From Collinsella tanakaei (lineage in GTDB: Bacteria; Actinomycetota; Coriobacteriia; Coriobacteriales; Coriobacteriaceae), in assembly GCF_030373545.1 (NCBI RefSeq), contig NZ_JAUDCO010000003.1, positions 1 to 64,000 on the forward strand: a stretch of 64,000 nt of DNA, given 5' to 3'. Shown here in pieces: positions 1 to 64,000 of this stretch. The notes under the pieces are model-generated. The model made no database searches. It was not told the origin of the DNA and was given only the letters and a program-made list of their open reading frames with translations. How positions within the stretch are numbered: position 1 is the first letter of the stretch; each line of letters starts with the position of its first letter. Both the position numbers and the translations under genes were made by a program.

Positions 1-64
1 GGACCCGCGCTTCGCCGACGCGTTCTGGGAGGCCGTCGAGGAGCGCGGCGGGCTCAAGCGCTAG
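1..64 (+). CDS. 3' end of an unidentified protein (partial)
   Basis: The last 20 codons of a gene that begins outside the window. The frame ends in a TAG at 62-64 and reads through with GC-rich codon use typical of the window; the visible C-terminus ends in EERGGLKR. A strong hairpin (111-143) follows within 50 bases, as expected for a real gene end. Too little is visible to name a family. Confidence 0.6.
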   Translation, partial: DPRFADAFWEAVEERGGLKR

Positions 65-110
65 GCGGGAGCCTCCGCCCCGAAACGCTAGCTCTACCAT
101 AATCGTGCTG

Positions 111-143
111 AAAAGGGCATGCGGTTACCCCGCATGCCCTTTT
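111..143. terminator. bidirectional Rho-independent terminator
   Basis: A perfect 14-bp stem (111-124 with 130-143) and a 5-base loop TTACC. The arms start with AAAA and end with TTTT, so a T-run follows the GC stem on both strands. It lies between the converging end of the plus-strand gene (stop at 64) and the minus-strand hydrolase (stop at 160). Confidence 0.85.
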
Positions 144-159
144 CTCAACTGCTGTTTTG

Positions 160-3100
160 CTATTTCTTATAAAAAGGCCTGAGCAATCCGCGCACTCCTG
201 AGCTTGAAGCCGTCTTAATTCTCACTCCGACGCTCGGGCTGTACGCCTCAATAATCTTATTGCTTCCAATATAGATCTGGACATGGCCCGCGGAGCTAAC
301 GATATCTCCCGGCTGACGATTGGACCAGGATACCTTTTGAAAGCGCCCGTTTGTCCACATATAGTTTGCATACTGATCGTGGCCGGGCGTGTAGTAGTGA
401 TCCCATGGATTCATCGGTGAAAGATCCATGCCTGTTGCGTACAAAGCCTGCATAACCAGACCCGCGCAATCTACTCCAACACCCGGCGCGCATGAGTAGT
501 CCCAGATGTAAGGCGTGTTGAGGTAATCCATCGAACGCGTGATCATCGCATTGACGCAATCTTGGCGCGTCGCCTTCCACCCAATTTTGGAAGATGTTGC
601 GTAACCATGTATGCCTACACCTTGATTTTTAATCGATACCGATCGATTTGATACTTGATAATAATTAGATGGGTTCTGAAAACCCTTGTATGGATATTGG
701 CTTGGCGTCAACGTGTATGCTTTGGCGATCCATTCAAGACTTTGCGAACCGTTGTCTTTCGCCAATACAATCTTAGTGCCGTTAGAAGATGCTCCCCCGC
801 TACGGGATAGTACGTATCCCCCGCCCATAGCTGAAACCAGCTTAATGCCATTGCCAGACTTAACTGCAATCCATTTCTGGTTCCATCCCCCATTAGACGT
901 GTACTGAATCAGGCGGGCGCCTACAGAATCCTTTCCCCCCTGGACATCGAGAACCTTACTCGAATAGACATTGGTAATAGTTATATAACCCTTAGAGTCA
1001 TGGGTTATTTTCCATGCCTGATTGGGAGAGCCATCGTATGTCCACAGATTAACATTGGCACTGTTACTCGTTGAGGCTCCCTGGACATCCGCCACAGCAG
1101 AATCCTTATTCACCGACGCAAAGGTATAGGTCCCATCTTTCATGTCGTTAGCATGCTCATATGCAAGATCGTTAATCTCGCAACGGCGCGCGGAAACACT
1201 CTCGAATTGCCACAGCTGATTCTTGGCTGCATCCCCTTTAGAGTACATAATCGTCTCTGTTCCGTTTGTAGAACCCGCCCTTCGCACATCAAGGACAAGC
1301 GAATCATTCTCTGCAGATATAAGTTGGATATAGCCGGCGCACTTTAAGGCTATCCATTTTTGACTCCAGCCGCCATTCGAAGTCCTCTGCCGCATGCTAG
1401 TAGGACCAGAGGAATCTAAAACTTTCCCAGAAGAATAATTCACGAAAGTGATGTAGCCGTCTTCATCATGGGACACGGTCCATACCTGGTTGGTTCTGCC
1501 GCCATACTCCCATAGGTTAACCTTGGCACCGTCCGCCGACGACGCACCTTGGACATCAAGGCACAGAGATGTTGCATAAGAGGGCTTGATGGCATAATCA
1601 CCATCTGCAAGAACGGCACGGTTGTTACTGGCAAGCTCATCAAGCCTGTCCCGCATCGTCATATCCGAATCAAAAAACCACCTTTGGTTCTTGCCGCCAT
1701 TCGCTGGATACAGAGCAACCCATGTTCCGTTAGCAGTCGAACTGCGACTGGCATCGAGCACAAGAGAGGTATCTGCGGCAGAATACAAACTGTAAGAAGA
1801 GCCGCGCGGCACCACTATCCATCGCTGGAGCATATCCCCATCGCGATATGAAGTCTGAATTACACGAGCGTTCTTTTTCGCTTCACCCTTAACACTCAGG
1901 ACAAGCCCTGAGTAGGCATTCTCGAGAATGACATAGCCTTCATGATCGTGGGTGACATTCCACACCTGATTGTCGCCCGCAGACTTACGTGTCCACAGAT
2001 TCACGTAGGCGTTTTCAGAAACAGAAGCGCCTTGCACATCCAGCACGGAAGCTGAAGAATTGGAGACACGGATTGAATAGGATCCGTCAGGAATCACATC
2101 TTTATAGTTTTCAACCGGACCAATGCCACCATACTCGAGGTTCAAGTCAACGGCACCGGAAATGCCTGGCACAGATCCAATGCTTGTGCACTGCCAATGA
2201 TCATAACGCTGCTCATACGTACACGACGTATAGTACTGAGCGACCCATTTGTTCCATCCCTCAAAGCAAGAATCGGTAAAGTAGGACTCCCACCAACTTA
2301 AACTTGAGTAGACTCCCGGCGTATATCCAGCTGCGGATATCTTGCCGCAGAACTCTTGGGCCATCTCTGCAAAACGCCCATCAATAGGACGATAGGTATT
2401 GTTGTCGTCCACTCCTGCCGGCACACCGTTTTTGTCTGCGTTCTCGATGTCGTAGTACACAGGATACGACAGATCCGATGGGGTAATTCCAACATCGGAT
2501 AGCACCTCGAGAGCCCAATCGGCTTCGTCGCTCGCACTTTCTTCATCCCAAGCATAAGAATAAAGATATACGCCTATCGGAACGCCGGCATCAAGAGCCC
2601 CTCGCACGTTCGTTTCAAACGTCTTATCTAGGCCGCCCCAGCCCCATCCGATACGTATGATGGCATAGTCGACACCCGCATCTTTTACCTTTTGCCAATC
2701 AATCGTATAGTTGAACTCGGAAACATCGATACCGATGGCGGTCGCATCGCCCGCCTTAATTCCATTACTAAAGCTAAACGTACCGTCACTGTTCTTTTTC
2801 CAACTCACAAGACCTTCGCGAGCATAGTCGGAAATCAGCGCTCCATCGCTGTAACGCCAACTGTTGCCAGCAAACGTATCAAAGAAGGACTCACCATTCT
2901 TATCATCTTGAGCATCATCATTTGAAACATCGTTTTCGACAACGTCTGCTGATTGCTCGGCGGATTCGAGAAAACCACCTTGCAAATCATCCTGGTTATC
3001 GGAAGAGAGACCGTCAGAATTCGACATTTCGTCGCTGGAATCAATGTCGCCTGCGCCATCTGACTCCGTAACAGATAGCGAATCATCCTTATTACCATCA

Positions 3101-3303
3101 ACAAGTACGGAATCGTCTGCATCGGATCCTAAATCATCTTCACTCGACAGAATCTCATCCTGCTGAAACTGATCACCCTGCACATTGGAATCGGCAACAC
3201 TCTCCTGCGAGCTGTCAATAGCCCAGGCGAGACCTTGGGGATATGCCAACGTTATAGTAAGAACTCCCACAAGAGCGCGCTTGGCAAAAACTTTGAAGTC
3301 CAT
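160..3303 (-). CDS. secreted GH25 muramidase / ricin-type lectin / NlpC-P60 cell-wall hydrolase
   Basis: A 1047-residue secreted peptidoglycan hydrolase. In order: signal peptide (about 1-28, cleavage after AWA), acidic Ser/Asp-rich linker (30-140), GH25 lysozyme domain (about 187-395; D193 in GIDVSE and the D285/E287 pair in YYDIE are the expected catalytic acids), three ricin-type beta-trefoil lectin repeats (about 405-545, 565-700, 720-860, each with Q-x-W motifs and the recurring LDVQGAS), and a C-terminal NlpC/P60 papain-like domain (about 910-1047) with C946 in DCAG and H1007. GH25 cleaves the glycan strand and NlpC/P60 the stem peptide, so both backbone parts could be cut; the lectin repeats probably hold the enzyme on wall glycans. 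The gene is visibly AT-richer than its neighbours and stands alone, which suggests transfer. The exact substrate is not visible. Confidence 0.92.
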   Translation of the reverse strand: MDFKVFAKRALVGVLTITLAYPQGLAWAIDSSQESVADSNVQGDQFQQDEILSSEDDLGSDADDSVLVDGNKDDSLSVTESDGAGDIDSSDEMSNSDGLSSDNQDDLQGGFLESAEQSADVVENDVSNDDAQDDKNGESFFDTFAGNSWRYSDGALISDYAREGLVSWKKNSDGTFSFSNGIKAGDATAIGIDVSEFNYTIDWQKVKDAGVDYAIIRIGWGWGGLDKTFETNVRGALDAGVPIGVYLYSYAWDEESASDEADWALEVLSDVGITPSDLSYPVYYDIENADKNGVPAGVDDNNTYRPIDGRFAEMAQEFCGKISAAGYTPGVYSSLSWWESYFTDSCFEGWNKWVAQYYTSCTYEQRYDHWQCTSIGSVPGISGAVDLNLEYGGIGPVENYKDVIPDGSYSIRVSNSSASVLDVQGASVSENAYVNLWTRKSAGDNQVWNVTHDHEGYVILENAYSGLVLSVKGEAKKNARVIQTSYRDGDMLQRWIVVPRGSSYSLYSAADTSLVLDASRSSTANGTWVALYPANGGKNQRWFFDSDMTMRDRLDELASNNRAVLADGDYAIKPSYATSLCLDVQGASSADGAKVNLWEYGGRTNQVWTVSHDEDGYITFVNYSSGKVLDSSGPTSMRQRTSNGGWSQKWIALKCAGYIQLISAENDSLVLDVRRAGSTNGTETIMYSKGDAAKNQLWQFESVSARRCEINDLAYEHANDMKDGTYTFASVNKDSAVADVQGASTSNSANVNLWTYDGSPNQAWKITHDSKGYITITNVYSSKVLDVQGGKDSVGARLIQYTSNGGWNQKWIAVKSGNGIKLVSAMGGGYVLSRSGGASSNGTKIVLAKDNGSQSLEWIAKAYTLTPSQYPYKGFQNPSNYYQVSNRSVSIKNQGVGIHGYATSSKIGWKATRQDCVNAMITRSMDYLNTPYIWDYSCAPGVGVDCAGLVMQALYATGMDLSPMNPWDHYYTPGHDQYANYMWTNGRFQKVSWSNRQPGDIVSSAGHVQIYIGSNKIIEAYSPSVGVRIKTASSSGVRGLLRPFYKK

Positions 3304-3370
3304 ATCGATTAATCCCCGTTCATAATTTAAACCAATCGGTCATACCCAACGGTTTGTTGGACCTTTTTTG

Positions 3371-3398
3371 ATAATAGTAAGGTATCTAGCTCGCACAA
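3371..3398 (-). promoter_or_regulatory. putative sigma-70-type promoter of the GH25 hydrolase gene
   Basis: On the minus strand a -35 box TTGTGC (3393-3398) and a -10 box TATTAT (3371-3376) are 16 bases apart. They lie about 70 bases upstream of the ATG at 3303, in an AT-rich stretch. Assigned by eye from consensus only. Confidence 0.45.
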
Positions 3399-3494
3399 TC
3401 ACGCTTATGTACCATATAGTATACGGTTCTATCAGTTATAAAGCTTTTAATCCGAATAGTTCCTTCAAAGCCAATAGAAAGTCGAAAACGCGTT

Positions 3495-3650
3495 TTATAA
3501 AGATTCTGCAGTAAAAAACTTCATCGACTGTAAGAGTCTTTTCTTAGAATCACGGAAGTCTTCACAGGCATCCTCTATATCATCTTCGCGCAGACATTCA
3601 TGCCCTTGATCAAGCAGGATCTTTGCATTGGAATTAGTTTTCTGCGCCAT
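3495..3650 (-). CDS. possible small protein of unknown function, 51 aa
   Basis: An ATG-to-TAA frame of 52 codons in a 600-base space without other genes. The product is charged and looks helical (it contains DDIEDACEDFRDSKKRLL), with no membrane segment or signal peptide. There is no convincing Shine-Dalgarno site before the ATG; only a weak GCTGAG-like stretch. A 12-base palindrome AAAACGCGTTTT (3485-3496) overlaps the stop. It could be a chance frame in AT-rich DNA or a remnant gene. No family recognised. Confidence 0.3.
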   Translation of the reverse strand: MAQKTNSNAKILLDQGHECLREDDIEDACEDFRDSKKRLLQSMKFFTAESL

Positions 3651-3915
3651 ATGTACTCAGCTAGAATGCATATTAAAGATGGACATGTATAAGTGCTCAA
3701 AACGGACAGGCTAGACAGAATGTCTGATTTGGCAGGGACGATGATAGATTAAGTACTATTCTATATATCATTAATCACTCTACAGGTATCAGCTCGTAAT
3801 ATGTCATAACAACGTAGGCCACGTCCAATGCAAAAGATAATTCGTTCGCCGTTCCCCAATGCAAGAAAGCGGCAGACGAATTAATAAGAATACTCTGAGC
3901 GCAAGCCAAGTTAAA
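3651..3915. other. AT-rich intergenic stretch without recognised gene
   Basis: Between the possible small ORF and the end of the exporter ATPase gene. I see no convincing gene, terminator or repeat. Composition is visibly AT-richer than the wall-polymer genes to the right and matches the hydrolase gene to the left, so it may belong to the same transferred segment. Confidence 0.4.
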
Positions 3916-4710
3916 TTATGTCGCCTCGTAGAAGTCGACCGCCTCGTCGATCGTGCCCTCAAACATCGTACGGCCGTGGTCGAGCACGATGCCACGCGTG
4001 CAGAACTTGCGGGCCTGGGCGGTGGAGTGCGTAACAAAGAGCACCGTCACGTTTTCATTGGCCATGATGTCGGACACGCGCTGCTGGCATTTTGCGGAAA
4101 ACTTGCGATCGCCCACCGACAGAGCCTCGTCCACAACCAGGATGTCAGGCTTGATGGATGAGGCGAACGCAAAGCCAAGACGCGCGCGCATACCGCTCGA
4201 GTAGGTACGCATGGGCTGATCGATGTACTTGCCCAACTCGGAGAACTCCACGATCTGCGGGATGAGCTCCTTGGACTCCTCCTCGGACAGGCCCCACAGC
4301 TGGCAGCGCATCTGGACGTTCTCCATACCAGAGAGCCTCATGTCAAAGCCGGCGGAAAGCTCAAGCAGCGCCGAGACGCGACCGTGGACCTCGATGGTGC
4401 CGCTCGTGGGAAAGCACACTCCGGTGATCATCTTGAGTGCAGTGGACTTGCCGGCGCCGTTGTCGCCCAAGAAGGCAAGCGCCTCGCCGCGACCGCAGGT
4501 AAACGTCAAATCGTCGCTCGCGTTGATGGTGTCGTATTTGACGCGATCGGTAAACGAGGCAATCAGGCGCTGGCGATCGTTTTTGAACAGCTTGTACGTC
4601 TTGCGCACATGTTCAAAGCGAACAGCGACGGGATTGGTGCGGTCCTCGTCGCGAATGATCGTGGCCGATCCCAGATCGAGCGCGGTATCGCTGCGAACGC
4701 TAGAGGACAT
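3916..4710 (-). CDS. ABC exporter ATPase for wall polymer (TagH/Wzt-like)
   Basis: ATP-binding subunit (264 aa) of an ABC-2 polysaccharide or teichoic-acid exporter. Walker A GDNGAGKST (about 82-90), signature YSSGM (about 170-174), Walker B LVVDEA (191-196), switch His in THST (228). The DEALSVGD motif after Walker B is typical of the TagH/KpsT/Wzt group. There is no C-terminal carbohydrate-binding domain as in long Wzt proteins. The ATG at 4710 is chosen because AAGGAGG lies just upstream; a frame opening 15 codons earlier lacks a better site. It overlaps the permease stop by 11 bases, so the pair is translationally coupled and is the end of the minus-strand wall-polymer operon. Confidence 0.9.
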   Translation of the reverse strand: MSSSVRSDTALDLGSATIIRDEDRTNPVAVRFEHVRKTYKLFKNDRQRLIASFTDRVKYDTINASDDLTFTCGRGEALAFLGDNGAGKSTALKMITGVCFPTSGTIEVHGRVSALLELSAGFDMRLSGMENVQMRCQLWGLSEEESKELIPQIVEFSELGKYIDQPMRTYSSGMRARLGFAFASSIKPDILVVDEALSVGDRKFSAKCQQRVSDIMANENVTVLFVTHSTAQARKFCTRGIVLDHGRTMFEGTIDEAVDFYEAT

Positions 4711-5506
4711 CGGGGACCTCCTTGGACAGGCGGCGGTAATTGCGCAGAGCGACAAGAACGACCACCAAAAAGACGATCAAAAACGGAATCAATTCATCTG
4801 GACGAGTCCAAAACCACTTCTTATAAATAAAGCAGCAGCGCACAGCTTCGGCACACCAAGCCACTGGATTAAAAGCCATGATGTGCTGCCCCAAAGGCGG
4901 CAGAGAAGATAGTTGGAAAAGAACGCCTGAAAGCCAAAAGAACGGTGTAGAAAGCGTCTTTACCAAGTTGGCAAAATCCTTCGAGATAGCCGAAAGCGGG
5001 GAAAGCGCAATGGACCAAGCGGTCCAAAATACAAACATGACCACCATGACAAGGGGAAGCTGCAGAATATAACGCGAGATATGGACACCGAGCAATACAC
5101 AGATCAATGTCGTAATAGCCATCGTCGCAGCGAAAATGATTAACAGCGACAGCGTGTAAAACGTCGAGATCACCGAAAGAGGAAACTTGATGCGGTTGAC
5201 AAGATAGGGGTAACGCCTATAGACGTCGCTTCCCGTATTGATAGCATCCGACATAAAGAACCAAGGGAAGACTCCGGCAGCAAGCCAGAGAAGAAAGGGC
5301 TCCCCGTTAATGGTGCTACCAGCCCTCATGCCGACAGACAACGTGAACCAGTAAACAAGGATGTACACCGTCGGCTTCGTGAAGAGCCATACCTTACCGA
5401 GCGCGGCGCCGCGATACGTTTTTACCAAATCGATTTTGGCAAGATCCCAGATCTGATGACGCCATTGCCAGTTTTCGGAAAGAATCTGCGCGAGAGTTTT
5501 AAACAT
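4700..5506 (-). CDS. ABC-2 permease of wall polymer exporter (TagG/Wzm-like)
   Basis: Integral membrane subunit (268 aa from the ATG at 5506; a TTG start at 5533 would add nine residues). About six hydrophobic segments after an amphipathic N-terminus, and the motif DLVKTYRGAALGKVW before the first membrane span, which is typical of ABC-2 polysaccharide exporters. It forms the transmembrane channel for the ATPase encoded immediately downstream (overlapping). It is the fourth gene of the minus-strand operon that includes TagD and two glycerophosphotransferases, so the cargo is inferred to be a glycerol-phosphate-containing wall polymer. Confidence 0.88.
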   Translation of the reverse strand: MFKTLAQILSENWQWRHQIWDLAKIDLVKTYRGAALGKVWLFTKPTVYILVYWFTLSVGMRAGSTINGEPFLLWLAAGVFPWFFMSDAINTGSDVYRRYPYLVNRIKFPLSVISTFYTLSLLIIFAATMAITTLICVLLGVHISRYILQLPLVMVVMFVFWTAWSIALSPLSAISKDFANLVKTLSTPFFWLSGVLFQLSSLPPLGQHIMAFNPVAWCAEAVRCCFIYKKWFWTRPDELIPFLIVFLVVVLVALRNYRRLSKEVPDVL

Positions 5507-5583
5507 CTTCGATTCCCACTCCAAAGAAACCAATCAAGTGCGAGAAGAATACCACGTTCGCAATGCTCAAGACCAACGTTTAC

Positions 5584-6882
5584 TTAACCGACAAACACGC
5601 GCTCGAGCACGCGCTGCGCGGCATGCCCGTCATCCAGCGGACAGAACGTCGCGGCATAGCGATCGAAAGCTTCGCCGTACTGCTGCCAGTACGTATCGTC
5701 CAACCCCTTCACCTGCGCCACGAGCTCTTCGGTGGTGACGCACTGCGGACCAGGGACCTCGGCCATATCAAAATAGAAGCCTCTGATGTCGCCGGCATAC
5801 CGCTCGTAGTCGGGCACGAACAGCAGGATGGGTCGGTGCAGAATGGCGTAGTCGAACATGACACTCGAGTAGTCGGTCACCAGCGCGTCGGCCGCGATGT
5901 ACAGCTCGTTGATGTCCGGCGCGTCCGACACGTCGATCACGAAGCCCTCGTAGGCGCTGAAATCGAACGCATTGGCGATGTAGTAGTGCGGGCGGAACAG
6001 CACCACCCACTCGTCGCCCAGCTCGCGCCGCAGCTCGTCGAAATCGATGAGGTAGTCGAAGGTATACCCCACGCCCGCCTGATACGAGTCATCGCGCCAG
6101 GTAGGGGCATACAGCAGGGCCTTCTTGCCCTCGGGCACGCCGAGCTTCTCGCGCATGGCGCGCACGGTCTCCCCCGTATCATCCGCCGCCGCGCGCGCGA
6201 TGTCGTCGTTGCGCGGGTAGCCGAGCTCCAGCACGGTCTGGGCACGGCGATCCTCGGGCAGGCCGAAGGCGCTCGCCAGGTGCTCGGAGGTATAGGGCGA
6301 GGGCGACAGCAGATAGGTCCACTTTCGCGCGTCCATACCGAAGCGCTCGGCGAGCTCGGAGGTGGTGTTCAGGGCGTTGGCGGTCTCGATCTGCACGTCG
6401 TAGCCCAGCCGCTTGAGCGGCGTGCCGTGCCAGCACTGCACGAAGACCTGGTCGGCCTTGGGTGTGACGTACTCGGGCAGGCGCGTGTTGAGAATCAGCG
6501 TGCCCGAGCTCGCCAGGGCCTCGAAATACTCCGCAGAGCCACGCTGCACCACGGTTGCGCGGGCCAGCGACGGGTTCTCCCGAGCCTCATCGGTGCGCTC
6601 CTGCCCCTTGAACGACCAGACGAACTCGTAGCCGGCAAAACGCTCGTCGTCGCACATGGCCAAAAAGAGGGCGCGCGGCGAGCACGAAAACGACCGGCCG
6701 CCAAACGACTCGAAGAACACGCGCTTGGGGTCGACGGCGATCTTCGCCGCCTGGGCATCGTACTTTTTCGCCTCGTGCTTCCAGTAGGTATGGCGCACCG
6801 CGAGACGCGTCTTGGGCATATAGCGCAACACGCCCAGGCCCGCCGAGCGCACCAGGCGCCGCACGTGTCCGATCGTCTTCAT
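5584..6882 (-). CDS. CDP-glycerol glycerophosphotransferase family protein (TagB/TagF-like)
   Basis: A 432-residue cytoplasmic or membrane-associated transferase that would add glycerol-phosphate units from CDP-glycerol to a growing wall polymer. Family hallmarks: HGTPLK (about 152-157), GYPRND (221-226), LLYAPTWRDD (257-266) and TDYSSVMFDYA (336-346), the donor-binding C-terminal half. The length fits TagB-type (single addition) or short TagF-type enzymes; long polymerases have an extra N-terminal region. It lies 12 bases downstream of tagD and 78 bases upstream of the exporter permease, on the same strand. Whether it primes or polymerises cannot be told from sequence. Confidence 0.9.
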   Translation of the reverse strand: MKTIGHVRRLVRSAGLGVLRYMPKTRLAVRHTYWKHEAKKYDAQAAKIAVDPKRVFFESFGGRSFSCSPRALFLAMCDDERFAGYEFVWSFKGQERTDEARENPSLARATVVQRGSAEYFEALASSGTLILNTRLPEYVTPKADQVFVQCWHGTPLKRLGYDVQIETANALNTTSELAERFGMDARKWTYLLSPSPYTSEHLASAFGLPEDRRAQTVLELGYPRNDDIARAAADDTGETVRAMREKLGVPEGKKALLYAPTWRDDSYQAGVGYTFDYLIDFDELRRELGDEWVVLFRPHYYIANAFDFSAYEGFVIDVSDAPDINELYIAADALVTDYSSVMFDYAILHRPILLFVPDYERYAGDIRGFYFDMAEVPGPQCVTTEELVAQVKGLDDTYWQQYGEAFDRYAATFCPLDDGHAAQRVLERVFVG

Positions 6883-6894
6883 GCTCTGCCCGCC

Positions 6895-7392
6895 CTATGC
6901 CTTGTCCTTGTTTGCCAAACGGCCCTTGACCTCGGTCGTCGAGATGCCGTCCGTGCGGTCCAGGTACACGATGTCGCACTTGTCGCGCAGATACTCAAAG
7001 CGGTCGCTGCCCGCCCAGTCGCTGCCCATGCACATGATGTCCACGTGGTAGTCCTCGATGTCCTGAGCCTTCTGTTCCCAGCTATTCTCGGGAATGACCA
7101 GGTCCACGTAGCGGATGGCCTCGAGCATCTCCTTGCGGACCTCATAGGGATAGAAGCTCTTCTTGCCCTTGCCGGCGTTGAACTCGTCGGTCGAAAGCGC
7201 CACGATCAGGTAGTCGCCCAGCGCGGCGGCGCGCTGCAGCAGGCGGATATGGCCGTAGTGCAGCAGGTCGAACGTGCCGTAGGTGAGCACGCGGCGCACG
7301 CCGGTGTGATGGTCGGCAGCGTAGGCGGCGAAGTCATCAGACGTGCTGATCTCGACGCTCGAACCGCTGCGCTGCATGTTCTCATTTTCCAT
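6895..7392 (-). CDS. tagD: glycerol-3-phosphate cytidylyltransferase
   Basis: Makes CDP-glycerol from CTP and glycerol 3-phosphate, the donor used by the two flanking transferases. Nucleotidyltransferase motifs GTFD (39-42), HYGH (45-48, the HxGH site) and RTDGISTTEVK (146-156) are intact. The protein is 165 residues, longer than the usual ~130, because of a ~33-residue N-terminal extension. The distal start at 7392 is kept because AAAGGAG sits seven bases before it, and it overlaps the end of the upstream gene by 11 bases. The extension has no recognised fold. Confidence 0.93.
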   Translation of the reverse strand: MENENMQRSGSSVEISTSDDFAAYAADHHTGVRRVLTYGTFDLLHYGHIRLLQRAAALGDYLIVALSTDEFNAGKGKKSFYPYEVRKEMLEAIRYVDLVIPENSWEQKAQDIEDYHVDIMCMGSDWAGSDRFEYLRDKCDIVYLDRTDGISTTEVKGRLANKDKA

Positions 7393-8587
7393 GGTTTAAC
7401 TCCTTTGAATAGCTGTCTTGCGACTCATGGACAAAGTACGGGGAAATCATCGAACGAATCTTCTCGAGCGAGCGCGAAGGCTCCATCTCGGAGCGACCGT
7501 AATCCTCCATGAAGGCGTCAAACGACGTCATATCGTAGGTGCCGTGTGCGACATCGTCCTCGATGGCGCGGGCGACGGCATCGGCCGTCGTATAGGTGAT
7601 GCTCGGCAGCTCGGCGAGCGGATCGATGTTGAGGCCCGGCGAGACGCGGTACTCGTCGATATCGGGCGTGAAGAACAGCACCCGCTTGTGGAGCAAGCCC
7701 GCCTCGAAGGCGACGGTGGAGTAGTCGGTCACGACGTAGTCGGCGAGCAGCAGCGCGTGGATAGTGCCGATCCCCGCGAGGCTGTAGACGCTGCAGCCCT
7801 CGCTGACGACACCCTTATCGTGCGGGGCCTGCGCCTCGATGGGATGGCCCGAGACGACGAGCCGCGCATCGGACGGAAGCGCCTGCGCCAGATCGCGCAC
7901 GGCGCGCTCAAGCCACTGCGGGTCCTGGGGATTGCGGCGGAAGGTCGGGGCGTAGAGCACCACGGGGCTCGTCGCGTCTTCGCGATACCCCTGCTGCTTT
8001 AAGCGGCGCTCCACGCGATGCACGTAGCGCGTGCGCAGGTGCTCGTAGGAACGGCTGGTGAGGTAGTCCATGCGGGGCAGGCCGCAGGCGACGATCTTGT
8101 CCTCGGGATAGTTGAAGGCCTCGGCGTAGCAGGCGCGCGCCCCCGGGAACCCCGCGACGATGCAGTCGTACCCGCGGTGCATGCCCAGCACGTCTGCCGC
8201 GCGCGAAGAGCGGCCGTCGGGCGTATCGAGCGACTGGTAGCCGAACTTTTTGATAGCGCCCGGAGCATGCCACACCTGCACGCAGAACGCGCGGTGCATA
8301 GATGCCGGGATGGAGATGGCGGGCACGTAGCCGTCCACGAAGCACACGGAGGCCGTCGCGGCATGCCACAGCTGCGCCACCATGGTGCGCAGGCCGAAGC
8401 GCCCGCTTTTGGGCAGGCACGCCCACACAAACTTGACCTGCGGGTACAGGATCTGCAGGTAGGTCTCGAGCAAAAGGAAATCAAACGGGCGGGCCGACTG
8501 ACGCGACAGGAAGACGACCTTGTTCTGCTGGGGGAAGAGCGTGAAGATCTTGAACACGATCTTCACGATCCATGCTACGAAGCGCAT
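7382..8587 (-). CDS. CDP-glycerol glycerophosphotransferase family protein, first gene of wall-polymer operon
   Basis: A 401-residue member of the same family as the 5584-6882 product, but clearly diverged. Motifs: WHAPG (106-110), GFPGAR (146-151), CGLPRMDYL (168-176), VLYAPTFRR (210-218), VVTDYSTVAFEAGLL (285-299). The N-terminus is hydrophobic (about 5-18), suggesting membrane association. The start at 8587 follows GGGGAGGGGAG. Two non-identical enzymes in one operon would fit a primer/polymerase division of labour, which is inference. TagO and TagA homologues are not in the window. Confidence 0.87.
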   Translation of the reverse strand: MRFVAWIVKIVFKIFTLFPQQNKVVFLSRQSARPFDFLLLETYLQILYPQVKFVWACLPKSGRFGLRTMVAQLWHAATASVCFVDGYVPAISIPASMHRAFCVQVWHAPGAIKKFGYQSLDTPDGRSSRAADVLGMHRGYDCIVAGFPGARACYAEAFNYPEDKIVACGLPRMDYLTSRSYEHLRTRYVHRVERRLKQQGYREDATSPVVLYAPTFRRNPQDPQWLERAVRDLAQALPSDARLVVSGHPIEAQAPHDKGVVSEGCSVYSLAGIGTIHALLLADYVVTDYSTVAFEAGLLHKRVLFFTPDIDEYRVSPGLNIDPLAELPSITYTTADAVARAIEDDVAHGTYDMTSFDAFMEDYGRSEMEPSRSLEKIRSMISPYFVHESQDSYSKELNHGK

Positions 8588-8708
8588 CGCTCCCCTCCCC
8601 GACAGCTGCGCGCGTCAGCGACATGGCGCGGCGCAATATCCCCATATCGAGGCGAAAGCTTAACATATTCTTTGCAAAGAGATGTGTTTGCGCAGTGCTG
8701 ATTGGACA

Positions 8709-8727
8709 CGTGCTTTACAAAAGCACG
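8709..8727. promoter_or_regulatory. 8-bp inverted repeat in the divergent regulatory region
   Basis: CGTGCTTT-ACA-AAAGCACG, a perfect 8-bp palindrome with a 3-base spacer, lies between the minus-strand wall-polymer operon (start 8587) and the XRE regulator gene (start 8856). Its position suggests an operator, possibly for that regulator. No T-run follows, so a terminator is unlikely. Promoter boxes here are not clear by eye. Confidence 0.35.
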
Positions 8728-8855
8728 AACGAGGTCCGCGGGCGCCCGTGCCGAATGCCGCGGACGCGCACGCACTCATGGAAAACCTACGTTACTTTGC
8801 CCATACGTAAACTCCAATTTACTCCGCCGCGGCGAAAGCTCACCACACTCGCCGT

Positions 8856-9065
8856 ATGGATACTTCGCTTCAGCAAAAGCTCGGGAACAACGTGCAGCAG
8901 GCACGCAAGCGCCTTGGATACAACAAGGTCGATTTCAGCCTGATGGCCCACATCAGCCGCCCGACGCTGGACGCCATCGAGGCCGGCAGGACCAACATCA
9001 AGCTCAATACGCTCAACCGCCTCGCCAACGCGCTCGACATGGAAGCTTGGGAGCTGCTTACCTAG
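8856..9065 (+). CDS. small XRE-family DNA-binding protein
   Basis: A 69-residue protein that is almost entirely one Cro/C1-type helix-turn-helix domain; the recognition segment reads SLMAHISRPTLDAIEAGRTN, followed by the usual TLNRLANALDM helix. It lies between two wall-polymer export transcription units and probably regulates one or both, or itself. The ribosome binding site is weak. Fold assignment is sound; the target is inference from position. Confidence 0.88.
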   Translation: MDTSLQQKLGNNVQQARKRLGYNKVDFSLMAHISRPTLDAIEAGRTNIKLNTLNRLANALDMEAWELLT

Positions 9066-9182
9066 GCTTTACACGCCCTTGCATAAGGAAACCTTAGGCT
9101 ATCGTGCAGATACGATGCGCGCGCTGGCGCTGTGCTAGGATGCACGGTCAAAGCAACCGCACTTGTGCAAGGGGGCTGGTAC

Positions 9183-10013
9183 GTGGATACGACCTCAACT
9201 CATCGCTTGACGTCCCACGCCAAGACCGAACTGCAAAAGGATGCCTACATCCTGCGGCAACTCGTCGGACGCGACTTCAAGCGCAAATACCGCCGCAGCG
9301 TCTTAGGAATCGTGTGGAGCGTGCTGAACCCCCTGCTCATGATGATCGTCATGGCGGTCGTGTTCTCCACGATCTTCGCCCAGGGGCGCAACGGCTCCAT
9401 CACGCCCGAGCTCTACCCGCTCTACCTCATCGTCGGCAACGTGACCTTCGCCGTCATGTCGGACTCGACCTCGCAGGCGCTCATGTCCATCATCGACAAC
9501 TCGTCCCTGCTCAAGAAGGTCAAGATCCACCGCTACGTGTTCCCCGTGCAGAAGATTCTGTTCTCGCTCGTGAACTTCGCGTTCTCGCTCGTCGCGGTGG
9601 CCATCGTCATGCTGTGGTTCCGCATCGTCCCCACCTGGCATCTCATATGGCTGCCCGTGGGCCTGATCCTGCTCATGCTGTTCTGCATGGGGCTCGGCCT
9701 TCTGCTCTCGGCGCTCACCGTGTTCTTCCGCGACATCATGCATCTGTGGAGCGTCGTGCTCACCGCATGGACCTATTTCACGCCCATCTTCTGGACCGAC
9801 GACTACATCAAGATCATGCCGCATGCGCTGCAGGTGCTGATGTACGGCAACCCCATGTACAGCTACCTGAACTTCATGCGCCAGATTTTCCTGTGGCAGA
9901 CGAGCCCCGAGCCCATGACGGTGGCCATGTGCGCTGGCTGGGCTGTCGTGATGCTCGTCCTGGGCTACGCCGTGTTCCACAGGCTCGAACACCGATTCAT
10001 CCTTTATATCTAA
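9183..10013 (+). CDS. second ABC-2 permease for polysaccharide/teichoic acid export
   Basis: A 276-residue membrane subunit with about six hydrophobic segments and the RDFKRKYRRSVLGIVWSVLN motif at the N-terminus that marks ABC-2 polysaccharide exporters. The GTG at 9183 is chosen because AAGGGGG lies seven bases upstream; the same frame is open to 9132 but without a good site. It is followed after 18 bases by its ATPase gene. It is a distant paralogue of the minus-strand permease at 4700-5506, so the locus encodes two complete exporters. Confidence 0.88.
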   Translation: MDTTSTHRLTSHAKTELQKDAYILRQLVGRDFKRKYRRSVLGIVWSVLNPLLMMIVMAVVFSTIFAQGRNGSITPELYPLYLIVGNVTFAVMSDSTSQALMSIIDNSSLLKKVKIHRYVFPVQKILFSLVNFAFSLVAVAIVMLWFRIVPTWHLIWLPVGLILLMLFCMGLGLLLSALTVFFRDIMHLWSVVLTAWTYFTPIFWTDDYIKIMPHALQVLMYGNPMYSYLNFMRQIFLWQTSPEPMTVAMCAGWAVVMLVLGYAVFHRLEHRFILYI

Positions 10014-10031
10014 GGCAGCTAAGGAATCCTT

Positions 10032-10796
10032 ATGGCCGATATCGCACAGGTGGCAGACAACGACTACTCCATCGAGGTCGACGACGTCACCATGATCTTC
10101 AACATGGCGTCGGAGTCCCTCACCAACCTCAAGGAGTACTTCATCAAGCTCGTGCGGCACGAGCTGTTCTTCAAGGAGTTCCGCGCCCTGCGCAACATCT
10201 CGTTCAAGGTGCGCCGCGGCGAGGTCGTCGGCCTTGTGGGCACCAACGGCTCCGGCAAGTCGACCATGCTCAAGATCATCGCCGGCGTGCTCGAGCCCAG
10301 CGAGGGCACCTGCCGGGTACGCGGCAACATCGCGCCGCTTATCGAGCTGGGCGCGGGCTTTGACCCCGAGCTCACCGCGCGCGAGAACATCTACCTCAAC
10401 GGGGCGCTCCTCGGCTACACCAAGGAGTTCATCGACGCCAACCTGCAGGGCATCATCGACTTTGCAGAACTCCATGATTTCATCGACATGCCGCTCAAGA
10501 ATTTCTCCAGCGGCATGGTGGCGCGCATCGCGTTCGCCATCGCCACCATCACCGAGCCCGACATCCTCATCGTGGACGAGACCTTATCGGTGGGCGACGT
10601 GTTCTTCCAGCGTAAATGCGAGGAGCGCATCCGCCATTTCATCGAATCCGGCGACGTGACCGTGCTGTTCGTGTCGCATGATATCGAGCAGGTCGAGCGC
10701 ATCTGCCAGCGTGCCATCTGGATCGAGAAGGGCGACCTGCGCATGGACGGTCCGGTTGGCGAGGTCTGCGAGGCGTACCGCAACCAGTTTCGGTAG
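10032..10796 (+). CDS. second ABC exporter ATPase (TagH/Wzt-like)
   Basis: ATP-binding subunit, 254 aa. Walker A GTNGSGKST (70-78), signature FSSGM (158-162), Walker B ILIVDE (178-183), DETLSVGD, and the switch SHD near 215-217. An N-terminal segment of ~50 residues precedes the core, as in teichoic-acid and O-antigen exporters. It pairs with the permease 18 bases upstream. It is paralogous to the ATPase at 3916-4710; key motifs differ in detail, so this is not a recent duplication. No carbohydrate-binding C-terminal domain. Confidence 0.9.
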   Translation: MADIAQVADNDYSIEVDDVTMIFNMASESLTNLKEYFIKLVRHELFFKEFRALRNISFKVRRGEVVGLVGTNGSGKSTMLKIIAGVLEPSEGTCRVRGNIAPLIELGAGFDPELTARENIYLNGALLGYTKEFIDANLQGIIDFAELHDFIDMPLKNFSSGMVARIAFAIATITEPDILIVDETLSVGDVFFQRKCEERIRHFIESGDVTVLFVSHDIEQVERICQRAIWIEKGDLRMDGPVGEVCEAYRNQFR

Positions 10797-11022
10797 GCGG
10801 CGCGCGGGGCGGCGCGAGCCGCAGGGTCGCCGACACTTGCCGTCGCGGGCGGCCCCTCGCCGCTCCCCCGCCTTCCGCTCCTCCGCGACCGGTTGGGCCG
10901 TTTGCCGATAGCCGCGCTGCCCTTCACCCCGTCTTGACACCATTGGGGCATACTGGAACACACCATTCACTCATATCGGTGTCGCTGCCGCGGATGCAAC
11001 GGCGCGACAAGGAGGCCCGAGC

Positions 11023-12936
11023 ATGATCGCTCCCGAACGTTCTGAGCAAACCCTCAAGTACCTCGACCTTCTCTCGGAGAAGTTCCCCAACCAGCAGTCG
11101 GTCTTCACCGAGATCATCAACCTGCAGGCCATCCTCAACCTACCCAAGGGCACCGAGCACTTCATGAGCGACCTGCACGGCGAGTACGAGGCCTTCCTGC
11201 ACATCCTCAACAACTGCTCAGGCGTCATCCGCGAGCACGTGGACGAGGACTTCGGCGACACCCTCACCGATCAGCAGAAGGCCGACCTGTGCACCCTCAT
11301 CTACTATCCGCGCGAGAAGATCGCCCTCGTGCGCGCGGCGCGCCAGGACTCCCCCAGCTGGTACAAGACCATGCTCGATAGGCTCATCACCGTCGCGCGC
11401 CGCCTGTCGAGCCGCTACACCCGCTCCAAGGTGCGCAAGGCCATCCCGCACGACTTCGCCTACATCATCGACGAGCTGCTCCACACGCATCCCGACGAGA
11501 ACAACTACCGCGTGCGCTACCACGAGCGCATCATCGACTCCATCCTGGAGACCGACTCCACCGAGGACTTCATCTACTCGCTCGCCGAGCTCATCAAGGT
11601 GCTCGCCGTCGACCACATCCACCTGGTCGGCGACATCTTCGACCGCGGCGGCGGCGCGGCCAAGATCCTCGACCGCCTGCTGTGCTGCGTGCACCAGCGC
11701 ACCGACATCCAGTGGGGCAACCACGACCTGCTGTGGATGGGCGCCGCCGCGGGCGAGCCCGCCTGCATCGTGACCGTGCTGCGCAACAACCTGCGCTACG
11801 ACAACTACGAGATCCTCGAGAACGACTACGGCATCTCGCTGCGCGAGCTCGTGGCGTTTGCCGACCGCACCTACCGCGCGGGCGACAGCATCTCACCGCT
11901 CATCAAGGCCATCAACGTCATGCTGTTCAAGCTCGAGGGGCAGATCATCCTGCGCCATCCCGAGTTCGACATGGCCGACCGTCTGCTGCTCGAGAAGATC
12001 GACGTGAGCGACGGCACGGTGGAGATCGACGGTGTCAAGTACCCCATGCTCACCGACGACTTCCCCACCCTCGACCCCGAGCACCCCTACGAGCTCAGCG
12101 CTGACGAGCAGCGCATCATGGACAAGCTCGTGTACGAGTTCACCCACACCGACCACCTGCACCGCCATATCGACTACCTCTACCGCCACGGCTCCATGTA
12201 TCTCGTGCGCAACGGCAACCTGCTGTTCCACGGCTGCATCCCCATGAATTCCGACGGAACGTTTGCCAGCATGAACTGCATGGGCACCTGGCGCGCGGGC
12301 CGCGACTACCTGGACTTCTGCGACGCCATCGCGCGGCGCGCGTGGCGCGAACACGACCAGGAGGCCCTCGACTGGATGTGGTATCTGTGGGTTGGCTACC
12401 GCTCGCCTGCCTCGGGGCGCATCGTCAAGACGTTCGAGCGCTCCTACATCGCCGACGAGTCGACATGGGATGAACCGATGGACCCCTACTTCGAGGTCAC
12501 CAAGGAGATTCCCGCATGCGATGCCATCCTGCGCGAGTTCGGCCTCACTCCCGGATACGGCCATATCGTAAACGGCCACACACCGGTGAAAACCATCAAG
12601 GGCGAGTCGCCCATCCGCGCAGACGGCCGCCTACTCGTTATCGACGGCGGTTTCTGCCAGGCCTATCATCCCAAGACCGGCATCGCGGGATACACGCTGA
12701 TCTCGAGTTCGCGCGGCATGCGCCTGAAGGCGCACGAAGCGTTTAAGAGCGTCGAGGAGGCGCTCGAACGCAACGCCGATATCCAGAGCGAAACGACTCG
12801 TTTTGACGTGCCCAAGCGTCGCCTCATGGTGTCCGACACCGATACCGGTGAGGACATCCGCAACCAGATCAACGATTTGCGCCAGCTTCTTGAGGCGTAC
12901 CGCACCGGCCTGCTCCCCGAGCGCGCCTGCGAGTAG
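11023..12936 (+). CDS. fbp: class III fructose-1,6-bisphosphatase
   Basis: Gluconeogenic enzyme that hydrolyses fructose 1,6-bisphosphate to fructose 6-phosphate. At 637 residues it has the length of the Firmicutes-type (class III, PF06874) enzyme. Metallophosphatase motifs: SDLHGE (49-54), GDIFDRG (203-209), GNHD (232-235), and the C-terminal VNGHTPVK. The start follows ACAAGGAGG. A consensus -35-like TTGACA lies at 10934, but no good -10 box follows at the right distance. With pgi at 53.8-55.5 kb it serves sugar-phosphate interconversion. Confidence 0.96.
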   Translation: MIAPERSEQTLKYLDLLSEKFPNQQSVFTEIINLQAILNLPKGTEHFMSDLHGEYEAFLHILNNCSGVIREHVDEDFGDTLTDQQKADLCTLIYYPREKIALVRAARQDSPSWYKTMLDRLITVARRLSSRYTRSKVRKAIPHDFAYIIDELLHTHPDENNYRVRYHERIIDSILETDSTEDFIYSLAELIKVLAVDHIHLVGDIFDRGGGAAKILDRLLCCVHQRTDIQWGNHDLLWMGAAAGEPACIVTVLRNNLRYDNYEILENDYGISLRELVAFADRTYRAGDSISPLIKAINVMLFKLEGQIILRHPEFDMADRLLLEKIDVSDGTVEIDGVKYPMLTDDFPTLDPEHPYELSADEQRIMDKLVYEFTHTDHLHRHIDYLYRHGSMYLVRNGNLLFHGCIPMNSDGTFASMNCMGTWRAGRDYLDFCDAIARRAWREHDQEALDWMWYLWVGYRSPASGRIVKTFERSYIADESTWDEPMDPYFEVTKEIPACDAILREFGLTPGYGHIVNGHTPVKTIKGESPIRADGRLLVIDGGFCQAYHPKTGIAGYTLISSSRGMRLKAHEAFKSVEEALERNADIQSETTRFDVPKRRLMVSDTDTGEDIRNQINDLRQLLEAYRTGLLPERACE

Positions 12937-12976
12937 CTAGCCCTGCCCGGACGGCTTTACCTAGAGATTTCCTGTT

Positions 12977-13000
12977 GCGGCCCGCTTCATTGCGGGCCGC
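12977..13000 (+). terminator. hairpin downstream of fbp
   Basis: A perfect 9-bp GC stem (12977-12985 with 12992-13000) and loop TTCATT, 40 bases past the fbp stop. The following bases are not a T-run, so termination may be weak or factor-assisted. Confidence 0.5.
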
Positions 13001-13173
13001 ACGCTTGTACTGGGTATCCTATGTTCGGCGGCGCGAGGACGCGCCATGGCGGACGCTCCGATTGCCGTCGCATCATTTGCGCCCGTTGCCGGCTGCATCG
13101 ATTGCCGGTTTGCCTTGATTTGTCGCGCGCTTGCCGCCGTCCGATTTGCGCTGCGGAAAGGATATGACCTCCC

Positions 13174-13569
13174 ATGGAGAAGCTGCTTGCCCAGATCATG
13201 AAGTTTGGCGTGGTGGGCGTCATCGCGTTTTTCATCGACTACGGCGTTATGGTGCTTCTGACCGAGGTGTTCGGCGTGCCGCCGGTCGCCTCCGCCACCG
13301 TCTCGTTCATCGTGTCCGTCGTGTTCAACTATGCTGCGAGCATGCGCTACGTGTTCAGCCACCGCGAGGGCATGAGCCGCAGGCGCGAGTTCGTCATCTT
13401 CATCGTGCTGTCGGTCATCGGTTTGGGCATCAACGATGCGATCATGTGGGCGGGCACCGAGCTTGTCGCCATCGACTACCGCATCGTCAAGATTTTTGCC
13501 ACCGCCGTGGTGATGGTCTGGAACTTCGTAACCCGCAAGGTGTTTCTGGACGGCGGGCAGGACGCCTAG
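13174..13569 (+). CDS. GtrA-family membrane protein (copy 1)
   Basis: A 131-residue protein with four predicted membrane spans (about 8-30, 38-58, 73-92, 103-122) and the GtrA pattern FGVVGVIAFFIDYG ... FNYAASMRYVF. GtrA proteins are thought to flip or pass lipid-linked sugars across the membrane, usually beside a glycosyltransferase. None is adjacent here. A related gene follows 300 bases downstream. A GGAAAGG lies 12 bases before the ATG. Confidence 0.88.
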   Translation: MEKLLAQIMKFGVVGVIAFFIDYGVMVLLTEVFGVPPVASATVSFIVSVVFNYAASMRYVFSHREGMSRRREFVIFIVLSVIGLGINDAIMWAGTELVAIDYRIVKIFATAVVMVWNFVTRKVFLDGGQDA

Positions 13570-13587
13570 GCTCGGCTTTTTGCGCTT

Positions 13588-13617
13588 GCCGCCATGCGGG
13601 CGCGCCCGCATGGCGGC
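13588..13617. terminator. perfect 30-base palindrome after GtrA copy 1
   Basis: Two 15-base arms meeting without a spacer (13588-13602 and 13603-13617), very GC-rich and centred on GGGCGCGCCC. It starts 19 bases after the stop. There is no T-run; probably a transcription-end or mRNA-stabilising hairpin. Confidence 0.45.
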
Positions 13618-13868
13618 GCCGCTTGGACGTGCGGAAATTTGCGCGCTGGCGCTGAGCGTGCGCCTGCGGCTTTGCGCACGGGCGCCGACCGTGCATCCCA
13701 CGACCTCTCAGCCGACCCCAGCCGCGAAACGACCCCTCAAATGTGGATAGCCTCTGGTATCTAACTGGACTTTTTTCGGGCGCCCTTACATTTTGGCTTC
13801 GCTTGACCTAAAGTGGTCACACTTTATCGGCAGGTAGCGTCCTGCCGGAACCTAACGAAGGAGACCGC

Positions 13869-14276
13869 GTGCGCAGGGCACTCAACAATCCCATGACGAG
13901 GCAGTTCGCCAAGTTCGCCTTGGTGGGCTTTACGTCGCTTGCGGTCGACTATGTCTTGCTGGTCGCCCTCGTCGAGCTTTTCCACATCGACGTCCTCGTG
14001 GGAACGACCATTGCCTTCATCGCCTCGGTCGTCGTGAACTACCTGCTGAGCATGAAGTATGTCTTCGAGCGCCGCGACGACCTGTCGCGCAAGCGCGAGT
14101 TCACCATCTTCGCCGTGCTGTCCGCGATCGGTCTGGGCCTTACCGACCTGTTCATGTTCGTAGGCGTCGCGTTTTTGAGCATCGGCTACCAGGCCATGAA
14201 GCTCATCTCCACGTTCATGGTCACCTGGTACAACTTCTTCAGCCGCAGGCGCTTTCTGGACGGCGGCCACGCGTAG
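13869..14276 (+). CDS. GtrA-family membrane protein (copy 2)
   Basis: A 135-residue paralogue of the previous gene: FALVGFTSLAVDYVLL, VVNYLLSMKYVFERRDDLSRKREF and the FLDGG C-terminus match it closely in order and spacing. Four membrane spans. The GTG start is preceded by GAAGGAGA. The two copies have separate upstream regions and different stops, so they look like an old tandem duplication. Inferred role: movement of lipid-linked glycans for wall or membrane polymers; no direct partner gene is adjacent. Confidence 0.87.
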   Translation: MRRALNNPMTRQFAKFALVGFTSLAVDYVLLVALVELFHIDVLVGTTIAFIASVVVNYLLSMKYVFERRDDLSRKREFTIFAVLSAIGLGLTDLFMFVGVAFLSIGYQAMKLISTFMVTWYNFFSRRRFLDGGHA

Positions 14277-14367
14277 CGAAGAACGCGTCCGAACGCACCG
14301 AGAAGCGTTTGGCGTGGCTATTCGCGATTCGCGCGCTCAGCGCTGCCCCACGTACGTGCTACCTCCC

Positions 14368-14455
14368 GTACGCACCTCGTACACTAATTCGCGCCCTTGG
14401 CGTGCTCGCTGCCACATGTACGCACCTCGTACCGATTTGCGCCCTTGGCGTGCTC
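14368..14455. repeat. 50-bp-period imperfect direct repeat, two units
   Basis: The 15-mer GTACGCACCTCGTAC occurs at 14368-14382 and again at 14418-14432. Each is followed, after 7-8 variable bases, by a CGCCCTTGGCGTGCTC block (14392-14407 and 14440-14455). A third, weaker relative (GCGCGCTCAGCG) precedes them near 14331. No coding sense. Confidence 0.7.
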
Positions 14456-14884
14456 TGCGTCGCCTCCCCACGCGCCTGAGAATCGTTCGTATTCGGCGAA
14501 GTGGTCACGAGGACACGATTACCGTCAATCCGGTGCGCCTTGACGGCTTGGTCCGGCCCCCGAAAGGCCTCCGATTGCACCTCTCGGGCACTTTACGACC
14601 CGTTGTAACCCCTCGCAGCCCCTCATGAAGCCTTCTAAGACCCACATTTAGTCTGAACTCGGACTTTATATGGAGTTCGCGGCGCTTCACGGGATGCTGA
14701 TACGACAGGAATCGTTCTCTCGTGACCACATTCGCGATCACGAGCGCGCCCGAAGGGGTCTAAGGCACTCAAATGACACCACAGCGAGGTGTCGGAAGCG
14801 CGTTGAAGGCACCCGGAAGGATAGACGCGAGGGCTTAAGGGTTTGCAGCGCCCGGAAAGCCAGCAGGCAACCCGAAAGGAAACA

Positions 14885-14911
14885 GCAGCGCCGCGCGATG
14901 CGCGGCGCTGC
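14885..14911 (-). terminator. terminator of the DUF4430/cobalamin operon
   Basis: A perfect 12-bp GC-rich stem (14885-14896 with 14900-14911) and loop GAT. On the minus strand it lies 50 bases past the stop of the 14963-15853 gene and is followed by CTGTTTCCTTTC, a loose T-rich tract. Confidence 0.65.
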
Positions 14912-14962
14912 AAGATGCGAACCATCTATGGGATTGTTTTTCAGGGCAAAGCCAAGAACAGA

Positions 14963-15853
14963 CTAGCCGGTGATGTAGAACCATTCCACCGAGTCGCCGT
15001 CGGACAGCACGTAGCTGCCGGAGCTCATGCCCGGGGTCACCCCGTTGACAGCGTAATTCCAGCCGCTGGCCTCACCGTATTCCATCTCGGCAAGACCGCC
15101 GATAGCGCTCACGTAGATGCCGAGCGCCGAGTTGCTTGCGTTGACCGAAAGGCCGCAGGCGCACAGTGCATCGTATGCGGTCGCACCCTCATCAAACGTG
15201 AAGGTTCCCCCACCGGAAACCTGACCGCCGACGGCGCTCGAGCTCACCGATACGCTCACGGTAACCGTATGGCGTTGCTCAGCCGGCGGCTCCTGCGGAG
15301 CGGGCGCCGACTGCTCAGGCGCCGTCTGGGTGGCGCCGCTCTGCTCGCTCTCATCGGAGCCGGCAGCGTCGCTATACGATACGGAGCCGCCTGCCCCCTC
15401 AACAGAACCGGACGCCTGTCCATCTGAAGCACCGGCAGAGTCAGCCGTCGTATCGGTCGCGTCATCGGCGGAGGATTCCTCGTCCTTCGCCTCTTCGGGC
15501 TCGTTCTCGTTCTTCTCGTCCTTCACCTCAGGCTTCTGCTGAGCAGAGCCCTGCTCAGCGTCATTCGATGAGGCCTCGGCTGTCGTCTGGAACAACCAGG
15601 ACACCGACCAGCTCCCATGGGGACCAGGATGGATAAAGCCCAGTGACACGACGATGAGCGCAGCGCACAGCACGGCAAGGGCGCCGAGCACGATGGGTCG
15701 GCGCGAAGCCCCTGCACGGGCCCGACCTGATGGGGAACCCTCAGACGCAACCCGCAGGAAGTCATCAGGGTGGCTCTGGGAACCCTGCGCATCCTTTGCC
15801 GCATCGTCCGCAACGCGCACATCATCAGCTTGCTTGATCTTACGATCGTCCAT
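14963..15853 (-). CDS. membrane-anchored DUF4430 (transcobalamin-like) protein
   Basis: A 296-residue protein: charged N-terminus inside the cell, one membrane span (about 53-74), a long acidic Ser/Glu/Asp/Ala spacer (90-190) and one C-terminal DUF4430 domain (about 195-296) with the hallmarks SGWNYAVNG and GDSVEWFYITG. DUF4430 (PF14478) resembles the C-terminal domain of transcobalamin and intrinsic factor, which binds cobalamin. The ATG lies six bases after the upstream gene, with GGAAGGAGGGG just before. It is co-transcribed with the 15860-19090 gene behind a cobalamin riboswitch, so a role in holding B12 (or a corrinoid) at the cell surface is likely. No transporter gene is adjacent. Confidence 0.85.
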   Translation of the reverse strand: MDDRKIKQADDVRVADDAAKDAQGSQSHPDDFLRVASEGSPSGRARAGASRRPIVLGALAVLCAALIVVSLGFIHPGPHGSWSVSWLFQTTAEASSNDAEQGSAQQKPEVKDEKNENEPEEAKDEESSADDATDTTADSAGASDGQASGSVEGAGGSVSYSDAAGSDESEQSGATQTAPEQSAPAPQEPPAEQRHTVTVSVSVSSSAVGGQVSGGGTFTFDEGATAYDALCACGLSVNASNSALGIYVSAIGGLAEMEYGEASGWNYAVNGVTPGMSSGSYVLSDGDSVEWFYITG

Positions 15854-15859
15854 GATGGC

Positions 15860-18800
15860 TTACCCCTCCTTCCCGTACCGGGAGCGTCCAAAGGCAAGGT
15901 ACGCACCGATGGCAATCAAGCCGGCCGCACCGGCGGCAACGCCGGCGTATGCCCAGGTGTTGGTCGCAAGCTCGGCCGCATGCCCAGCGCTGTCCGAGAC
16001 GCCTCCGGCAGCGGTTGCCACCGTGCGGTCACCAACTGCGCCCGCAGCTTCGGCGGACGTCCCCGCCTGGGCCGCGTCGCTTGCCACCTGGCTTTGCGAG
16101 CGCGCCGCGTTCCCGTCCGCAAGCGGAGCGTGCGCGGCCGCGACCGTACCGGCCGCCAGCGGTCGAGCACCCGGGGCCACCGTACCCGCAGACGCACTCG
16201 GGCCCTGGGGCGCTGTGGGCTGCTGCGAGCCCGTGCCGGAGCCGGTCCCTGTCGATCCCGAGCCGCCGCCGGTCTGGCCACCGCCGAGCGCGACCCACTT
16301 GGCATACAGGGTCATATCGCCCGTCACCGGATCATCGAAGTCCCAGGCGACGGTACCGTCAGCGTCGACGTACCAGCCGGCAAATCTATAGCCTGCGCGC
16401 ACAGGATCGGCGGGCTTCACGAGCTTTCCGCCTTGGACGGGACGGGCGCCGGACACCTCGCTTCCGCCCTGGCTATCGAAACGAACCGTATAGCCTGCAG
16501 CGGCGCTCAGGCAGAACAGATGCCCGGAGTCGTTCGTGTAGTACAGGTTTCCGTCAGCGTCCGCGATCACGCTGGCCGTGCAGTAGTTCTGCTGGTCTTC
16601 GCCTGGCGTGTAGATGAGCTCCACCGCGCCGGTGCTCGCCGCGTATCGGTAGACGCCGCCCGGCTTGCTGTTGCTCGTAAAGTACACGTAGGTGTCGTCG
16701 CCCTGCACCGATACGAGCGGCGAGGACTTGACCTCGCCGGAGCTCTCGGTGCGATAGCTGCCCGCAACCTCCATGGTCGCCAGGTCGATCGCGACGAGCA
16801 CGCCGTGGTACTCGGCGTCGATACCGCCCACATACGCCACGCCATCCGCCACCGCCGGCGTGGAGGTCGAGGACGAGGCGAACGCCACGCTGCCCGCAAC
16901 GCGCAGGGTGTCCCCTTCGCGCACAATCTTGAACAGGGTCGCAGGCCCGCGGCCCACGGCGAGATACACCGGGTTGCCGTCTTCGGTACCGGCGGAGACG
17001 ATCGTCGAGCGGCAGGCCATGCCGATGTACGCGCTCGAGACGACCTCACCCGTGGCGGCATCGATCAGCTGCACGCGGCCGGCCTCGTCGCCGATGATGA
17101 TCTCGTCGCCCGAGGCGCACGCGCCTGCCCAGTAGTAGCCGGCACCGGCGTCGCCCTCGCCCGCAACGGTGATGTTTTGCCACATGACGCGACCGTCGGA
17201 TATGCGCACGCAGACGAGGGCGCCCGCACGCGCGTTGCCCGTGGCGCCCGCGCCGGACTCAAAGCCCGCGATGACGCAGCCGTTCGTGACGGTAAGCGTC
17301 GAGTTGGCCTGGTAGCGACCACCGTTCGCAGGGGCCTCGAGCACCGGTGTGCGCCAGACACGGGTGAGGGTATCCGCCGTGAACGCGGAAAGCGATCCGT
17401 CGTCCGAGGGAACGATGATCAGGCCGTCCGCGTACACCGGGCGCGAGAAATACGACGTCCTGCCGCCGGTCGTCACGCGCTTCTCGATGGCGCCTGTCTG
17501 GGCGTTGACCTTGATGAGCTCGGTCGACGATGTCACGAAGATGCTGCCGCCCGCGATGATGGGATCGCCGGCGGAGATGTACTGCGTGCCCTCGGGGCGA
17601 AGGTCGATCGCCCACTTCTCGTTCGCCGCCTCGCTGGGCGTCGGGACGTTTACGAGCGTCGTGCCGCCCGCGTTGCCGAATCCGACCCAGGACGCATCGT
17701 AGTCGGGGCGCTCGGCATCCGGGTCGATGGGCAGTTCGTCGGGGTCGGGCTGCTCGTCACCGTAGGCGGCGTACCCCCATACGATGCTGTCGCCCTCCTC
17801 GAGCACCACGCTGCCGGCACCGAGCTCGGAGCTCACGCCGTTCACATACAGCTGCCAATAGGCACCGGTATCGGCGTCGTAGCCAAGCGACTCCCCGGTA
17901 AACGGCGAGGTGATGGCATTGAGGAACCATCCCCACTCGCCCACGCCGCAATCCGCCGCAAGACCGGCATGCTCGAGGGCGAGCTCGGTCAGGTCCGCCG
18001 CGGTGGCGCCTTGCTCGAGCGTCAGCTCGGAGGCGTCGGCCCACCAGACGGCGTTGCCGTTCGCATCGGGACCGGCGATGGCGATCGTCGCCGTGACCTC
18101 GTCGGCCGGCTCCTCGGGCGCCTCCTCGGGAAGCTCGTCGCCGAAGGCGGAGTAGTACAGCGCGATGCGGTCGCCCTTGGCAAGCTCGATCTGGCCTGCG
18201 CCAAGCTCAGCGGCCTTGCCGTTCACGAACAGCTGCCAGTACCTGCCCGTCGCCTCGTCCCAACCGATCTGGGTTCCCGGGTCATACGGAGCCGCGATCG
18301 AGGACAGATACCAGCTCTCCCCCTCGCCCGAAACGACAGCGAAAAGGCCGGCGTCGGCAAGCTGGCGCTCAAGCAGGTCGGCGGCCGTGGAGCCCTCGTC
18401 CATCTCGTAGGACGTCGACGCGGCCCACACCTGCTCCTCGCCTGCGGCATCGATGCCGATGATGGTCGAGGAGACGTTGACGGTGGCCGCGCGTTCATCG
18501 GCGTCGCTTCCGTCCTTGGGGGTCTCGGGGTCATCGCTTGCCTGCAGGCCGTTGGATATGTTGCCGGCACCGTTCGGCTGCGTGTCGGCGGATGTCTGGG
18601 AGCCATCGGGCTCGCCGGGCAGCGTGTCGCCGTCGCCCGGCATCTCACCTGTACCGCTTGAGGGCTGGTCGGCGCCGGAATCGGTCACGCCGCCCGAGGA
18701 CAGGTCGCCCGTGCCAGACTGCACCGAATCGCCCGCTGTGGATCCGGCGCCCGAATCGCCCGCGGACGAGGTCGAGCCCGAATCCGAACCCGCACCCGTA

Positions 18801-19090
18801 TCCGCCGCGGAGCCCGACTCGCCATCCGAGGCGCCCGCACCCGCTCCGTCGGCACCATCGCCAAGCGAGCCGCCCGTTCCATCGGCTGCGCCCTGCCCGG
18901 TCGCAGCGTCCTCGAGAACCGCAGCGGAACCGGCATCCTGGGCCCATGCCGCAGCGGGAAGCTGGCCTGTCGCAAGCGATGCGGCAAGCAGCGCAACGAG
19001 CATCTTGTGTGTCATGGTCTTGGCGCATCGCACCAGCGCAATCGGTCGCCTTGCGTCCATCTGACGAAGCGCGTCCTTGCGTACCCTCAT
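15860..19090 (-). CDS. surface protein: two DUF4430 domains, beta-propeller (PQQ-like) region, InlB-type repeat, C-terminal membrane anchor
   Basis: A 1076-residue exported protein. Signal peptide about 25-50 (after a long basic N-region), Gly/Ser/Asp-rich low-complexity stalk 55-200, DUF4430 domains at about 200-315 and 330-443 (each with YWQL(F/Y)VNG and a GD(R/S)I segment), a WD/PQQ-type beta-propeller region about 465-865 (recurrent motifs such as AGDPIIAGGSIFV, TSTPAVADGVAYVGG and DADGNLYYTND), one Listeria-Bacteroides (InlB B) repeat 867-933 ending in LYAKW, an Ala/Gly/Pro-rich spacer and a terminal membrane span (about 1046-1066) with a basic tail. No LPxTG motif is seen. It is the first gene of an operon with the preceding feature, behind a cobalamin riboswitch; AGAAAGGA precedes the ATG. 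Inferred role: capture of cobalamin or another corrinoid. Confidence 0.85.
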   Translation of the reverse strand: MRVRKDALRQMDARRPIALVRCAKTMTHKMLVALLAASLATGQLPAAAWAQDAGSAAVLEDAATGQGAADGTGGSLGDGADGAGAGASDGESGSAADTGAGSDSGSTSSAGDSGAGSTAGDSVQSGTGDLSSGGVTDSGADQPSSGTGEMPGDGDTLPGEPDGSQTSADTQPNGAGNISNGLQASDDPETPKDGSDADERAATVNVSSTIIGIDAAGEEQVWAASTSYEMDEGSTAADLLERQLADAGLFAVVSGEGESWYLSSIAAPYDPGTQIGWDEATGRYWQLFVNGKAAELGAGQIELAKGDRIALYYSAFGDELPEEAPEEPADEVTATIAIAGPDANGNAVWWADASELTLEQGATAADLTELALEHAGLAADCGVGEWGWFLNAITSPFTGESLGYDADTGAYWQLYVNGVSSELGAGSVVLEEGDSIVWGYAAYGDEQPDPDELPIDPDAERPDYDASWVGFGNAGGTTLVNVPTPSEAANEKWAIDLRPEGTQYISAGDPIIAGGSIFVTSSTELIKVNAQTGAIEKRVTTGGRTSYFSRPVYADGLIIVPSDDGSLSAFTADTLTRVWRTPVLEAPANGGRYQANSTLTVTNGCVIAGFESGAGATGNARAGALVCVRISDGRVMWQNITVAGEGDAGAGYYWAGACASGDEIIIGDEAGRVQLIDAATGEVVSSAYIGMACRSTIVSAGTEDGNPVYLAVGRGPATLFKIVREGDTLRVAGSVAFASSSTSTPAVADGVAYVGGIDAEYHGVLVAIDLATMEVAGSYRTESSGEVKSSPLVSVQGDDTYVYFTSNSKPGGVYRYAASTGAVELIYTPGEDQQNYCTASVIADADGNLYYTNDSGHLFCLSAAAGYTVRFDSQGGSEVSGARPVQGGKLVKPADPVRAGYRFAGWYVDADGTVAWDFDDPVTGDMTLYAKWVALGGGQTGGGSGSTGTGSGTGSQQPTAPQGPSASAGTVAPGARPLAAGTVAAAHAPLADGNAARSQSQVASDAAQAGTSAEAAGAVGDRTVATAAGGVSDSAGHAAELATNTWAYAGVAAGAAGLIAIGAYLAFGRSRYGKEG

Positions 19091-19168
19091 ATCGGGTCCT
19101 TTCTATCCAGGGCCGCCGCCGAGGCACGCATCCGGGAGAACCGAATGCCCCTGTGCGCTCGACAAGTA

Positions 19169-19337
19169 GATGGGAAGAGATCCGACTTGACGTCAACCGA
19201 CCACGCACGCCGCCCGATCTGCAGCGCGTTGCTCGCGGCCGTCCGAATTACGGTTACTGGTACAGCCGGGGACTTTCACCCCGATTCCCTTAGCGCGCCG
19301 CTCCATGGGCGCGCTCGTGCGTCTCCGCACCACCATC
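19169..19337 (-). promoter_or_regulatory. cobalamin (adenosylcobalamin) riboswitch
   Basis: Read on the minus strand, the leader of the DUF4430 operon carries the B12-box core: GGGAATC, GGTGAAAGTCC, GCTG and CCAGTAACCGTAA (19247-19290), a later AAGTCGGAT (19180-19188), and outer strands GATGG and CCATC that can close P1. Spacing and order match the Cobalamin family. Between it and the ATG (19090) lies a small hairpin at 19128-19148 (GCATCCGG / CCGAATGC), which may be part of the expression platform. Control could be translational, as no U-run follows. Such switches normally turn genes off when cobalamin is plentiful. Confidence 0.9.
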
Positions 19338-19550
19338 TTGGCCATATTGGTTCGCCCATCGTAGCACAACGGTTCGGGTACGCTGCGCTCCGGAAGGCCA
19401 GGTGGGCGCCGAGGACTCGCAAACGACGGAAGCGCAAGGCCGTTCGGCGGCGTCGGATTCCGCCAACGGTCCCGAAACTCCAAAGATTCTCGACAACTAT
19501 CCTTCGTGCCAGCTCACGACCAGCTCAAAGCCGAGCCGGTAAAATCCTAA

Positions 19551-19595
19551 ACCTTCAACTTGACCCTTAAGGAAGCCTAAGGTTCAAGTTGAGGT
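19551..19595. repeat. inverted repeat upstream of the coiled-coil gene
   Basis: TCAACTTGA (19555-19563) and TCAAGTTGA (19584-19592) are exact reverse complements, 20 bases apart; flanking ACCT/AGGT bases extend the match with a one-base bulge. The right arm sits where the -35 region of the 19608 promoter would be, so it may be an operator. Confidence 0.5.
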
Positions 19596-19607
19596 CTAAG
19601 CATGCTC

Positions 19608-19613
19608 TATAAT
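19608..19613 (+). promoter_or_regulatory. -10 box (TATAAT) of the coiled-coil hydrolase gene
   Basis: A consensus TATAAT. The -35 region is weak (TTCAAG at 19583-19588, 19-base spacer) and lies in the inverted repeat. A start near 19620 excludes the upstream ATG at 19602 as initiator and supports an ATG at 19641 or 19656. Confidence 0.6.
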
Positions 19614-19655
19614 CAGTCGCGAAAAGCTAGGGGGTTTCGGATGAAAGGACCGCGC

Positions 19656-20738
19656 ATGCAGACGAGCCGTTCTCGCATCGCCTTTCTGACGCGTAAGCCC
19701 GCCCGTGCGCTCACCTGCGCCGCGCTTGCTGTCGCGTTCACCACCGCGCCCGTCGTCCTCCCCTCCTCCGCTTTCGCCGTCTCCGCCGAGACCCAAACGC
19801 AGCTTACCGAAACCCAGGAGCAGGTGGAGAAGGCAACAGCGACCTACGAGGAGGCCCAGGAGAAACTCGAGGGGCTGCAGGCACTCATCGACCAGAACAC
19901 CGAGGACATCACCGAGATCGAGGCGCAGCTCCCCGGTCAGCGCGCCAAGGCCGCCGAGGCCATGCGCGTCCAGTACAAGTACCACAAGAACACCAACACG
20001 CTGCTGTCCGTCGTGCTCGGGACGTCCTCGATCAACGATGCCATCTCCACGGCGGCGTATCTGGAGGAGATCCAGGAGTCCAACAACGCCGAGATCGAGC
20101 GTCTGGACGAGATGGAGGCAGAGCTCGAGACCAAGCGCGTCGAGCTCGAGCAGGCCAAGACCCAGGCAAAGGCCGAGGAGAAGAAGGCCAAAGACGCCCT
20201 CGCCGAGGCCCAGCGCCTGCGCACCGAGGCGCAGGAAAAGGCCGAGCGCGAGGCCGCCGAGGAGCTCGCGCGCCTGGCCGCGGCAGCCAAGGACGATAGC
20301 GACGGCGACGCCGATCAGGCGGACCAGACCGTCACCGCTTCCGTGGCGAGCGGTGCGGTCAACTGGAACGTCACGCGCGAGGAGTTCGTCTCCGAGTGGA
20401 CGGCGCGCATCGACGCCTATCTTGCAGGTAGCCCGCTTGCCGGCTACGGCAGCACATTTGCCAACGCGGCGTGGGACAACGGCGTGGATCCGCGCTGGTC
20501 GCCCGCCATCTCGTGCATCGAGAGCACCAAGGGAACGTATTGCTTCCGCGACTACAACGCGTGGGGCTGGATGACCAGCACGCAGTTCAGCAGCTGGGAG
20601 GAGTCCATCACCGCGCACGTGGCGTTCCTGGGCAGCTGCTACGGCCCGACGCTCACCCCGTCGCTTGCGCAGAAGTACTGCCCGCCCACCTGGCAGGAGT
20701 GGTACAGCAACGTCGCCGGGCAGATGAACATCATCTAG
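19656..20738 (+). CDS. secreted coiled-coil protein with C-terminal lysozyme-like domain
   Basis: A 360-residue exported protein. Signal peptide 1-44 (cleavage near AVSA), long coiled coil of about 45-215 rich in Glu/Gln/Ala/Lys, as in PcsB/RipC-type division hydrolases, short acidic linker, then a compact domain (about 235-360) resembling lytic transglycosylase/lysozyme folds: GVDPRWSPAISCIES, with E289 as candidate catalytic acid, then YNAWGW. Four Cys (287, 296, 328, 342) could form two disulfides. The ATG at 19656 is preferred because AAAGGA lies six bases upstream. Likely role: peptidoglycan remodelling at division, perhaps activated through the coiled coil by FtsEX; that is inference. 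Confidence 0.78.
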   Translation: MQTSRSRIAFLTRKPARALTCAALAVAFTTAPVVLPSSAFAVSAETQTQLTETQEQVEKATATYEEAQEKLEGLQALIDQNTEDITEIEAQLPGQRAKAAEAMRVQYKYHKNTNTLLSVVLGTSSINDAISTAAYLEEIQESNNAEIERLDEMEAELETKRVELEQAKTQAKAEEKKAKDALAEAQRLRTEAQEKAEREAAEELARLAAAAKDDSDGDADQADQTVTASVASGAVNWNVTREEFVSEWTARIDAYLAGSPLAGYGSTFANAAWDNGVDPRWSPAISCIESTKGTYCFRDYNAWGWMTSTQFSSWEESITAHVAFLGSCYGPTLTPSLAQKYCPPTWQEWYSNVAGQMNII

Positions 20739-20792
20739 CGGGTTTACGTTTACGCAGGCAGTTGGCTTGCAGCAGTCCCCATCGACGCTCAT

Positions 20793-20828
20793 AGGTCGCT
20801 CGGGTGTTCGCCCGGGCGACCTTATTCT
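20793..20828. terminator. terminator between convergent genes
   Basis: Stem AGGTCGCTCGGG (20793-20804) with CCCGGGCGACCT (20811-20822), one G-T wobble, loop TGTTCG, then TATTCTAT. It lies between the plus-strand coiled-coil gene (stop 20738) and the minus-strand kinase gene (stop 20869). Confidence 0.8.
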
Positions 20829-20868
20829 ATGACGGGATTACCGCTCGTCTGCAGATCGCCCTACGGCC

Positions 20869-22317
20869 TTACGTCGCGCCGACGCCGATGGCTAGGCCTA
20901 CGATCACGGTGAACAGATAGCTCCACACCAGGATTCCCAGGCAGACGGCGAGTTCCAACTTGCGCGGGACACGCCCCAGGGGCTTGATCCACGAGCGCAG
21001 ACGCCGCTTGTCGAGCATCAGATAGCCGATGGCGGCAAACCCCACGCCGAAGCACAGGACATACTCGAGCACCAAGAACCAAAACGGGTAGTCGGCATAT
21101 TCCGGCGCCGGCGAGGAGAGCTGTTCGACGCAGGTCGCGATGACGGCGGCATAGGTGAGCAGCACGAAGATGTTCCAGACATCGCCGATGGGACGCGGAA
21201 TCGAGATGCGTTTGTACCAGCGCGGGCGCGAGACGCCCCGCTTGGCGCCCTCCTGGGCCGCCGCGGGCGACCGACCGTGCGAAACAGACGGGTGAACCGA
21301 CGCGTCGCGAGCGGCTGGGCTCAAAGGGGCGGCGGGCGCAACCGCCGAAGCGCGCGAAGAGGCGGCTGCCGATGGGGCGACGGCAGGAACAGCTGCCGGC
21401 ACGGCAGGCGCGGCAGGCACGGCAGGTGCGGCGGCAGCGGAGGAAACCGCAGGCGCCATCGCCTCTGCCGCCGGAGCGGCGCGCACATCGATGAGTGCGG
21501 CCTTGAGCTCGCCTGCGCTCCGAAAGCGTGCATCGGGATCGAACGCGGTCGCGTGCGCAATCACCGCCGCAAGGGCGCCATCGACGCCCGTGCACACGAG
21601 CGCGTCGGCGTCGGTCGACACAGACGGCTCGGCTCCCGTCGCGCAGAACGCCAGCAGCTTTCCCAAAGCGTAGACGTCGCTGCGGACATCGGTCTGGCCA
21701 AAGCCGAACTGCTCGGGCGGCGCATAGGACCTTGTCCCAAAATGCACCGTGTCGACCGCGGCACCCTCGGTCCAGGTGCGCGCGATGCCGAAGTCGATGA
21801 TCACCGGCTCGCCATCGCCCACGATGATGTTGGATGGCTTGAGGTCACGGTGGATGAGCGGCGGGTCGAATCGGATGTGCAAATCCGATACGGCATCGCA
21901 TAGCTTGATGCCCATCTCGCACGCAAGCGCGCTCGAATGCCCCTGCCGCGCAACGAATGCCTCGAGCGTGGGCCCCTCGATATACTCCATGACGACAGTC
22001 AGCGCATCTCCGCACCGCGTGCACTCGACGATGCGCGGGACCGACCGGGACCGATTACCACGCCGCTGTATCTCCCAAAGCCGCTCATAGACGGAGCCGA
22101 CACCCGCCGAGCAGTCGATGCGCTTGCGGACGAACGGACCGAGCTCGCCGCCGCCTGCGCCGACGAAGTACACGACCTCGGTCGTCTCGAACGGCGAGCT
22201 CTTCATAACGCGCTCGACGCGCCAGCTGCCCGCACGGTCAACCGCGGACAGAAACGCGTCGAGTCCCGACGAGAGCGCTGCATCCCCGTCGCTATGTCGC
22301 AAGGTATCGGTATCCAT
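20869..22317 (-). CDS. membrane-bound eukaryotic-type Ser/Thr protein kinase
   Basis: A 482-residue kinase. Divergent glycine loop VGAGGGELG (52-60), candidate ATP-binding lysine in VRKRI (65), catalytic HRDLKPSN (156-163), DFG (175-177) and YAPPEQ (198-203) are present, so it should be active. An Ala/Pro-rich linker (about 290-380) leads to about three membrane spans at the C-terminus (about 395-480) with no PASTA domains, unlike PknB/PrkC. The ATG at 22317 is chosen because the longer frame runs into the upstream gene; its Shine-Dalgarno site is weak. The regulator-like gene 65 bases upstream on the same strand is probably in the same operon. Substrates unknown. Confidence 0.86.
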   Translation of the reverse strand: MDTDTLRHSDGDAALSSGLDAFLSAVDRAGSWRVERVMKSSPFETTEVVYFVGAGGGELGPFVRKRIDCSAGVGSVYERLWEIQRRGNRSRSVPRIVECTRCGDALTVVMEYIEGPTLEAFVARQGHSSALACEMGIKLCDAVSDLHIRFDPPLIHRDLKPSNIIVGDGEPVIIDFGIARTWTEGAAVDTVHFGTRSYAPPEQFGFGQTDVRSDVYALGKLLAFCATGAEPSVSTDADALVCTGVDGALAAVIAHATAFDPDARFRSAGELKAALIDVRAAPAAEAMAPAVSSAAAAPAVPAAPAVPAAVPAVAPSAAASSRASAVAPAAPLSPAARDASVHPSVSHGRSPAAAQEGAKRGVSRPRWYKRISIPRPIGDVWNIFVLLTYAAVIATCVEQLSSPAPEYADYPFWFLVLEYVLCFGVGFAAIGYLMLDKRRLRSWIKPLGRVPRKLELAVCLGILVWSYLFTVIVGLAIGVGAT

Positions 22318-22381
22318 GCCCGCTATCTTACCAGCGCGCGCGGACATGCGGCTGCGTGGCCATCTGCTGTGTGATACAGGC

Positions 22382-22801
22382 TTAGCAGATGGTCTCCTCA
22401 CCCAGCCGGTACAGCTCCTCATTTACCTTCTGCAGTGAACAGCCGTGGTCGATGCAGAAGATGATGATGGCGTCGCGCCGGCTTTTGCAGTTGAGCGTAC
22501 TCGACCCTGCCGCTGAAAGCGCACGGTTGGTCTCTCGAAGCGTCAAAGCCATGGCAAAGGCGATTTGCAGAACCTTGTTGCGCGAGGGATTACGCGCACC
22601 GGTGAAGATCTGGTATCCGAACGTCTCGTTCAGGTCGGCCATGCGCACGACGCGCGCCCGCTCGAGACTCTTTTTCTCGAGCATCTGCTGCAGGTATTCG
22701 GCGAGCGAGCAGGAGGGGAACTCGTGCTTGTCTATAAACGAGTCGATGCTCGGAGCATCAAGCAGCTCCTTGAGCACTTCCTCGGTCAGGCGTTCGGTCA
22801 T
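22382..22801 (-). CDS. helix-turn-helix-like regulator upstream of the kinase
   Basis: A 139-residue, probably cytoplasmic protein without membrane segments. The central part (RMADLNETFGYQIFTGARNPSRNKVLQIAFAM in two overlapping blocks) resembles an XRE-type helix-turn-helix, and the C-terminal half is helical with a Cys/His segment (IFCIDHGCSL). Proteins of this look often sit beside Ser/Thr kinases in Clostridia and relatives, and it precedes the kinase by 65 bases. It may be a kinase substrate or a DNA-binding partner; neither is shown by the sequence. Confidence 0.6.
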   Translation of the reverse strand: MTERLTEEVLKELLDAPSIDSFIDKHEFPSCSLAEYLQQMLEKKSLERARVVRMADLNETFGYQIFTGARNPSRNKVLQIAFAMALTLRETNRALSAAGSSTLNCKSRRDAIIIFCIDHGCSLQKVNEELYRLGEETIC

Positions 22802-22917
22802 TTGTTCTTACCTATCTCTATACTTCAAGTGACAATTCGGCACTGCTGATGAGTTCTTTGCCGCATACATCACCAGATCGTCTGTTCCGTTATACCGCCC
22901 CAAAACAAGTGGCAACT

Positions 22918-23559
22918 CTAGAATCCCGAGACGTCTGCAAGCTCCCAAGAATCCACTTCGCTTGGACTCACCGTCGAGTAGGCCTCATACTTCCACGTTC
23001 CGCCAGCCTTCAGATTGTTGGTGTTGGCAAGGGCGGTTCCAATCTGCGCTCCGTCGGCATCATATATGACGTATTCGACCTGGATGTAGCTCTTCTCCTC
23101 ATCCGTATTGTTGGTCAGCGTGCCCGTAATCACGGCAGCATACTCGTTGGACGCATCGAGCTCCTCGTCGGAAATGGAATAGTCCGCCTTCTGTTCGGCC
23201 GAGTCGGCGGGATCATCGCTATCTTGAGCAGCCGGTTCACCGGATTGCACGTCAACGGTGGCAGATGACGCAGCGTCATCAAGTGCCGCGCTGTATACGC
23301 TCTGACTTCCCAAAACGAGCGCGACGGCAGCGATGTTGACAATGAGCGCGGCGATGGTCAATCCCTTTCCGGAACGTTTTCCGCGCATACAGCCGACAAG
23401 ACCCACCAACGCGAAGATGAGACCGAGCGCCGCCAGCAGGAACGAAAGGTTGTTGATAATCGGAAGCAGCGAGGTCAACAGGGCAATAATCCCCAAGACG
23501 AGCGATGCTACCGCCATCGAGGATCGAGCCGGTTTGCCCGATACGTTCTGAGTTTCCAT
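22918..23559 (-). CDS. membrane protein with FxLYD domain
   Basis: A 213-residue protein: two or three membrane spans in the first 90 residues (about 16-36, 38-58, 66-86), an acidic linker (95-135), then an extracytoplasmic FxLYD-type beta domain (about 138-205; GTLTNNTDEEKSYIQVEYVIYDA region). FxLYD domains occur in exported Gram-positive proteins of unknown function. AGGGAAAGGA precedes the ATG. It is on the kinase strand but 116 bases upstream of the regulator gene, so it may be separate. Confidence 0.7.
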   Translation of the reverse strand: METQNVSGKPARSSMAVASLVLGIIALLTSLLPIINNLSFLLAALGLIFALVGLVGCMRGKRSGKGLTIAALIVNIAAVALVLGSQSVYSAALDDAASSATVDVQSGEPAAQDSDDPADSAEQKADYSISDEELDASNEYAAVITGTLTNNTDEEKSYIQVEYVIYDADGAQIGTALANTNNLKAGGTWKYEAYSTVSPSEVDSWELADVSGF

Positions 23560-23690
23560 GAAACTGTCCTTTCCCTCTATATAGACACGGACGACGCGCC
23601 TGCGCCGTTCGCCATCGAATATAGGGAAAGGGTCAGGGGATTACATTAGCTCGCGGCTAATCTGAGGGCGCCGCTATGACAAGCTTGAAC

Positions 23691-23754
23691 CGACAAGTTT
23701 GTACCTGGCACTATCTTGTCGGGCGACAAGTTTGTACCTGGCACCATCTTGTCG
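23691..23754. repeat. 31-bp repeat family, two tandem copies
   Basis: Two 31-base units (23691-23721 and 23724-23754), differing at one base, each bounded by CGACAAG and CTTGTCG so each can fold on itself. The inner part reads TTTGTACCTGGCAC. The second unit abuts the TAG of the M20 gene at 23755. Copies in the opposite orientation occur at 35199-35284. Confidence 0.9.
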
Positions 23755-24939
23755 CTAGAGCAGCAGCAGGCTGCGGTAGGTTTCCACGCCGCGCAGCAGG
23801 GCGCGTTCGTCGAACATGAAGTCGCTCGCGTGCAGCGCCGCATCGGCGCAGCCCAGCTCGCCGCAGTCCGCCGCATCGCCATCCTCAGGTGCGCCCACGC
23901 CCAGCAGGAAGAACACCCCGGGCAGCTGACGCTGGTAAAACGCAAAGTCCTCAGCGATCAGCAGCGGCTCATCGATGCGCACCAGATCGGGTAGCGCGGC
24001 TGCGACCTCGGTGTAGAGCGCGGCATCGTTGGTCACCGGCGGATATCCTGCCGCGAAGTCAACCGTGGCGGTGCAGCCGGTCGAGGCGCACGCCTCATCG
24101 AGCGTCGCGCGGATCTCGCGCTTCGCCCGCTCGAACATCTCGTCCGAAAACACGCGCAGGCTGCCGGCAAGGTGCGCCTCGGCCGCCACCGCGTTGCACA
24201 CGGTGCCCGCTTCGACCAAGCCGAACTGCGCGATGCAGGACTCCTCCTGCATCAGGCGCCGCATGAGCCAGCGCTCCGAAACCAAAAACCGTGCCGTGGC
24301 GAGCGCCGCATCATGGCTATCGACATCAGACAACCCATAGGTTTTTGCAATATGCAGGGCGCGCCCGCGGATGCTGATGTGGGTCTCGCTCGACCGCGCG
24401 AGCAGTGCTCCCGGACGCGACGCGACCGTGCCCCACGGCAGGTCGGGCCAGACATGGAACCCGAAGATCCGATCGACCGCGAACCGCTCGAACACACCGC
24501 TTGCGCAGACGCGCTCCGCGCCGCCCGTCGTCTCCTCCGCAGGCTGAAACACGAACAGGACGTTGCGGGGCAGCTTTACCTCGCCCGTGCGCAGCATCGT
24601 ATCGACCCACGTAGCCGTCGTGAGCGCCATGGCCATATGGGCGTCGTGGCCACACGCATGCATGCGCCCCGCATGCTCCGATGCAAACGGCGCTCCCGTC
24701 GCCTCGCCTATGGGCAGGGCGTCCATATCGGCGCGGATGGCCACGGTGCGCTCGGCGCCCGCATCGAAATACGCGCAGACGCACGAGGGGATCGGATGCA
24801 CGATCTCGCACGAAAGCTGTGCCAGCACCCGCTCGAGGTAGGCGACGGTGCACGGCAGGTCGTCGTCCAGCTCCGGTATGCGATGGAGGTCGCGACGGTA
24901 ACGGACAAGCTCGGCGAGGACGGTATCGGTGTGGGTCAT
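23755..24939 (-). CDS. M20 amidohydrolase, probable N-acetyldiaminopimelate deacetylase
   Basis: A 394-residue M20D-type zinc hydrolase. Metal-binding motifs RADMDALP (69-76), HACGHDAH (94-101) and QPAEET (132-137) are intact. The middle part is a dimerisation domain with an unusual HIAKTYG segment, as in acetyldiaminopimelate deacetylases. It is divergent from lysA-dapA-dapB-dapH, which lack only an aminotransferase and a deacetylase for the acetylase route, so removal of acetate from N-acetyl-LL-diaminopimelate is the likely reaction. Hippurate or aminobenzoyl-glutamate hydrolase activity is the alternative. The ATG follows GGGGGAG. The frame stays open far upstream, but that part is antisense to lysA. 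Confidence 0.82.
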   Translation of the reverse strand: MTHTDTVLAELVRYRRDLHRIPELDDDLPCTVAYLERVLAQLSCEIVHPIPSCVCAYFDAGAERTVAIRADMDALPIGEATGAPFASEHAGRMHACGHDAHMAMALTTATWVDTMLRTGEVKLPRNVLFVFQPAEETTGGAERVCASGVFERFAVDRIFGFHVWPDLPWGTVASRPGALLARSSETHISIRGRALHIAKTYGLSDVDSHDAALATARFLVSERWLMRRLMQEESCIAQFGLVEAGTVCNAVAAEAHLAGSLRVFSDEMFERAKREIRATLDEACASTGCTATVDFAAGYPPVTNDAALYTEVAAALPDLVRIDEPLLIAEDFAFYQRQLPGVFFLLGVGAPEDGDAADCGELGCADAALHASDFMFDERALLRGVETYRSLLLL

Positions 24940-25029
24940 GGTCTCCCCCAGGCGCGCTGCATTGAATCGGTCCCAGTATACGTCGATGCCCTGAAACGTT
25001 TCCAACCGGTATCGCCGCAGGATTCGCTC

Positions 25030-25058
25030 TTGTTGAGCAAAGTGTTTCGTGTTAAGGT
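25030..25058 (+). promoter_or_regulatory. putative promoter of the lysine-riboswitch operon
   Basis: TTGTTG (25030-25035) and TAAGGT (25053-25058), 17 bases apart. A start near 25065 would place the riboswitch (25069 on) at the 5' end of the transcript. Confidence 0.5.
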
Positions 25059-25068
25059 TCCTCCATTC

Positions 25069-25225
25069 GATAGAGGCGCGGGCACGATGGCGCGCGGGCG
25101 AGCCGGCAGGCGACGACCCCGCGCAAGGGCAAACCCGCCGAACTCGGCAGCCGGGCGCGGCGCGTCGGGTGGGCCTGCGGGAAACACCCTCAGGACTGTC
25201 TGCAACGATCTGCAGGAGCGCTATC
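25069..25225 (+). promoter_or_regulatory. lysine riboswitch (L-box)
   Basis: The family's conserved blocks are in order: GATAGAGGCGCG at the 5' end, GCCGAA in the middle, CAGGACTGTC, and the closing GAGCGCTATC (25216-25225), which pairs with the start to form P1. The ribosome binding site AGGAGG (25227-25232) of lysA begins one base after P1, so closing P1 with lysine could hide it; no Rho-independent terminator is seen. Lysine should therefore lower translation of lysA and the genes behind it. Confidence 0.93.
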
Positions 25226-25236
25226 CAGGAGGCATG

Positions 25237-26547
25237 ATGCCAAAGACTCCCTTTGTGACAAAAGACCAGATTGTCGAGATTGCCGAGCAGTTCCCGACGC
25301 CGTTTCACCTCTACGATGAGGCGGGGCTGCGCCGCTGCGCGCGCGACGTGCGCGAGGCCTTCGCGTGGAACCCCGGCTTCACGGAGTACTTCGCCGTGAA
25401 GGCAAACCCCAACCCCCGCCTGATCTCGATCCTTGCCGAATACGGCTGCGGGTGCGACTGCTCGAGTGACACGGAGCTCATGCTGAGCGATGCTCTCGGC
25501 ATCCGCGGCGAGCACATCATGTTCTCGTCCAACGACACGCCCGCCGAGGACTTTCGCCTCGCCCATCAGCTCGGGGCAATCGTCAACTTTGACGACATCT
25601 CGCACATCGATTTCTACGAGCGCGCGACGGGCTCGCTGCCCGAAACCGCCTGCTGCCGCTTCAACCCCGGCGGTCTGTTCCAGCTGGCCAACGGTATCAT
25701 GGACAACCCCGGGGACTCCAAGTACGGCATGACCGAGCAGCAGCTCGCGCAGGCCCTGACCGAGCTTTCCGCGCGCGGTGTCGAGCGCCTGGGCATCCAC
25801 GCCTTCCTGGCGAGCAACACTCACGGCAACGAGTACTATCCCGCGCTCGCGCGCATCCTGTTCGAGCTGGCGGTGCGGCTCGAGCGCACGACCGGCGTGC
25901 GCATCGGCTTCGTCAACCTGTCGGGCGGCGTGGGCATCCCCTATCGCCCCGACGAGACCCCTTGCGACATCCGCGCAATCGGCGAGGGCGTGCGCCGCGC
26001 CTACGAGGACGTCCTCGTCCCCGCCGGCATGGGCGACGTCGCCATCTACACCGAGATGGGTCGCTTCATGACGGGTCCGTACGGGTGCCTGGTGACCCGC
26101 GCCATCCACGAGAAGCATATCTACAAGGACTACATCGGCGTCGACGCCAACGCCTGCGACCTCATCCGCCCGGCCATGTACGGAGCCTACCACCACATCA
26201 CCGTGATGGGCCAGGCGGGCGGCCCCGACAAGAGCGCCGCCGAGGCCACCTGCGTCTACGACGTGGTGGGCAACCTGTGCGAGAACAACGACAAGTTCGC
26301 CGTCGATCGCGCGCTTCCCGCTGTGGACACCGGCGACCTGCTCGTCATCCACGACACGGGGGCGCACGGCCACGCCATGGGCTACAACTACAACGGACGC
26401 CTGCGCCACGCCGAGGTGCTGCTGCGCACGGACGGCACCTGCGAGCTCATCCGACGTGCCGAGACGCCGGCCGACTACTTCGCGACCCTCGATGTCACCG
26501 ATACCGGGAGGACCCTGCTCGCCCGCCTGCAGGATAAGGAGAACTGA
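25237..26547 (+). CDS. lysA: diaminopimelate decarboxylase
   Basis: Converts meso-diaminopimelate to L-lysine with pyridoxal phosphate. A 436-residue fold III decarboxylase: PLP lysine K55 in FAVKANPNP, glycine-rich SGGVGIPY, TEMGRF and the C-terminal GNLCENNDKF block that supplies the catalytic Cys. ATGATG occurs at 25234; the second ATG is preferred because AGGAGG is four bases before it and only one before the first. The gene is directly under the lysine riboswitch, with dapA beginning one base after its stop. Confidence 0.95.
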   Translation: MPKTPFVTKDQIVEIAEQFPTPFHLYDEAGLRRCARDVREAFAWNPGFTEYFAVKANPNPRLISILAEYGCGCDCSSDTELMLSDALGIRGEHIMFSSNDTPAEDFRLAHQLGAIVNFDDISHIDFYERATGSLPETACCRFNPGGLFQLANGIMDNPGDSKYGMTEQQLAQALTELSARGVERLGIHAFLASNTHGNEYYPALARILFELAVRLERTTGVRIGFVNLSGGVGIPYRPDETPCDIRAIGEGVRRAYEDVLVPAGMGDVAIYTEMGRFMTGPYGCLVTRAIHEKHIYKDYIGVDANACDLIRPAMYGAYHHITVMGQAGGPDKSAAEATCVYDVVGNLCENNDKFAVDRALPAVDTGDLLVIHDTGAHGHAMGYNYNGRLRHAEVLLRTDGTCELIRRAETPADYFATLDVTDTGRTLLARLQDKEN

Positions 26548-26548
26548 C

Positions 26549-27439
26549 ATGGACATCCGCAACCTCGAGGGATCAATCGTCGCCCTCATCACCCCGTTTC
26601 GCGCCGACGGCAGCGTGGATTTCGACGCGCTCGGACGCCTGATCGACTTCCACCTGGACGCCGGCACCGACGCGCTGCTGCCGCTCGGCACCACCGGCGA
26701 GAGCTCCACGATGACGCACGAGGAGGACGAGGAGGTCGTGTCGTTCGTGGTCGAGCGCACCGCCGGCCGCATCCCCGTCATCGCGGGCTCGGGCTCCAAC
26801 AGCACGCAGACCATGCTCGAGAAGAGCCTCGCCTTCGAGCGCCTCGGCGTTGACGGCCTGCTGCTCATCACGCCGTACTACAACAAGAGCAACAAGGAGG
26901 GCATCTACCGCCACTTCGCCACGGTGCTCGACGCCGTCAACATCCCCTGCATCCTGTACAACGTGCCCGGGCGCACCGGCTGCTCCATCAGCGTGGCCAA
27001 CCTCGAGCGCCTGAGCGCGCACCCCAACGCGCTGGGCATCAAGGAGGCGAGCGGGTCGATCGCCTATGCGAGCGACATCGCGCACCTGATCGGTCCCGAC
27101 TTCAAGATGTTCTCGGGCAACGACGACATGGTCGTACCGCTCATGAGCCTGGGCGCCTCGGGCGTGATCTCGGTGTGGGCGAACATCCAGCCCGCGCTCG
27201 TGCACGAGATGGTGCGCGCGTTTTTGGACGGCAACGTGGCGCGCGCCCGCGACATCCAGGTGCAGAGCCTGCCGCTCATCCACGCCCTGTTCAGCGAGGT
27301 CAACCCCATCCCCGTCAAGGAGGCGTGCGCGCAGATGGGTCTGTGCGAGGCCAACTACCGCCTGCCGCTCGTGCCCATGGCCGACGCTCACCGCGAGGCG
27401 CTCGTCGCCGTCATGAAGGAGGCTGGTCTGCGTGCTTAA
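26549..27439 (+). CDS. dapA: 4-hydroxy-tetrahydrodipicolinate synthase
   Basis: Condenses pyruvate and aspartate semialdehyde, the first committed step of diaminopimelate/lysine synthesis. A 296-residue TIM barrel with GTTGES (47-52), Y137 in YNVPGRTG and the Schiff-base lysine K165 in GIKEASG. AAGGAG precedes the ATG. It starts one base after the lysA stop and overlaps dapB by 8 bases, so it is in the riboswitch operon. Confidence 0.96.
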   Translation: MDIRNLEGSIVALITPFRADGSVDFDALGRLIDFHLDAGTDALLPLGTTGESSTMTHEEDEEVVSFVVERTAGRIPVIAGSGSNSTQTMLEKSLAFERLGVDGLLLITPYYNKSNKEGIYRHFATVLDAVNIPCILYNVPGRTGCSISVANLERLSAHPNALGIKEASGSIAYASDIAHLIGPDFKMFSGNDDMVVPLMSLGASGVISVWANIQPALVHEMVRAFLDGNVARARDIQVQSLPLIHALFSEVNPIPVKEACAQMGLCEANYRLPLVPMADAHREALVAVMKEAGLRA

Positions 27440-28166
27440 GATCGCGATCATGGGCGACGGGCGCATGGGAACCCTCATCCGCACGACCGCCGAGGCGATG
27501 TGCGATGCCGACGGTGCGCACGCGTTTGAGGTGGTGGCGCAGTTCGGCTTTGACCTGTCAGGGGTCGACGGCGCGCCTGCCGCAGACGTGCTGATCGACT
27601 TCTCCAACGTCGGCACCCTTCCCGCCGTCATCTCCTACGTGCAGCGCTGCGGCTGCGCGCTTGTAAGCGGAACGACCGGCTACAGCGACGACGAGCTCGA
27701 TGCGATTCGCGCGCTCGGGGCGAGCGCGCCGGTCGTGTGGTCGGGCAACTACTCCATCGGCGTTGCGGCGCTGCGCCATCTGACCGCGCAGGCCACGCGT
27801 GAGCTGCCCGGATTTGATGTCGAGATCGTCGAATGCCACCATAACCAGAAGGCCGATGCGCCGAGCGGCACGGCCAAGATGCTGCTCGACGAGGTCATGA
27901 CCGCCCGCGCTGACGAGGTCCATGCCGTCTATGGCCGTCAGGGCATGTGCGGCGCGCGCGATGCGCACGAGGTCGGCGTGCACGCCCTGCGCGGCGGCAC
28001 GGTCGCCGGCGTGCATACGGTGTCGTTTTTCGGCACCGACGAGGAGGTCTCGCTCACCCATCGCGCGACGAGCCGGCAGATCTTCGTGAACGGCGCCCTC
28101 GCCGCGGCGGCAAAGCTCGCCGTGCGCGAACCCGGCTTTTACACCTTTGACGAGCTGATGTTCTGA
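27432..28166 (+). CDS. dapB: 4-hydroxy-tetrahydrodipicolinate reductase
   Basis: NAD(P)H-dependent reductase that follows DapA. A 244-residue protein with nucleotide-binding GDGRMG (8-13), SGTTGY (79-84) and the active-site block ECHHNQKADAPSGTA (134-148; H136/H137 and K140). The GTG start at 27432 overlaps the dapA stop, showing translational coupling. Confidence 0.96.
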   Translation: MLKIAIMGDGRMGTLIRTTAEAMCDADGAHAFEVVAQFGFDLSGVDGAPAADVLIDFSNVGTLPAVISYVQRCGCALVSGTTGYSDDELDAIRALGASAPVVWSGNYSIGVAALRHLTAQATRELPGFDVEIVECHHNQKADAPSGTAKMLLDEVMTARADEVHAVYGRQGMCGARDAHEVGVHALRGGTVAGVHTVSFFGTDEEVSLTHRATSRQIFVNGALAAAAKLAVREPGFYTFDELMF

Positions 28167-28168
28167 AA

Positions 28169-28237
28169 TGGGTTGAGACGAACACGTCCCCAACCGACCC
28201 AAAATGGGTTGAGGGGAACACGTCCCCAACCGACCCA
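28169..28237. repeat. 33-bp repeat family, two tandem copies
   Basis: Units 28169-28201 and 28205-28237, each starting TGGGTTG, with GAACACGTCCCCAACC in the middle and ending GACCCA. The ends are imperfect inverted repeats, so each can form a hairpin with an ACACG loop. It lies between dapB and dapH, with the first unit three bases past the dapB stop. Other copies at 38582-38738 and 63180-63248. Confidence 0.9.
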
Positions 28238-28272
28238 TCCGTCCCCAGCCACTCCACCTTGGAAGGATTGAT

Positions 28273-28974
28273 ATGAACGCACAGGAGATTATCGATTTCA
28301 TCGCTTCGGCGGAGAAGAAGACGTCCGTCAAGCTCTATGTACGCGAGCGCGCCGGCGCCGATATCGATTGGGGCGCCGCACATGTCTACGGCGGACCCGA
28401 GGGCCGCATCGTCTTTGGCGAGTGGTCTGAGCTCGCCGCGGTGCTCGACGCCCACAACGACGACATCGTGTACGCAGACGTCGAGTGCGACCGTCGCAAC
28501 TCCGCCGTGCCGCTGCTCGACTTGAAGGGCGTGAACGCCCGCATCGAGCCGGGCGCGATCATCCGCGACCGCGTCGAGATCGGCGACAACGCCGTGATCA
28601 TGATGGGCGCCGTCATCAACATCGGCGCGGTCATCGGCGCGGGAACCATGATCGACATGGGCGCGGTGCTGGGCGGTCGCGCCACCGTGGGCAAGAACTG
28701 CCACATCGGCGCCGGCACCGTGCTGGCGGGCGTCGTGGAGCCGGCGAGCGCCACCCCCGTCATCGTGGAGGACGGCGTCATGATCGGCGCGAACGCCGTG
28801 GTGCTCGAGGGCGTCCGCGTGGGCGAGAACGCCGTGGTGGCCGCCGGCGCCGTATGCGTGGAGGACGTCCCGGCCGGCGCCGTGGTCGCCGGCGTGCCCG
28901 CGCGCGTCATCAAACAGCGCGACGCCCAGACCGACAGCAAGACCGGCCTGGTAGAAAGCCTGCGCCAGCTGTAG
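28273..28974 (+). CDS. dapH: tetrahydrodipicolinate N-acetyltransferase
   Basis: Acetylates tetrahydrodipicolinate from acetyl-CoA, the step that defines the acetylase branch of diaminopimelate synthesis. A 233-residue protein: N-terminal alpha/beta part (1-80), then a left-handed beta-helix of hexapeptide repeats (about 85-210; the series [20 protein letters not shown] and [14 protein letters not shown]). Length and sequence fit DapH rather than succinyltransferase DapD. GGAAGGA precedes the ATG. A 106-base gap with repeats separates it from dapB; it is probably still co-transcribed. Confidence 0.94.
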
Positions 28975-28988
28975 AGGCGCACACATCC

Positions 28989-29054
28989 CGCCGATGGGGG
29001 CAGGTCGCCTGCGGTTGGCACGTCACAACCGCAGGCGACCTGCCCCCATCGGCG
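28989..29054. repeat. 66-base inverted repeat with 29-bp perfect arms
   Basis: Arms 28989-29017 and 29026-29054 are exact reverse complements with an 8-base loop (GCACGTCA). The arms contain GATGGGGGCAGGTCGCC. It starts 15 bases after the dapH stop. There is no T-run after it, so it is not a classical terminator although it may stop transcription. I see no second copy in the window. Confidence 0.92.
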
Positions 29055-29100
29055 TAACCGGACCCGGCAACCAAGAATCGGCGCATTCCGCACCAGATTC

Positions 29101-29120
29101 GTGGTTTGCGTAACAACCAC
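29101..29120. promoter_or_regulatory. small inverted repeat upstream of the glycerol-3-phosphate operon
   Basis: GTGGTT-N8-AACCAC, a 6-bp palindrome with spacer, 64-83 bases before the ATG at 29184. A possible operator; no known site is matched. Confidence 0.25.
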
Positions 29121-29183
29121 AACGAAACCCGTGCTCCGTAGGATTGAGTCAGCACTATCCGACGCGGATCAGGAGGGATTCGT

Positions 29184-30683
29184 ATGGAGCAATGGGACGT
29201 TGTCGTCATCGGCGCGGGCGTGGTCGGCTCCGCCGTGGCACGCGAGCTCGCGCGCTACCGCCTGCGGGTCGCCGTGCTCGAGAAGGAGCTCGACGTGGCC
29301 TGCGGCAACAGCAGCCGCAACACCGGTATGCTGCACGCCGGATTCACCTACAAGCCCGGTTCCCTCAAGGCCGAATGCGCCGTCGAGGGCAACAAGGAGT
29401 TCGACCAGGTCGCCGCTGAGCTCGGCGTGCCGTTCAAGCGCACCGGCAAGCTCGTCGTGGGCTTCACCGACCACGACATGGAGAACATCCTCAAGTTCAA
29501 GGCCATCGGCGAGCAGAACGGCGTCGAGGGCATGCGCATCATCGACAAGGAGGAGATCGAGCGCATCGAGCCGCACGCCGGCGGCGAGTTCGCCATGTAC
29601 GTGCCGTCCTCGGGCATCCTCGACCCCATGGCCTACACCATCGCGCTCGCAGACAACGCGGCGCAAAACGGCGTGAAGTTCTTCTTCGACCGCAAGGTCA
29701 CCGCCATCGAGCGCTACATCGCCAACGACTGCTACCTCGTCCACACCCCTGCCGGCGCGTTCCGCACCAAGTGGGTCATCAACTGCGCGGGCGCCTACGC
29801 CAGCCAGATCTCCGAGATGCTCGGCTATCCCAACTACCCGGTTCGCGGCTTCAAGGGCGAGTACTTCGTGCTCGACAAGAAGGCCGGCGAGTTCCTGAAG
29901 ATCCCCGTCTACCCCGCTCCCAACGATAAGGGCGGCTTCTCCACACACGCCACGCCCACCGTCGACGGCAACATCCTCGTGGGTCCGGACTCCTATGTCA
30001 CCGAGGACTGGGAGGACTACAAGTGCACCAAGGACCATCTGGACGGCCTTATCCGCGATGGCTCCAAGATGTTCAAGCAGATGCGCCGTGAGTACTTCAT
30101 CCGCAACTTTGCCGGCATCCGCTGGAAGCGCGTGGACGAGGACGGCAACGTGCTCGACTTCAAGCTCGAGAGCGACCAGCAGCACAACCCCAACACCGTC
30201 AACCTCGTGGGCATCGAGTCCCCGGGCGTCACCTGCGCCCTGCCGTTGGCGCGTCGCGCCGTCGCCCGCCTGGTCGAGGTCGAGAAGCCTCAGGTCAACG
30301 AGAACTTCGACCCGGTGCGCCCAGCTCCCAAGCGCTTCTACGACATGACGCGCGAGGAGCAGGCCGCGGCCATCGCCGAAGACCCCGAGTACGGCGAGAT
30401 CGTATGCCGCTGCGAGACGGTGACGCGCGCCGAGATCCGCCGCGCCATCAACAACCCGCTCGGCGTCCACACGGTCACGGGCATCAAGAACCGCACGCGC
30501 GCCACCATGGGCCGCTGCCAGGGTGGGTACTGCGAGACCCGCATCACCGAGATGATCGAGCAGGAGCTGGGCATCGAGCCCACCGACGTGCGCTTCAACC
30601 ACGCCGGATCCTATATGTTCACCGGACCCGTCCGCGGCGCGCAGGCGCCGGGCGAGGCCGCCGAAGGGAGCGTGAGCGCATAA
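29184..30683 (+). CDS. FAD-dependent glycerol-3-phosphate dehydrogenase-type oxidoreductase (GlpA-like) with [2Fe-2S] domain
   Basis: A 499-residue flavoprotein. N-terminal FAD-binding GAGVVGSAVARELARY (10-25) in a DAO fold, then a C-terminal bacterioferritin-associated-ferredoxin (BFD-like) [2Fe-2S] domain with C408, C410, C445 and C450 (CRC and GRCQGGYC). This layout fits anaerobic GlpA-type or 2-hydroxyacid dehydrogenases. First of three overlapping genes with an NADH-oxidase-like flavoprotein and a DUF1667 protein, a set usually assigned to anaerobic glycerol-3-phosphate oxidation. The start follows AGGAGGG. Substrate assignment rests on family and context; L-2-hydroxyglutarate is an alternative. 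Confidence 0.85.
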   Translation: MEQWDVVVIGAGVVGSAVARELARYRLRVAVLEKELDVACGNSSRNTGMLHAGFTYKPGSLKAECAVEGNKEFDQVAAELGVPFKRTGKLVVGFTDHDMENILKFKAIGEQNGVEGMRIIDKEEIERIEPHAGGEFAMYVPSSGILDPMAYTIALADNAAQNGVKFFFDRKVTAIERYIANDCYLVHTPAGAFRTKWVINCAGAYASQISEMLGYPNYPVRGFKGEYFVLDKKAGEFLKIPVYPAPNDKGGFSTHATPTVDGNILVGPDSYVTEDWEDYKCTKDHLDGLIRDGSKMFKQMRREYFIRNFAGIRWKRVDEDGNVLDFKLESDQQHNPNTVNLVGIESPGVTCALPLARRAVARLVEVEKPQVNENFDPVRPAPKRFYDMTREEQAAAIAEDPEYGEIVCRCETVTRAEIRRAINNPLGVHTVTGIKNRTRATMGRCQGGYCETRITEMIEQELGIEPTDVRFNHAGSYMFTGPVRGAQAPGEAAEGSVSA

Positions 30684-31921
30684 TGAAGCACGTGGACGCT
30701 GTCATCGTCGGAGGCGGTCCCGCCGGACTCGCCGCGGCCATCGAGCTGCGCCGCAAGGGCATCGACGACATCCTCATCCTCGAACGCGAGAAGAAGCCCG
30801 GCGGCATCCTGCGCCAGTGCATTCATGACGGTTTCGGCCTGACGCGCTTCGGCGAGACCCTCTCGGGCCCCGAGTACGCCGCGCGCTTCGTCCGCGAGGC
30901 CGAGGCGCTCCAGATTCCCTGCCTCACCGACACCACGGTGCTCGAGATCACACCCGACCGCCACGTGTACGCCTCCTCTTCGGAGCACGGCATGATGGAG
31001 TTCGAGGCCGGCGCAATCGTCCTCGCCATGGGTTGCCGTGAGCGCACCCGCGGCGCGATCAGCATCCCCGGCACCCGTCCGGCCGGCGTGTACACCGCAG
31101 GTGTGGCTCAGGCATACATCAACCTTAAGAACAAGATGGTGGGCCGTCGCGTGGTCATCCTGGGCTCCGGCGACATCGGCATGATCATGGCGCGCCGTAT
31201 GACGCTCGAGGGTGCCAAGGTGCTCGGCGTGTTCGAGGTTCAGCCGTACGCGAGCGGTCTGCCTCGCAACGTCGAGCAGTGCCTGAACGACTACGGCATC
31301 CCCCTGTCGCTGTCCCACACCGTCACCGACATCCGCGGCACCGATCGCCTGGAGAGCGTCGTGATCTCGCAGGTCGATGACCACATGCAGCCAATTCCCG
31401 GCACCGAGCAGGAATACGAGTGCGACACCCTCATTCTGTCGGTCGGCCTCATCCCCGAAAACGAGCTGACCTGGATGGCCGGCGCCGAGAAGGATCCGGG
31501 CACGAGCGGCGCGGCGGTGGACGAGAACTACCAGACCACCGTTCCGGGCATCTTCGCTGCAGGCAACGTGCTGCACGTGCACGACCTCGTTGACTTCGTG
31601 TCGCTCGAGGCCGAGGCGCTGGCCGACGGCGCGGCGCGCTTCATCCGCGAGGGCTCCCTGCCCGCATGCGAGCTCGCCGTGCGCGGCAACGAGCTCGTCG
31701 GCGGCCTTACGCCATCGCGCATCAGCGGCACCGGCGACGTCACCGTCTCGTTCCGTGTGCGCCGGCCGCTGCGTAACTGCACCGTGGAGCTCGTGCAGGG
31801 CGACACCGTCGTCAAGCGCCGCCGCATGCCCAAGGCGCTGCCCGCCGAGATGATCCAGATCAAGCTCAAGGCAGACGATCTCAATCAAACCGACGACCTG
31901 GAGGTGAAGGTGTCATGCTAA
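30683..31921 (+). CDS. FAD/NAD-dependent oxidoreductase, second subunit of the operon (GlpB-like role)
   Basis: A 412-residue pyridine-nucleotide-disulfide-type flavoprotein with GGGPAGLAAAIEL near the N-terminus, a second GSGDIGMIMARRM for NAD (about 155-167) and a GIFAAGNVLHVHDLVD FAD-closing motif. The ATG shares a base with the TAA of the upstream gene (TAATG), so the two are coupled. Presumably it passes electrons from the GlpA-like subunit to NAD or another carrier; the true acceptor is not visible. Confidence 0.85.
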   Translation: MKHVDAVIVGGGPAGLAAAIELRRKGIDDILILEREKKPGGILRQCIHDGFGLTRFGETLSGPEYAARFVREAEALQIPCLTDTTVLEITPDRHVYASSSEHGMMEFEAGAIVLAMGCRERTRGAISIPGTRPAGVYTAGVAQAYINLKNKMVGRRVVILGSGDIGMIMARRMTLEGAKVLGVFEVQPYASGLPRNVEQCLNDYGIPLSLSHTVTDIRGTDRLESVVISQVDDHMQPIPGTEQEYECDTLILSVGLIPENELTWMAGAEKDPGTSGAAVDENYQTTVPGIFAAGNVLHVHDLVDFVSLEAEALADGAARFIREGSLPACELAVRGNELVGGLTPSRISGTGDVTVSFRVRRPLRNCTVELVQGDTVVKRRRMPKALPAEMIQIKLKADDLNQTDDLEVKVSC

Positions 31922-32277
31922 GGGAATTCACCTGCATCATGTGCCCTCAGGGGTGCGACATCTCCGTCGAGCTGGACGGCACGACCATCACCAGCATCAC
32001 AGGCAACAAGTGCGCCAAGGGCGAAGCATACGTCACGCAGGAGATCGAGAATCCCATGCGCAACATCGCGACCTCCGTGCTTATCGACGGCGGCGAGCTG
32101 CCGCTGGCGAGCGTGCGCCTGTCGAACGTCATCCCGAAGGACCGCATCTTCGATGTCATGGCCGAGATTCGCCGTGTGGAGCTCCCCGCCCCCGTCCATG
32201 AGGGCGACGTGGTGATCCACGACGTGTTGGGCCTCGGTGCAGACGTCATCATCACGAAGGACGTCGACGTCGCGTAA
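31915..32277 (+). CDS. DUF1667 protein, third subunit of the operon
   Basis: A 120-residue protein beginning MLREFTCIMCPQGC, with C7, C10, C14 and C33 spaced like an iron-sulfur or zinc site. DUF1667 genes regularly follow this pair of flavoprotein genes. It overlaps the upstream stop by 7 bases. It is probably a small electron-transfer or assembly subunit; no enzyme function is known. Confidence 0.85.
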   Translation: MLREFTCIMCPQGCDISVELDGTTITSITGNKCAKGEAYVTQEIENPMRNIATSVLIDGGELPLASVRLSNVIPKDRIFDVMAEIRRVELPAPVHEGDVVIHDVLGLGADVIITKDVDVA

Positions 32278-32306
32278 GCGATGGCGCGCACAATACACCA
32301 TGAGAC

Positions 32307-32348
32307 GAGCGGGGCGCTCCGGTTCGGCCGGGCGCCCCGCTCATTCGT
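32307..32348 (+). terminator. terminator of the glycerol-3-phosphate operon
   Basis: An 11-bp perfect stem (32307-32317 with 32332-32342), with a partly paired CCGG...CCGG interior, followed by ATTCGTATCGTTTT. It lies 30 bases after the DUF1667 stop. Confidence 0.7.
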
Positions 32349-32384
32349 ATCGTTTTATGTTGTCTATGGACCAGCGAGAACCAC

Positions 32385-32523
32385 TACCCCCGTTTAGGGG
32401 ACGGTTTTGCTGTTCCCCTTTGAGTAGAGACGCGCATGCAGCTGATAAACCCGCTGGTAGAGAGACTGTCCAAAAAAGTGATACTCGGCAGGTCGTCCTA
32501 AATCCGTCCCCTAAACGGGGGTA
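32385..32523. repeat. 139-bp element with 20-bp perfect inverted ends
   Basis: Ends 32385-32404 (TACCCCCGTTTAGGGGACGG) and 32504-32523 are exact reverse complements, 99 bases apart. The interior has no ORF of note. No clear target-site duplication flanks it. The left end continues into TTTTGCTGTTCCCC, so GGGGACG...TTCCC recalls the 33-bp family read in reverse. It could be a MITE-like element or the two stems of a structured RNA. Confidence 0.8.
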
Positions 32524-32561
32524 TTGAAATCTGCGCTCTCCCCGAGGCCCCTCAGCGCGCC

Positions 32562-33566
32562 CTAGCGGTTCTCGATGCTCCCGATATTCTTGAGCTCGAT
32601 GGAAATCAGGCCGTTCGGCTCGTTGACGAACTGCACGTATTCGGTGTTGCGCAGCATCTCGGCCGGGAACGTGATCTCGATGCCCGTGTCCGTACGGATC
32701 TTATGGTTGCGCACCGCCGCGCGCTCCACCTGCGCACGCTCCACCGGAACGCGCTCGGGCAGCTGCTCCTCGCGCATCTCTGCCGCGAAGCGCTCGCGCA
32801 TCGCGGGCTCGTCCTCGAAGATCTCGTCAGCCAGGTCCCATGGGGCAATCTCCTCATCCTCCTCGACGCGCTCCGCCACGACCTCCTTGGCGCGGGCGAG
32901 CGCCACCGCGCTGTTGGCGCCGTGCTCCTCGGCGACTTCTGCGACGATGCGGGTCACCGTATCGATGACCTCCTTGCCCGAGACGCCGGTGGCGCACTGC
33001 AGCAGGCCGTCCGGGATGATCATGGTGTCCGTACCGGCGATCTTGCGCTTCTTGTCCTGGTAGAAGATCTCCATCGAGCTCGCGCGCACGAGCGCATAGC
33101 TCGTGATCTTCTGCGAGGGGCTCGGCAGGATGGCGTAGTGGCGGGCGATGTCGTTGCGCACCTCGCCGCCCTCGCGCGCCACCTCGTGCATGAACGCCAT
33201 GCGGCTGCCCATGAGCAGCACCGCGAACCACCGCACGTCGTCATCGTCGTCGAAATCGGCCACCAGGATGTCGGTCGACTCGGCCTTGTCGGCACGGGTG
33301 AGCTCGCCGGCGAAGAACTCGGCGATCTGACAGGACAGGTCCACGAACTCGCGGTCGCCGAATAGATACGCCTTGACCTCCTCGGCAAAGGCGCTGTCCT
33401 CGGCAAACGAGCCGCGCCTGTTGTCGGGGCTCACGCGGGCGCGCCGCAGATGCGAGGTCACAAACGAGCGCACCGCGCGGGTATCCAAATCGAGCTCGCG
33501 CGCGCTCATGACGTTGACCGCCGACTCGAAGTCGAGGATGTGCAGGATGGCATGGTTGATCTTCAT
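32562..33566 (-). CDS. nucleoid-associated protein (NdpA/YejK, 37-kDa family)
   Basis: A 334-residue cytoplasmic protein of the 37-kDa nucleoid-associated family (PF04245), recognised from the overall pattern: N-terminal INHAILHILDFES, central FAVLLMGSRMAFMHEV, ALVRASSMEIFYQDKKRKIAGTD in two adjoining blocks, and the C-terminal IEITFPAEMLRNTEYVQF. The ATG at 33566 follows AAAGGAGA; the 15 codons upstream are ignored. Function in this phylum is unknown; it is likely to bind DNA. A monocistronic-looking gene. Confidence 0.85.
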   Translation of the reverse strand: MKINHAILHILDFESAVNVMSARELDLDTRAVRSFVTSHLRRARVSPDNRRGSFAEDSAFAEEVKAYLFGDREFVDLSCQIAEFFAGELTRADKAESTDILVADFDDDDDVRWFAVLLMGSRMAFMHEVAREGGEVRNDIARHYAILPSPSQKITSYALVRASSMEIFYQDKKRKIAGTDTMIIPDGLLQCATGVSGKEVIDTVTRIVAEVAEEHGANSAVALARAKEVVAERVEEDEEIAPWDLADEIFEDEPAMRERFAAEMREEQLPERVPVERAQVERAAVRNHKIRTDTGIEITFPAEMLRNTEYVQFVNEPNGLISIELKNIGSIENR

Positions 33567-33644
33567 GCAGAGGTCTCCTTTGCGTCGGGTAAGGCCAGCA
33601 AAGTATACCAATCCCGCGCAAAGATGGCCCCTCCGACGAATCCG

Positions 33645-35132
33645 TCACGCGCTCGAATCGCCCTGCTGCTCCTCGCCCTCGCCGCCATCGCCCTCATCGC
33701 CCAGCCCCGGCAGGAAGGTCTCCACCAGGCTGGACGCCGCGTCCGAGACGCGGTCGATCGTCGCGACGCGGGCGAGCGCCTTCAGGACGTCCATGACAAA
33801 CGCGCGCTGCTCGGGCGCAAGCGCTTCGGCCGCATCGCGGATAGCAGGCAGGCTGGTGCGCCAGGTCTCGCGGATGTCGGCGAAGCGCATCGCACCGGGA
33901 ACGCTCAGAACGTCGAAGAGCGTGTCGATGAACGACGCGCGTTCCTCTGCCGTAAAGCGGTCCATCCAGTCCGAGATCGTCGCTGCGAAGTACCGCGAGC
34001 TCGCCGAGAGCCCGTCGGCGACGCGAAACGCGCACCCGTCGACCTCCCACAGAAACGGATTGTGCTGCAAAACGGAGATGCCGTCGCTCTCCACGACCGT
34101 GAAGTCGCGCTCGGTGTCCATGATGAGGCCGATGATGGAGGACTTGGGCACGACCTTCTCCACGCGCTCGCGCACGCGCCGGTAGCCCTCGCTCGCCAGG
34201 AACTCCTCGTTGAACCCGGGGCCGTCATGCGAGTACACGCGCACGATGCGCTCCTGGATGCTCGCATCGACGCAGGACGCGGCGTAGACCGCCAGGTTGC
34301 CGCCCTTGGAGTGGCCGCCCAGGTAGAGCGGCCCTTCCGCCGCCGACGCGACGCGCTCCAGGTACGCCCGGGCCTCGCGCTGCGAGGGAACCGGACAGCG
34401 TGAGGCCATGTTGAAGTCCTCATGCCATCCCACAAGGGTGGAATCCGTTCCGCGGAAGGCGATAAACGCCCCGCCTCCCGGCAGCAGAAACGTCATCGCC
34501 GCGAACTGCTCGGCGGAATCGAGGTCGGTACGAAACGCGAACAGGCACAGCCGCGCATCGCGGAAGCGTGGGTTGGAGCACACGGCGTACAGCAGGTCCC
34601 GACTGCCCTCGGGATCCCAGTTCGTGCCGAACATGGTGTCGAAATCCTCCGCACGCATCAACTCGTGCAGCGCGATGCCCCCGCGCGTATGCGAGAGGCG
34701 CAAAGCGGAGTTCAGGCGATAGTACGACATCCACGAGAAGACAAGGCTGTCGAGCGTGCAAAACGGGCGATCTGCAAAGGTGTCGTGCACGGTCTGGGCA
34801 TAGGTGAGAAAGTTCCCCGGCTTGCCCGCGCGGGCCTGCGCCTGCGATGCCTCGGCATCGTGAGCCTCATCGGCAACGGACGCCGCCACGGGATCGGAGG
34901 TGTCGCTCAGCATCGGCAGGCGGTTCGACACCCGGTCGGGAAGGATCGAGGTGAGCGCGGCGACGATCCTTGACGGAGCGGAAGGCGCGGGCTCGGCGGA
35001 ATCGGCGGGTTCGCACGCGCCTGCGGGCTCGTCAGGCTTATCTGGTACAGGATTGACGGACGGCTCCTCCCCATCGCCAGACATAGCGAAGTCGGCAGGC
35101 CTCTCCGCCCCATGATCCAACATATCCACCAT
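33645..35132 (-). CDS. DUF2974 (Mbeg1-like) alpha/beta-hydrolase protein
   Basis: A 495-residue protein. After an acidic, Pro/Ala-rich N-terminal region (1-90) comes a lipase-like domain (about 110-400) with the nucleophile elbow GGHSKGGN (GxSxG), preceded by FIAFRGTDST, which is typical of DUF2974. The C-terminal 90 residues are helical with an acidic Gly-rich tail. No signal peptide or membrane span. Probably a cytoplasmic serine hydrolase; the substrate is unknown. The ATG at 35132 follows AGAGGGG; the open frame upstream runs through the 31-bp repeats and is not coding. Confidence 0.8.
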   Translation of the reverse strand: MVDMLDHGAERPADFAMSGDGEEPSVNPVPDKPDEPAGACEPADSAEPAPSAPSRIVAALTSILPDRVSNRLPMLSDTSDPVAASVADEAHDAEASQAQARAGKPGNFLTYAQTVHDTFADRPFCTLDSLVFSWMSYYRLNSALRLSHTRGGIALHELMRAEDFDTMFGTNWDPEGSRDLLYAVCSNPRFRDARLCLFAFRTDLDSAEQFAAMTFLLPGGGAFIAFRGTDSTLVGWHEDFNMASRCPVPSQREARAYLERVASAAEGPLYLGGHSKGGNLAVYAASCVDASIQERIVRVYSHDGPGFNEEFLASEGYRRVRERVEKVVPKSSIIGLIMDTERDFTVVESDGISVLQHNPFLWEVDGCAFRVADGLSASSRYFAATISDWMDRFTAEERASFIDTLFDVLSVPGAMRFADIRETWRTSLPAIRDAAEALAPEQRAFVMDVLKALARVATIDRVSDAASSLVETFLPGLGDEGDGGEGEEQQGDSSA

Positions 35133-35198
35133 ACGTGCCCCTCTGCCCTCGACACCAGACACCCCTATGCTACTCCCTCCGCAAGCGCGACAAAATGG

Positions 35199-35284
35199 CG
35201 ACAAGATGGTGCCGGGAACAAACTTGTCGCCGTGAGGGCGGCGAGGGGCCGGACGACAAGATGACGCCAGGTGCACCCTTGTCG
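35199..35284. repeat. 31-bp repeat family, two copies in reverse orientation
   Basis: Units 35199-35229 and 35254-35284, each bounded by CGACAAG and CTTGTCG. The first is the reverse complement of the 23.7-kb units with two mismatches; the second is more diverged. Half-units follow at 35285-35315 (GCACCCTTGTCGCTAG and GTACAAACTTG). Located between the GH13 and DUF2974 genes. Confidence 0.88.
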
Positions 35285-35416
35285 CTAGCTGCACCCTTGT
35301 CGCTAGGTACAAACTTGCCGGGCGGGGCACAAGGGGCTGCACGGCAAGGCCGTGAAGCGCCCCTTGAAGATGCGCCTAGCATTTCGAATTTCGGTTTCGG
35401 TTTCGGTCTCGCCTAC

Positions 35417-37186
35417 TCAGCGGATAAACCACGCCGAGGTATCGCGTGGGACGGAACCGTCATCCGCCAGCGGTGCAGATGCGATCAGCAACTCGCCTGC
35501 GGGGGCAGGAACGGGCGCCGACCCGAAGTTCGTCACGCTCACCACAACACGCCCGCCGGATGCCGGGCGCTCGTAGGCGATGACGTGCTCGGGCGTGTCA
35601 CCCAACGTCGCCTCGTCGACCCAGGCGCACGAGGTGTCGCCCGTGGAGGCCAGCAGCTCGGAGCGCAGCGCAAGCACGCGGCGGTAGAACGACAGCATCG
35701 AATCGGCGTCGGCGCGCTCGGCATCGACGGCATGCGCGGCGAACCACAACGGCTGCGGCAGGTGAGGTGCGGCGGGCGCCGTCACGGCGTCCCGCCCGCC
35801 GACGACAGGAGCCGAGAACCCAAACGAGCCCGTCGCGCCATCGCCAAACGACGGGTCCCAGGCTGCCGGCTGCGGCGCATCGCCGGCGACCCACGGAAGC
35901 GGCACGCGGCACCCGTCACGGCCCTTGATGGCGTCGCCATGCGCTGTGCGGCGCGCCTGCGGATCTTCCAGGCGATCCCACGGGATGGTTGCGACCTCGA
36001 ACAGACCGAGCTCCTCACCCTGGTAGATATAGGCCGAACCGGGAAGCCCCATCTCCATGAGCAGCGCCGCCCGCGCGCGGCGGGTCCCCAGCGCGCGATC
36101 CTCCGGGTAGGTCGCGCCGTCGCGCAGCAGCCAGTCGGCCGCGAGCTGATGGTGCGTGCTGGCCTTGACCTGAGGAAGCCCGTAGCGCGTGGCGTGTCGC
36201 GGTACGTCGTGGTTCGAGAGCACCCACGTGCTCGTCGAGCCGGAGAGCTCGGCGCATGACAGGCCCTCCTCGATGGCGCGGCGGAAATCAGCGGCAAACC
36301 AGTCCGCCTTGGCGAACTCGAAGTTGAACACCTGACCCAGCTCGTCGGGCGAGGCGTAGAAGCGCTGATGGTCGGGTGTCACCCAGGCCTCGGCGACGGC
36401 GAAGCGCGGCGGCTCGTACTCGTTGAAGATGCGGCGCCACGAGCGGTAGATCTCATGCACCTCGGGGCGGTCCCACAAGGGGTTGTCCGCGTTGCCGCTC
36501 CCCTGCTTGGGCGCTTGGTCGAGCTCGTCGAGCGGACGGCTCGTCAGGTCCTTGGCCAGGGCATGCGCCACGTCCACGCGGAAGCCGTCGACGCCGCGGT
36601 CGCACCAAAAGCGCAGCGTGCGCTCGAACTCCTCGCGCACGTCGGGGTGCTGCCAGTTGAGGTCGGGCTGCTCGGCGGCAAACAGGTGCAGGTACCATTC
36701 GCCGTCCTCGACGCGCTCCCACGCCGAGCCGCCGAAGCACGACATCCAGCCGTTGGGAGGAAGCTCGCCGTGATCCCCGCGTCCGGGCCGGAAGATATAG
36801 CGTTCGCGCTCGGGCGAACCGGGACCCGCGGCGAGCGCCGCCTGGAAGAAGCGATGCTTGTTTGAGGTGTGGTTGGGCACGATGTCCACGATCACGCGGA
36901 TGCCGCGGCCGTGCGCGGCGGCGACAAGCTCGTCGAAATCGTCGAGCGTACCCAAGCGCGGGTCGACGTCGCGGTAATCGATGACGTCGTACCCGCCGTC
37001 GGCGAGCTCTGAAGGATAGAACGGCGAGAGCCAGATGGCGTCGATGCCGAGCTCGGCGAGGTAATCGATTTCGGCGGTCACCCCGCGGATATCGCCCAGA
37101 CCGTCCCCGTTGGCATCGCGGAAGCTGCGCGGATACACCTGGTACACGACAGCCTGCTTCCACCATTCGATCGCGTTGAGTGCCAT
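35417..37186 (-). CDS. GH13 alpha-glucosidase / oligo-1,6-glucosidase
   Basis: A 589-residue cytoplasmic glycoside hydrolase. Conserved GH13 regions: DIVPNHTS (101-108), GFRVDVAHAL (201-210; nucleophile D205), VAEAW (264-268; acid/base E266), LSNHDVPRH (323-331; D327). The loop PNGWMSCFGGSAWE is usual in alpha-glucosidases acting on maltose-, isomaltose- or sucrose-type substrates. No signal peptide. GAGGGAGG precedes the ATG. A strong palindrome (37223-37262) lies 37 bases upstream, suggesting control by a LacI-type or similar regulator. Linkage preference cannot be settled from these motifs. Confidence 0.92.
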   Translation of the reverse strand: MALNAIEWWKQAVVYQVYPRSFRDANGDGLGDIRGVTAEIDYLAELGIDAIWLSPFYPSELADGGYDVIDYRDVDPRLGTLDDFDELVAAAHGRGIRVIVDIVPNHTSNKHRFFQAALAAGPGSPERERYIFRPGRGDHGELPPNGWMSCFGGSAWERVEDGEWYLHLFAAEQPDLNWQHPDVREEFERTLRFWCDRGVDGFRVDVAHALAKDLTSRPLDELDQAPKQGSGNADNPLWDRPEVHEIYRSWRRIFNEYEPPRFAVAEAWVTPDHQRFYASPDELGQVFNFEFAKADWFAADFRRAIEEGLSCAELSGSTSTWVLSNHDVPRHATRYGLPQVKASTHHQLAADWLLRDGATYPEDRALGTRRARAALLMEMGLPGSAYIYQGEELGLFEVATIPWDRLEDPQARRTAHGDAIKGRDGCRVPLPWVAGDAPQPAAWDPSFGDGATGSFGFSAPVVGGRDAVTAPAAPHLPQPLWFAAHAVDAERADADSMLSFYRRVLALRSELLASTGDTSCAWVDEATLGDTPEHVIAYERPASGGRVVVSVTNFGSAPVPAPAGELLIASAPLADDGSVPRDTSAWFIR

Positions 37187-37222
37187 GGCTACCTCCCTCT
37201 CGCGTCGGTCATCGGGGCCATT

Positions 37223-37262
37223 CTATCGCGCCATGCTTGTACGAACAAGAATGGCGCGATAG
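37223..37262. promoter_or_regulatory. long palindrome upstream of the alpha-glucosidase gene
   Basis: CTATCGCGCCAT (37223-37234) pairs with ATGGCGCGATAG (37251-37262). Inside, after a G/A mismatch, CTTGT-ACGA-ACAAG gives a second palindrome. The inner part looks like a dimeric repressor site (CTTGT-N4-ACAAG). No T-run follows, so an operator or 5'-UTR hairpin is more likely than a terminator. Confidence 0.55.
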
Positions 37263-37303
37263 CAAAATGCGACCGGTTTTTGCGCGGGATATGACAGGGT
37301 GCG

Positions 37304-37433
37304 AGGGGTGGTTGCCGGTCGGGAGGAAGGCGGTCGGTCGGAAGTGGGTCGAGGACCGGTTGGTTGTCATTTGGTCGGAAGCCGGTTGGTTGCCAATCGG
37401 TCAGCCACCGGGAGGTCGCCGGTCGGTCGGGAG
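37304..37433. repeat. degenerate tandem array, 26-bp period, five units
   Basis: Units start at 37304, 37330, 37356, 37382 and 37408, each exactly 26 bases and G/T-rich with recurring CCGGTTGGTTG and GGTCGG blocks; one unit holds CCAATCGG. Units differ at many positions. No ORF sense (26 is not a multiple of 3). Similar 26-bp periods occur at 53597 and 55677. Confidence 0.8.
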
Positions 37434-37513
37434 CCAGTCGATAACCGCTTCTCCAGCAGCCGGCGCACACCGTCACACAGGCCGATGGGCGCCGACGCAG
37501 CCAGCACATTCAG

Positions 37514-38461
37514 CTAGCGCAGCTGCGCGCGGTCGATGACCTCGGACAGCGCCGCAGCGGAGCGGTGCAGCTCACCAAGCTCCTCATCGTCAAGGGAGAT
37601 GGGCACGCGGCACTCGATGCCGCCGCGGCCGATGATCGTGGGCATGGAGATGGCGATGTCGGAAAGGCCGTACTCCCCCACCATGAGACTCGAGACGGGC
37701 AGGATGCACTTCTCGTCACCCATAATCGCCCGGCACAGGCGCTGGACCGACATCGCGATGCCGTAATACGTCGCGTGCTTGCGAGCGATGATCTCGTAGG
37801 CGGCATGGCGGACCTCGTCGGCGATACGCGCCTCGGTCGCCTCGTGGTCGAAGTGGCCGCGCATCTCGCAGAAGTCCTTGAGCGGTACGCCGGCAACGTC
37901 GGCGCTCGACCACACGGCAAGCTCGGAGTCGCCGTGCTCACCGATGATGTACGCCTCGACATCGCGTGGATCAACGCCCAGATGATCGCCGAGTGCCTCC
38001 TGCAGGCGGGCGGTGTCGAGCACAGTGCCCGAACCGATCACGCGGCTCTCGGGCAGGCCGGACATCTTGATGGCGGCATAGGTGAGCACGTCGACCGGGT
38101 TGGAGACGACAAGTAGGATGCCCTCGAAGCCAACCTCCCGAATGCGCGGGATGATGCTGCGGTAGATGGCGACGTTCTTGTTCACCAGATCCAGACGCGT
38201 CTCGCCGGGTTTCTGCGCAGCGCCCGCCGTCACCACGATGATCGCCGCATCGGCGGCATCCTCGTAGTCGCCGGCGTAGATGCGCATGGGATGCGCGAAC
38301 GGCGCCCCGTGGCTGATGTCGAGCGCCTCGCCCTCGGCGCGGGCGCGGTCCACGTCGATAAGGACCATCTCGGAAAACAGCCCGCTTTGCATGAGGGCAA
38401 ACGCCGACGACGAGCCGACGAACCCGCATCCGACGACGGCGACTTTTCTATCGTTGACCAT
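37514..38461 (-). CDS. ldh: L-lactate dehydrogenase
   Basis: Reduces pyruvate to L-lactate with NADH. A 315-residue protein with GCGFVGSS (11-18), substrate-loop Arg region around GETRLD (86-91), SNPVD (120-124), DTARL (149-153) and catalytic His in GEHGDSE (H176). Malate dehydrogenase is less likely from the loop sequence QKPGETR. GGGGG precedes the ATG. A fermentation gene that regenerates NAD. Confidence 0.94.
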   Translation of the reverse strand: MVNDRKVAVVGCGFVGSSSAFALMQSGLFSEMVLIDVDRARAEGEALDISHGAPFAHPMRIYAGDYEDAADAAIIVVTAGAAQKPGETRLDLVNKNVAIYRSIIPRIREVGFEGILLVVSNPVDVLTYAAIKMSGLPESRVIGSGTVLDTARLQEALGDHLGVDPRDVEAYIIGEHGDSELAVWSSADVAGVPLKDFCEMRGHFDHEATEARIADEVRHAAYEIIARKHATYYGIAMSVQRLCRAIMGDEKCILPVSSLMVGEYGLSDIAISMPTIIGRGGIECRVPISLDDEELGELHRSAAALSEVIDRAQLR

Positions 38462-38581
38462 GGTAGTCCCCCTGATTCAATCGGGATTGGTATCGGTACC
38501 ACGGTGTCAAATATATCCGGATTGCTCCGCCCTAAACGCGTCGCCGCTAATTCCTACCATTCTTATAACATTTACATATGA

Positions 38582-38738
38582 GGGGTTGGTTGGGGACGTG
38601 TTCCCGCCAACCCATCTTGCGGTGACGTCGGGTTGACTGAAGGAGCGCCGAGCGAAAATAGGTTGGAGGGAACACGCCCCCAGCGAACCCATCTGAAAGC
38701 GAAAATGGGTTGGAAGGAACACGTCCCCAACCAACCCA
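38582..38738. repeat. 33-bp repeat family, three copies
   Basis: Units 38582-38614 (reverse orientation), 38659-38691 and 38706-38738 (forward). The forward units contain GAACACG(T/C)CCCC and end AACCCA. The middle one is the most diverged. They sit between ldh and the aminotransferase gene, the last one eight bases from the latter's stop. Confidence 0.9.
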
Positions 38739-38746
38739 TCCAGATA

Positions 38747-39907
38747 CTAGATGCCGGCGGCCTCGATTGCGGCGACAGCGGCCTGAAGGCCCTCGGGCGG
38801 CAGCACGAGGGCCATACGCACGTAGCCCTCGCCGTGCGGACCGAAGCTCGCGCCGGGCGTGACGATCACGCCTGCGCGGTCCATAAGCTCCTCGCAAAAC
38901 GCCATGGAGTCCGTGCGCCCGCCGGGCAGCTTGGCCCACACGAACATCGTGCCGTGCGCGTTGGGACGCTCCCAGCCGATGCGCTCCAGCCCGTCGCACA
39001 GCGCATCACGGCGCGCCTGGTACTTGAGCCGCTGAGCCTCGACCTCATCGAGCGGGCCGGTGAGCGCGGCGATCGCGGCGCGCTGGATCGGGAAGAACAT
39101 GCCGAAATCGATCTGGCCGCGCAGCTTGGCGAATGCAGCCACGACATCCGGACGGCCGACGATGAAGCCGATGCGCGCGCCGGTCACGTTGAAGGACTTG
39201 GACAGCGAGAAGAACTCGACGCCCACCTCGAGCGCGCCGGGATAGCTCAGGAAGCTGCCGCCGTGCGGGCCGTCGTAGACGATGTCGGAATAGGCATTGT
39301 CATGGACGATCAGCAGGTCGTGCTCGCGCGCGAAGGCGATGATCTCCTCGTAGAGCTCCGGCGTCCCCACGCTTCCCACGGGGTTGGCGGGCAGCGACAC
39401 GATCATGTACTTGGCGCGATCGGCCACCGCAGGGTCGATACCGGCCACATAGGGCAGAAAATCGTGCTCCGCATTGAGCGGGTAGTAGGCAAGCTCGCCG
39501 CCGGCGATCTTCACGCCCGCCTCGAACACCGGATAGCACGGATCGGGCACGAGCACCGTATCGCCCGGATCGAGCAGCGCCAGACCCAGATGGCCCACGC
39601 CCTCCTGCGTGCCGTTGCAGCTGGCCACCATGTCGGGCGTGATGCCCTCAACCCCGAAGCGACGCGCGTAGTAGTCGCAGACCGCCTGCTTGAGCTCGGG
39701 CAGATCGCCCAAGCTGTACTTCCACTCCGTGGGCTCGGCGGCAGCCGTGCGCAGCGCCTCGACCACATGGTCGTACGGAGCGAAGTCGGGCGTGCCGACC
39801 GAAAGGTTATAGATGGTGCGGCCTTCGGCCTCGAGCTTCAGGCGGCGCTGGTTGAGGGCGGCGAACACCTCGTCGCCAAACAGATCGAGACGCTTTGAGA
39901 ACTGCAT
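38747..39907 (-). CDS. PLP aminotransferase class I, candidate N-acetyl-LL-diaminopimelate aminotransferase
   Basis: A 386-residue fold-type I aminotransferase: LSVGTPDFAP (35-44), CNGTQEG (97-103), HDNAYSD (202-208) and PLP lysine K237 in SLSKSFNVTG. The ATG at 39907 is chosen because GGAGGAGAT lies just upstream. It resembles PatA/DapL-type enzymes. The window encodes DapA, DapB, DapH, a probable deacetylase and LysA, so an aminotransferase for the acetylated intermediate is expected and this is a candidate. It is 10 kb away and not under the riboswitch, so alanine or aromatic aminotransferase roles remain possible. Confidence 0.85.
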   Translation of the reverse strand: MQFSKRLDLFGDEVFAALNQRRLKLEAEGRTIYNLSVGTPDFAPYDHVVEALRTAAAEPTEWKYSLGDLPELKQAVCDYYARRFGVEGITPDMVASCNGTQEGVGHLGLALLDPGDTVLVPDPCYPVFEAGVKIAGGELAYYPLNAEHDFLPYVAGIDPAVADRAKYMIVSLPANPVGSVGTPELYEEIIAFAREHDLLIVHDNAYSDIVYDGPHGGSFLSYPGALEVGVEFFSLSKSFNVTGARIGFIVGRPDVVAAFAKLRGQIDFGMFFPIQRAAIAALTGPLDEVEAQRLKYQARRDALCDGLERIGWERPNAHGTMFVWAKLPGGRTDSMAFCEELMDRAGVIVTPGASFGPHGEGYVRMALVLPPEGLQAAVAAIEAAGI

Positions 39908-40021
39908 GGATGCATCTCCTCCACTCACAGGGTTTCATCCGGATCATCAAGGGCGCGCGATGCCGCAGCGCAATGCGACCCGCACGCGACTACGGGCATG
40001 ACAACATGATACGTCTCCGTA

Positions 40022-42064
40022 TCAGGACGCAGGCTCCAGCTCGTCGATCTCAGCGAGCCACAGGCGGGCGCTCGCGTCGGAGGGCATGCGCCAGTCGCCG
40101 CGCGGGCTGAGCGTGACCGAGCCCACCTTGGGGCCGTCCGGCAGGCAGCTGCGCTTGAACTGCTGGGCAAAGAAGCGCCGGTAGAACACGCGCAGCCAAC
40201 TCCAGACGGTGCGCTCGTCGTAGGCGCCGGCAAACGAGCGGCACGCCATGCGGTAGATCTTGCCCGGAGCGAACCCGAAGCGCAGCAGGTGATACAGGAA
40301 GAAGTCGTGCAGCTCGTAAGGCCCCACGAGGTCCTCCGTCTTCTGCGCGATCTGGCCGTCGCCGGTCGGCGGAAGCAGCTCGGGCGAGACGGGCGTATCC
40401 AGGATGTCGAGCAGGGTCTCCTCGATTTTGCCGCCATACAGACCAGCCGCATAGCGGACGAGGTGCCGCACGAGCGTCTTGGGGACGCTCGCGTTCACGG
40501 CGTACATGCTCATGTGGTCGCCGTTGTAGGTAGCCCAGCCGAGCGCGAGCTCGGACAGGTCGCCCGTGCCGATCACGAAACCGCCGAGCTCGTTGGCAAG
40601 GTCCATGAGAATCTGCGTGCGCTCGCGGGCCTGGCTGTTCTCGTAGGTGACGTCGGTGACGGCAGGGTCGTGTCCGATGTCGGCAAAGTGCTGTTCCACC
40701 GCCGCATGGATCGAGATCTCACGGAAATCCACGCCAAGGGCGTGCGCGAGCGTCTCGGCGTTGCCCTTGGTGCGCCCCGTCGTGCCGAACCCGGGCATGG
40801 AGACGGCGGTGATGCCGGTGCGCGGCATGTCCAGGGCATCAAAGGCACGGACGGTGACGAGCAGGGCGAGCGTGGAGTCGAGACCGCCGGACAGGCCGAT
40901 GACGGCGCGCTTGGTGCCGGTGTGGGCAAGACGCGTCTTCAGACCCGCGGCCTGCAGGCCGAAAATCGTCTCGCAGCGCTCGGCGAGGTCGCCGCGATCG
41001 GCGGGGACAAACGGCGTGCGGGCAAAGACCCGGTCGCACGCAAGGGCCGAGCGCATGAGCTTCGGCGCATCGGACGCCTGTCCCTGCCCGGCGACGTAGG
41101 CCTCACCCCGATAGGAGAAGTCGACGACGCTTCTGGGGCCGCAGGAAAACGCGGGCTTCTCCCACGTGGTACAACGGCGGCGCTCGGCGAGCAGGCGGTC
41201 GATGTCGACGTCGGCCACGGCCATATCACAGGTGAACAGGTCGGTACGCGCAACCAGGCTGCCGTTTTCGGCGATGAGGTTCTCGCCGGCGAAGACCAGG
41301 TCGGTCGTGGACTCCCCCTCGCCCGCGTCGGCGTACGCATAGGCGCAATACAGGCGCGCCGACTGCCCGCGCACCAGGTCGCGGCGGTACTCCGCCTTGC
41401 CGATGACCTCATCGGAGGCGGATGCGTTGAGGATGACGGTCGCGCCGCCGCTCACCGCCATGTCGATCGAAGGCGGCGCGGGCACCCACAGGTCCTCGCA
41501 GGCCTCGACGCCGATCACCACGTACTCAAGACCGGCATCGACGCAGCGGTAGACGGTGCCCCATCCTATGGACACGGACTCCTGGCCCGCATAGCGAATG
41601 GGCCGCATGGGATTGATGGGGGCGGGAGCAAACCAGCGGCGCTCGTAGAACTCGCTGTAGGTGGGCAGGTTGCGCTTGACGGTGAGGCCCAGCAGGCGCC
41701 CTGCGCAGCACACGGCGACGCAGTTGTACAGCGCCTCGTCGCAGGCGACGGGGACGCCGAGGGTAAACAGGATCGGCAGGTCGCGCGTCTCGTCGAGCAG
41801 CCGCGCCACGGCGCGCTCGCAAGCGCGCAGCAACGCGCGATCCAAGAACAGGTCCGCGCAGGTATATCCGGTCAGGTTGAGCTCGGGCAGCACGAGCGCG
41901 CCGACTCCGCGCGCCGCGGCGTCACGGATGCAGGCGAGCGCCGCATCGGCGTTGGCGTCAACGTCGGCGACCCGGATATGCGGGGTGGCCGCCGCAACGC
42001 GGAAAAACCCGTCGCCACAAGATCCCGACGCCCTCTGTGCGCCCGTAACATACAGCTCGTCCAT
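40022..42064 (-). CDS. nadE: glutamine-dependent NAD+ synthetase
   Basis: The last step of NAD synthesis: amidation of deamido-NAD. A 680-residue two-domain enzyme: N-terminal nitrilase-type glutaminase (about 20-300; LPELNLTGY with the catalytic Glu, VKRNLPTY with the Lys, GVEACEDLW with the Cys), then a C-terminal ammonia-dependent NAD synthase (about 370-650) with the ATP motif GLSGGLDST. The length fits the Gln-dependent class. GAAGGAG precedes the ATG. Stands alone. Confidence 0.95.
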   Translation of the reverse strand: MDELYVTGAQRASGSCGDGFFRVAAATPHIRVADVDANADAALACIRDAAARGVGALVLPELNLTGYTCADLFLDRALLRACERAVARLLDETRDLPILFTLGVPVACDEALYNCVAVCCAGRLLGLTVKRNLPTYSEFYERRWFAPAPINPMRPIRYAGQESVSIGWGTVYRCVDAGLEYVVIGVEACEDLWVPAPPSIDMAVSGGATVILNASASDEVIGKAEYRRDLVRGQSARLYCAYAYADAGEGESTTDLVFAGENLIAENGSLVARTDLFTCDMAVADVDIDRLLAERRRCTTWEKPAFSCGPRSVVDFSYRGEAYVAGQGQASDAPKLMRSALACDRVFARTPFVPADRGDLAERCETIFGLQAAGLKTRLAHTGTKRAVIGLSGGLDSTLALLVTVRAFDALDMPRTGITAVSMPGFGTTGRTKGNAETLAHALGVDFREISIHAAVEQHFADIGHDPAVTDVTYENSQARERTQILMDLANELGGFVIGTGDLSELALGWATYNGDHMSMYAVNASVPKTLVRHLVRYAAGLYGGKIEETLLDILDTPVSPELLPPTGDGQIAQKTEDLVGPYELHDFFLYHLLRFGFAPGKIYRMACRSFAGAYDERTVWSWLRVFYRRFFAQQFKRSCLPDGPKVGSVTLSPRGDWRMPSDASARLWLAEIDELEPAS

Positions 42065-42254
42065 GCCCGCTCCTTCGCAGTCGTGTTGCTCCCGCTATTG
42101 TAGCGTTGTCGAGCACCCGACGGCACCCGCGAGCTCACGGACGGACAGATGAGACCCATTGACCAAGAAGGCGCGGCGACCCTATCCCCTTGCGCGGTGT
42201 TCCCGACGCCGTCCCCCGCGCGTCACCGCCGCCCGTTCGGCGTTCGGACGCGCG

Positions 42255-43358
42255 CTATCGCACCAAGCGCGCGAGACACTGCGCCCAGCCGCGCGTCGCC
42301 ACGAAGAAGCGCGCCAAGCCGAGCCGTCCGAGCCTGATTCCGCAGGCGTCCGCGCCCGCCACGGCATGCGCCGCGCGTCGCACGGCAGGGTGCGCCGGCA
42401 GGTCGGCCCACGCCGCTCCATACGCCTGCGCGAGCATCCGGTTCAAACGGCACGACATCGCACTGGACGTCTTCGGATCAAGGCAGGCGATGTCGAACAG
42501 GGTGAAGTCGAGACACCACGTGACCATCCGCTCGGGACACAGAGGGCCGAGGCCGCGCGCGTCCCATGCCGAGAAGATGCTCGCAAGCACGTCCAGATGC
42601 CTGGCGAGCTTGCGCTCCCGGGCGGCCGCGCCGTCGTGTTCGTGCGTGAGCGAGGCATCGTTCATGCGGTAGCGGTAGAGCTTGTCCGATATGAGCACCG
42701 TCGTGCGAGCGAGCGGATACACGGTGAAGTGAAAGGCGACGTCCTCCGCGAAGCGCAGCGACTCATCGAAGCGAATGCTCTCGCGCAGGGCAAACGAGCG
42801 GTCGACGACCGTGCGACACGCATAGGGCTGCGCGTTGGCGGAGAACAGCAGGTCCGCACTGAAGCCGCGGTAGACGGCGTCGGCGGGACTCAGCAGGCGC
42901 TTGATGCGCGCCGAGGCGAGCTCGGGCGGCTCACAGGCAGCGCCGCAGGTCACGACGTCGACATCGCGCGCCGACGCGAAGGCGCGGGCGATGCGCTCCG
43001 CAAAGGTCGGCGCGACCATGTCGTCGGAATCGAGAAACGCCACGAGACGCCCGCGCGCGGCGGCCATGCCGGCGTTGCGCGCCGCAGCCAGACCGGCATT
43101 CGCCTGATGCAGGACGCGCACGCGGCCATCGAGCGCGGCGTAGCGCTCGAGCACCTCCCCCGCCCCGTCGGGCGAGCCGTCGTCCACGCAGACGACCTCG
43201 ATGTCGCGCACGGTCTGGACGAGCGCCGAGTCCAGACACGCGCCCACGGTCGTCTCGGTGTTGTAGACGGGAACGACGAAGGTCATGAGGGGCGACTGCG
43301 GCGCACAGGCGTCGGACACCCGTCCAGACGGCATGGCAGCGTTCGTCTCATCAGCCAT
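42255..43358 (-). CDS. GT2-family glycosyltransferase
   Basis: A 367-residue GT-A fold transferase: VVPVYNTETTVGACLDSAL near residue 27, VCVDDGSPDG for the nucleotide, and FLDSDD as the DxD-type metal site. The remainder is helical and poorly conserved. The ATG at 43358 overlaps the stop of the upstream glycosyltransferase gene by 8 bases, so they form an operon. Likely sugar addition to a wall or capsular glycan; donor and acceptor unknown. A longer open frame upstream is the shadow of the neighbouring gene. Confidence 0.88.
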   Translation of the reverse strand: MADETNAAMPSGRVSDACAPQSPLMTFVVPVYNTETTVGACLDSALVQTVRDIEVVCVDDGSPDGAGEVLERYAALDGRVRVLHQANAGLAAARNAGMAAARGRLVAFLDSDDMVAPTFAERIARAFASARDVDVVTCGAACEPPELASARIKRLLSPADAVYRGFSADLLFSANAQPYACRTVVDRSFALRESIRFDESLRFAEDVAFHFTVYPLARTTVLISDKLYRYRMNDASLTHEHDGAAARERKLARHLDVLASIFSAWDARGLGPLCPERMVTWCLDFTLFDIACLDPKTSSAMSCRLNRMLAQAYGAAWADLPAHPAVRRAAHAVAGADACGIRLGRLGLARFFVATRGWAQCLARLVR

Positions 43359-44493
43359 GGCGAAGCCTGCCCAACGCGTATGATGCCACCAAGCCGGGAC
43401 CTCCCAGCCGCAGGTAGTGGACCATGCGTCCAAGCGATCCCGCCGTGGCATAGCCTGGATATCTTTTGAGCCAGAGCTCAGGGTCGCGCACGATCGCCTC
43501 GAGGTTCGCACGCTTCCAGGGGCGAAAGTCCGCAAGCGACACCGTCTGGGCGTCCAGATCCCGCGCGAACTCGCGCGCCATGCGGTCAAGAAACGGCGCG
43601 CGGAGCTCCGGCGCCAAGCGGACATAGCTCCACATATACGAGTCGTACTTGGCGACCTGGGCTGCGCGCAGCAGCCGGACCGCCTCCGCCTCGCCATGGC
43701 GCGCGGCGAACTCGCATCCGATCCAGCGCTCGATCTCGGCGTATTCGCCGCATGTGCAAAACGCCTTGTCAGGCGCCTTGACCGACGAGCTCTCGTTGTC
43801 CTGTCGATAGCGCACGACCGCCCTGTTGACGTAGACCGCGCGCTCGGCGCTCGCGAGCACCTTGAACGCAAAGGAGCAGTCCTGAAACGACGCGCCGGGC
43901 GTGGGCAAAAAGCGAATGCCGTTGTCCTCCAAAAACGAACGACGGTACACCGCCGACCAGATCGAGGGCTCGCAGGAGAAGATCGTCGCGTCGTCCCGGG
44001 GGCGCAGCGCCTTACCGCACCTGTTCGCGGGCACAACCCGCACAGGCGCCGTACGCACGCGGGGAACGGACCAGTACCGTTCGAAGTTGCCCTTCGCCAG
44101 ATCGGCGCCGGCCTTACGGGCGGCGGCGACGAGCGCGCGCAGGCCGTCCGCACATGCAAGGTCATCGGGCTCGAGGATGCCTACGAACTCGCCGCGGGCA
44201 GCGGCGAGACCCCGGTTCATGGAGTCGCCGTAGCCCGTGTTTTCCTTCGATATCACGCGGATGCGCGCGTCGCGTTCGGCGCGGGCGCGCAAGATGTCCG
44301 CCGAGCCGTCGGTCGACCCGTCGTCGATGCACACGATCTCGATGTCGGCAAGCGATTGGGCACATGCCGACGCAAGGCTCTCCTCGAGATAGCTCCTGAC
44401 GTTATAGACGGGAACGAGCAGCGAGAGTACGGGTGCCTCTCCCGACCGCACGGGTGCCCCGGCGGCCTCGCCCGCTCTGTTTGCGAAAACCAC
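43351..44493 (-). CDS. GT2-family glycosyltransferase
   Basis: A 380-residue enzyme with LLVPVYNVRSYLEESLASA (about 24-43), VCIDDGSTDGS and the metal site ILEPDD (about 106-111), followed by a long C-terminal region (residues ~230-380) with DNESSSVKAPDK, common in GT2 enzymes of teichoic-acid or capsule loci. The GTG start at 44493 follows GAGGAGG. First gene of a two-gene operon with the next glycosyltransferase and divergent from a third at 44781, so this is a small glycan-assembly locus. Confidence 0.88.
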   Translation of the reverse strand: MVFANRAGEAAGAPVRSGEAPVLSLLVPVYNVRSYLEESLASACAQSLADIEIVCIDDGSTDGSADILRARAERDARIRVISKENTGYGDSMNRGLAAARGEFVGILEPDDLACADGLRALVAAARKAGADLAKGNFERYWSVPRVRTAPVRVVPANRCGKALRPRDDATIFSCEPSIWSAVYRRSFLEDNGIRFLPTPGASFQDCSFAFKVLASAERAVYVNRAVVRYRQDNESSSVKAPDKAFCTCGEYAEIERWIGCEFAARHGEAEAVRLLRAAQVAKYDSYMWSYVRLAPELRAPFLDRMAREFARDLDAQTVSLADFRPWKRANLEAIVRDPELWLKRYPGYATAGSLGRMVHYLRLGGPGLVASYALGRLRHG

Positions 44494-44698
44494 GGTGTCG
44501 CCTCCTCGCGTTGGCTCTCACCACACAAAGCGCTGCGATACTACCCCGCGTCGGCCGGGATGATGCAAAGTTGTAAAACTCTTTACCGCAGGTAGACAGA
44601 TGTGACACGCGCTCTTCACATAGATAAAGAAACCATTTCGTTTTGATACAGATACTGCAAGCTTTCGCCATTCTTACGGTTTGCAAACACGGCGTTTC

Positions 44699-44704
44699 TA
44701 TAAT
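44699..44704 (+). promoter_or_regulatory. -10 box (TATAAT) of the 44781 glycosyltransferase gene
   Basis: A consensus TATAAT; the best -35 candidate TTACGG (44674-44679) gives a 19-base spacer. Transcription from about 44711 rules out upstream ATGs (44643, 44703) and supports the ATG at 44781. Confidence 0.5.
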
Positions 44705-44780
44705 GAGCCGCATCGTGTCGCCCGTATCGGGCGCCACGCCCCAACCCACCGACAGCCCCTTGAAAGGTGGTGGCTCGGAC

Positions 44781-45824
44781 ATGGAACATATCCTGGACAA
44801 ACGCGGGAACAAGCGCACGCACGCGCCGTGCCCCATCGACCGGCTCGCCGTCATCGCCGTCACCTACAAGCGCCAAGAACTGCTCGCCGACCTGTTCGAA
44901 TCCCTGGTCAACCTGACATCCGCGCCGTGGCGCATCATCGTCGTCGACAACGAGAACTCAGAGCGAACCGCCCGCATGGTGTCCGACCTCAACGAGCGCC
45001 TGGACGCCGCATGGGGCGCCCCTGAGCCCGACGATCTCGGCGGAGGCGTGCGCGTCGTCTACGCCCCGCAGACCGATAACCTGGGCGGCGCCGGCGGCTT
45101 CTCGGCCGGCATCGATCGCGCCTATCGCTTGGGCGCGCAATGGTTCTGGGTCATGGACGACGACGTGACGGTCCTGCCCGACGCCATCGACAAGCTCGCG
45201 CGCTGGACCGACCGCTTCGACGTCATCCAGGGCGCACGCCACGACTTCGACGGCGGCGACTTCTATTGGATGTATCGCCTGATCACGCCGCTCGGCATCC
45301 CCAACCCCATCGCGCCCGCGGGCTTTGGCCCCACGGGCTTTCGCCCCACCAATCAGCTGTGCTTTGAGGGCGGCCTGTTCTCGCGCCGCGTGGTGAAGGC
45401 GATCGGCCTTCCCGACCCGCGTTACTTCATCTACGGGGATGACGCCGTCTATGGCTATCTGGCGAGCAAGCACTTCAAGGCGGCAGCCGTCAGCGACGTC
45501 ATCCTCAAGCGCGGGCGTGCCGTGTCCAACTGGGACATCGCCGGCAAGCGGCAGCTCAACTCGACGAGCGATTTCAACCGCTACTTCATCATGCGCAACC
45601 GCGGCTATACCGCGCAGTACCTGAAGGCGCACGGGGACTACCACCGCTTCTGGTACGGTGTGGGGACCGCGGCGACCTTCATCAAGGAGCTCATCCGCCT
45701 GGTCATGGTCGACCGGTCGTTTGCAACGGGCATCCCGGCCCTCGTGCGCGGCATGCGCGATGCGCGCAAGATCTACCGCGACCGCAGCTGGGCGCCCATG
45801 CCTCCCCTCGGCGTGCTCGCGTAA
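44781..45824 (+). CDS. GlfT2-like GT2 glycosyltransferase
   Basis: A 347-residue transferase. After a ~20-residue leader comes VIAVTYKRQELLADLFESL, then VDNENS, DNLGGAGGFSAGIDRA, and the metal site WVMDDDVTVLP (DDD). The DNxGG(A)GGF pattern is typical of galactofuranosyl- and rhamnosyl-type GT2 enzymes. A C-terminal region with GDDAVYGYL is where the catalytic base is expected. GAAAGGTGGTGG lies ~10 bases before the ATG. Divergent from the two-gene GT2 operon on the other strand. Confidence 0.87.
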   Translation: MEHILDKRGNKRTHAPCPIDRLAVIAVTYKRQELLADLFESLVNLTSAPWRIIVVDNENSERTARMVSDLNERLDAAWGAPEPDDLGGGVRVVYAPQTDNLGGAGGFSAGIDRAYRLGAQWFWVMDDDVTVLPDAIDKLARWTDRFDVIQGARHDFDGGDFYWMYRLITPLGIPNPIAPAGFGPTGFRPTNQLCFEGGLFSRRVVKAIGLPDPRYFIYGDDAVYGYLASKHFKAAAVSDVILKRGRAVSNWDIAGKRQLNSTSDFNRYFIMRNRGYTAQYLKAHGDYHRFWYGVGTAATFIKELIRLVMVDRSFATGIPALVRGMRDARKIYRDRSWAPMPPLGVLA

Positions 45825-46038
45825 GCCCTCGTCAGGTTCCCGCCGCTCCAGCTGAGGTCCCGGCTCAAAGCTCCATAGGAAATCCCCGTGTGTTGCTACT
45901 TTTTGTTCTCTTGCGCGCGGGGCCTCGATACATCGTCCACGGGTACAAAATGCCAAGGAGCCCGTTCGGCGCGCTCGCATATCGGCGCGCATCGGGCATC
46001 CTTCTTCACGCATTCCGCCATGAGCGAAAGGACCGGGC

Positions 46039-46986
46039 ATGGCACCCTATATGGACGACTACACGAGCCGTCGGAAGACGCGCATCTACGTGCGCCCCTC
46101 CGACCATGAGGCACCCAGCAAGGACGACCTGATCGGACAGACGCAGGCCATCCCGATCAAACAGGGGCTGTTCGACGGGCTGTCCGTCGCGCAGATCATC
46201 GCCGGCGCCGCTGCCGCCGCGACCTCCGTGGCGCTCGCATCGTATATCGGACTTGCCGGTTCGATCATCGGCGCGGCGGTGAGCTCGGTGGTCACGGTCG
46301 TCTCGTCCCAACTGTACCGTCGCTTCCTCGACGCGAGCGCGCGCAAGATCAAGACGGCCGGCAACCGCGCGCGCAGCGGCTACGCCTCGGGCTATGGCTC
46401 TGCCGACGCCACCGAGGTTATCGCCCCTGCCGCGGACGCCCCTGGTGCGCGCATGGCGCCGTCCAAGATTCGCGCCCGCGCCGCTGCCGCGCGGACCGCG
46501 AACCAGCGGAAGGTTATCGCGTTCTCGATCGTCATCGCGCTCGTCGCCGTCGTCGCCTGCGCAGCCGCCATCCTGCTGGGCACCGCAGGCGCCGGCTTGG
46601 GTGAGAAGACCGCGCCGATCATTCCTGTCATCACCCGCGAGCAGCCCGTCGATAGCGGCACCGTTGACGCTGAGGATGCCGAAGGTGAAGCGGAACAGGC
46701 CGACACCGACAGCGATGCCGCCGACAGCACCGCGCCGGACGATGCGTCCGGCAATGCAGGGACGGCTGACGAGCCCGCCGGCGCTCCGGGCACGGACGAC
46801 GCGGGCGCGTCGGATTCGACACCCGGTACCGACACCGGAGAGAACACGGGCGAGATGACGCCCGGCGAGACGACGACGCCCGGCGATGGAAGCGACATCG
46901 TCACGGACGGCACGGCTGGATCCGAGGGCTCGGGCGACACGTCTTCGCAGGCCCCGGCAAACGGGCAGACGGGCGCCGCCCAGTAG
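46039..46986 (+). CDS. membrane protein of unknown function with long acidic tail
   Basis: A 315-residue protein. Cytoplasmic, charged N-terminus (1-45), two closely spaced hydrophobic segments (about 50-68 and 70-90), a basic loop (95-157), another membrane span (158-182), then a ~130-residue Asp/Glu/Thr/Gly/Ala-rich tail of low complexity, probably outside the cell. GAAAGGA precedes the ATG. No recognised family. The low-complexity tail resembles spacers of surface proteins. Confidence 0.7.
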   Translation: MAPYMDDYTSRRKTRIYVRPSDHEAPSKDDLIGQTQAIPIKQGLFDGLSVAQIIAGAAAAATSVALASYIGLAGSIIGAAVSSVVTVVSSQLYRRFLDASARKIKTAGNRARSGYASGYGSADATEVIAPAADAPGARMAPSKIRARAAAARTANQRKVIAFSIVIALVAVVACAAAILLGTAGAGLGEKTAPIIPVITREQPVDSGTVDAEDAEGEAEQADTDSDAADSTAPDDASGNAGTADEPAGAPGTDDAGASDSTPGTDTGENTGEMTPGETTTPGDGSDIVTDGTAGSEGSGDTSSQAPANGQTGAAQ

Positions 46987-47170
46987 GCCGCAAGGAAACG
47001 GTACCGGTGCTGCGGGACGGCACCTGACGCGCTGTGAGGCGGACCCTGACACGACGCGTGCGCCCGGCTTGTCGCAGCGCGCACCGATTTGCCGGCGGGT
47101 GCATCTCGCGCGCGGCGGGCGCCGCAGCCGATGCTAAGATGGTGTGCAGACGCAGAAGAAATGAGGCACC

Positions 47171-48472
47171 ATGAGCATGCGCGATACGCGGCCGTCGCTG
47201 ACGACCGGCAACCATATCTACCTGTACCGATTGCTTTCCGAACAGCTGGGATGCGGCAAGCAGACCCTGCTGCCCCGCGTCGAGGAGGCCCTTGCCACCG
47301 ACCGCATGGAAGCGGTCGACCTCGGTTTTGAAAGCACACGCGAGCTGCTCGAACAGCTCGACGACTTCATCAAGCTCACCGTGTTCAAGGGCGGGCGCGT
47401 CTACGCCACCGTGATCGCCCAGCCCGCTTGGGACGAGGCGCTCGCCGCGCCCGAGAAGCAGCAGACCGACACCTCCGGCAAACCGTGGAAGCGCAAGAAA
47501 GCCGACAAGAGCCTGAAACCCGTCAAACCGCGCCGCATCAAGCGCAAGGTGGAGGAAGTCGGCGCGAACGCCCCCGCGGCAGATGCCGTTGCGGCGGACG
47601 CGGCCGTGCCCGACGCGAGCGCGGCCCCCCAAACCGCGTCCGACGGCTCGCCAGATGCGGCAGAGCTGTCCACGGAAGCCGGCGTGCCGAGCACGCCGAG
47701 CCCCGCCGCGGAGGAGCACGCCTCTGAAGCGCAGAGCGATGGCGAGGGATCAGAGAGCACCGCGGCCCCGATGCCTGAGGCGACCGGAACCGAAGCCGTT
47801 GTCGACGAGTCCGCCGACAACGTGCCCACGGCGCCCGAGGACGCTGGAGAGGACGAGCAAGCCCCTGCCGACGCGGAAGCCGTGCAACCCGCCATCACCC
47901 TGACCGTCGTCTACGACCCCGAAAACGCAAACGCCGGCATGAGGACGCTCGAGTCCACGCCCGGCATCACAAGCGCCGCCGTGGACGATTCGAATGAGGC
48001 CGCGCCAGAGCGGCTGGACGTGATTGCAGACGCCGCCGAGGATGCACCTGTGGACCAGCCGTCTGCCACCGAAGACGCACCGACAGACGAACCGGCCGCC
48101 ACGACGGAGCCCGCGCCCGCAGCTGAGCCCGCAAGCGCGACGCCGCCCGCCAAGCCTGCCCCCGCAGCCGCGCCCGCTCCCGAGCCGGCTTTGCCTGACG
48201 ACGCCCCGTGCGACTTCGCCTACGACGTCTACTGTCCCGCCGAGGTGCTCGCCGAGATGACCTATCTGCTCCCCTACGGCGCAGACGTCCTCGGCATCAT
48301 GACCGAGTACTACCACATCGCCCGGCTGCGCGGGACACTCGAGGCCACGCGCAACCGCATGGCCTTCCCCCTGGGCTACACGCGCGATGGCCAGCGCCAC
48401 GCCGTCACCATCCACCTCAGGCGCAACACGACGAACGGCGGTGCCGCCTGGATCGTCACCTCCGCCGAATAG
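47171..48472 (+). CDS. unknown two-domain protein joined by a long disordered linker
   Basis: A 433-residue protein with no signal or membrane segment. N-terminal domain (1-95) has alternating helices and strands; its end (DLGFESTRELLEQLDDFIKL ... GGRVYAT) recalls OST-HTH/LOTUS winged-helix domains, an impression only. A basic patch (107-128, Lys/Arg-rich) follows, then ~215 residues of Ala/Pro/Glu/Asp low complexity, and a conserved-looking C-terminal domain (345-433; FAYDVYCPAEVLAEMTYLLP, HAVTIHLRRN). Possibly RNA- or DNA-binding. GAGGCACC precedes the ATG. Function unknown. Confidence 0.65.
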   Translation: MSMRDTRPSLTTGNHIYLYRLLSEQLGCGKQTLLPRVEEALATDRMEAVDLGFESTRELLEQLDDFIKLTVFKGGRVYATVIAQPAWDEALAAPEKQQTDTSGKPWKRKKADKSLKPVKPRRIKRKVEEVGANAPAADAVAADAAVPDASAAPQTASDGSPDAAELSTEAGVPSTPSPAAEEHASEAQSDGEGSESTAAPMPEATGTEAVVDESADNVPTAPEDAGEDEQAPADAEAVQPAITLTVVYDPENANAGMRTLESTPGITSAAVDDSNEAAPERLDVIADAAEDAPVDQPSATEDAPTDEPAATTEPAPAAEPASATPPAKPAPAAAPAPEPALPDDAPCDFAYDVYCPAEVLAEMTYLLPYGADVLGIMTEYYHIARLRGTLEATRNRMAFPLGYTRDGQRHAVTIHLRRNTTNGGAAWIVTSAE

Positions 48473-48496
48473 CCCTCGCACATCGATGCACACGAA

Positions 48497-48536
48497 GACG
48501 GGACCGCTTGAGTCAAATGGCTCAAGCGGTCCCGTC
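48497..48536. terminator. bidirectional terminator between the unknown gene and ettA
   Basis: A perfect 16-bp stem (48497-48512 with 48521-48536) with loop TCAAATGG, then CCTTACGTTGTTTC. It lies between convergent genes (stops at 48472 and 48559). Confidence 0.85.
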
Positions 48537-48558
48537 CCTTACGTTGTTTCAGTTGGCG

Positions 48559-50238
<1,680 letters not shown>

Positions 50239-50405
50239 GAAGAACTCCCTGTTGGGTCAGTTGATAGGTATGCGACCATCCTCGCAGATAACCGCAGCGA
50301 GCGCGACATGCGACTTTCTTCTCCACGACGAAACCACTCGGATACTCATCGAGGAGCGGACCTGTTGTTCGCCCCACAAGACACGTCGCCGACGTCATGG
50401 ACCCC

Positions 50406-50411
50406 TATAAT
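50406..50411 (+). promoter_or_regulatory. -10 box (TATAAT) upstream of tcdA
   Basis: A consensus TATAAT 36 bases before the ATG at 50447. No good -35 hexamer at 16-18 bases; only the -10 box is supported. Confidence 0.45.
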
Positions 50412-50446
50412 CGTGATCGTACAACCGGGACGCGAAAGGCATGAAC

Positions 50447-51214
50447 ATGGCAGAGACAGCCACCGATCGGCTTCGCATCATCATGGGCGACGAGGGACTC
50501 GCCCGCCTGCAGCAGGCAACCGTCATGGTGTTCGGCGTGGGCGGCGTGGGCTCCAACTGCATCGAGGCGTTGGCGCGCGGCGGCATCGGACGCCTTGTCA
50601 TCATCGACAAGGACGTGGTCGCCCCGAGCAACATCAACCGCCAGGCAATCGCGTTTACCAGCACCGTCGGCCGACGCAAAATCGATGTCATGGCGGCCAT
50701 GATCGCCGACATCAACCCCGCCTGCAAGGTCGTCGCACGAGATGCCTTCGTGCTGCCCGAGAATCTCGACGAGCTTGTCGACAACTGCCTTGCGGCCTGT
50801 GGCGGGCGCATCGACTACATCGTCGACGCCATCGACACCGTCGCGACCAAGCTCGCCATCGCCGAGCTCGCGCCGGCGCGCGGCATCCCCCTCATCAGCA
50901 GCATGGGCGCTGCCAACAAGCTGCACCCCGAGTGCCTGCGCATCGCCGACATCCACGACACGATCCGCGACCCGCTCTCGCGCGTCATCCGCAAGGAGTG
51001 CCGGCGCCGCGGTATCCGGCACCTGCGCGTGCTGTACTCGTGCGAGGAGCCACCCGCGTCGCGCGACGCGCAGGGCGCGGGGCGCCGCGAGCTGGGGACG
51101 GCGAGCTTCATGCCGCCCATCATGGGCCAGATGATCGCCGGCGAGGTCATTCGGCGCATCTCGGGCGTGGGCTGCGAGCCCGTCCGTCCCGACGGCACGC
51201 GCGCCGGCGCATAA
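50447..51214 (+). CDS. tcdA: tRNA threonylcarbamoyladenosine dehydratase
   Basis: An E1-like (ThiF/MoeB fold) enzyme that dehydrates t6A37 of tRNA to its cyclic form. About 255 residues. ATP-binding GVGGVGSNCIEALARGGIG (about 29-47) and DKDVVAPSNINRQ, then VDAIDTVATK and SSMGAANKLHP, typical of TcdA. An ATG at 50441 is also in frame; the second ATG is preferred because GAAAGG is seven bases before it. It is followed 16 bases later by a TatD-type gene on the same strand. Confidence 0.9.
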   Translation: MAETATDRLRIIMGDEGLARLQQATVMVFGVGGVGSNCIEALARGGIGRLVIIDKDVVAPSNINRQAIAFTSTVGRRKIDVMAAMIADINPACKVVARDAFVLPENLDELVDNCLAACGGRIDYIVDAIDTVATKLAIAELAPARGIPLISSMGAANKLHPECLRIADIHDTIRDPLSRVIRKECRRRGIRHLRVLYSCEEPPASRDAQGAGRRELGTASFMPPIMGQMIAGEVIRRISGVGCEPVRPDGTRAGA

Positions 51215-51230
51215 GGGGTCGGGAGGTCGC

Positions 51231-51992
51231 ATGAAGCTCTACGACATGCACTGCCACCTCGAGCTGATGTCCAATGCTGCCGAGGTCTCACGCGACGCCG
51301 CGCAGCTCGGCATCGGCCTGCTCGATGCGACCGTGACCCCTGCAGCGTTCGCTCAGGCCCGCAAGATCCACGCGGATGCGCCCGCCGTGCGCGTCGCTGC
51401 GGGGCTGCATCCGTGGTGGCTCGACGACGGACGCTGCGATCGCACCGACATCGAGATGCTCGTGGCCCAGATCACCTCGTGCCCCTACGTGGGCGAGGTC
51501 GGACTCGACTTCTCGCAGCGACACGCCGCCAGCGCTGACCTGCAGACAGAAGCCTTCGATGCCATCGTCCAGGCCTGCGCCTCCCATCCGCTGCCCGGAC
51601 GGCTTTTGACCATACACGCCGTGCGCGCAACCGGCACCGTACTCGATGTGCTCGAGCGCCACGGCCTTGACCGGAGCGCCGCCTGCATCATTCATTGGTT
51701 CTCGGGCACGAGCGACGAGCTGACCCGCGCACGGCGGGTGGGCTGTCTGTTCTCGATCAACGGACGGATGCTTGCCACCAAACGCGGGCGCGAGTACGCG
51801 CGCGTCATCCCCGAGGATTCGCTTTTGCTCGAAACCGACGCGCCGCCGGGTGATGGGCCTTACTCTGCTTTAGCGATTAAAGACGAGCTAGAGGAAACCC
51901 TTTCTCACCTTGCCGAAATCCGCGGCGTCGACGCGTGCGAACTCGGTAAGCGTATCGTCGAGCGCAGCGCGGCGCTGCTCGCCATCGACTAG
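51231..51992 (+). CDS. TatD-family metal-dependent hydrolase
   Basis: A 253-residue TIM-barrel hydrolase of the TatD/YcfH group (possible 3'-5' DNase or D-aminoacyl-tRNA-type function). Metal ligands: DMHCHLE (5-11), VGEVGLDF, the IHAVRAT and HWFSGT histidines, and LETDAPPG near the end. All expected ligands are present. GGGAGG precedes the ATG. Probably in an operon with tcdA. Confidence 0.9.
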   Translation: MKLYDMHCHLELMSNAAEVSRDAAQLGIGLLDATVTPAAFAQARKIHADAPAVRVAAGLHPWWLDDGRCDRTDIEMLVAQITSCPYVGEVGLDFSQRHAASADLQTEAFDAIVQACASHPLPGRLLTIHAVRATGTVLDVLERHGLDRSAACIIHWFSGTSDELTRARRVGCLFSINGRMLATKRGREYARVIPEDSLLLETDAPPGDGPYSALAIKDELEETLSHLAEIRGVDACELGKRIVERSAALLAID

Positions 51993-52102
51993 GCGGCGTT
52001 CGCAAATCCGTGCGCTTATCTCCCCTTCAAGCGGGTATTGAGTATATGAGCGGCAGCTTTGCCGCCCGTCCCGTAAGGCCGCGACGAGGAAAGGAGACCA
52101 TG

Positions 52103-52372
52103 ATGTTCGATCTGTACGATATCGGCACGCTTGCAGGGATGCTCGCCTCGCTTGCCGTCGTGTACCTTTTCCTTGAGGCGGCGTCGGTCGCGCTGCCCGC
52201 GCTCGCGGCACGCGCCTCGAGGTGGCTGAACACCGAGGACGATACTGTCGCGTGGGCGCACCGTCCCATCGATGCCTCGCCGTCAGGGGTCGCGCCGGCA
52301 TCCGGCCGCAAGCTGCACGCCAGCTCCGCGCATCCGTTCATGAACAACCGCCCGATACGCCAAGCGGCGTAA
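52103..52372 (+). CDS. small single-span membrane protein, unknown
   Basis: An 89-residue protein with one hydrophobic segment (about 8-33) and a polar C-terminus ending in NNRPIRQAA. AAAGGAGA lies six bases before the second of two adjacent ATGs (52100, 52103), which decides the start. Not recognised. It follows the TatD gene by ~110 bases and is closed by the terminator at 52401. Confidence 0.65.
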   Translation: MFDLYDIGTLAGMLASLAVVYLFLEAASVALPALAARASRWLNTEDDTVAWAHRPIDASPSGVAPASGRKLHASSAHPFMNNRPIRQAA

Positions 52373-52400
52373 TCGCAGCACGATTCAAATCAGTCCAGGG

Positions 52401-52430
52401 AAAAGAGGAGGGCTTCGGCCCTTCTCTTTT
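52401..52430 (+). terminator. Rho-independent terminator
   Basis: AAAAGAGGAGGGC - TTCG - GCCCTTCTCTTTT: a 13-bp stem (one G-T wobble), stable TTCG-type loop and terminal T-run, 28 bases after the 52372 stop. Confidence 0.9.
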
Positions 52431-52635
52431 GCGCCACGGGGACAAGGTCCCAAGGAGGCCCGTAGGACAAAGCAGGCTTCCGGCTCGTTATATTGTCGCA
52501 GGCAGACGTACGAAAATGGCACCCTTAGCCTGACCGTTGCCACCTGATCATCCGGTCAGGACATGCGCGCGGTCAGCGTCATAGTACCAGCTAGACCATG
52601 TTGAATCGACCTGAAAGCAGGTCGCGAGGTGACTC

Positions 52636-52724
52636 GGGCTGGCCGCCCAGGCCGGTCCAAGAATATGCTCGCATCCCCCTTGGGCTGGCCGCCTACGCCG
52701 GTCCAAGAATATGTCCGCATCCCC
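52636..52724. repeat. 43-bp direct repeat, two units (46-bp period)
   Basis: Units 52636-52678 and 52682-52724 share 39 of 43 bases, with blocks GGGCTGGCCGCC, GCCGGTCCAAGAATATG and CGCATCCCC. A small hairpin GACCTG-AAAG-CAGGTC lies just before (52608-52623). Between the 52401 terminator and the HAD gene end; non-coding. Confidence 0.85.
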
Positions 52725-52750
52725 AGCCAACGCTCAATGTAAAAATATCC

Positions 52751-53413
52751 CTAGGGTAATTTTACATTCAGCAGGTCGGGGACCTGGTCGATGATGAGGT
52801 CGGCGCCCTCCTGCGAAAAGCCGAAGCGCTCCTCGCGCTTGGCGATGACCGTCAACCCCGCGGCGCGACCGGCAGCGATGCCGTAGACGGAGTCCTCGAC
52901 GCAACAGCACACCTCGGCCGGCAGGCCCAGCACGTCAAGCGTATGCAGGTAAATCTCGGGGTCGGGCTTGCTTTGATGAAACTGCTCCCCCGACACGATC
53001 GGGTCGAACCTCCCGGTGAGCCCGCACGCGGCCAGCACGTCGCGGATGTTTGCCAGCGGCGAGGACGAAGCGAGCGCCACGCGGACGCCCATGTCATGAA
53101 GCGCCGCCACCGTCTCGCGCACGCCGGGGTTGAGCAGCTGGGCATACGGGCGCGGACGGCCGATCGCCCAGCGGTTGTAGATATCCTCCGCCTCGCCGCC
53201 GGTCAGCTCGCCGTAGCCGCCGCGCGCCGCCCACATCTGCAGGCTGCGCTGAAAGTCCTGGTGCGACATGCCGACCTGCCGCTTGCGCTCCTCGAGCGTG
53301 ATGCCGAGCCCCAGCTCGTCGCTCATGACGGCAAGCTCATCGAAGTAGAACTTCTCGGTATCGACGATCACGCCATCCATATCGAAGATGACCGCCTTGA
53401 AGGGAAATGACAT
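52751..53413 (-). CDS. HAD-superfamily phosphatase (beta-phosphoglucomutase/PGP-like)
   Basis: A 220-residue HAD subfamily IA enzyme with helical cap. Motif I DMDGVIVDTE (11-20, nucleophile D11), motif II SSSP (near 113), lysine in SKPDPEIY, motif III CVEDSVYG. Likely a sugar-phosphate phosphatase or phosphoglucomutase; the cap does not decide which. The ATG at 53413 is preferred (GAGAGGAT upstream) over a start 14 codons earlier. Confidence 0.88.
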   Translation of the reverse strand: MSFPFKAVIFDMDGVIVDTEKFYFDELAVMSDELGLGITLEERKRQVGMSHQDFQRSLQMWAARGGYGELTGGEAEDIYNRWAIGRPRPYAQLLNPGVRETVAALHDMGVRVALASSSPLANIRDVLAACGLTGRFDPIVSGEQFHQSKPDPEIYLHTLDVLGLPAEVCCCVEDSVYGIAAGRAAGLTVIAKREERFGFSQEGADLIIDQVPDLLNVKLP

Positions 53414-53518
53414 CGGAACGATCCTCTCGTTGCGCGCATACGTAGCAGGGCACATGTTCCGCCATGATACCGCACCGACACTGCCCTGTATGCCCCGAGG
53501 TCGCTTTGGATCAATTCT

Positions 53519-53572
53519 TGCCCTCGGGTTTGTCTCAGTTAGACGCTGCTATATGAAACAAACCCGGGGGCA
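53519..53572. repeat. 15-bp-stem inverted repeat
   Basis: TGCCCTCGGGTTTGT (53519-53533) with ACAAACCCGGGGGCA (53558-53572), one G-T wobble and a 24-base AT-rich loop. It lies upstream of the HAD gene and next to the 26-bp array. Function not visible; no T-run. Confidence 0.6.
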
Positions 53573-53596
53573 CAAATCCGGGACATGGCCAGAGGG

Positions 53597-53716
53597 CGGC
53601 TGCGGGCTCAATCGCCATAGAGCAGCTGCGAGTTCAATCGTCAACAAGCGTCTGCGGGCCCAATCGGCAACAAGCGGCTGCAGGCTCAATCACCAGAGGA
53701 CGGCTGCGGCTCACCC
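53597..53716. repeat. degenerate tandem array, 26-bp period, four units plus a partial
   Basis: Units start at 53597, 53623, 53649, 53675 and 53701 (partial). Each begins C(G/A)(G/T)CTGC and holds a (T/C)CAATC core at the same offset. No spacer/repeat alternation, so not CRISPR; 26 is not a multiple of three, so not a peptide repeat. Shares the 26-bp period and CAATCGG-type core with the arrays at 37304 and 55677. Confidence 0.85.
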
Positions 53717-53729
53717 TCCCCCGTCACGC

Positions 53730-53764
53730 AAAAGGCCCGTCCCCTCCAGCGGAAGAGACGGGCC
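53730..53764 (-). terminator. terminator of pgi
   Basis: GGCCCGTC (53734-53741) pairs with GACGGGCC (53757-53764); on the minus strand the stem is followed by TTTTGCG. It lies 39 bases past the pgi stop. Confidence 0.75.
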
Positions 53765-53802
53765 CAGCAGGGGCTACAAAATCACCCCGTTTCTAGCGAA
53801 CG

Positions 53803-55497
53803 CTACTTGCGGTGAGCGCGATAGAACTCGATGAGCGCCTTCGTGCTCGCGTCCTGGGCGGCGAGCGCCTCGTCGTCGTGGAACGCAGGCGTGATCTGCT
53901 TGGCAAGCTGCTTGCCGAGCTCGACGCCCCACTGGTCGAACGAATCGATGCCCCAGACCGTGCCCTCGACGAAGGTGATGTGCTCATAGAGCGCGATGAG
54001 CGCGCCGAGCGCATGCGGAGTGAGGTCGATGCCGAAGATCGAGGTGGTCGGACGGTTGCCGGTGAAGATGCGTGCGGTCACGAGCTCCTCGGGCGTGCCC
54101 TCGGCGCGAACCTCGTCGGCGGTCTTACCGAACGCGAGCGCCTTGGTCTGCGCGAGGAAGTTGCCCAAGAACAGCTCGTGGACGTCCTGGTCGCCGTCCT
54201 TATTGGGATTCGGGGTGTTGACAAAGGCGATGAGGTCGGAGGGGATCAGACGCGTGCCCTGATGGATGAGCTGGTAGAAGGCGTGCTGTCCGTTGGTGCC
54301 CGGCTCGCCCCAGAAGATCTCGCCGGAGGCCGTAGTGAGCGGCGAGCCGTCCCAGCGCACGCCCTTGCCGTTGGACTCCATGGTGAGCTGCTGCAGGTAG
54401 GCCGGGAAGCGGTGCATGTACTGGTTATACGGCAGCACCGTGTGGCTCTCGGCGCCGAAGAAGTTGACGTACCACACGTTGATGAGGCCCATCAGCGCGA
54501 CGACGTTCTCCTCGAGCGGGGTGTTCTGGAAGTACATGTCCACATCATGGAAGCCCTTGAGGAAGCACTCGAAGCGCTCGGGGCCGAGCGCGATGATGAG
54601 CGACAGGCCCACGGCGGAGTCGACGGAGTAGCGGCCGCCGACCCAGTTCCAGAAGCCGAACGCGTTCTCGGGGTCGATGCCGAAGTCGGCGACGAGGTCG
54701 AGAGCGGTCGACACAGCGACGAAGTGCTTCTTCACGGCCTCGGCGCGGCTGGCCTCGGAGCCGTCGATGGCGCCGGCGGCCTCGAGGGCGTCGAGCAGCC
54801 AGGTACGGACCTCACGGCCGTTGGTGAGGGTCTCGAGCGTGGTGAACGTCTTGGACACGACGATGACGAGCGTGGTCTCGGGGTCGAGGCCGCGGACCTT
54901 CTCGGCCATGTCGTTGGGATCGATGTTGGAGATGTAGCGGCAGTCGATGCCCGCGTCAGCATAGGGCTTGAGGGCCTCGTACACCATGACCGGGCCGAGG
55001 TCGGAGCCGCCGATGCCGATGGAGATGACGTGCTCGATCTTCTTGCCCGTGACGCCCTTCCACTCGCCGGAGCGGACCTTCTCAGCAAAGGCGTACATGC
55101 GGTCGAGCATCTCGCGAACGTCAGCGACACAGTCCTGGTCGCCGTCGAACACGGTGCCCGCATCGGAGGCTGGACGGCGCAGCGCGGTGTGGAGCACGGC
55201 GCGGTCCTCGGAGGTGTTGATGTGCACACCGCTGTACATGGCGTCGCGGCGCTCCTCGATCTTCATCTCGCGCGCGAGCTCGACGAGCAGCTTCATGGTC
55301 TCGTCGGTGACGAGGTTCTTGGACAGGTCGATGTGGAACTCGCCCATGTCGTAGCTGAGCTTCTTCACGCGATCGGGGTCGGCGGCAAACCAGCCCTTGA
55401 GGTCCACGCCGGCGGCGGTCATCTCGTCGTAATGCTTCTGCAGCGCAGCCCAAGCGGCCGTGCTCGTCGCATCGATGGGAGCGGGAACGGTAGACAT
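53803..55497 (-). CDS. pgi: glucose-6-phosphate isomerase
   Basis: Interconverts glucose 6-phosphate and fructose 6-phosphate. A 564-residue enzyme of the usual length. Motifs: [39 protein letters not shown] (signature 1), and the C-terminal [17 protein letters not shown] (signature 2). The ATG at 55497 follows AAGGAGG; the open frame upstream of it is ignored. Upstream lie a 26-bp repeat array, a LacI-type palindrome and a possible structured RNA. Confidence 0.96.
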
Positions 55498-55676
55498 GTG
55501 TCCTCCTTGCCTTTCAGCACAGGCAGGATTGACCGCGATCCTTTTTTCTTCGCGGCGCCCGTGCCGAACAACCATAGTGACTTTATTTTAGCGCAGCGCG
55601 GGACACAGGGACGCGGAACGGGGCCATATTACCGACCCCTTTTCGAGTGGCATCGATGCATGCGACGGGTCCGGCC

Positions 55677-55754
55677 GCGCCATCGGCCCGCGTCCGCCCC
55701 ACGCGCCATCGGGCCGCGCCCGTCCCATGCGCCATCGGCCCATACCCGCTCCGC
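55677..55754. repeat. degenerate tandem array, 26-bp period, three units
   Basis: Units 55677-55702, 55703-55728 and 55729-55754, each beginning GCGCCATCGG(C/G)CC. Units 1 and 2 differ at four positions. Same period as the arrays at 37304 and 53597 and a similar ATCGG core. Non-coding, between pgi and the structured region. Confidence 0.85.
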
Positions 55755-55764
55755 AGGACGTCTC

Positions 55765-56005
55765 GAAAGCGCTTTCCTTACGCTCCCTGCGGAAAGATCA
55801 GCGCCGAAGCACGATGAATACTCGAGCCCTTCCGACGAAGCGCTCTCGACGGAGGCTTTCAAAATCGAGTATCGCTCCAGGGCGCGGTTTTTGAGAGCGC
55901 TTTTGTAAGCGGGGAAACACCCCTCTACAACGCCGCAGGATTCAACTGGGATTTTGTTTGGTGGTATAGCGCTTGTGGAGTGTTGTCCCCGAAAAACCGC
56001 GCCCT
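55765..56005 (+). ncRNA. possible structured RNA / regulatory region upstream of a 25-codon ORF
   Basis: Nested inverted repeats in ~240 bases: GAAAGCGCTTTC (55765-55776, perfect palindrome, like a LacI/CcpA operator), ATACTCGA...TCGAGTAT enclosing a CCTTCCG/CGGAGG stem (about 55813-55871), and AGGGCGCGGTTTTT (55879-55892) pairing exactly with AAAAACCGCGCCCT (55992-56005) around a smaller TTGTA..GGGG/CCCC..TACAA hairpin. The 56001-56005 strand can instead pair with AGGGCG at 56009, so two exclusive folds are possible. No known family recognised. Strand is assumed from the following small ORF. Confidence 0.45.
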
Positions 56006-56048
56006 AGAAGGGCGGCCTCTGGACGGCTTCACGAACGAGGACAGAAAT

Positions 56049-56126
56049 ATGCACTTCTTCGGATATTTCATCAATATCATTCAGAAGCACGCAAGCGGCA
56101 CTTTGCAGGACACGCACCGCCCGTAA
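56049..56126 (+). CDS. possible 25-aa small protein
   Basis: ATG to TAA, 26 codons, product MHFFGYFINIIQKHASG..., hydrophobic at its N-terminal half. GAGGACAGAAAT places a fair Shine-Dalgarno site 7-8 bases before the ATG. It sits directly after the structured region, so it may be a leader peptide or a small membrane-active protein. No known family; a chance frame is possible. Confidence 0.35.
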   Translation: MHFFGYFINIIQKHASGTLQDTHRP

Positions 56127-56171
56127 GCACGTCGATCAAACTTCCCCCATCGCGTGAAACCGCACCTGCAT

Positions 56172-56534
56172 CTACAGGTGCAGCCTGCCAGCGAGCTCGG
56201 GATAGCCCCGGTCGATGGCGCGATTGAACTGCCAAGCGTACAGGGCGATCCCTAACACCCATACCGCCGCCAGGCAAAGGACATCCAGCGCAAGCACGGC
56301 TGCCGCCGCAAAGACAAAGGCTGGCGTGAGGCCCGTGAGGGAGCCGGTCATGGCAACAAGCACCACCGAGATCACGAACACGAGGCAGGCGGCGATCAGA
56401 AACGCACGGATCCGCCGTCGCTGTCCCCGCTCCAAGGCCGCATGCAGCGCCGTCAGCTCATCGACGCTGTACCAGCGCCCCTCGAGCTGGCTGCGTTCCC
56501 GCTTGCTTAACCAGTTGATCGGCAGACGTGCCAT
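56172..56534 (-). CDS. two-span membrane protein, unknown
   Basis: A 120-residue protein: charged N-terminus with LSKRERSQLEGRWYSVDEL, membrane segments about 46-63 and 70-102 (the latter probably two short spans or one long one), and a cytoplasmic C-terminus. The ATG at 56534 is preferred (GGGAG six bases before) over one four codons upstream. It follows the ABC-F gene on the same strand by 23 bases, so they may form an operon. Not recognised. Confidence 0.6.
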   Translation of the reverse strand: MARLPINWLSKRERSQLEGRWYSVDELTALHAALERGQRRRIRAFLIAACLVFVISVVLVAMTGSLTGLTPAFVFAAAAVLALDVLCLAAVWVLGIALYAWQFNRAIDRGYPELAGRLHL

Positions 56535-56557
56535 ATCCACTCCCATCGACCGGGCGC

Positions 56558-58375
56558 CTAGACCTCCAGACGCTCACTTGCCTCGAGCCAGGCGGTCTCG
56601 AGCTCGTCAAGTTCGACAGCCGCCTCGTCAATCGCCTGCTGCTGGGCGATAAGGCCCGCGTAATCCGTCGGATCGATGCTGCCCATGGCACCTTTCAGCT
56701 CCTCGAGCTTGGCGCGGCGGCTCTCGATCTTGCGCTCGAGCGACGACACCTCGCGGCGCAGGCGCTGCCGCTCGGCATTGGTCAGCCCATCGTCGCGCTT
56801 CGCGGCGGGCTCCTCGGCAGAAGGCCTCGGCGCATCGTCGCTCCTGCTCGCCGATGCCTGCTCCACCAGACGCAGGTACTCGTCGACCCCACCCGCCACA
56901 TGGCGCAAGTGGCCGTCAATCAGTGCGTACTGATGGTCGGTCACGCGCTCCATGAGGTAGCGGTCATGGGTTACCAAGATCAACGTGCCCGGCCAGCTGT
57001 CGAGCAGGTCCTCCACGATAGCGAGCATGTCGGTGTCAAGGTCGTTGCCCGGCTCGTCCAGGATGAGCACGTTGGGCTCGTCCAAGATGGTGAGCAACAG
57101 CGACAGGCGACGACGCTGGCCGCCGGACAGGTCGCCGATGCGGCTCCAGAGCTGCTTGGTGGTAAATCCCAGGCGCTCGAGCAACTTCTCGGGGCTCGTC
57201 TCCTTGCCGTCCACCACGTAGACGCGCTTATAGCGCGACAGGACCTCGCGAATCGTCTCGTCCATATGGGGAGCCAGCTCATCCAGCTGCTGCGACAGCA
57301 CGCCAAAGCGCACGGTCTGCCCGATCTTAACCCGACCGGCAGCCGGCGCCAGCTTCCCTTGAATCACCGAGAGCATGGTCGATTTGCCCGCACCGTTCTC
57401 GCCGAGCAGGCCGAAGCGGTCCCCCGCTCCGATCAGCCACGTCGCGTCGCGCACCACCGGCGTGAACGAGCCCGTCGATGCATCGCCGTAGCCAGCCGTG
57501 ACATCGAGCACGTCGATCACCTGCTTGCCCAGGCGCGCAACCGCCAGCCGCTTGAGCTCCAGCTCGTTTCTCACCGGCGGCACGTCGGCGATGAGCGCTC
57601 GGGCCGCCTCGACGCGAAACTTGGGCTTGGTCGAGCGCGCCTGCGCTCCGCGCGACAGCCAGGCGAGCTCCTTGCGCGCCATGTTGCGCCGGCGGTCCTC
57701 GGCCACCTGCGCCAGGCGGTCGCGCTCAACGCGCTGCAGGATGTAGGCGGAGTAGCCGCCCTCAAACGGGTCGACGCGCCCGTCGTGCACCTCCCACATG
57801 GACGTGCAGACCTCGTCCAAGAACCAACGGTCGTGCGTGACCACGAGCAGCGCACCCGAGCCATCCGTCCAGCGCGCCTTCAGGTGAGCGGCGAGCCAGT
57901 TGATGGTGCGCATGTCCAGGTGGTTGGTGGGCTCGTCGAGCATGAGCACGTCATAGGTGCCGATGAGCAGGCGCGCGAGGTCCACGCGGCGCCGCTGGCC
58001 GCCCGACAGCTCGCCGACCTTGCCCTCCCAGGGAACGTCGGCGATCAGGCCGTCGAGCACCTGGCGCACGCGCGGGCTCGACGCCCACTCGTATTCGGGG
58101 GCATCGCCCACCACGGCCGCATGAACGGTCGCAGCGTCATCGAGGTCGTCCTTCTGCCCGAGCAGCCCCACGCGCACGTCGCGGCGGTGCGTCACCCGGC
58201 CCTCGTCGGGCACGAGCGCGCCGGCAAGCACCGACAGCAGTGTCGACTTGCCGTCACCGTTGCGGCCGACGATACCGATGCGGTCGCCCTCGTTCACGCC
58301 GAGCGTGACCGCATCGAAGACTCGCTTCGTCGCGAACTCGAGCTGTACCGAATCGCAGCCAAGAAGAATGGCCAT
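56558..58375 (-). CDS. ABC-F ATPase, Uup-like with C-terminal coiled coil
   Basis: A 605-residue soluble twin-ATPase. Walker A motifs GRNGDGKST (37-45) and GENGAGKST (about 321-329), both halves with LSGGQRRR and LDEPTNHLD / LDEPGNDLD, and a C-terminal coiled coil (about 525-605) as in Uup, which binds branched DNA and acts at ribosomes. The second Walker B has GND instead of TND. Resistance-type ABC-F proteins are less likely given this tail. The Shine-Dalgarno site is weak. A second ABC-F gene (ettA) lies 8 kb away. Confidence 0.9.
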   Translation of the reverse strand: MAILLGCDSVQLEFATKRVFDAVTLGVNEGDRIGIVGRNGDGKSTLLSVLAGALVPDEGRVTHRRDVRVGLLGQKDDLDDAATVHAAVVGDAPEYEWASSPRVRQVLDGLIADVPWEGKVGELSGGQRRRVDLARLLIGTYDVLMLDEPTNHLDMRTINWLAAHLKARWTDGSGALLVVTHDRWFLDEVCTSMWEVHDGRVDPFEGGYSAYILQRVERDRLAQVAEDRRRNMARKELAWLSRGAQARSTKPKFRVEAARALIADVPPVRNELELKRLAVARLGKQVIDVLDVTAGYGDASTGSFTPVVRDATWLIGAGDRFGLLGENGAGKSTMLSVIQGKLAPAAGRVKIGQTVRFGVLSQQLDELAPHMDETIREVLSRYKRVYVVDGKETSPEKLLERLGFTTKQLWSRIGDLSGGQRRRLSLLLTILDEPNVLILDEPGNDLDTDMLAIVEDLLDSWPGTLILVTHDRYLMERVTDHQYALIDGHLRHVAGGVDEYLRLVEQASASRSDDAPRPSAEEPAAKRDDGLTNAERQRLRREVSSLERKIESRRAKLEELKGAMGSIDPTDYAGLIAQQQAIDEAAVELDELETAWLEASERLEV

Positions 58376-58447
58376 CGCGCAACACCGCCTCAGGACCCGT
58401 CGTTTTCCGACATTCCATCCTAGCAGGTTACCCGGGCGGCATCGGCC

Positions 58448-59785
58448 TTATTTCGCGTTCTGCTCCGCACGCACGCGCTCGACCAGGCCGCGTGCGGCAG
58501 GTGCGGCGGCGAGCAGCAGCGCGAGCATGACGACCGCGCCGACGATGGATGCGACCCACATGGGGATAAACGACAGGAACGCGTCGAAGATCGCACCGGA
58601 CAGGATGGTGCCGAGCGCATAGCCGAGCATCTCGAGGCTCGTGATCCAGCCGGTGATCTGCCCCATGTCCTTCGTACCATACAGGCGCACCGCGACGAGC
58701 GGCGGCGCGACCGTGCCCATGCACGTGCCGAAGCCGAAGAACGTGGCCGCCACGAGCGGGCCCACGGTCGTCGCGGGGAAGCACATGCCCGCACTGCCGA
58801 TCAGGCAGGCAAGGCTGCCGATGATGATGCCCCAGCGCACGCCCACGCGGTCGTACAGCCCACCGGTGACGATCTTGGACACGAGCACCACGATCATGTT
58901 GTACGAGTAGAACATGCTGGCGAACTCGGCCGTGTGCCCGCCGGTTATGACCTGCTGGCCCTCCACGGTCACCGAGGTCAGGTTGGTGATGGAGTTGGGG
59001 ATGGCCGCGCCGTTCAACACACCCATCACCATGAAGCCGGCGACGAGCATCCAAAACGAGGGATGGACGCGCACGCGCCTCCACCCGACCTCGACGTCCA
59101 CAGCAGACGCATCCCCCGCGCGCGAGGAGGCCGCAGCGCTGTCGCCCGCGTCACCGGCGCCATAGGGCTCAAGGCCGATATCGGACGGACGGCTGCGAAA
59201 TACCGCCACGGTGATGGGGAACGACACGATGAAGCAGACTGCGGCGAGCACGATGAAGGCGGTGCGCCACCCGTAGGCGCCGATCAAGCCGTTGACCACG
59301 GGCCCCAGAATCGCTCCGCCGAAGCCCGAACCCGACAGGGCGATCGCCACGGCAAGACCCTGCTTGGCGGTAAACCAGTTGGTCACGACGATGGAGATGA
59401 GCAAGCGCGTACCCGCGACGACGACCAGGCCGTCGATGGCGAACAGCACGAACAGCTGCCAGGCCTCGCCCACGCAGGCAAACCCGACCAGAGCTGCCGC
59501 CGTGATGGCGACCGACAGGCCGCCCAGGATGCGCCCGGGCACGCGGTCCACGACGTTGCCCACCACCAGCGCGCCCACGATGGACACGAGCGTGGACAGC
59601 GAGTTGGCGGTGTTGTACGTGCCGACGCTGATGCCGAGATCAGCCACGATATGCGGCTGGAACAGCGACATGCCGCTCACCATGATGGTGTAGCACGTCG
59701 CCATGATGAGGAAGCCCGCGAGCACGAGCCACCAGCCAAAGAACGGTTTGCCGCTGCGGGCGTCGCCCGTCTGCATCCGAGTCAT
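58448..59785 (-). CDS. MFS transporter (OFA/oxalate-formate antiporter-like)
   Basis: A 445-residue carrier with 12 predicted spans. The start FGWWLVLAGFLIMATCYTI and the pattern of loop 2-3 (GNVVDRVPGRILGGLS) resemble MFS proteins of the oxalate/formate:monocarboxylate group. Central cytoplasmic loop of ~40 residues with Ser/Ala/Asp-rich sequence. GAAAGGAAA precedes the ATG. The substrate is unknown; it lies downstream of an M20 amidohydrolase gene on the same strand, 55 bases apart, so an organic acid or amide product is possible. Confidence 0.85.
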   Translation of the reverse strand: MTRMQTGDARSGKPFFGWWLVLAGFLIMATCYTIMVSGMSLFQPHIVADLGISVGTYNTANSLSTLVSIVGALVVGNVVDRVPGRILGGLSVAITAAALVGFACVGEAWQLFVLFAIDGLVVVAGTRLLISIVVTNWFTAKQGLAVAIALSGSGFGGAILGPVVNGLIGAYGWRTAFIVLAAVCFIVSFPITVAVFRSRPSDIGLEPYGAGDAGDSAAASSRAGDASAVDVEVGWRRVRVHPSFWMLVAGFMVMGVLNGAAIPNSITNLTSVTVEGQQVITGGHTAEFASMFYSYNMIVVLVSKIVTGGLYDRVGVRWGIIIGSLACLIGSAGMCFPATTVGPLVAATFFGFGTCMGTVAPPLVAVRLYGTKDMGQITGWITSLEMLGYALGTILSGAIFDAFLSFIPMWVASIVGAVVMLALLLAAAPAARGLVERVRAEQNAK

Positions 59786-59840
59786 GGTCGATTTCCTTTC
59801 TCAACGTAGCGAAGACGGCTGCGCAGCGCCGCCCTTCGGG

Positions 59841-61094
59841 TCATCGAGCCTCAGCGTGGGCGTCAAGCCACGTAAGCGCACAGACGACGTGCATCGCCGC
59901 GCCCATCCAAAAGACGCTCTCGTCGAGCACCATATGCGGGTTGTGGTGAGGAGCCGCGTCGGGCGAGCCGGCGCCGAGCTGAACGAACAGGCTCGGGACG
60001 GCCTCGGACACGTAGGCGAAGTCCTCGGTCACCGGCATGGGGACATCGCTCGACACGCACCCCTCCCCCGCGACGGCGCGCAGAGCGCCGGCCAGCTCGG
60101 CGGCAAGGTCGGGGTCGGTGCGGGTGCACGGGCAGCTGAACGTCGCGATCTCGCAGGTCGCGCGCCAGGCCCCCGCGTAGGACTCAAAGATCTGCGGCAA
60201 GCGCGCAAGCGCGTGCGCCCGGGCGTCCACATCGAAGCTACGCATGCCAAACTGCAGCTCGGCCGTATCGGGCAGCACGTTGGGAACCGTCCCGCCGTGC
60301 ATGGTCCCGCACGACAGCGTGATGGAGGCGGACGGATCGATCTCGCGCGTCATGAAGAGGTTGGCCGCTTGGTATATCTGGTTTGCCACCATGAGCGGGT
60401 CGACGCATTGCTGCGGGGCGGACGTATGCCCACCGCGACCCTGGATACGCACGCCGAAGGTATCGAGCGAAGCGCTCGCCACACCCGGCGTGTAGGTAAC
60501 GCGCCCCGCCGGCGCGTTGGCGATGACATGCAGGGCGAAGGCGACATCGACATGAGGGTCTTCCAGCAGGCCGTCGTCGATCATGGTCTTCGAGCCGTAG
60601 CCGAGCTCCTCGCCCGGCTGGAACATGAGCTTCACGGTACCGGGCAGCTCGTCCTCGTGACGCTTCAGGATGCGCGCCGCCGCCAGCAGCATGGCCGCGT
60701 GCGCATCGTGGCCGCACATGTGGCTGCAGGGGCGCGTCGAGCAAAATGGCAGGTCGTTGTCCTCGACGATGGGCAGGGCGTCCATGTCCGCACGCAGCAG
60801 GATGCACGGGCCGCCGTGCCCGACCGCGGCGACCACACCGGTCGACTCGGTGATGTCGTGGTAGCCCAGGCGCTCGTAGCTCTCGGTGGTCTGCGGGGAG
60901 ACGACGCCGCAGGGGCGCCATGCAATTCCGAGCTCGTCCAAGCGCGCGGTCACGAACGCGCGGGTCTCGGGCAGGCTCATGCCAACCTCGGGAATCTGAT
61001 GGAGCGCGCGGCGGTCTGCCACGATCTCGTCCTGCAGGGCCCGTGCCTCATCGATCAGCTGTGAGCAGGCGACGGGCATCTCGCGTCGGTCCAT
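59841..61094 (-). CDS. M20-family amidohydrolase (hippurate/IAA-amino acid hydrolase-like)
   Basis: A 417-residue M20D zinc peptidase relative with RADMDALP (101-108), HMCGHDAH (125-132), QPGEE (159-163) and HNPHMVLDE near the C-terminus. More typical of aminoacylase/hippurate hydrolases than the 23.7-kb paralogue (which has HIAKTYG in its lid where this has GRGGHTSAP). Co-oriented with the MFS gene behind it. GGAAAGG lies ~10 bases before the ATG. The substrate is probably an N-acyl amino acid or dipeptide. Confidence 0.9.
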   Translation of the reverse strand: MDRREMPVACSQLIDEARALQDEIVADRRALHQIPEVGMSLPETRAFVTARLDELGIAWRPCGVVSPQTTESYERLGYHDITESTGVVAAVGHGGPCILLRADMDALPIVEDNDLPFCSTRPCSHMCGHDAHAAMLLAAARILKRHEDELPGTVKLMFQPGEELGYGSKTMIDDGLLEDPHVDVAFALHVIANAPAGRVTYTPGVASASLDTFGVRIQGRGGHTSAPQQCVDPLMVANQIYQAANLFMTREIDPSASITLSCGTMHGGTVPNVLPDTAELQFGMRSFDVDARAHALARLPQIFESYAGAWRATCEIATFSCPCTRTDPDLAAELAGALRAVAGEGCVSSDVPMPVTEDFAYVSEAVPSLFVQLGAGSPDAAPHHNPHMVLDESVFWMGAAMHVVCALTWLDAHAEAR

Positions 61095-61424
61095 GGTCTT
61101 CGCACCTTTCCGTACGGCTATTGCGCCTCGCCGCCCGCGGCGATATGGGACGCTCGCTTGTCACGGGCGGAGGCGCGATGCATAGCCGATACTAGCACTC
61201 CTCCCCTGCCACACCTTGACGTCTATGCATAGACTATCGGTGAGATGACCGTATTTTCGCGTAACGGTCCCGCTTTTTTAATAGTGCATGAATACCGTTG
61301 CCCTCCGCCCGAGCCCTGTCGCCCCGCGCAAAATGACTGAAATCGACCCGTCCCCGAATCAGGGCCCTCGCGCCGTCGGCAGATGGCTATGCTTGTGCTA
61401 ACACGCCGCGACGAAGGAGCCTTC
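61095..61424. other. 330-base divergent intergenic region
   Basis: Between the minus-strand M20 gene and the plus-strand YtcJ-type gene. It contains the palindrome at 61221-61234, a half-related ATGCATAGCCGATA at about 61179, and a GACCGT-N11-ACGGTC stem with TTTTTT a few bases after it (about 61247-61280). Probably carries both promoters and an operator. No ORF of note. Confidence 0.5.
61221..61234. promoter_or_regulatory. perfect 14-base palindrome, candidate operator
   Basis: GTCTATGCATAGAC in the divergent region of the two amidohydrolase genes, directly after TTGA at 61217. A related half-site lies ~40 bases upstream. Looks like a binding site for a dimeric regulator; which one is not known. 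Confidence 0.45.
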
Positions 61425-63053
61425 ATGGACACCAGCAAGCCAATTCGCTTCGAACACGCCCTGATCGCCACCCAGGACCCGGATAGCCCGCACGCCGACA
61501 CGATGGTTGTCGACGGCGAGCGCATCGCCTGGGTCGGATGGGCAGCCGATCTGCCAGCCGCCTACGTCGGCGCGGCATGTGAGACGGTGGACCTCGGCGG
61601 GGCGCGCGTCATCCCCGGCTTCGTGGACGCGCACATGCACGCCGTGATGCTTGCCGACTACAGCCGTCAGATCTCGGCTCTGCCGCCCAAGATCAACTCC
61701 ATCGCCGAACTTATCGAGGCCATCCGCGAACAGCGCGCCCACCAGGACGCCGACACCTGGATCCACGGCTGGGGCTACGACGAGGCACTGCTCGCCGAAG
61801 GCCGCTCGCCCAACCGCTACGACCTGGATGCCGCGAGCGATGGCGCCCCGGTGTGCATGATGCGCACCTGCGGCCATATCCGCTGCGTGAACAGCCGCGC
61901 GCTCGAGATCGCGGGCATCACGCGCGACACCCCCGACCCCGAGGGCGGTCAGATCGAGCGCGACGAGCACGGCGAGCCCACCGGCGTTCTAAAGGAGACC
62001 GCGCGCGACCTTGTCACCCCCTTCATCCCCCGCGCAAGCGAGGGGGAAACCGTAGCGAGCCTCGTCGAGCTGGGGCACCTGCTCGCCTCGCAGGGCATCG
62101 TCGCGGCAACCGACATGTGCACGCTCGACGGCACCGACGCCCAGCCCCTGCTCGCCCGTGCGGTGGAGGCGGGCCTTGCGCAGGACATCGCCACCTACGT
62201 GCTGTGGGACTACGTGAAAGACGACCCCGCCTACACCATCGCGCCCGCCGAGCAGGACCGCTCCCGTCAGCTGTTCTGCGCCGGCATCAAGCTGCTCACC
62301 GACGGCAGCGTCTCGGGCAAGACCGCATGGTTCGACCGCCCCTATCTGGGCTGCGACGCCGCGAATGCCGACGCCTGCGGCTTTCCCACCTGCACCGCCG
62401 AGGAGCTCGATGGCGCCATCGCGTTTTGCGAGAAGAACCGCTGCCAGCTGTCGATGCACGCCATGGGCACCCGCGCGATCGACCGGGCGGTCGAGCACCT
62501 CTGCGGACATGCGCCCTGGGTTGACGGCGCCTACCCCCACGTGCGCATCGAGCACGTCACCGCACCTTCCGCGGCCGCGATCGAGGCGTTTGTCCGCGAC
62601 GGCATCGGCATCGTGACCCAGCCGATCTTTGCCTACGCCGAGATCGGAACCTACCTTGCCAACCTGGGGCCCGAGCGCACCCGCTCATGCTACCCGTTCC
62701 GCACGATGCTTGATGCGGGTGTGGCGCTCTGCATCTCGACCGATGCGCCGGCGACCTCGTGGGCGGTCCCTTCCGACCCCTTCCCCAACATCAAGTCCGC
62801 CGTCACCCGCCATGCCTACAACGGCTTTGACTTCGGCGCAGACGAGCGCCTGACCATCGACGAGGCGATCACCCTCTACACGCGCGAGGCCGCCAAGATG
62901 GTGGGCTTCGAGGGGCTCGGCATGCTCCGCGCGGGCTACAAGGCGAGTTTCGCCGTGCTTGATCGCGACATCTACGCCGTACCCGCCGACGAGATCGACG
63001 GCGTCGGCGTGGCAGCGACCTACATCCGCGGCAAGAAGGTTTACGAGCGCTGA
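61425..63053 (+). CDS. YtcJ-type metal-dependent amidohydrolase
   Basis: A 542-residue member of the amidohydrolase superfamily, YtcJ group (PF07969): IPGFVDAHMHAVM (about 65-77) with the two metal His, GHIRCVNSRALE, KLLTDGSVSGKTAWF, and the distal HVRIEHVTAP and STDAPATSW with the conserved His and Asp. The ATG at 61425 follows GAAGGAG; 14 codons upstream are excluded. The substrate of this group is largely unknown. Divergent from the M20 amidohydrolase/MFS pair across a palindrome-bearing region. Confidence 0.87.
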   Translation: MDTSKPIRFEHALIATQDPDSPHADTMVVDGERIAWVGWAADLPAAYVGAACETVDLGGARVIPGFVDAHMHAVMLADYSRQISALPPKINSIAELIEAIREQRAHQDADTWIHGWGYDEALLAEGRSPNRYDLDAASDGAPVCMMRTCGHIRCVNSRALEIAGITRDTPDPEGGQIERDEHGEPTGVLKETARDLVTPFIPRASEGETVASLVELGHLLASQGIVAATDMCTLDGTDAQPLLARAVEAGLAQDIATYVLWDYVKDDPAYTIAPAEQDRSRQLFCAGIKLLTDGSVSGKTAWFDRPYLGCDAANADACGFPTCTAEELDGAIAFCEKNRCQLSMHAMGTRAIDRAVEHLCGHAPWVDGAYPHVRIEHVTAPSAAAIEAFVRDGIGIVTQPIFAYAEIGTYLANLGPERTRSCYPFRTMLDAGVALCISTDAPATSWAVPSDPFPNIKSAVTRHAYNGFDFGADERLTIDEAITLYTREAAKMVGFEGLGMLRAGYKASFAVLDRDIYAVPADEIDGVGVAATYIRGKKVYER

Positions 63054-63073
63054 CGTGGGCCCTCGCTGACGAG

Positions 63074-63101
63074 CCGCAGCGTTCCGCGCGGGACGCTGCG
63101 G
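63074..63101 (+). terminator. hairpin downstream of the YtcJ-type gene
   Basis: CCGCAGCGTTCC (63074-63085) pairs with GGGACGCTGCGG (63090-63101), one wobble, loop GCGC, 20 bases past the stop. No immediate T-run. Confidence 0.55.
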
Positions 63102-63179
63102 ACTGGCGGATTCTCCTCATTCCGTTTACGGTTCGGGTTTTGGGCACATGGTTTGAGCCGACCTTCGGTTCGGCTCGTT

Positions 63180-63248
63180 TGGGTTGAACGGAACACGTCC
63201 CCACCCAACCCATTTTGGGTTGGGTGGAACACGTCCCCAACCAACCCG
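63180..63248. repeat. 33-bp repeat family, two tandem copies
   Basis: Units 63180-63212 and 63216-63248, starting TGGGTTG and sharing GGAACACGTCCCCA. Same family as the 28.2- and 38.6-kb copies, again in a gap at gene ends (between two convergent genes). Confidence 0.9.
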
Positions 63249-63259
63249 ATACATAGACA

Positions 63260-63289
63260 GCGGCGGCCCGCATATCGTCGGGCCGCCGC
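63260..63289. terminator. GC hairpin between convergent genes
   Basis: A perfect 11-bp stem GCGGCGGCCCG (63260-63270) with CGGGCCGCCGC (63279-63289), loop CATATCGT. It lies 75 bases past the pstB stop on the minus strand; no strong T-run. Confidence 0.55.
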
Positions 63290-63364
63290 CGCTGCATGGG
63301 AATCCGCGCCGGTCGGTTCGGGGTGCACAGGAACCGTCACGACGGGTTATACGGGAGCGTTTGC

Positions 63365-64000
63365 TTACGAGAACATACCGGTAAGGTAGTCGTTCAGGCG
63401 CTTGTCGTTGGGGCGCTGGAAGATCTGGTCGGTCTCGCCGTACTCCACCATGTCGCCCATGTAGAAGAAGGCCGTGCGGTTGGAGACGCGCGAGGCCTGC
63501 TCCATGTTGTGGGTGACGATGACGATGGCGCGGTCCTTCACGATGGAGTTCATGAGGTCCTCGATGGCCAGCGTCGAGATGGGGTCAAGCGCCGAACACG
63601 GCTCGTCAAACAGGATGACGTCCGGGTTCATGGCAAGCGTGCGCGCGATGCACAGGCGCTGCTGCTGGCCGCCGGACAGGGCGAAGGCGCTCTGGTCGAG
63701 CTTGTCTTTGACCTCGTCCCACAGGGCAGCGCCGCGCAGGCTCTCCTCCACCATCTGCTCGAGCGTGGCCTTGTCCTTGATGCCGTGGCGCTTGGGCGCG
63801 AACGTGATGTTCTCGCGGATGGACTTGTGGAAGGGGTTGGGCTGCTGGAAGACCATGCCGATGGAGCGGCGCAGCTCGTAGAGGTTCTCCTTGGTCGTGT
63901 TGATGTTGCGACCCTGGTAGAGGATCTCGCCCTCCACGCGGCAGCCGCGGATCTCGCGGTTCATGAGGTTCAGGCTGCGCAGGTAGGTGGACTTGCCGCA
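63365..64000 (-). CDS. pstB: phosphate ABC transporter ATPase (partial, N-terminus outside the window)
   Basis: The last 211 codons of PstB, the ATPase of the high-affinity phosphate importer PstSCAB. The visible part starts inside Walker A (CGKST, next to LRSLNLMNR), then [11 protein letters not shown] (Q-loop), [23 protein letters not shown] and the switch His in VTHNM. The frame is open to the window edge, so the ATG inside at 63964 is not the start. It should be the last or near-last gene of a pst operon on the minus strand. Confidence 0.95.

Follow-up and report, generated by a model that had tools for sequence, protein, structure and literature searches.

Surface proteins of Gram-positive bacteria that scavenge vitamin B12 (cobalamin) were predicted in 2007 by Burroughs et al., who defined a transcobalamin-like clade of SLBB domains and proposed its transfer to animals (PMC1796856). 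Among the architectures they reported were fusions to propellers and toroids, paralogous pairs sharing an operon, and operons with CbiO/CbiQ-like (ECF-type) genes in bacteria that lack B12 synthesis. Their account dealt mainly with low-GC Gram-positives and archaea, left riboswitches unmentioned and drew no link to CbrT (PMC1796856). ECF-CbrT is the cobalamin transporter of Lactobacillus delbrueckii (PMC5997447). In Bacteroides, BtuG (a beta-propeller) and BtuH bind B12 at the surface, stand under cobamide riboswitches and serve the outer-membrane BtuB (PMC6143338, PMC8941943). A 2019 survey of gut genomes lists C. aerofaciens as needing B12 and treats the B12 uptake route of many gut bacteria as an open problem (PMC6593275).

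Here we describe a pair of surface protein genes in a stretch of 64,000 nucleotides of Collinsella tanakaei DNA (the window). The pair is a member of the class predicted by Burroughs et al. It shares with their systems the domain clade, the surface location, the paralogous pairing, the propeller or toroid fusions, the ECF-type operons and hosts without B12 synthesis. It differs in belonging to the Coriobacteriia, in direct riboswitch control, in a CbrT-type S component, and in a Collinsella unit made of surface proteins alone. In a search that covered few subscription journals and preprints, the literature yielded no earlier account of the riboswitch link, of a CbrT-type S component, of the breadth across Coriobacteriia or of a regulated variant with surface proteins only. 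Literature tying DUF4430 by name to bacterial B12 uptake was likewise not found.

The mammalian carriers transcobalamin, haptocorrin and intrinsic factor share the beta-domain fold that is predicted for the pair, including the beta-hairpin after the helix. However, they are soluble and combine one alpha-toroid with one beta domain, whereas the Collinsella proteins hold two plus one beta-type domains, are membrane-anchored and carry a propeller instead of a toroid. The likeness to BtuG and BtuH lies in surface B12 binding (here predicted) under riboswitch control; a relationship of those proteins to DUF4430 has not been reported (PMC6143338, PMC8941943). With ECF-CbrT the system shares a homologous S component with T and AA' subunits, but the L. 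delbrueckii transporter, encoded in the locus nrdJ-cbrS-cbrT-pduO, proved functional with no extracellular binding protein (PMC5997447).

A riboswitch-led pair of surface protein genes

The minus strand from 14885 to 19340 is one compact unit: a riboswitch, a long gene, a short gene 6 nt behind it, and a strong terminator-like hairpin at which the unit probably ends (Table 1). An Rfam covariance-model search scored the aptamer at 41.4 bits with RF01689, against a gathering score of 36.5 (E 1.8e-6, computed for 64 kb and 4227 families). RF00174 matches the same place (19335-19191) at 19.4 bits, under its cut-off. With these two models, just one cobalamin riboswitch was found in the genome. It probably acts on translation, because no intrinsic terminator was found between the aptamer and the start codon.

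The riboswitch is widespread in the genus. AdoCbl-II matches occur in 42 of 45 Collinsella genomes, one in each and most below the curated score, and in G024 the core motif was detected by pattern. A chance core is ruled out by the E value and by this presence in 43 of the 45 genomes. Compared by eye, 41 of the 42 genomes with a match carry DUF4430 downstream of it, on the contig and strand of the riboswitch; in the remaining one (G033) the contigs are split. In G041 the riboswitch, DUF4430 and the S component were all searched for and not found.

The long protein runs from a signal peptide through an acidic low-complexity spacer, two DUF4430 domains, a beta-propeller and a Listeria-Bacteroides repeat to a C-terminal membrane helix. 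The short protein has an N-terminal membrane anchor (residues about 54-72), an acidic spacer and a C-terminal DUF4430 domain. The three DUF4430 domains score 41.1, 41.7 and 46.5 bits with PF14478 (curated cut-off 23.8), and those of the long and the short protein are subtypes with clearly different sequences. Asp and Glu make up 18% of the long protein and 25% of the short one; Lys and Arg account for 1% and 5%. Over its domain region, the long protein is 95% identical to the nearest named relative, 'uncultured Collinsella sp.'. A preliminary description had proposed the riboswitch core in the minus-strand leader, the three DUF4430 domains over two genes, and membrane anchoring of both proteins with acidic, here low-complexity, spacers. 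All of this is confirmed; the propeller and the Listeria-Bacteroides repeat are additional to it.

Many Collinsella have GtrA-like genes close to the riboswitch unit (cluster c1), and two adjacent ones lie in the window. The long proteins at L083, L128 and L122 extend to as many as 2452 residues, with many Ig-like repeats ahead of the DUF4430 domains, and stalk length varies strongly from species to species.

Table 1. Coordinates of features in the window and of toroid-like proteins at related loci
Feature	Position	Strand	Remarks
AdoCbl-II cobalamin riboswitch aptamer (RF01689)	19231..19298	-	Rfam covariance model; wider leader about 19191-19335
Long surface protein gene	15860..19090	-	1076 aa
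DUF4430 domain 1, long protein	18149..18394	-	Pfam, 41.7 bits
DUF4430 domain 2, long protein	17768..18007	-	Pfam; segment 17747-18106 used for structure model
PQQ/BamB-type beta-propeller, long protein	16514..17728	-	residues 455-859
Listeria-Bacteroides (InlB-type) repeat, long protein	16298..16492	-	residues 867-931
Short surface protein gene	14963..15853	-	296 aa
DUF4430 domain, short protein	14975-15187	-	Pfam; C-terminal
Terminator-like hairpin	14885..14911	-	12 pairs, 11 G-C; 3' of short gene
Two adjacent small membrane proteins	13174-13569 and 13869-14276	+	apparent GtrA family paralogues
Lysine riboswitch (RF00168)	25063-25231	+	55.7 bits; immediately 5' of diaminopimelate-decarboxylase-like gene
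Toroid-like protein, L142	7339-9627	-	
Toroid-like protein, L145	7508-9868	-	
Toroid-like protein, L146	3973-6072	+	
Toroid-like protein, L152	6065-7426	-	

Fold of the DUF4430 domains

Domain 2 of the long protein was modelled with AlphaFold2 from an alignment of five sequences, three from the window and two from L065 (mean pLDDT 89.8). The model shows a helix (36-47) and strands 51-56 and 59-66, a beta-grasp fold with a beta-hairpin inserted after the helix. The first 19 Foldseek places went to transcobalamin, haptocorrin, intrinsic factor and the R. gnavus DUF4430 structure 3u7z. VIA-align gave Z 15.0 for haptocorrin (1.9 A over 102 residues), 13.9 for intrinsic factor, about 12.9 for transcobalamin and 11.8 for 3u7z, whereas ubiquitin-like proteins reached only 8.1. 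This confident model is much closer to the beta domains with which haptocorrin, intrinsic factor and transcobalamin bind cobalamin than to other folds. In sequence searches of the PDB, a profile of 21 Coriobacteriia DUF4430 domains put 3u7z and transcobalamins on top with marginal E values (0.002-0.17), and a single DUF4430 sequence retrieved only 3u7z (E 0.012).

Such a likeness to cobalamin carriers, seen in a predicted structure, is compatible with binding and does not prove it. DUF4430 is also present in proteins without a known B12 role. In crystals, cobalamin is bound by the isolated human beta domain (PMC5599065), and the mammalian beta domain is thought to bind cobalamin first, with the alpha domain closing afterwards (PMC11107200). 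Because transcobalamin contacts the corrinoid mainly by way of backbone atoms (PMC1796856), an intact pocket cannot be recognised from sequence. Judged from the fold together with the gene neighbourhoods of relatives described below, the surface proteins most likely catch B12 when it is scarce.

Transporter linkage and B12 requirement

Five Collinsella genomes (G016, G022, G032, G042, G043) have an alternative riboswitch unit that includes an ECF transporter. It begins with the riboswitch and a small DUF4430 protein that has a lipobox-like signal, followed by ECF T and then by AA' fused or joined to S. The only convincing PDB sequence match of this S component is 6fnp_A (E 1.5e-6). 6fnp is the structure of ECF-CbrT, and 6fnp_A is the S component of this L. 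delbrueckii cobalamin transporter. The order DUF4430-T-AA'-S recurs at five loci of other Coriobacteriaceae (L114-L117, L119), and G050 contains both kinds of unit (L117, L118). At L069 (G019), a third and minimal form consists of the riboswitch and, behind it, one DUF4430 protein of 219 aa that ends in a C-terminal membrane helix. Immediately behind the DUF4430 pair of L127 lie an FMN riboswitch (9397-9590, plus strand) and a gene for an ABC ATPase; these probably belong to a riboflavin ECF system that is unrelated.

The linkage extends beyond the family. Twenty DUF4430 loci were sampled from other families and orders of Coriobacteriia, and at 19 of them DUF4430, T, AA' and S are consecutive (the T match begins 139-326 nt from the DUF4430 centre). 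At L141, the one exception, a riboswitch motif accompanies a solitary DUF4430 lipoprotein gene (5860-6504, plus strand); no transporter is present, and a folylpolyglutamate-synthase-like gene follows. Cobalamin riboswitches precede most DUF4430-T-AA'-S loci. Across the 20, Rfam matches above threshold were obtained at seven (L134, L145, L146, L149, L151, L152, L153), the core motif was seen at six (L140, L141, L143, L144, L147, L148), L142 has a match below threshold, and none was found at L135-L139 and L150. Some operons are complete, among them locus L149 (G070), where the riboswitch is followed in order by a long protein bearing two DUF4430 domains and a propeller, a short DUF4430 protein, T, AA' and S. 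Identity to the proteins of the window is 38% over 690 aa for the long one of L149 and 42% over 103 for the short one. Spurious reading frames were ruled out by the long-protein orthologue, which comes from another family.

The preliminary description had called for a search for the pair near B12 transporters in related genomes, and L149 supplies the case, with both orthologues and a CbrT-type ECF transporter behind a cobalamin riboswitch. It had also stated that no transporter adjoins the pair. This is correct within the window and does not carry over to the genome, where ECF T, AA' and S lie in a row on another contig (S at C1:143307-143975). Compared with two operon-linked sets, these three show 39-53% identity, and the S component beside the T and AA' genes is a CbrT homologue, matching 6fnp_A at E 5e-5. 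The transporter is on a separate contig, and no cobalamin riboswitch is recognisable at its genes. Therefore, in the lineage of the window, the riboswitch appears to govern the surface proteins and not visibly the transporter. Across 59 good genomes of the family, DUF4430 and the S component co-occur (Fisher p 0.01, uncorrected for relatedness and suggestive only); G061 has DUF4430 with no S component detected, and G048 the reverse.

The genome encodes MetH, the sole protein found with the classical B12-binding domain (PF02310), and no MetE was detected in it. The corrin pathway requires several enzymes of the tetrapyrrole-methylase family (PF00590). The genome has one match only to this family, and no corrin-ring methyltransferases were detectable. 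With MetH present, MetE not detected and a single PF00590 match, imported corrinoid appears necessary for methionine synthesis. On its gene content, the Collinsella genome seems unable to synthesise vitamin B12 and should depend on imported corrinoid.

That corrinoid need not be complete cobalamin. The proteins could capture cobinamide or other cobamides from gut neighbours for salvage, a reading we consider possible without favouring it. CbrT accepts cobinamide besides cobalamin (PMC5997447), the transcobalamin beta domain binds cobinamide too (PMC5599065), and the DUF4430 subtypes of the long and short proteins are distinct in sequence. However, salvaging incomplete corrinoids requires late-pathway enzymes, and MetH requires a complete cobamide. 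The S component paired with DUF4430 might also carry a different substrate, for example cobalt, which the DUF4430 proteins would serve as well. Its likeness to CbrT comes with modest scores (the two E values above), cobalt transporters too are found under cobalamin riboswitches (PMC3766115), and 3u7z is annotated 'putative metal binding'. Yet cobalt would be of little use to a cell without detectable corrin synthesis genes, CbrT is the only convincing PDB match of the S component, and the DUF4430 fold is nearest to cobalamin carriers. We regard transport of another substrate as highly improbable and retain cobalamin as the likely cargo.

Domain partners and proposed function

At L142, L145 and L146, two DUF4430-like domains and an alpha/alpha-toroid-like domain occupy the place that the long protein has elsewhere. 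At L152, the DUF4430 protein comes after a toroid-like protein whose end resembles a wall anchor. The toroid reading of L142, L146 and L152 comes from alignment with L145 and weak Pfam scores. These toroids lie in or beside DUF4430 proteins that accompany a CbrT-type ECF transporter, so that both kinds of transcobalamin domain stand in one bacterial locus. A toroid profile retrieved squalene cyclases from the PDB and not transcobalamin alpha domains, and PF01122 gave no match in the toroid-like proteins, so that sequence does not tie them by descent to the animal alpha domain.

In the window, Pfam finds no alpha/alpha toroid in either protein, and the propeller is present. A sequence profile of the propeller matched mainly BamB and quinoproteins in the PDB, with 3DSM (BtuG) not listed. 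A structure model covering 770 residues of the long protein, built from 2 sequences, had a pLDDT of 36.4 and was set aside. Propeller and toroid interchange in the same operon slot, which suggests that the propeller perhaps helps to hold the ligand. By analogy, it could be the second half of a corrinoid-binding sandwich, in place of the alpha/alpha toroid of transcobalamin, a tentative idea that is rather unlikely to be right. If it were true, the protein would be a clamp taking B12 from other gut carriers, conceivably host intrinsic factor, and B12 would be passed along the row of beta domains to the membrane.

The same architecture could belong to B12-regulated adhesins or wall-attachment proteins, in which DUF4430 is a structural module and B12 a signal only. 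The Listeria-Bacteroides repeat, the many Ig-like repeats of relatives and the generic BamB/PQQ type of the propeller all fit such a role. It is nevertheless improbable, given that elsewhere the riboswitch unit consists of a small DUF4430 lipoprotein and an ECF transporter only, without adhesin parts, and that the propeller is sometimes replaced by a toroid, the partner of the beta domain in transcobalamin.

We consider it likely that the pair is a cobalamin-repressed surface capture system that hands its ligand to a CbrT-type ECF transporter and supplies MetH. When adenosylcobalamin is scarce, a riboswitch of this class would permit production of both proteins. The long protein would be exported and held by its C-terminal helix, and the short one held by its N-terminal helix. 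The observed anatomy would place the DUF4430 domains, which are of transcobalamin beta type, outside the membrane on long acidic stalks. There, as fold, family and operon context suggest, they would bind cobalamin or other corrinoids. The genes for a CbrT-type ECF transporter are present, and it would receive the corrinoid, which MetH would then use. The surface corrinoid capture first proposed for this locus thus appears largely right: the riboswitch and DUF4430 searches, the fold model and the ECF operons of relatives support it, with binding itself predicted.

This gives the Coriobacteriia, a common group in the gut, a specific and testable candidate B12 uptake system. The 2007 prediction that the B12 carriers of animals derived from Gram-positive surface proteins also gains a link to regulation and transport, including loci where both kinds of transcobalamin domain lie beside a cobalamin-type ECF transporter.
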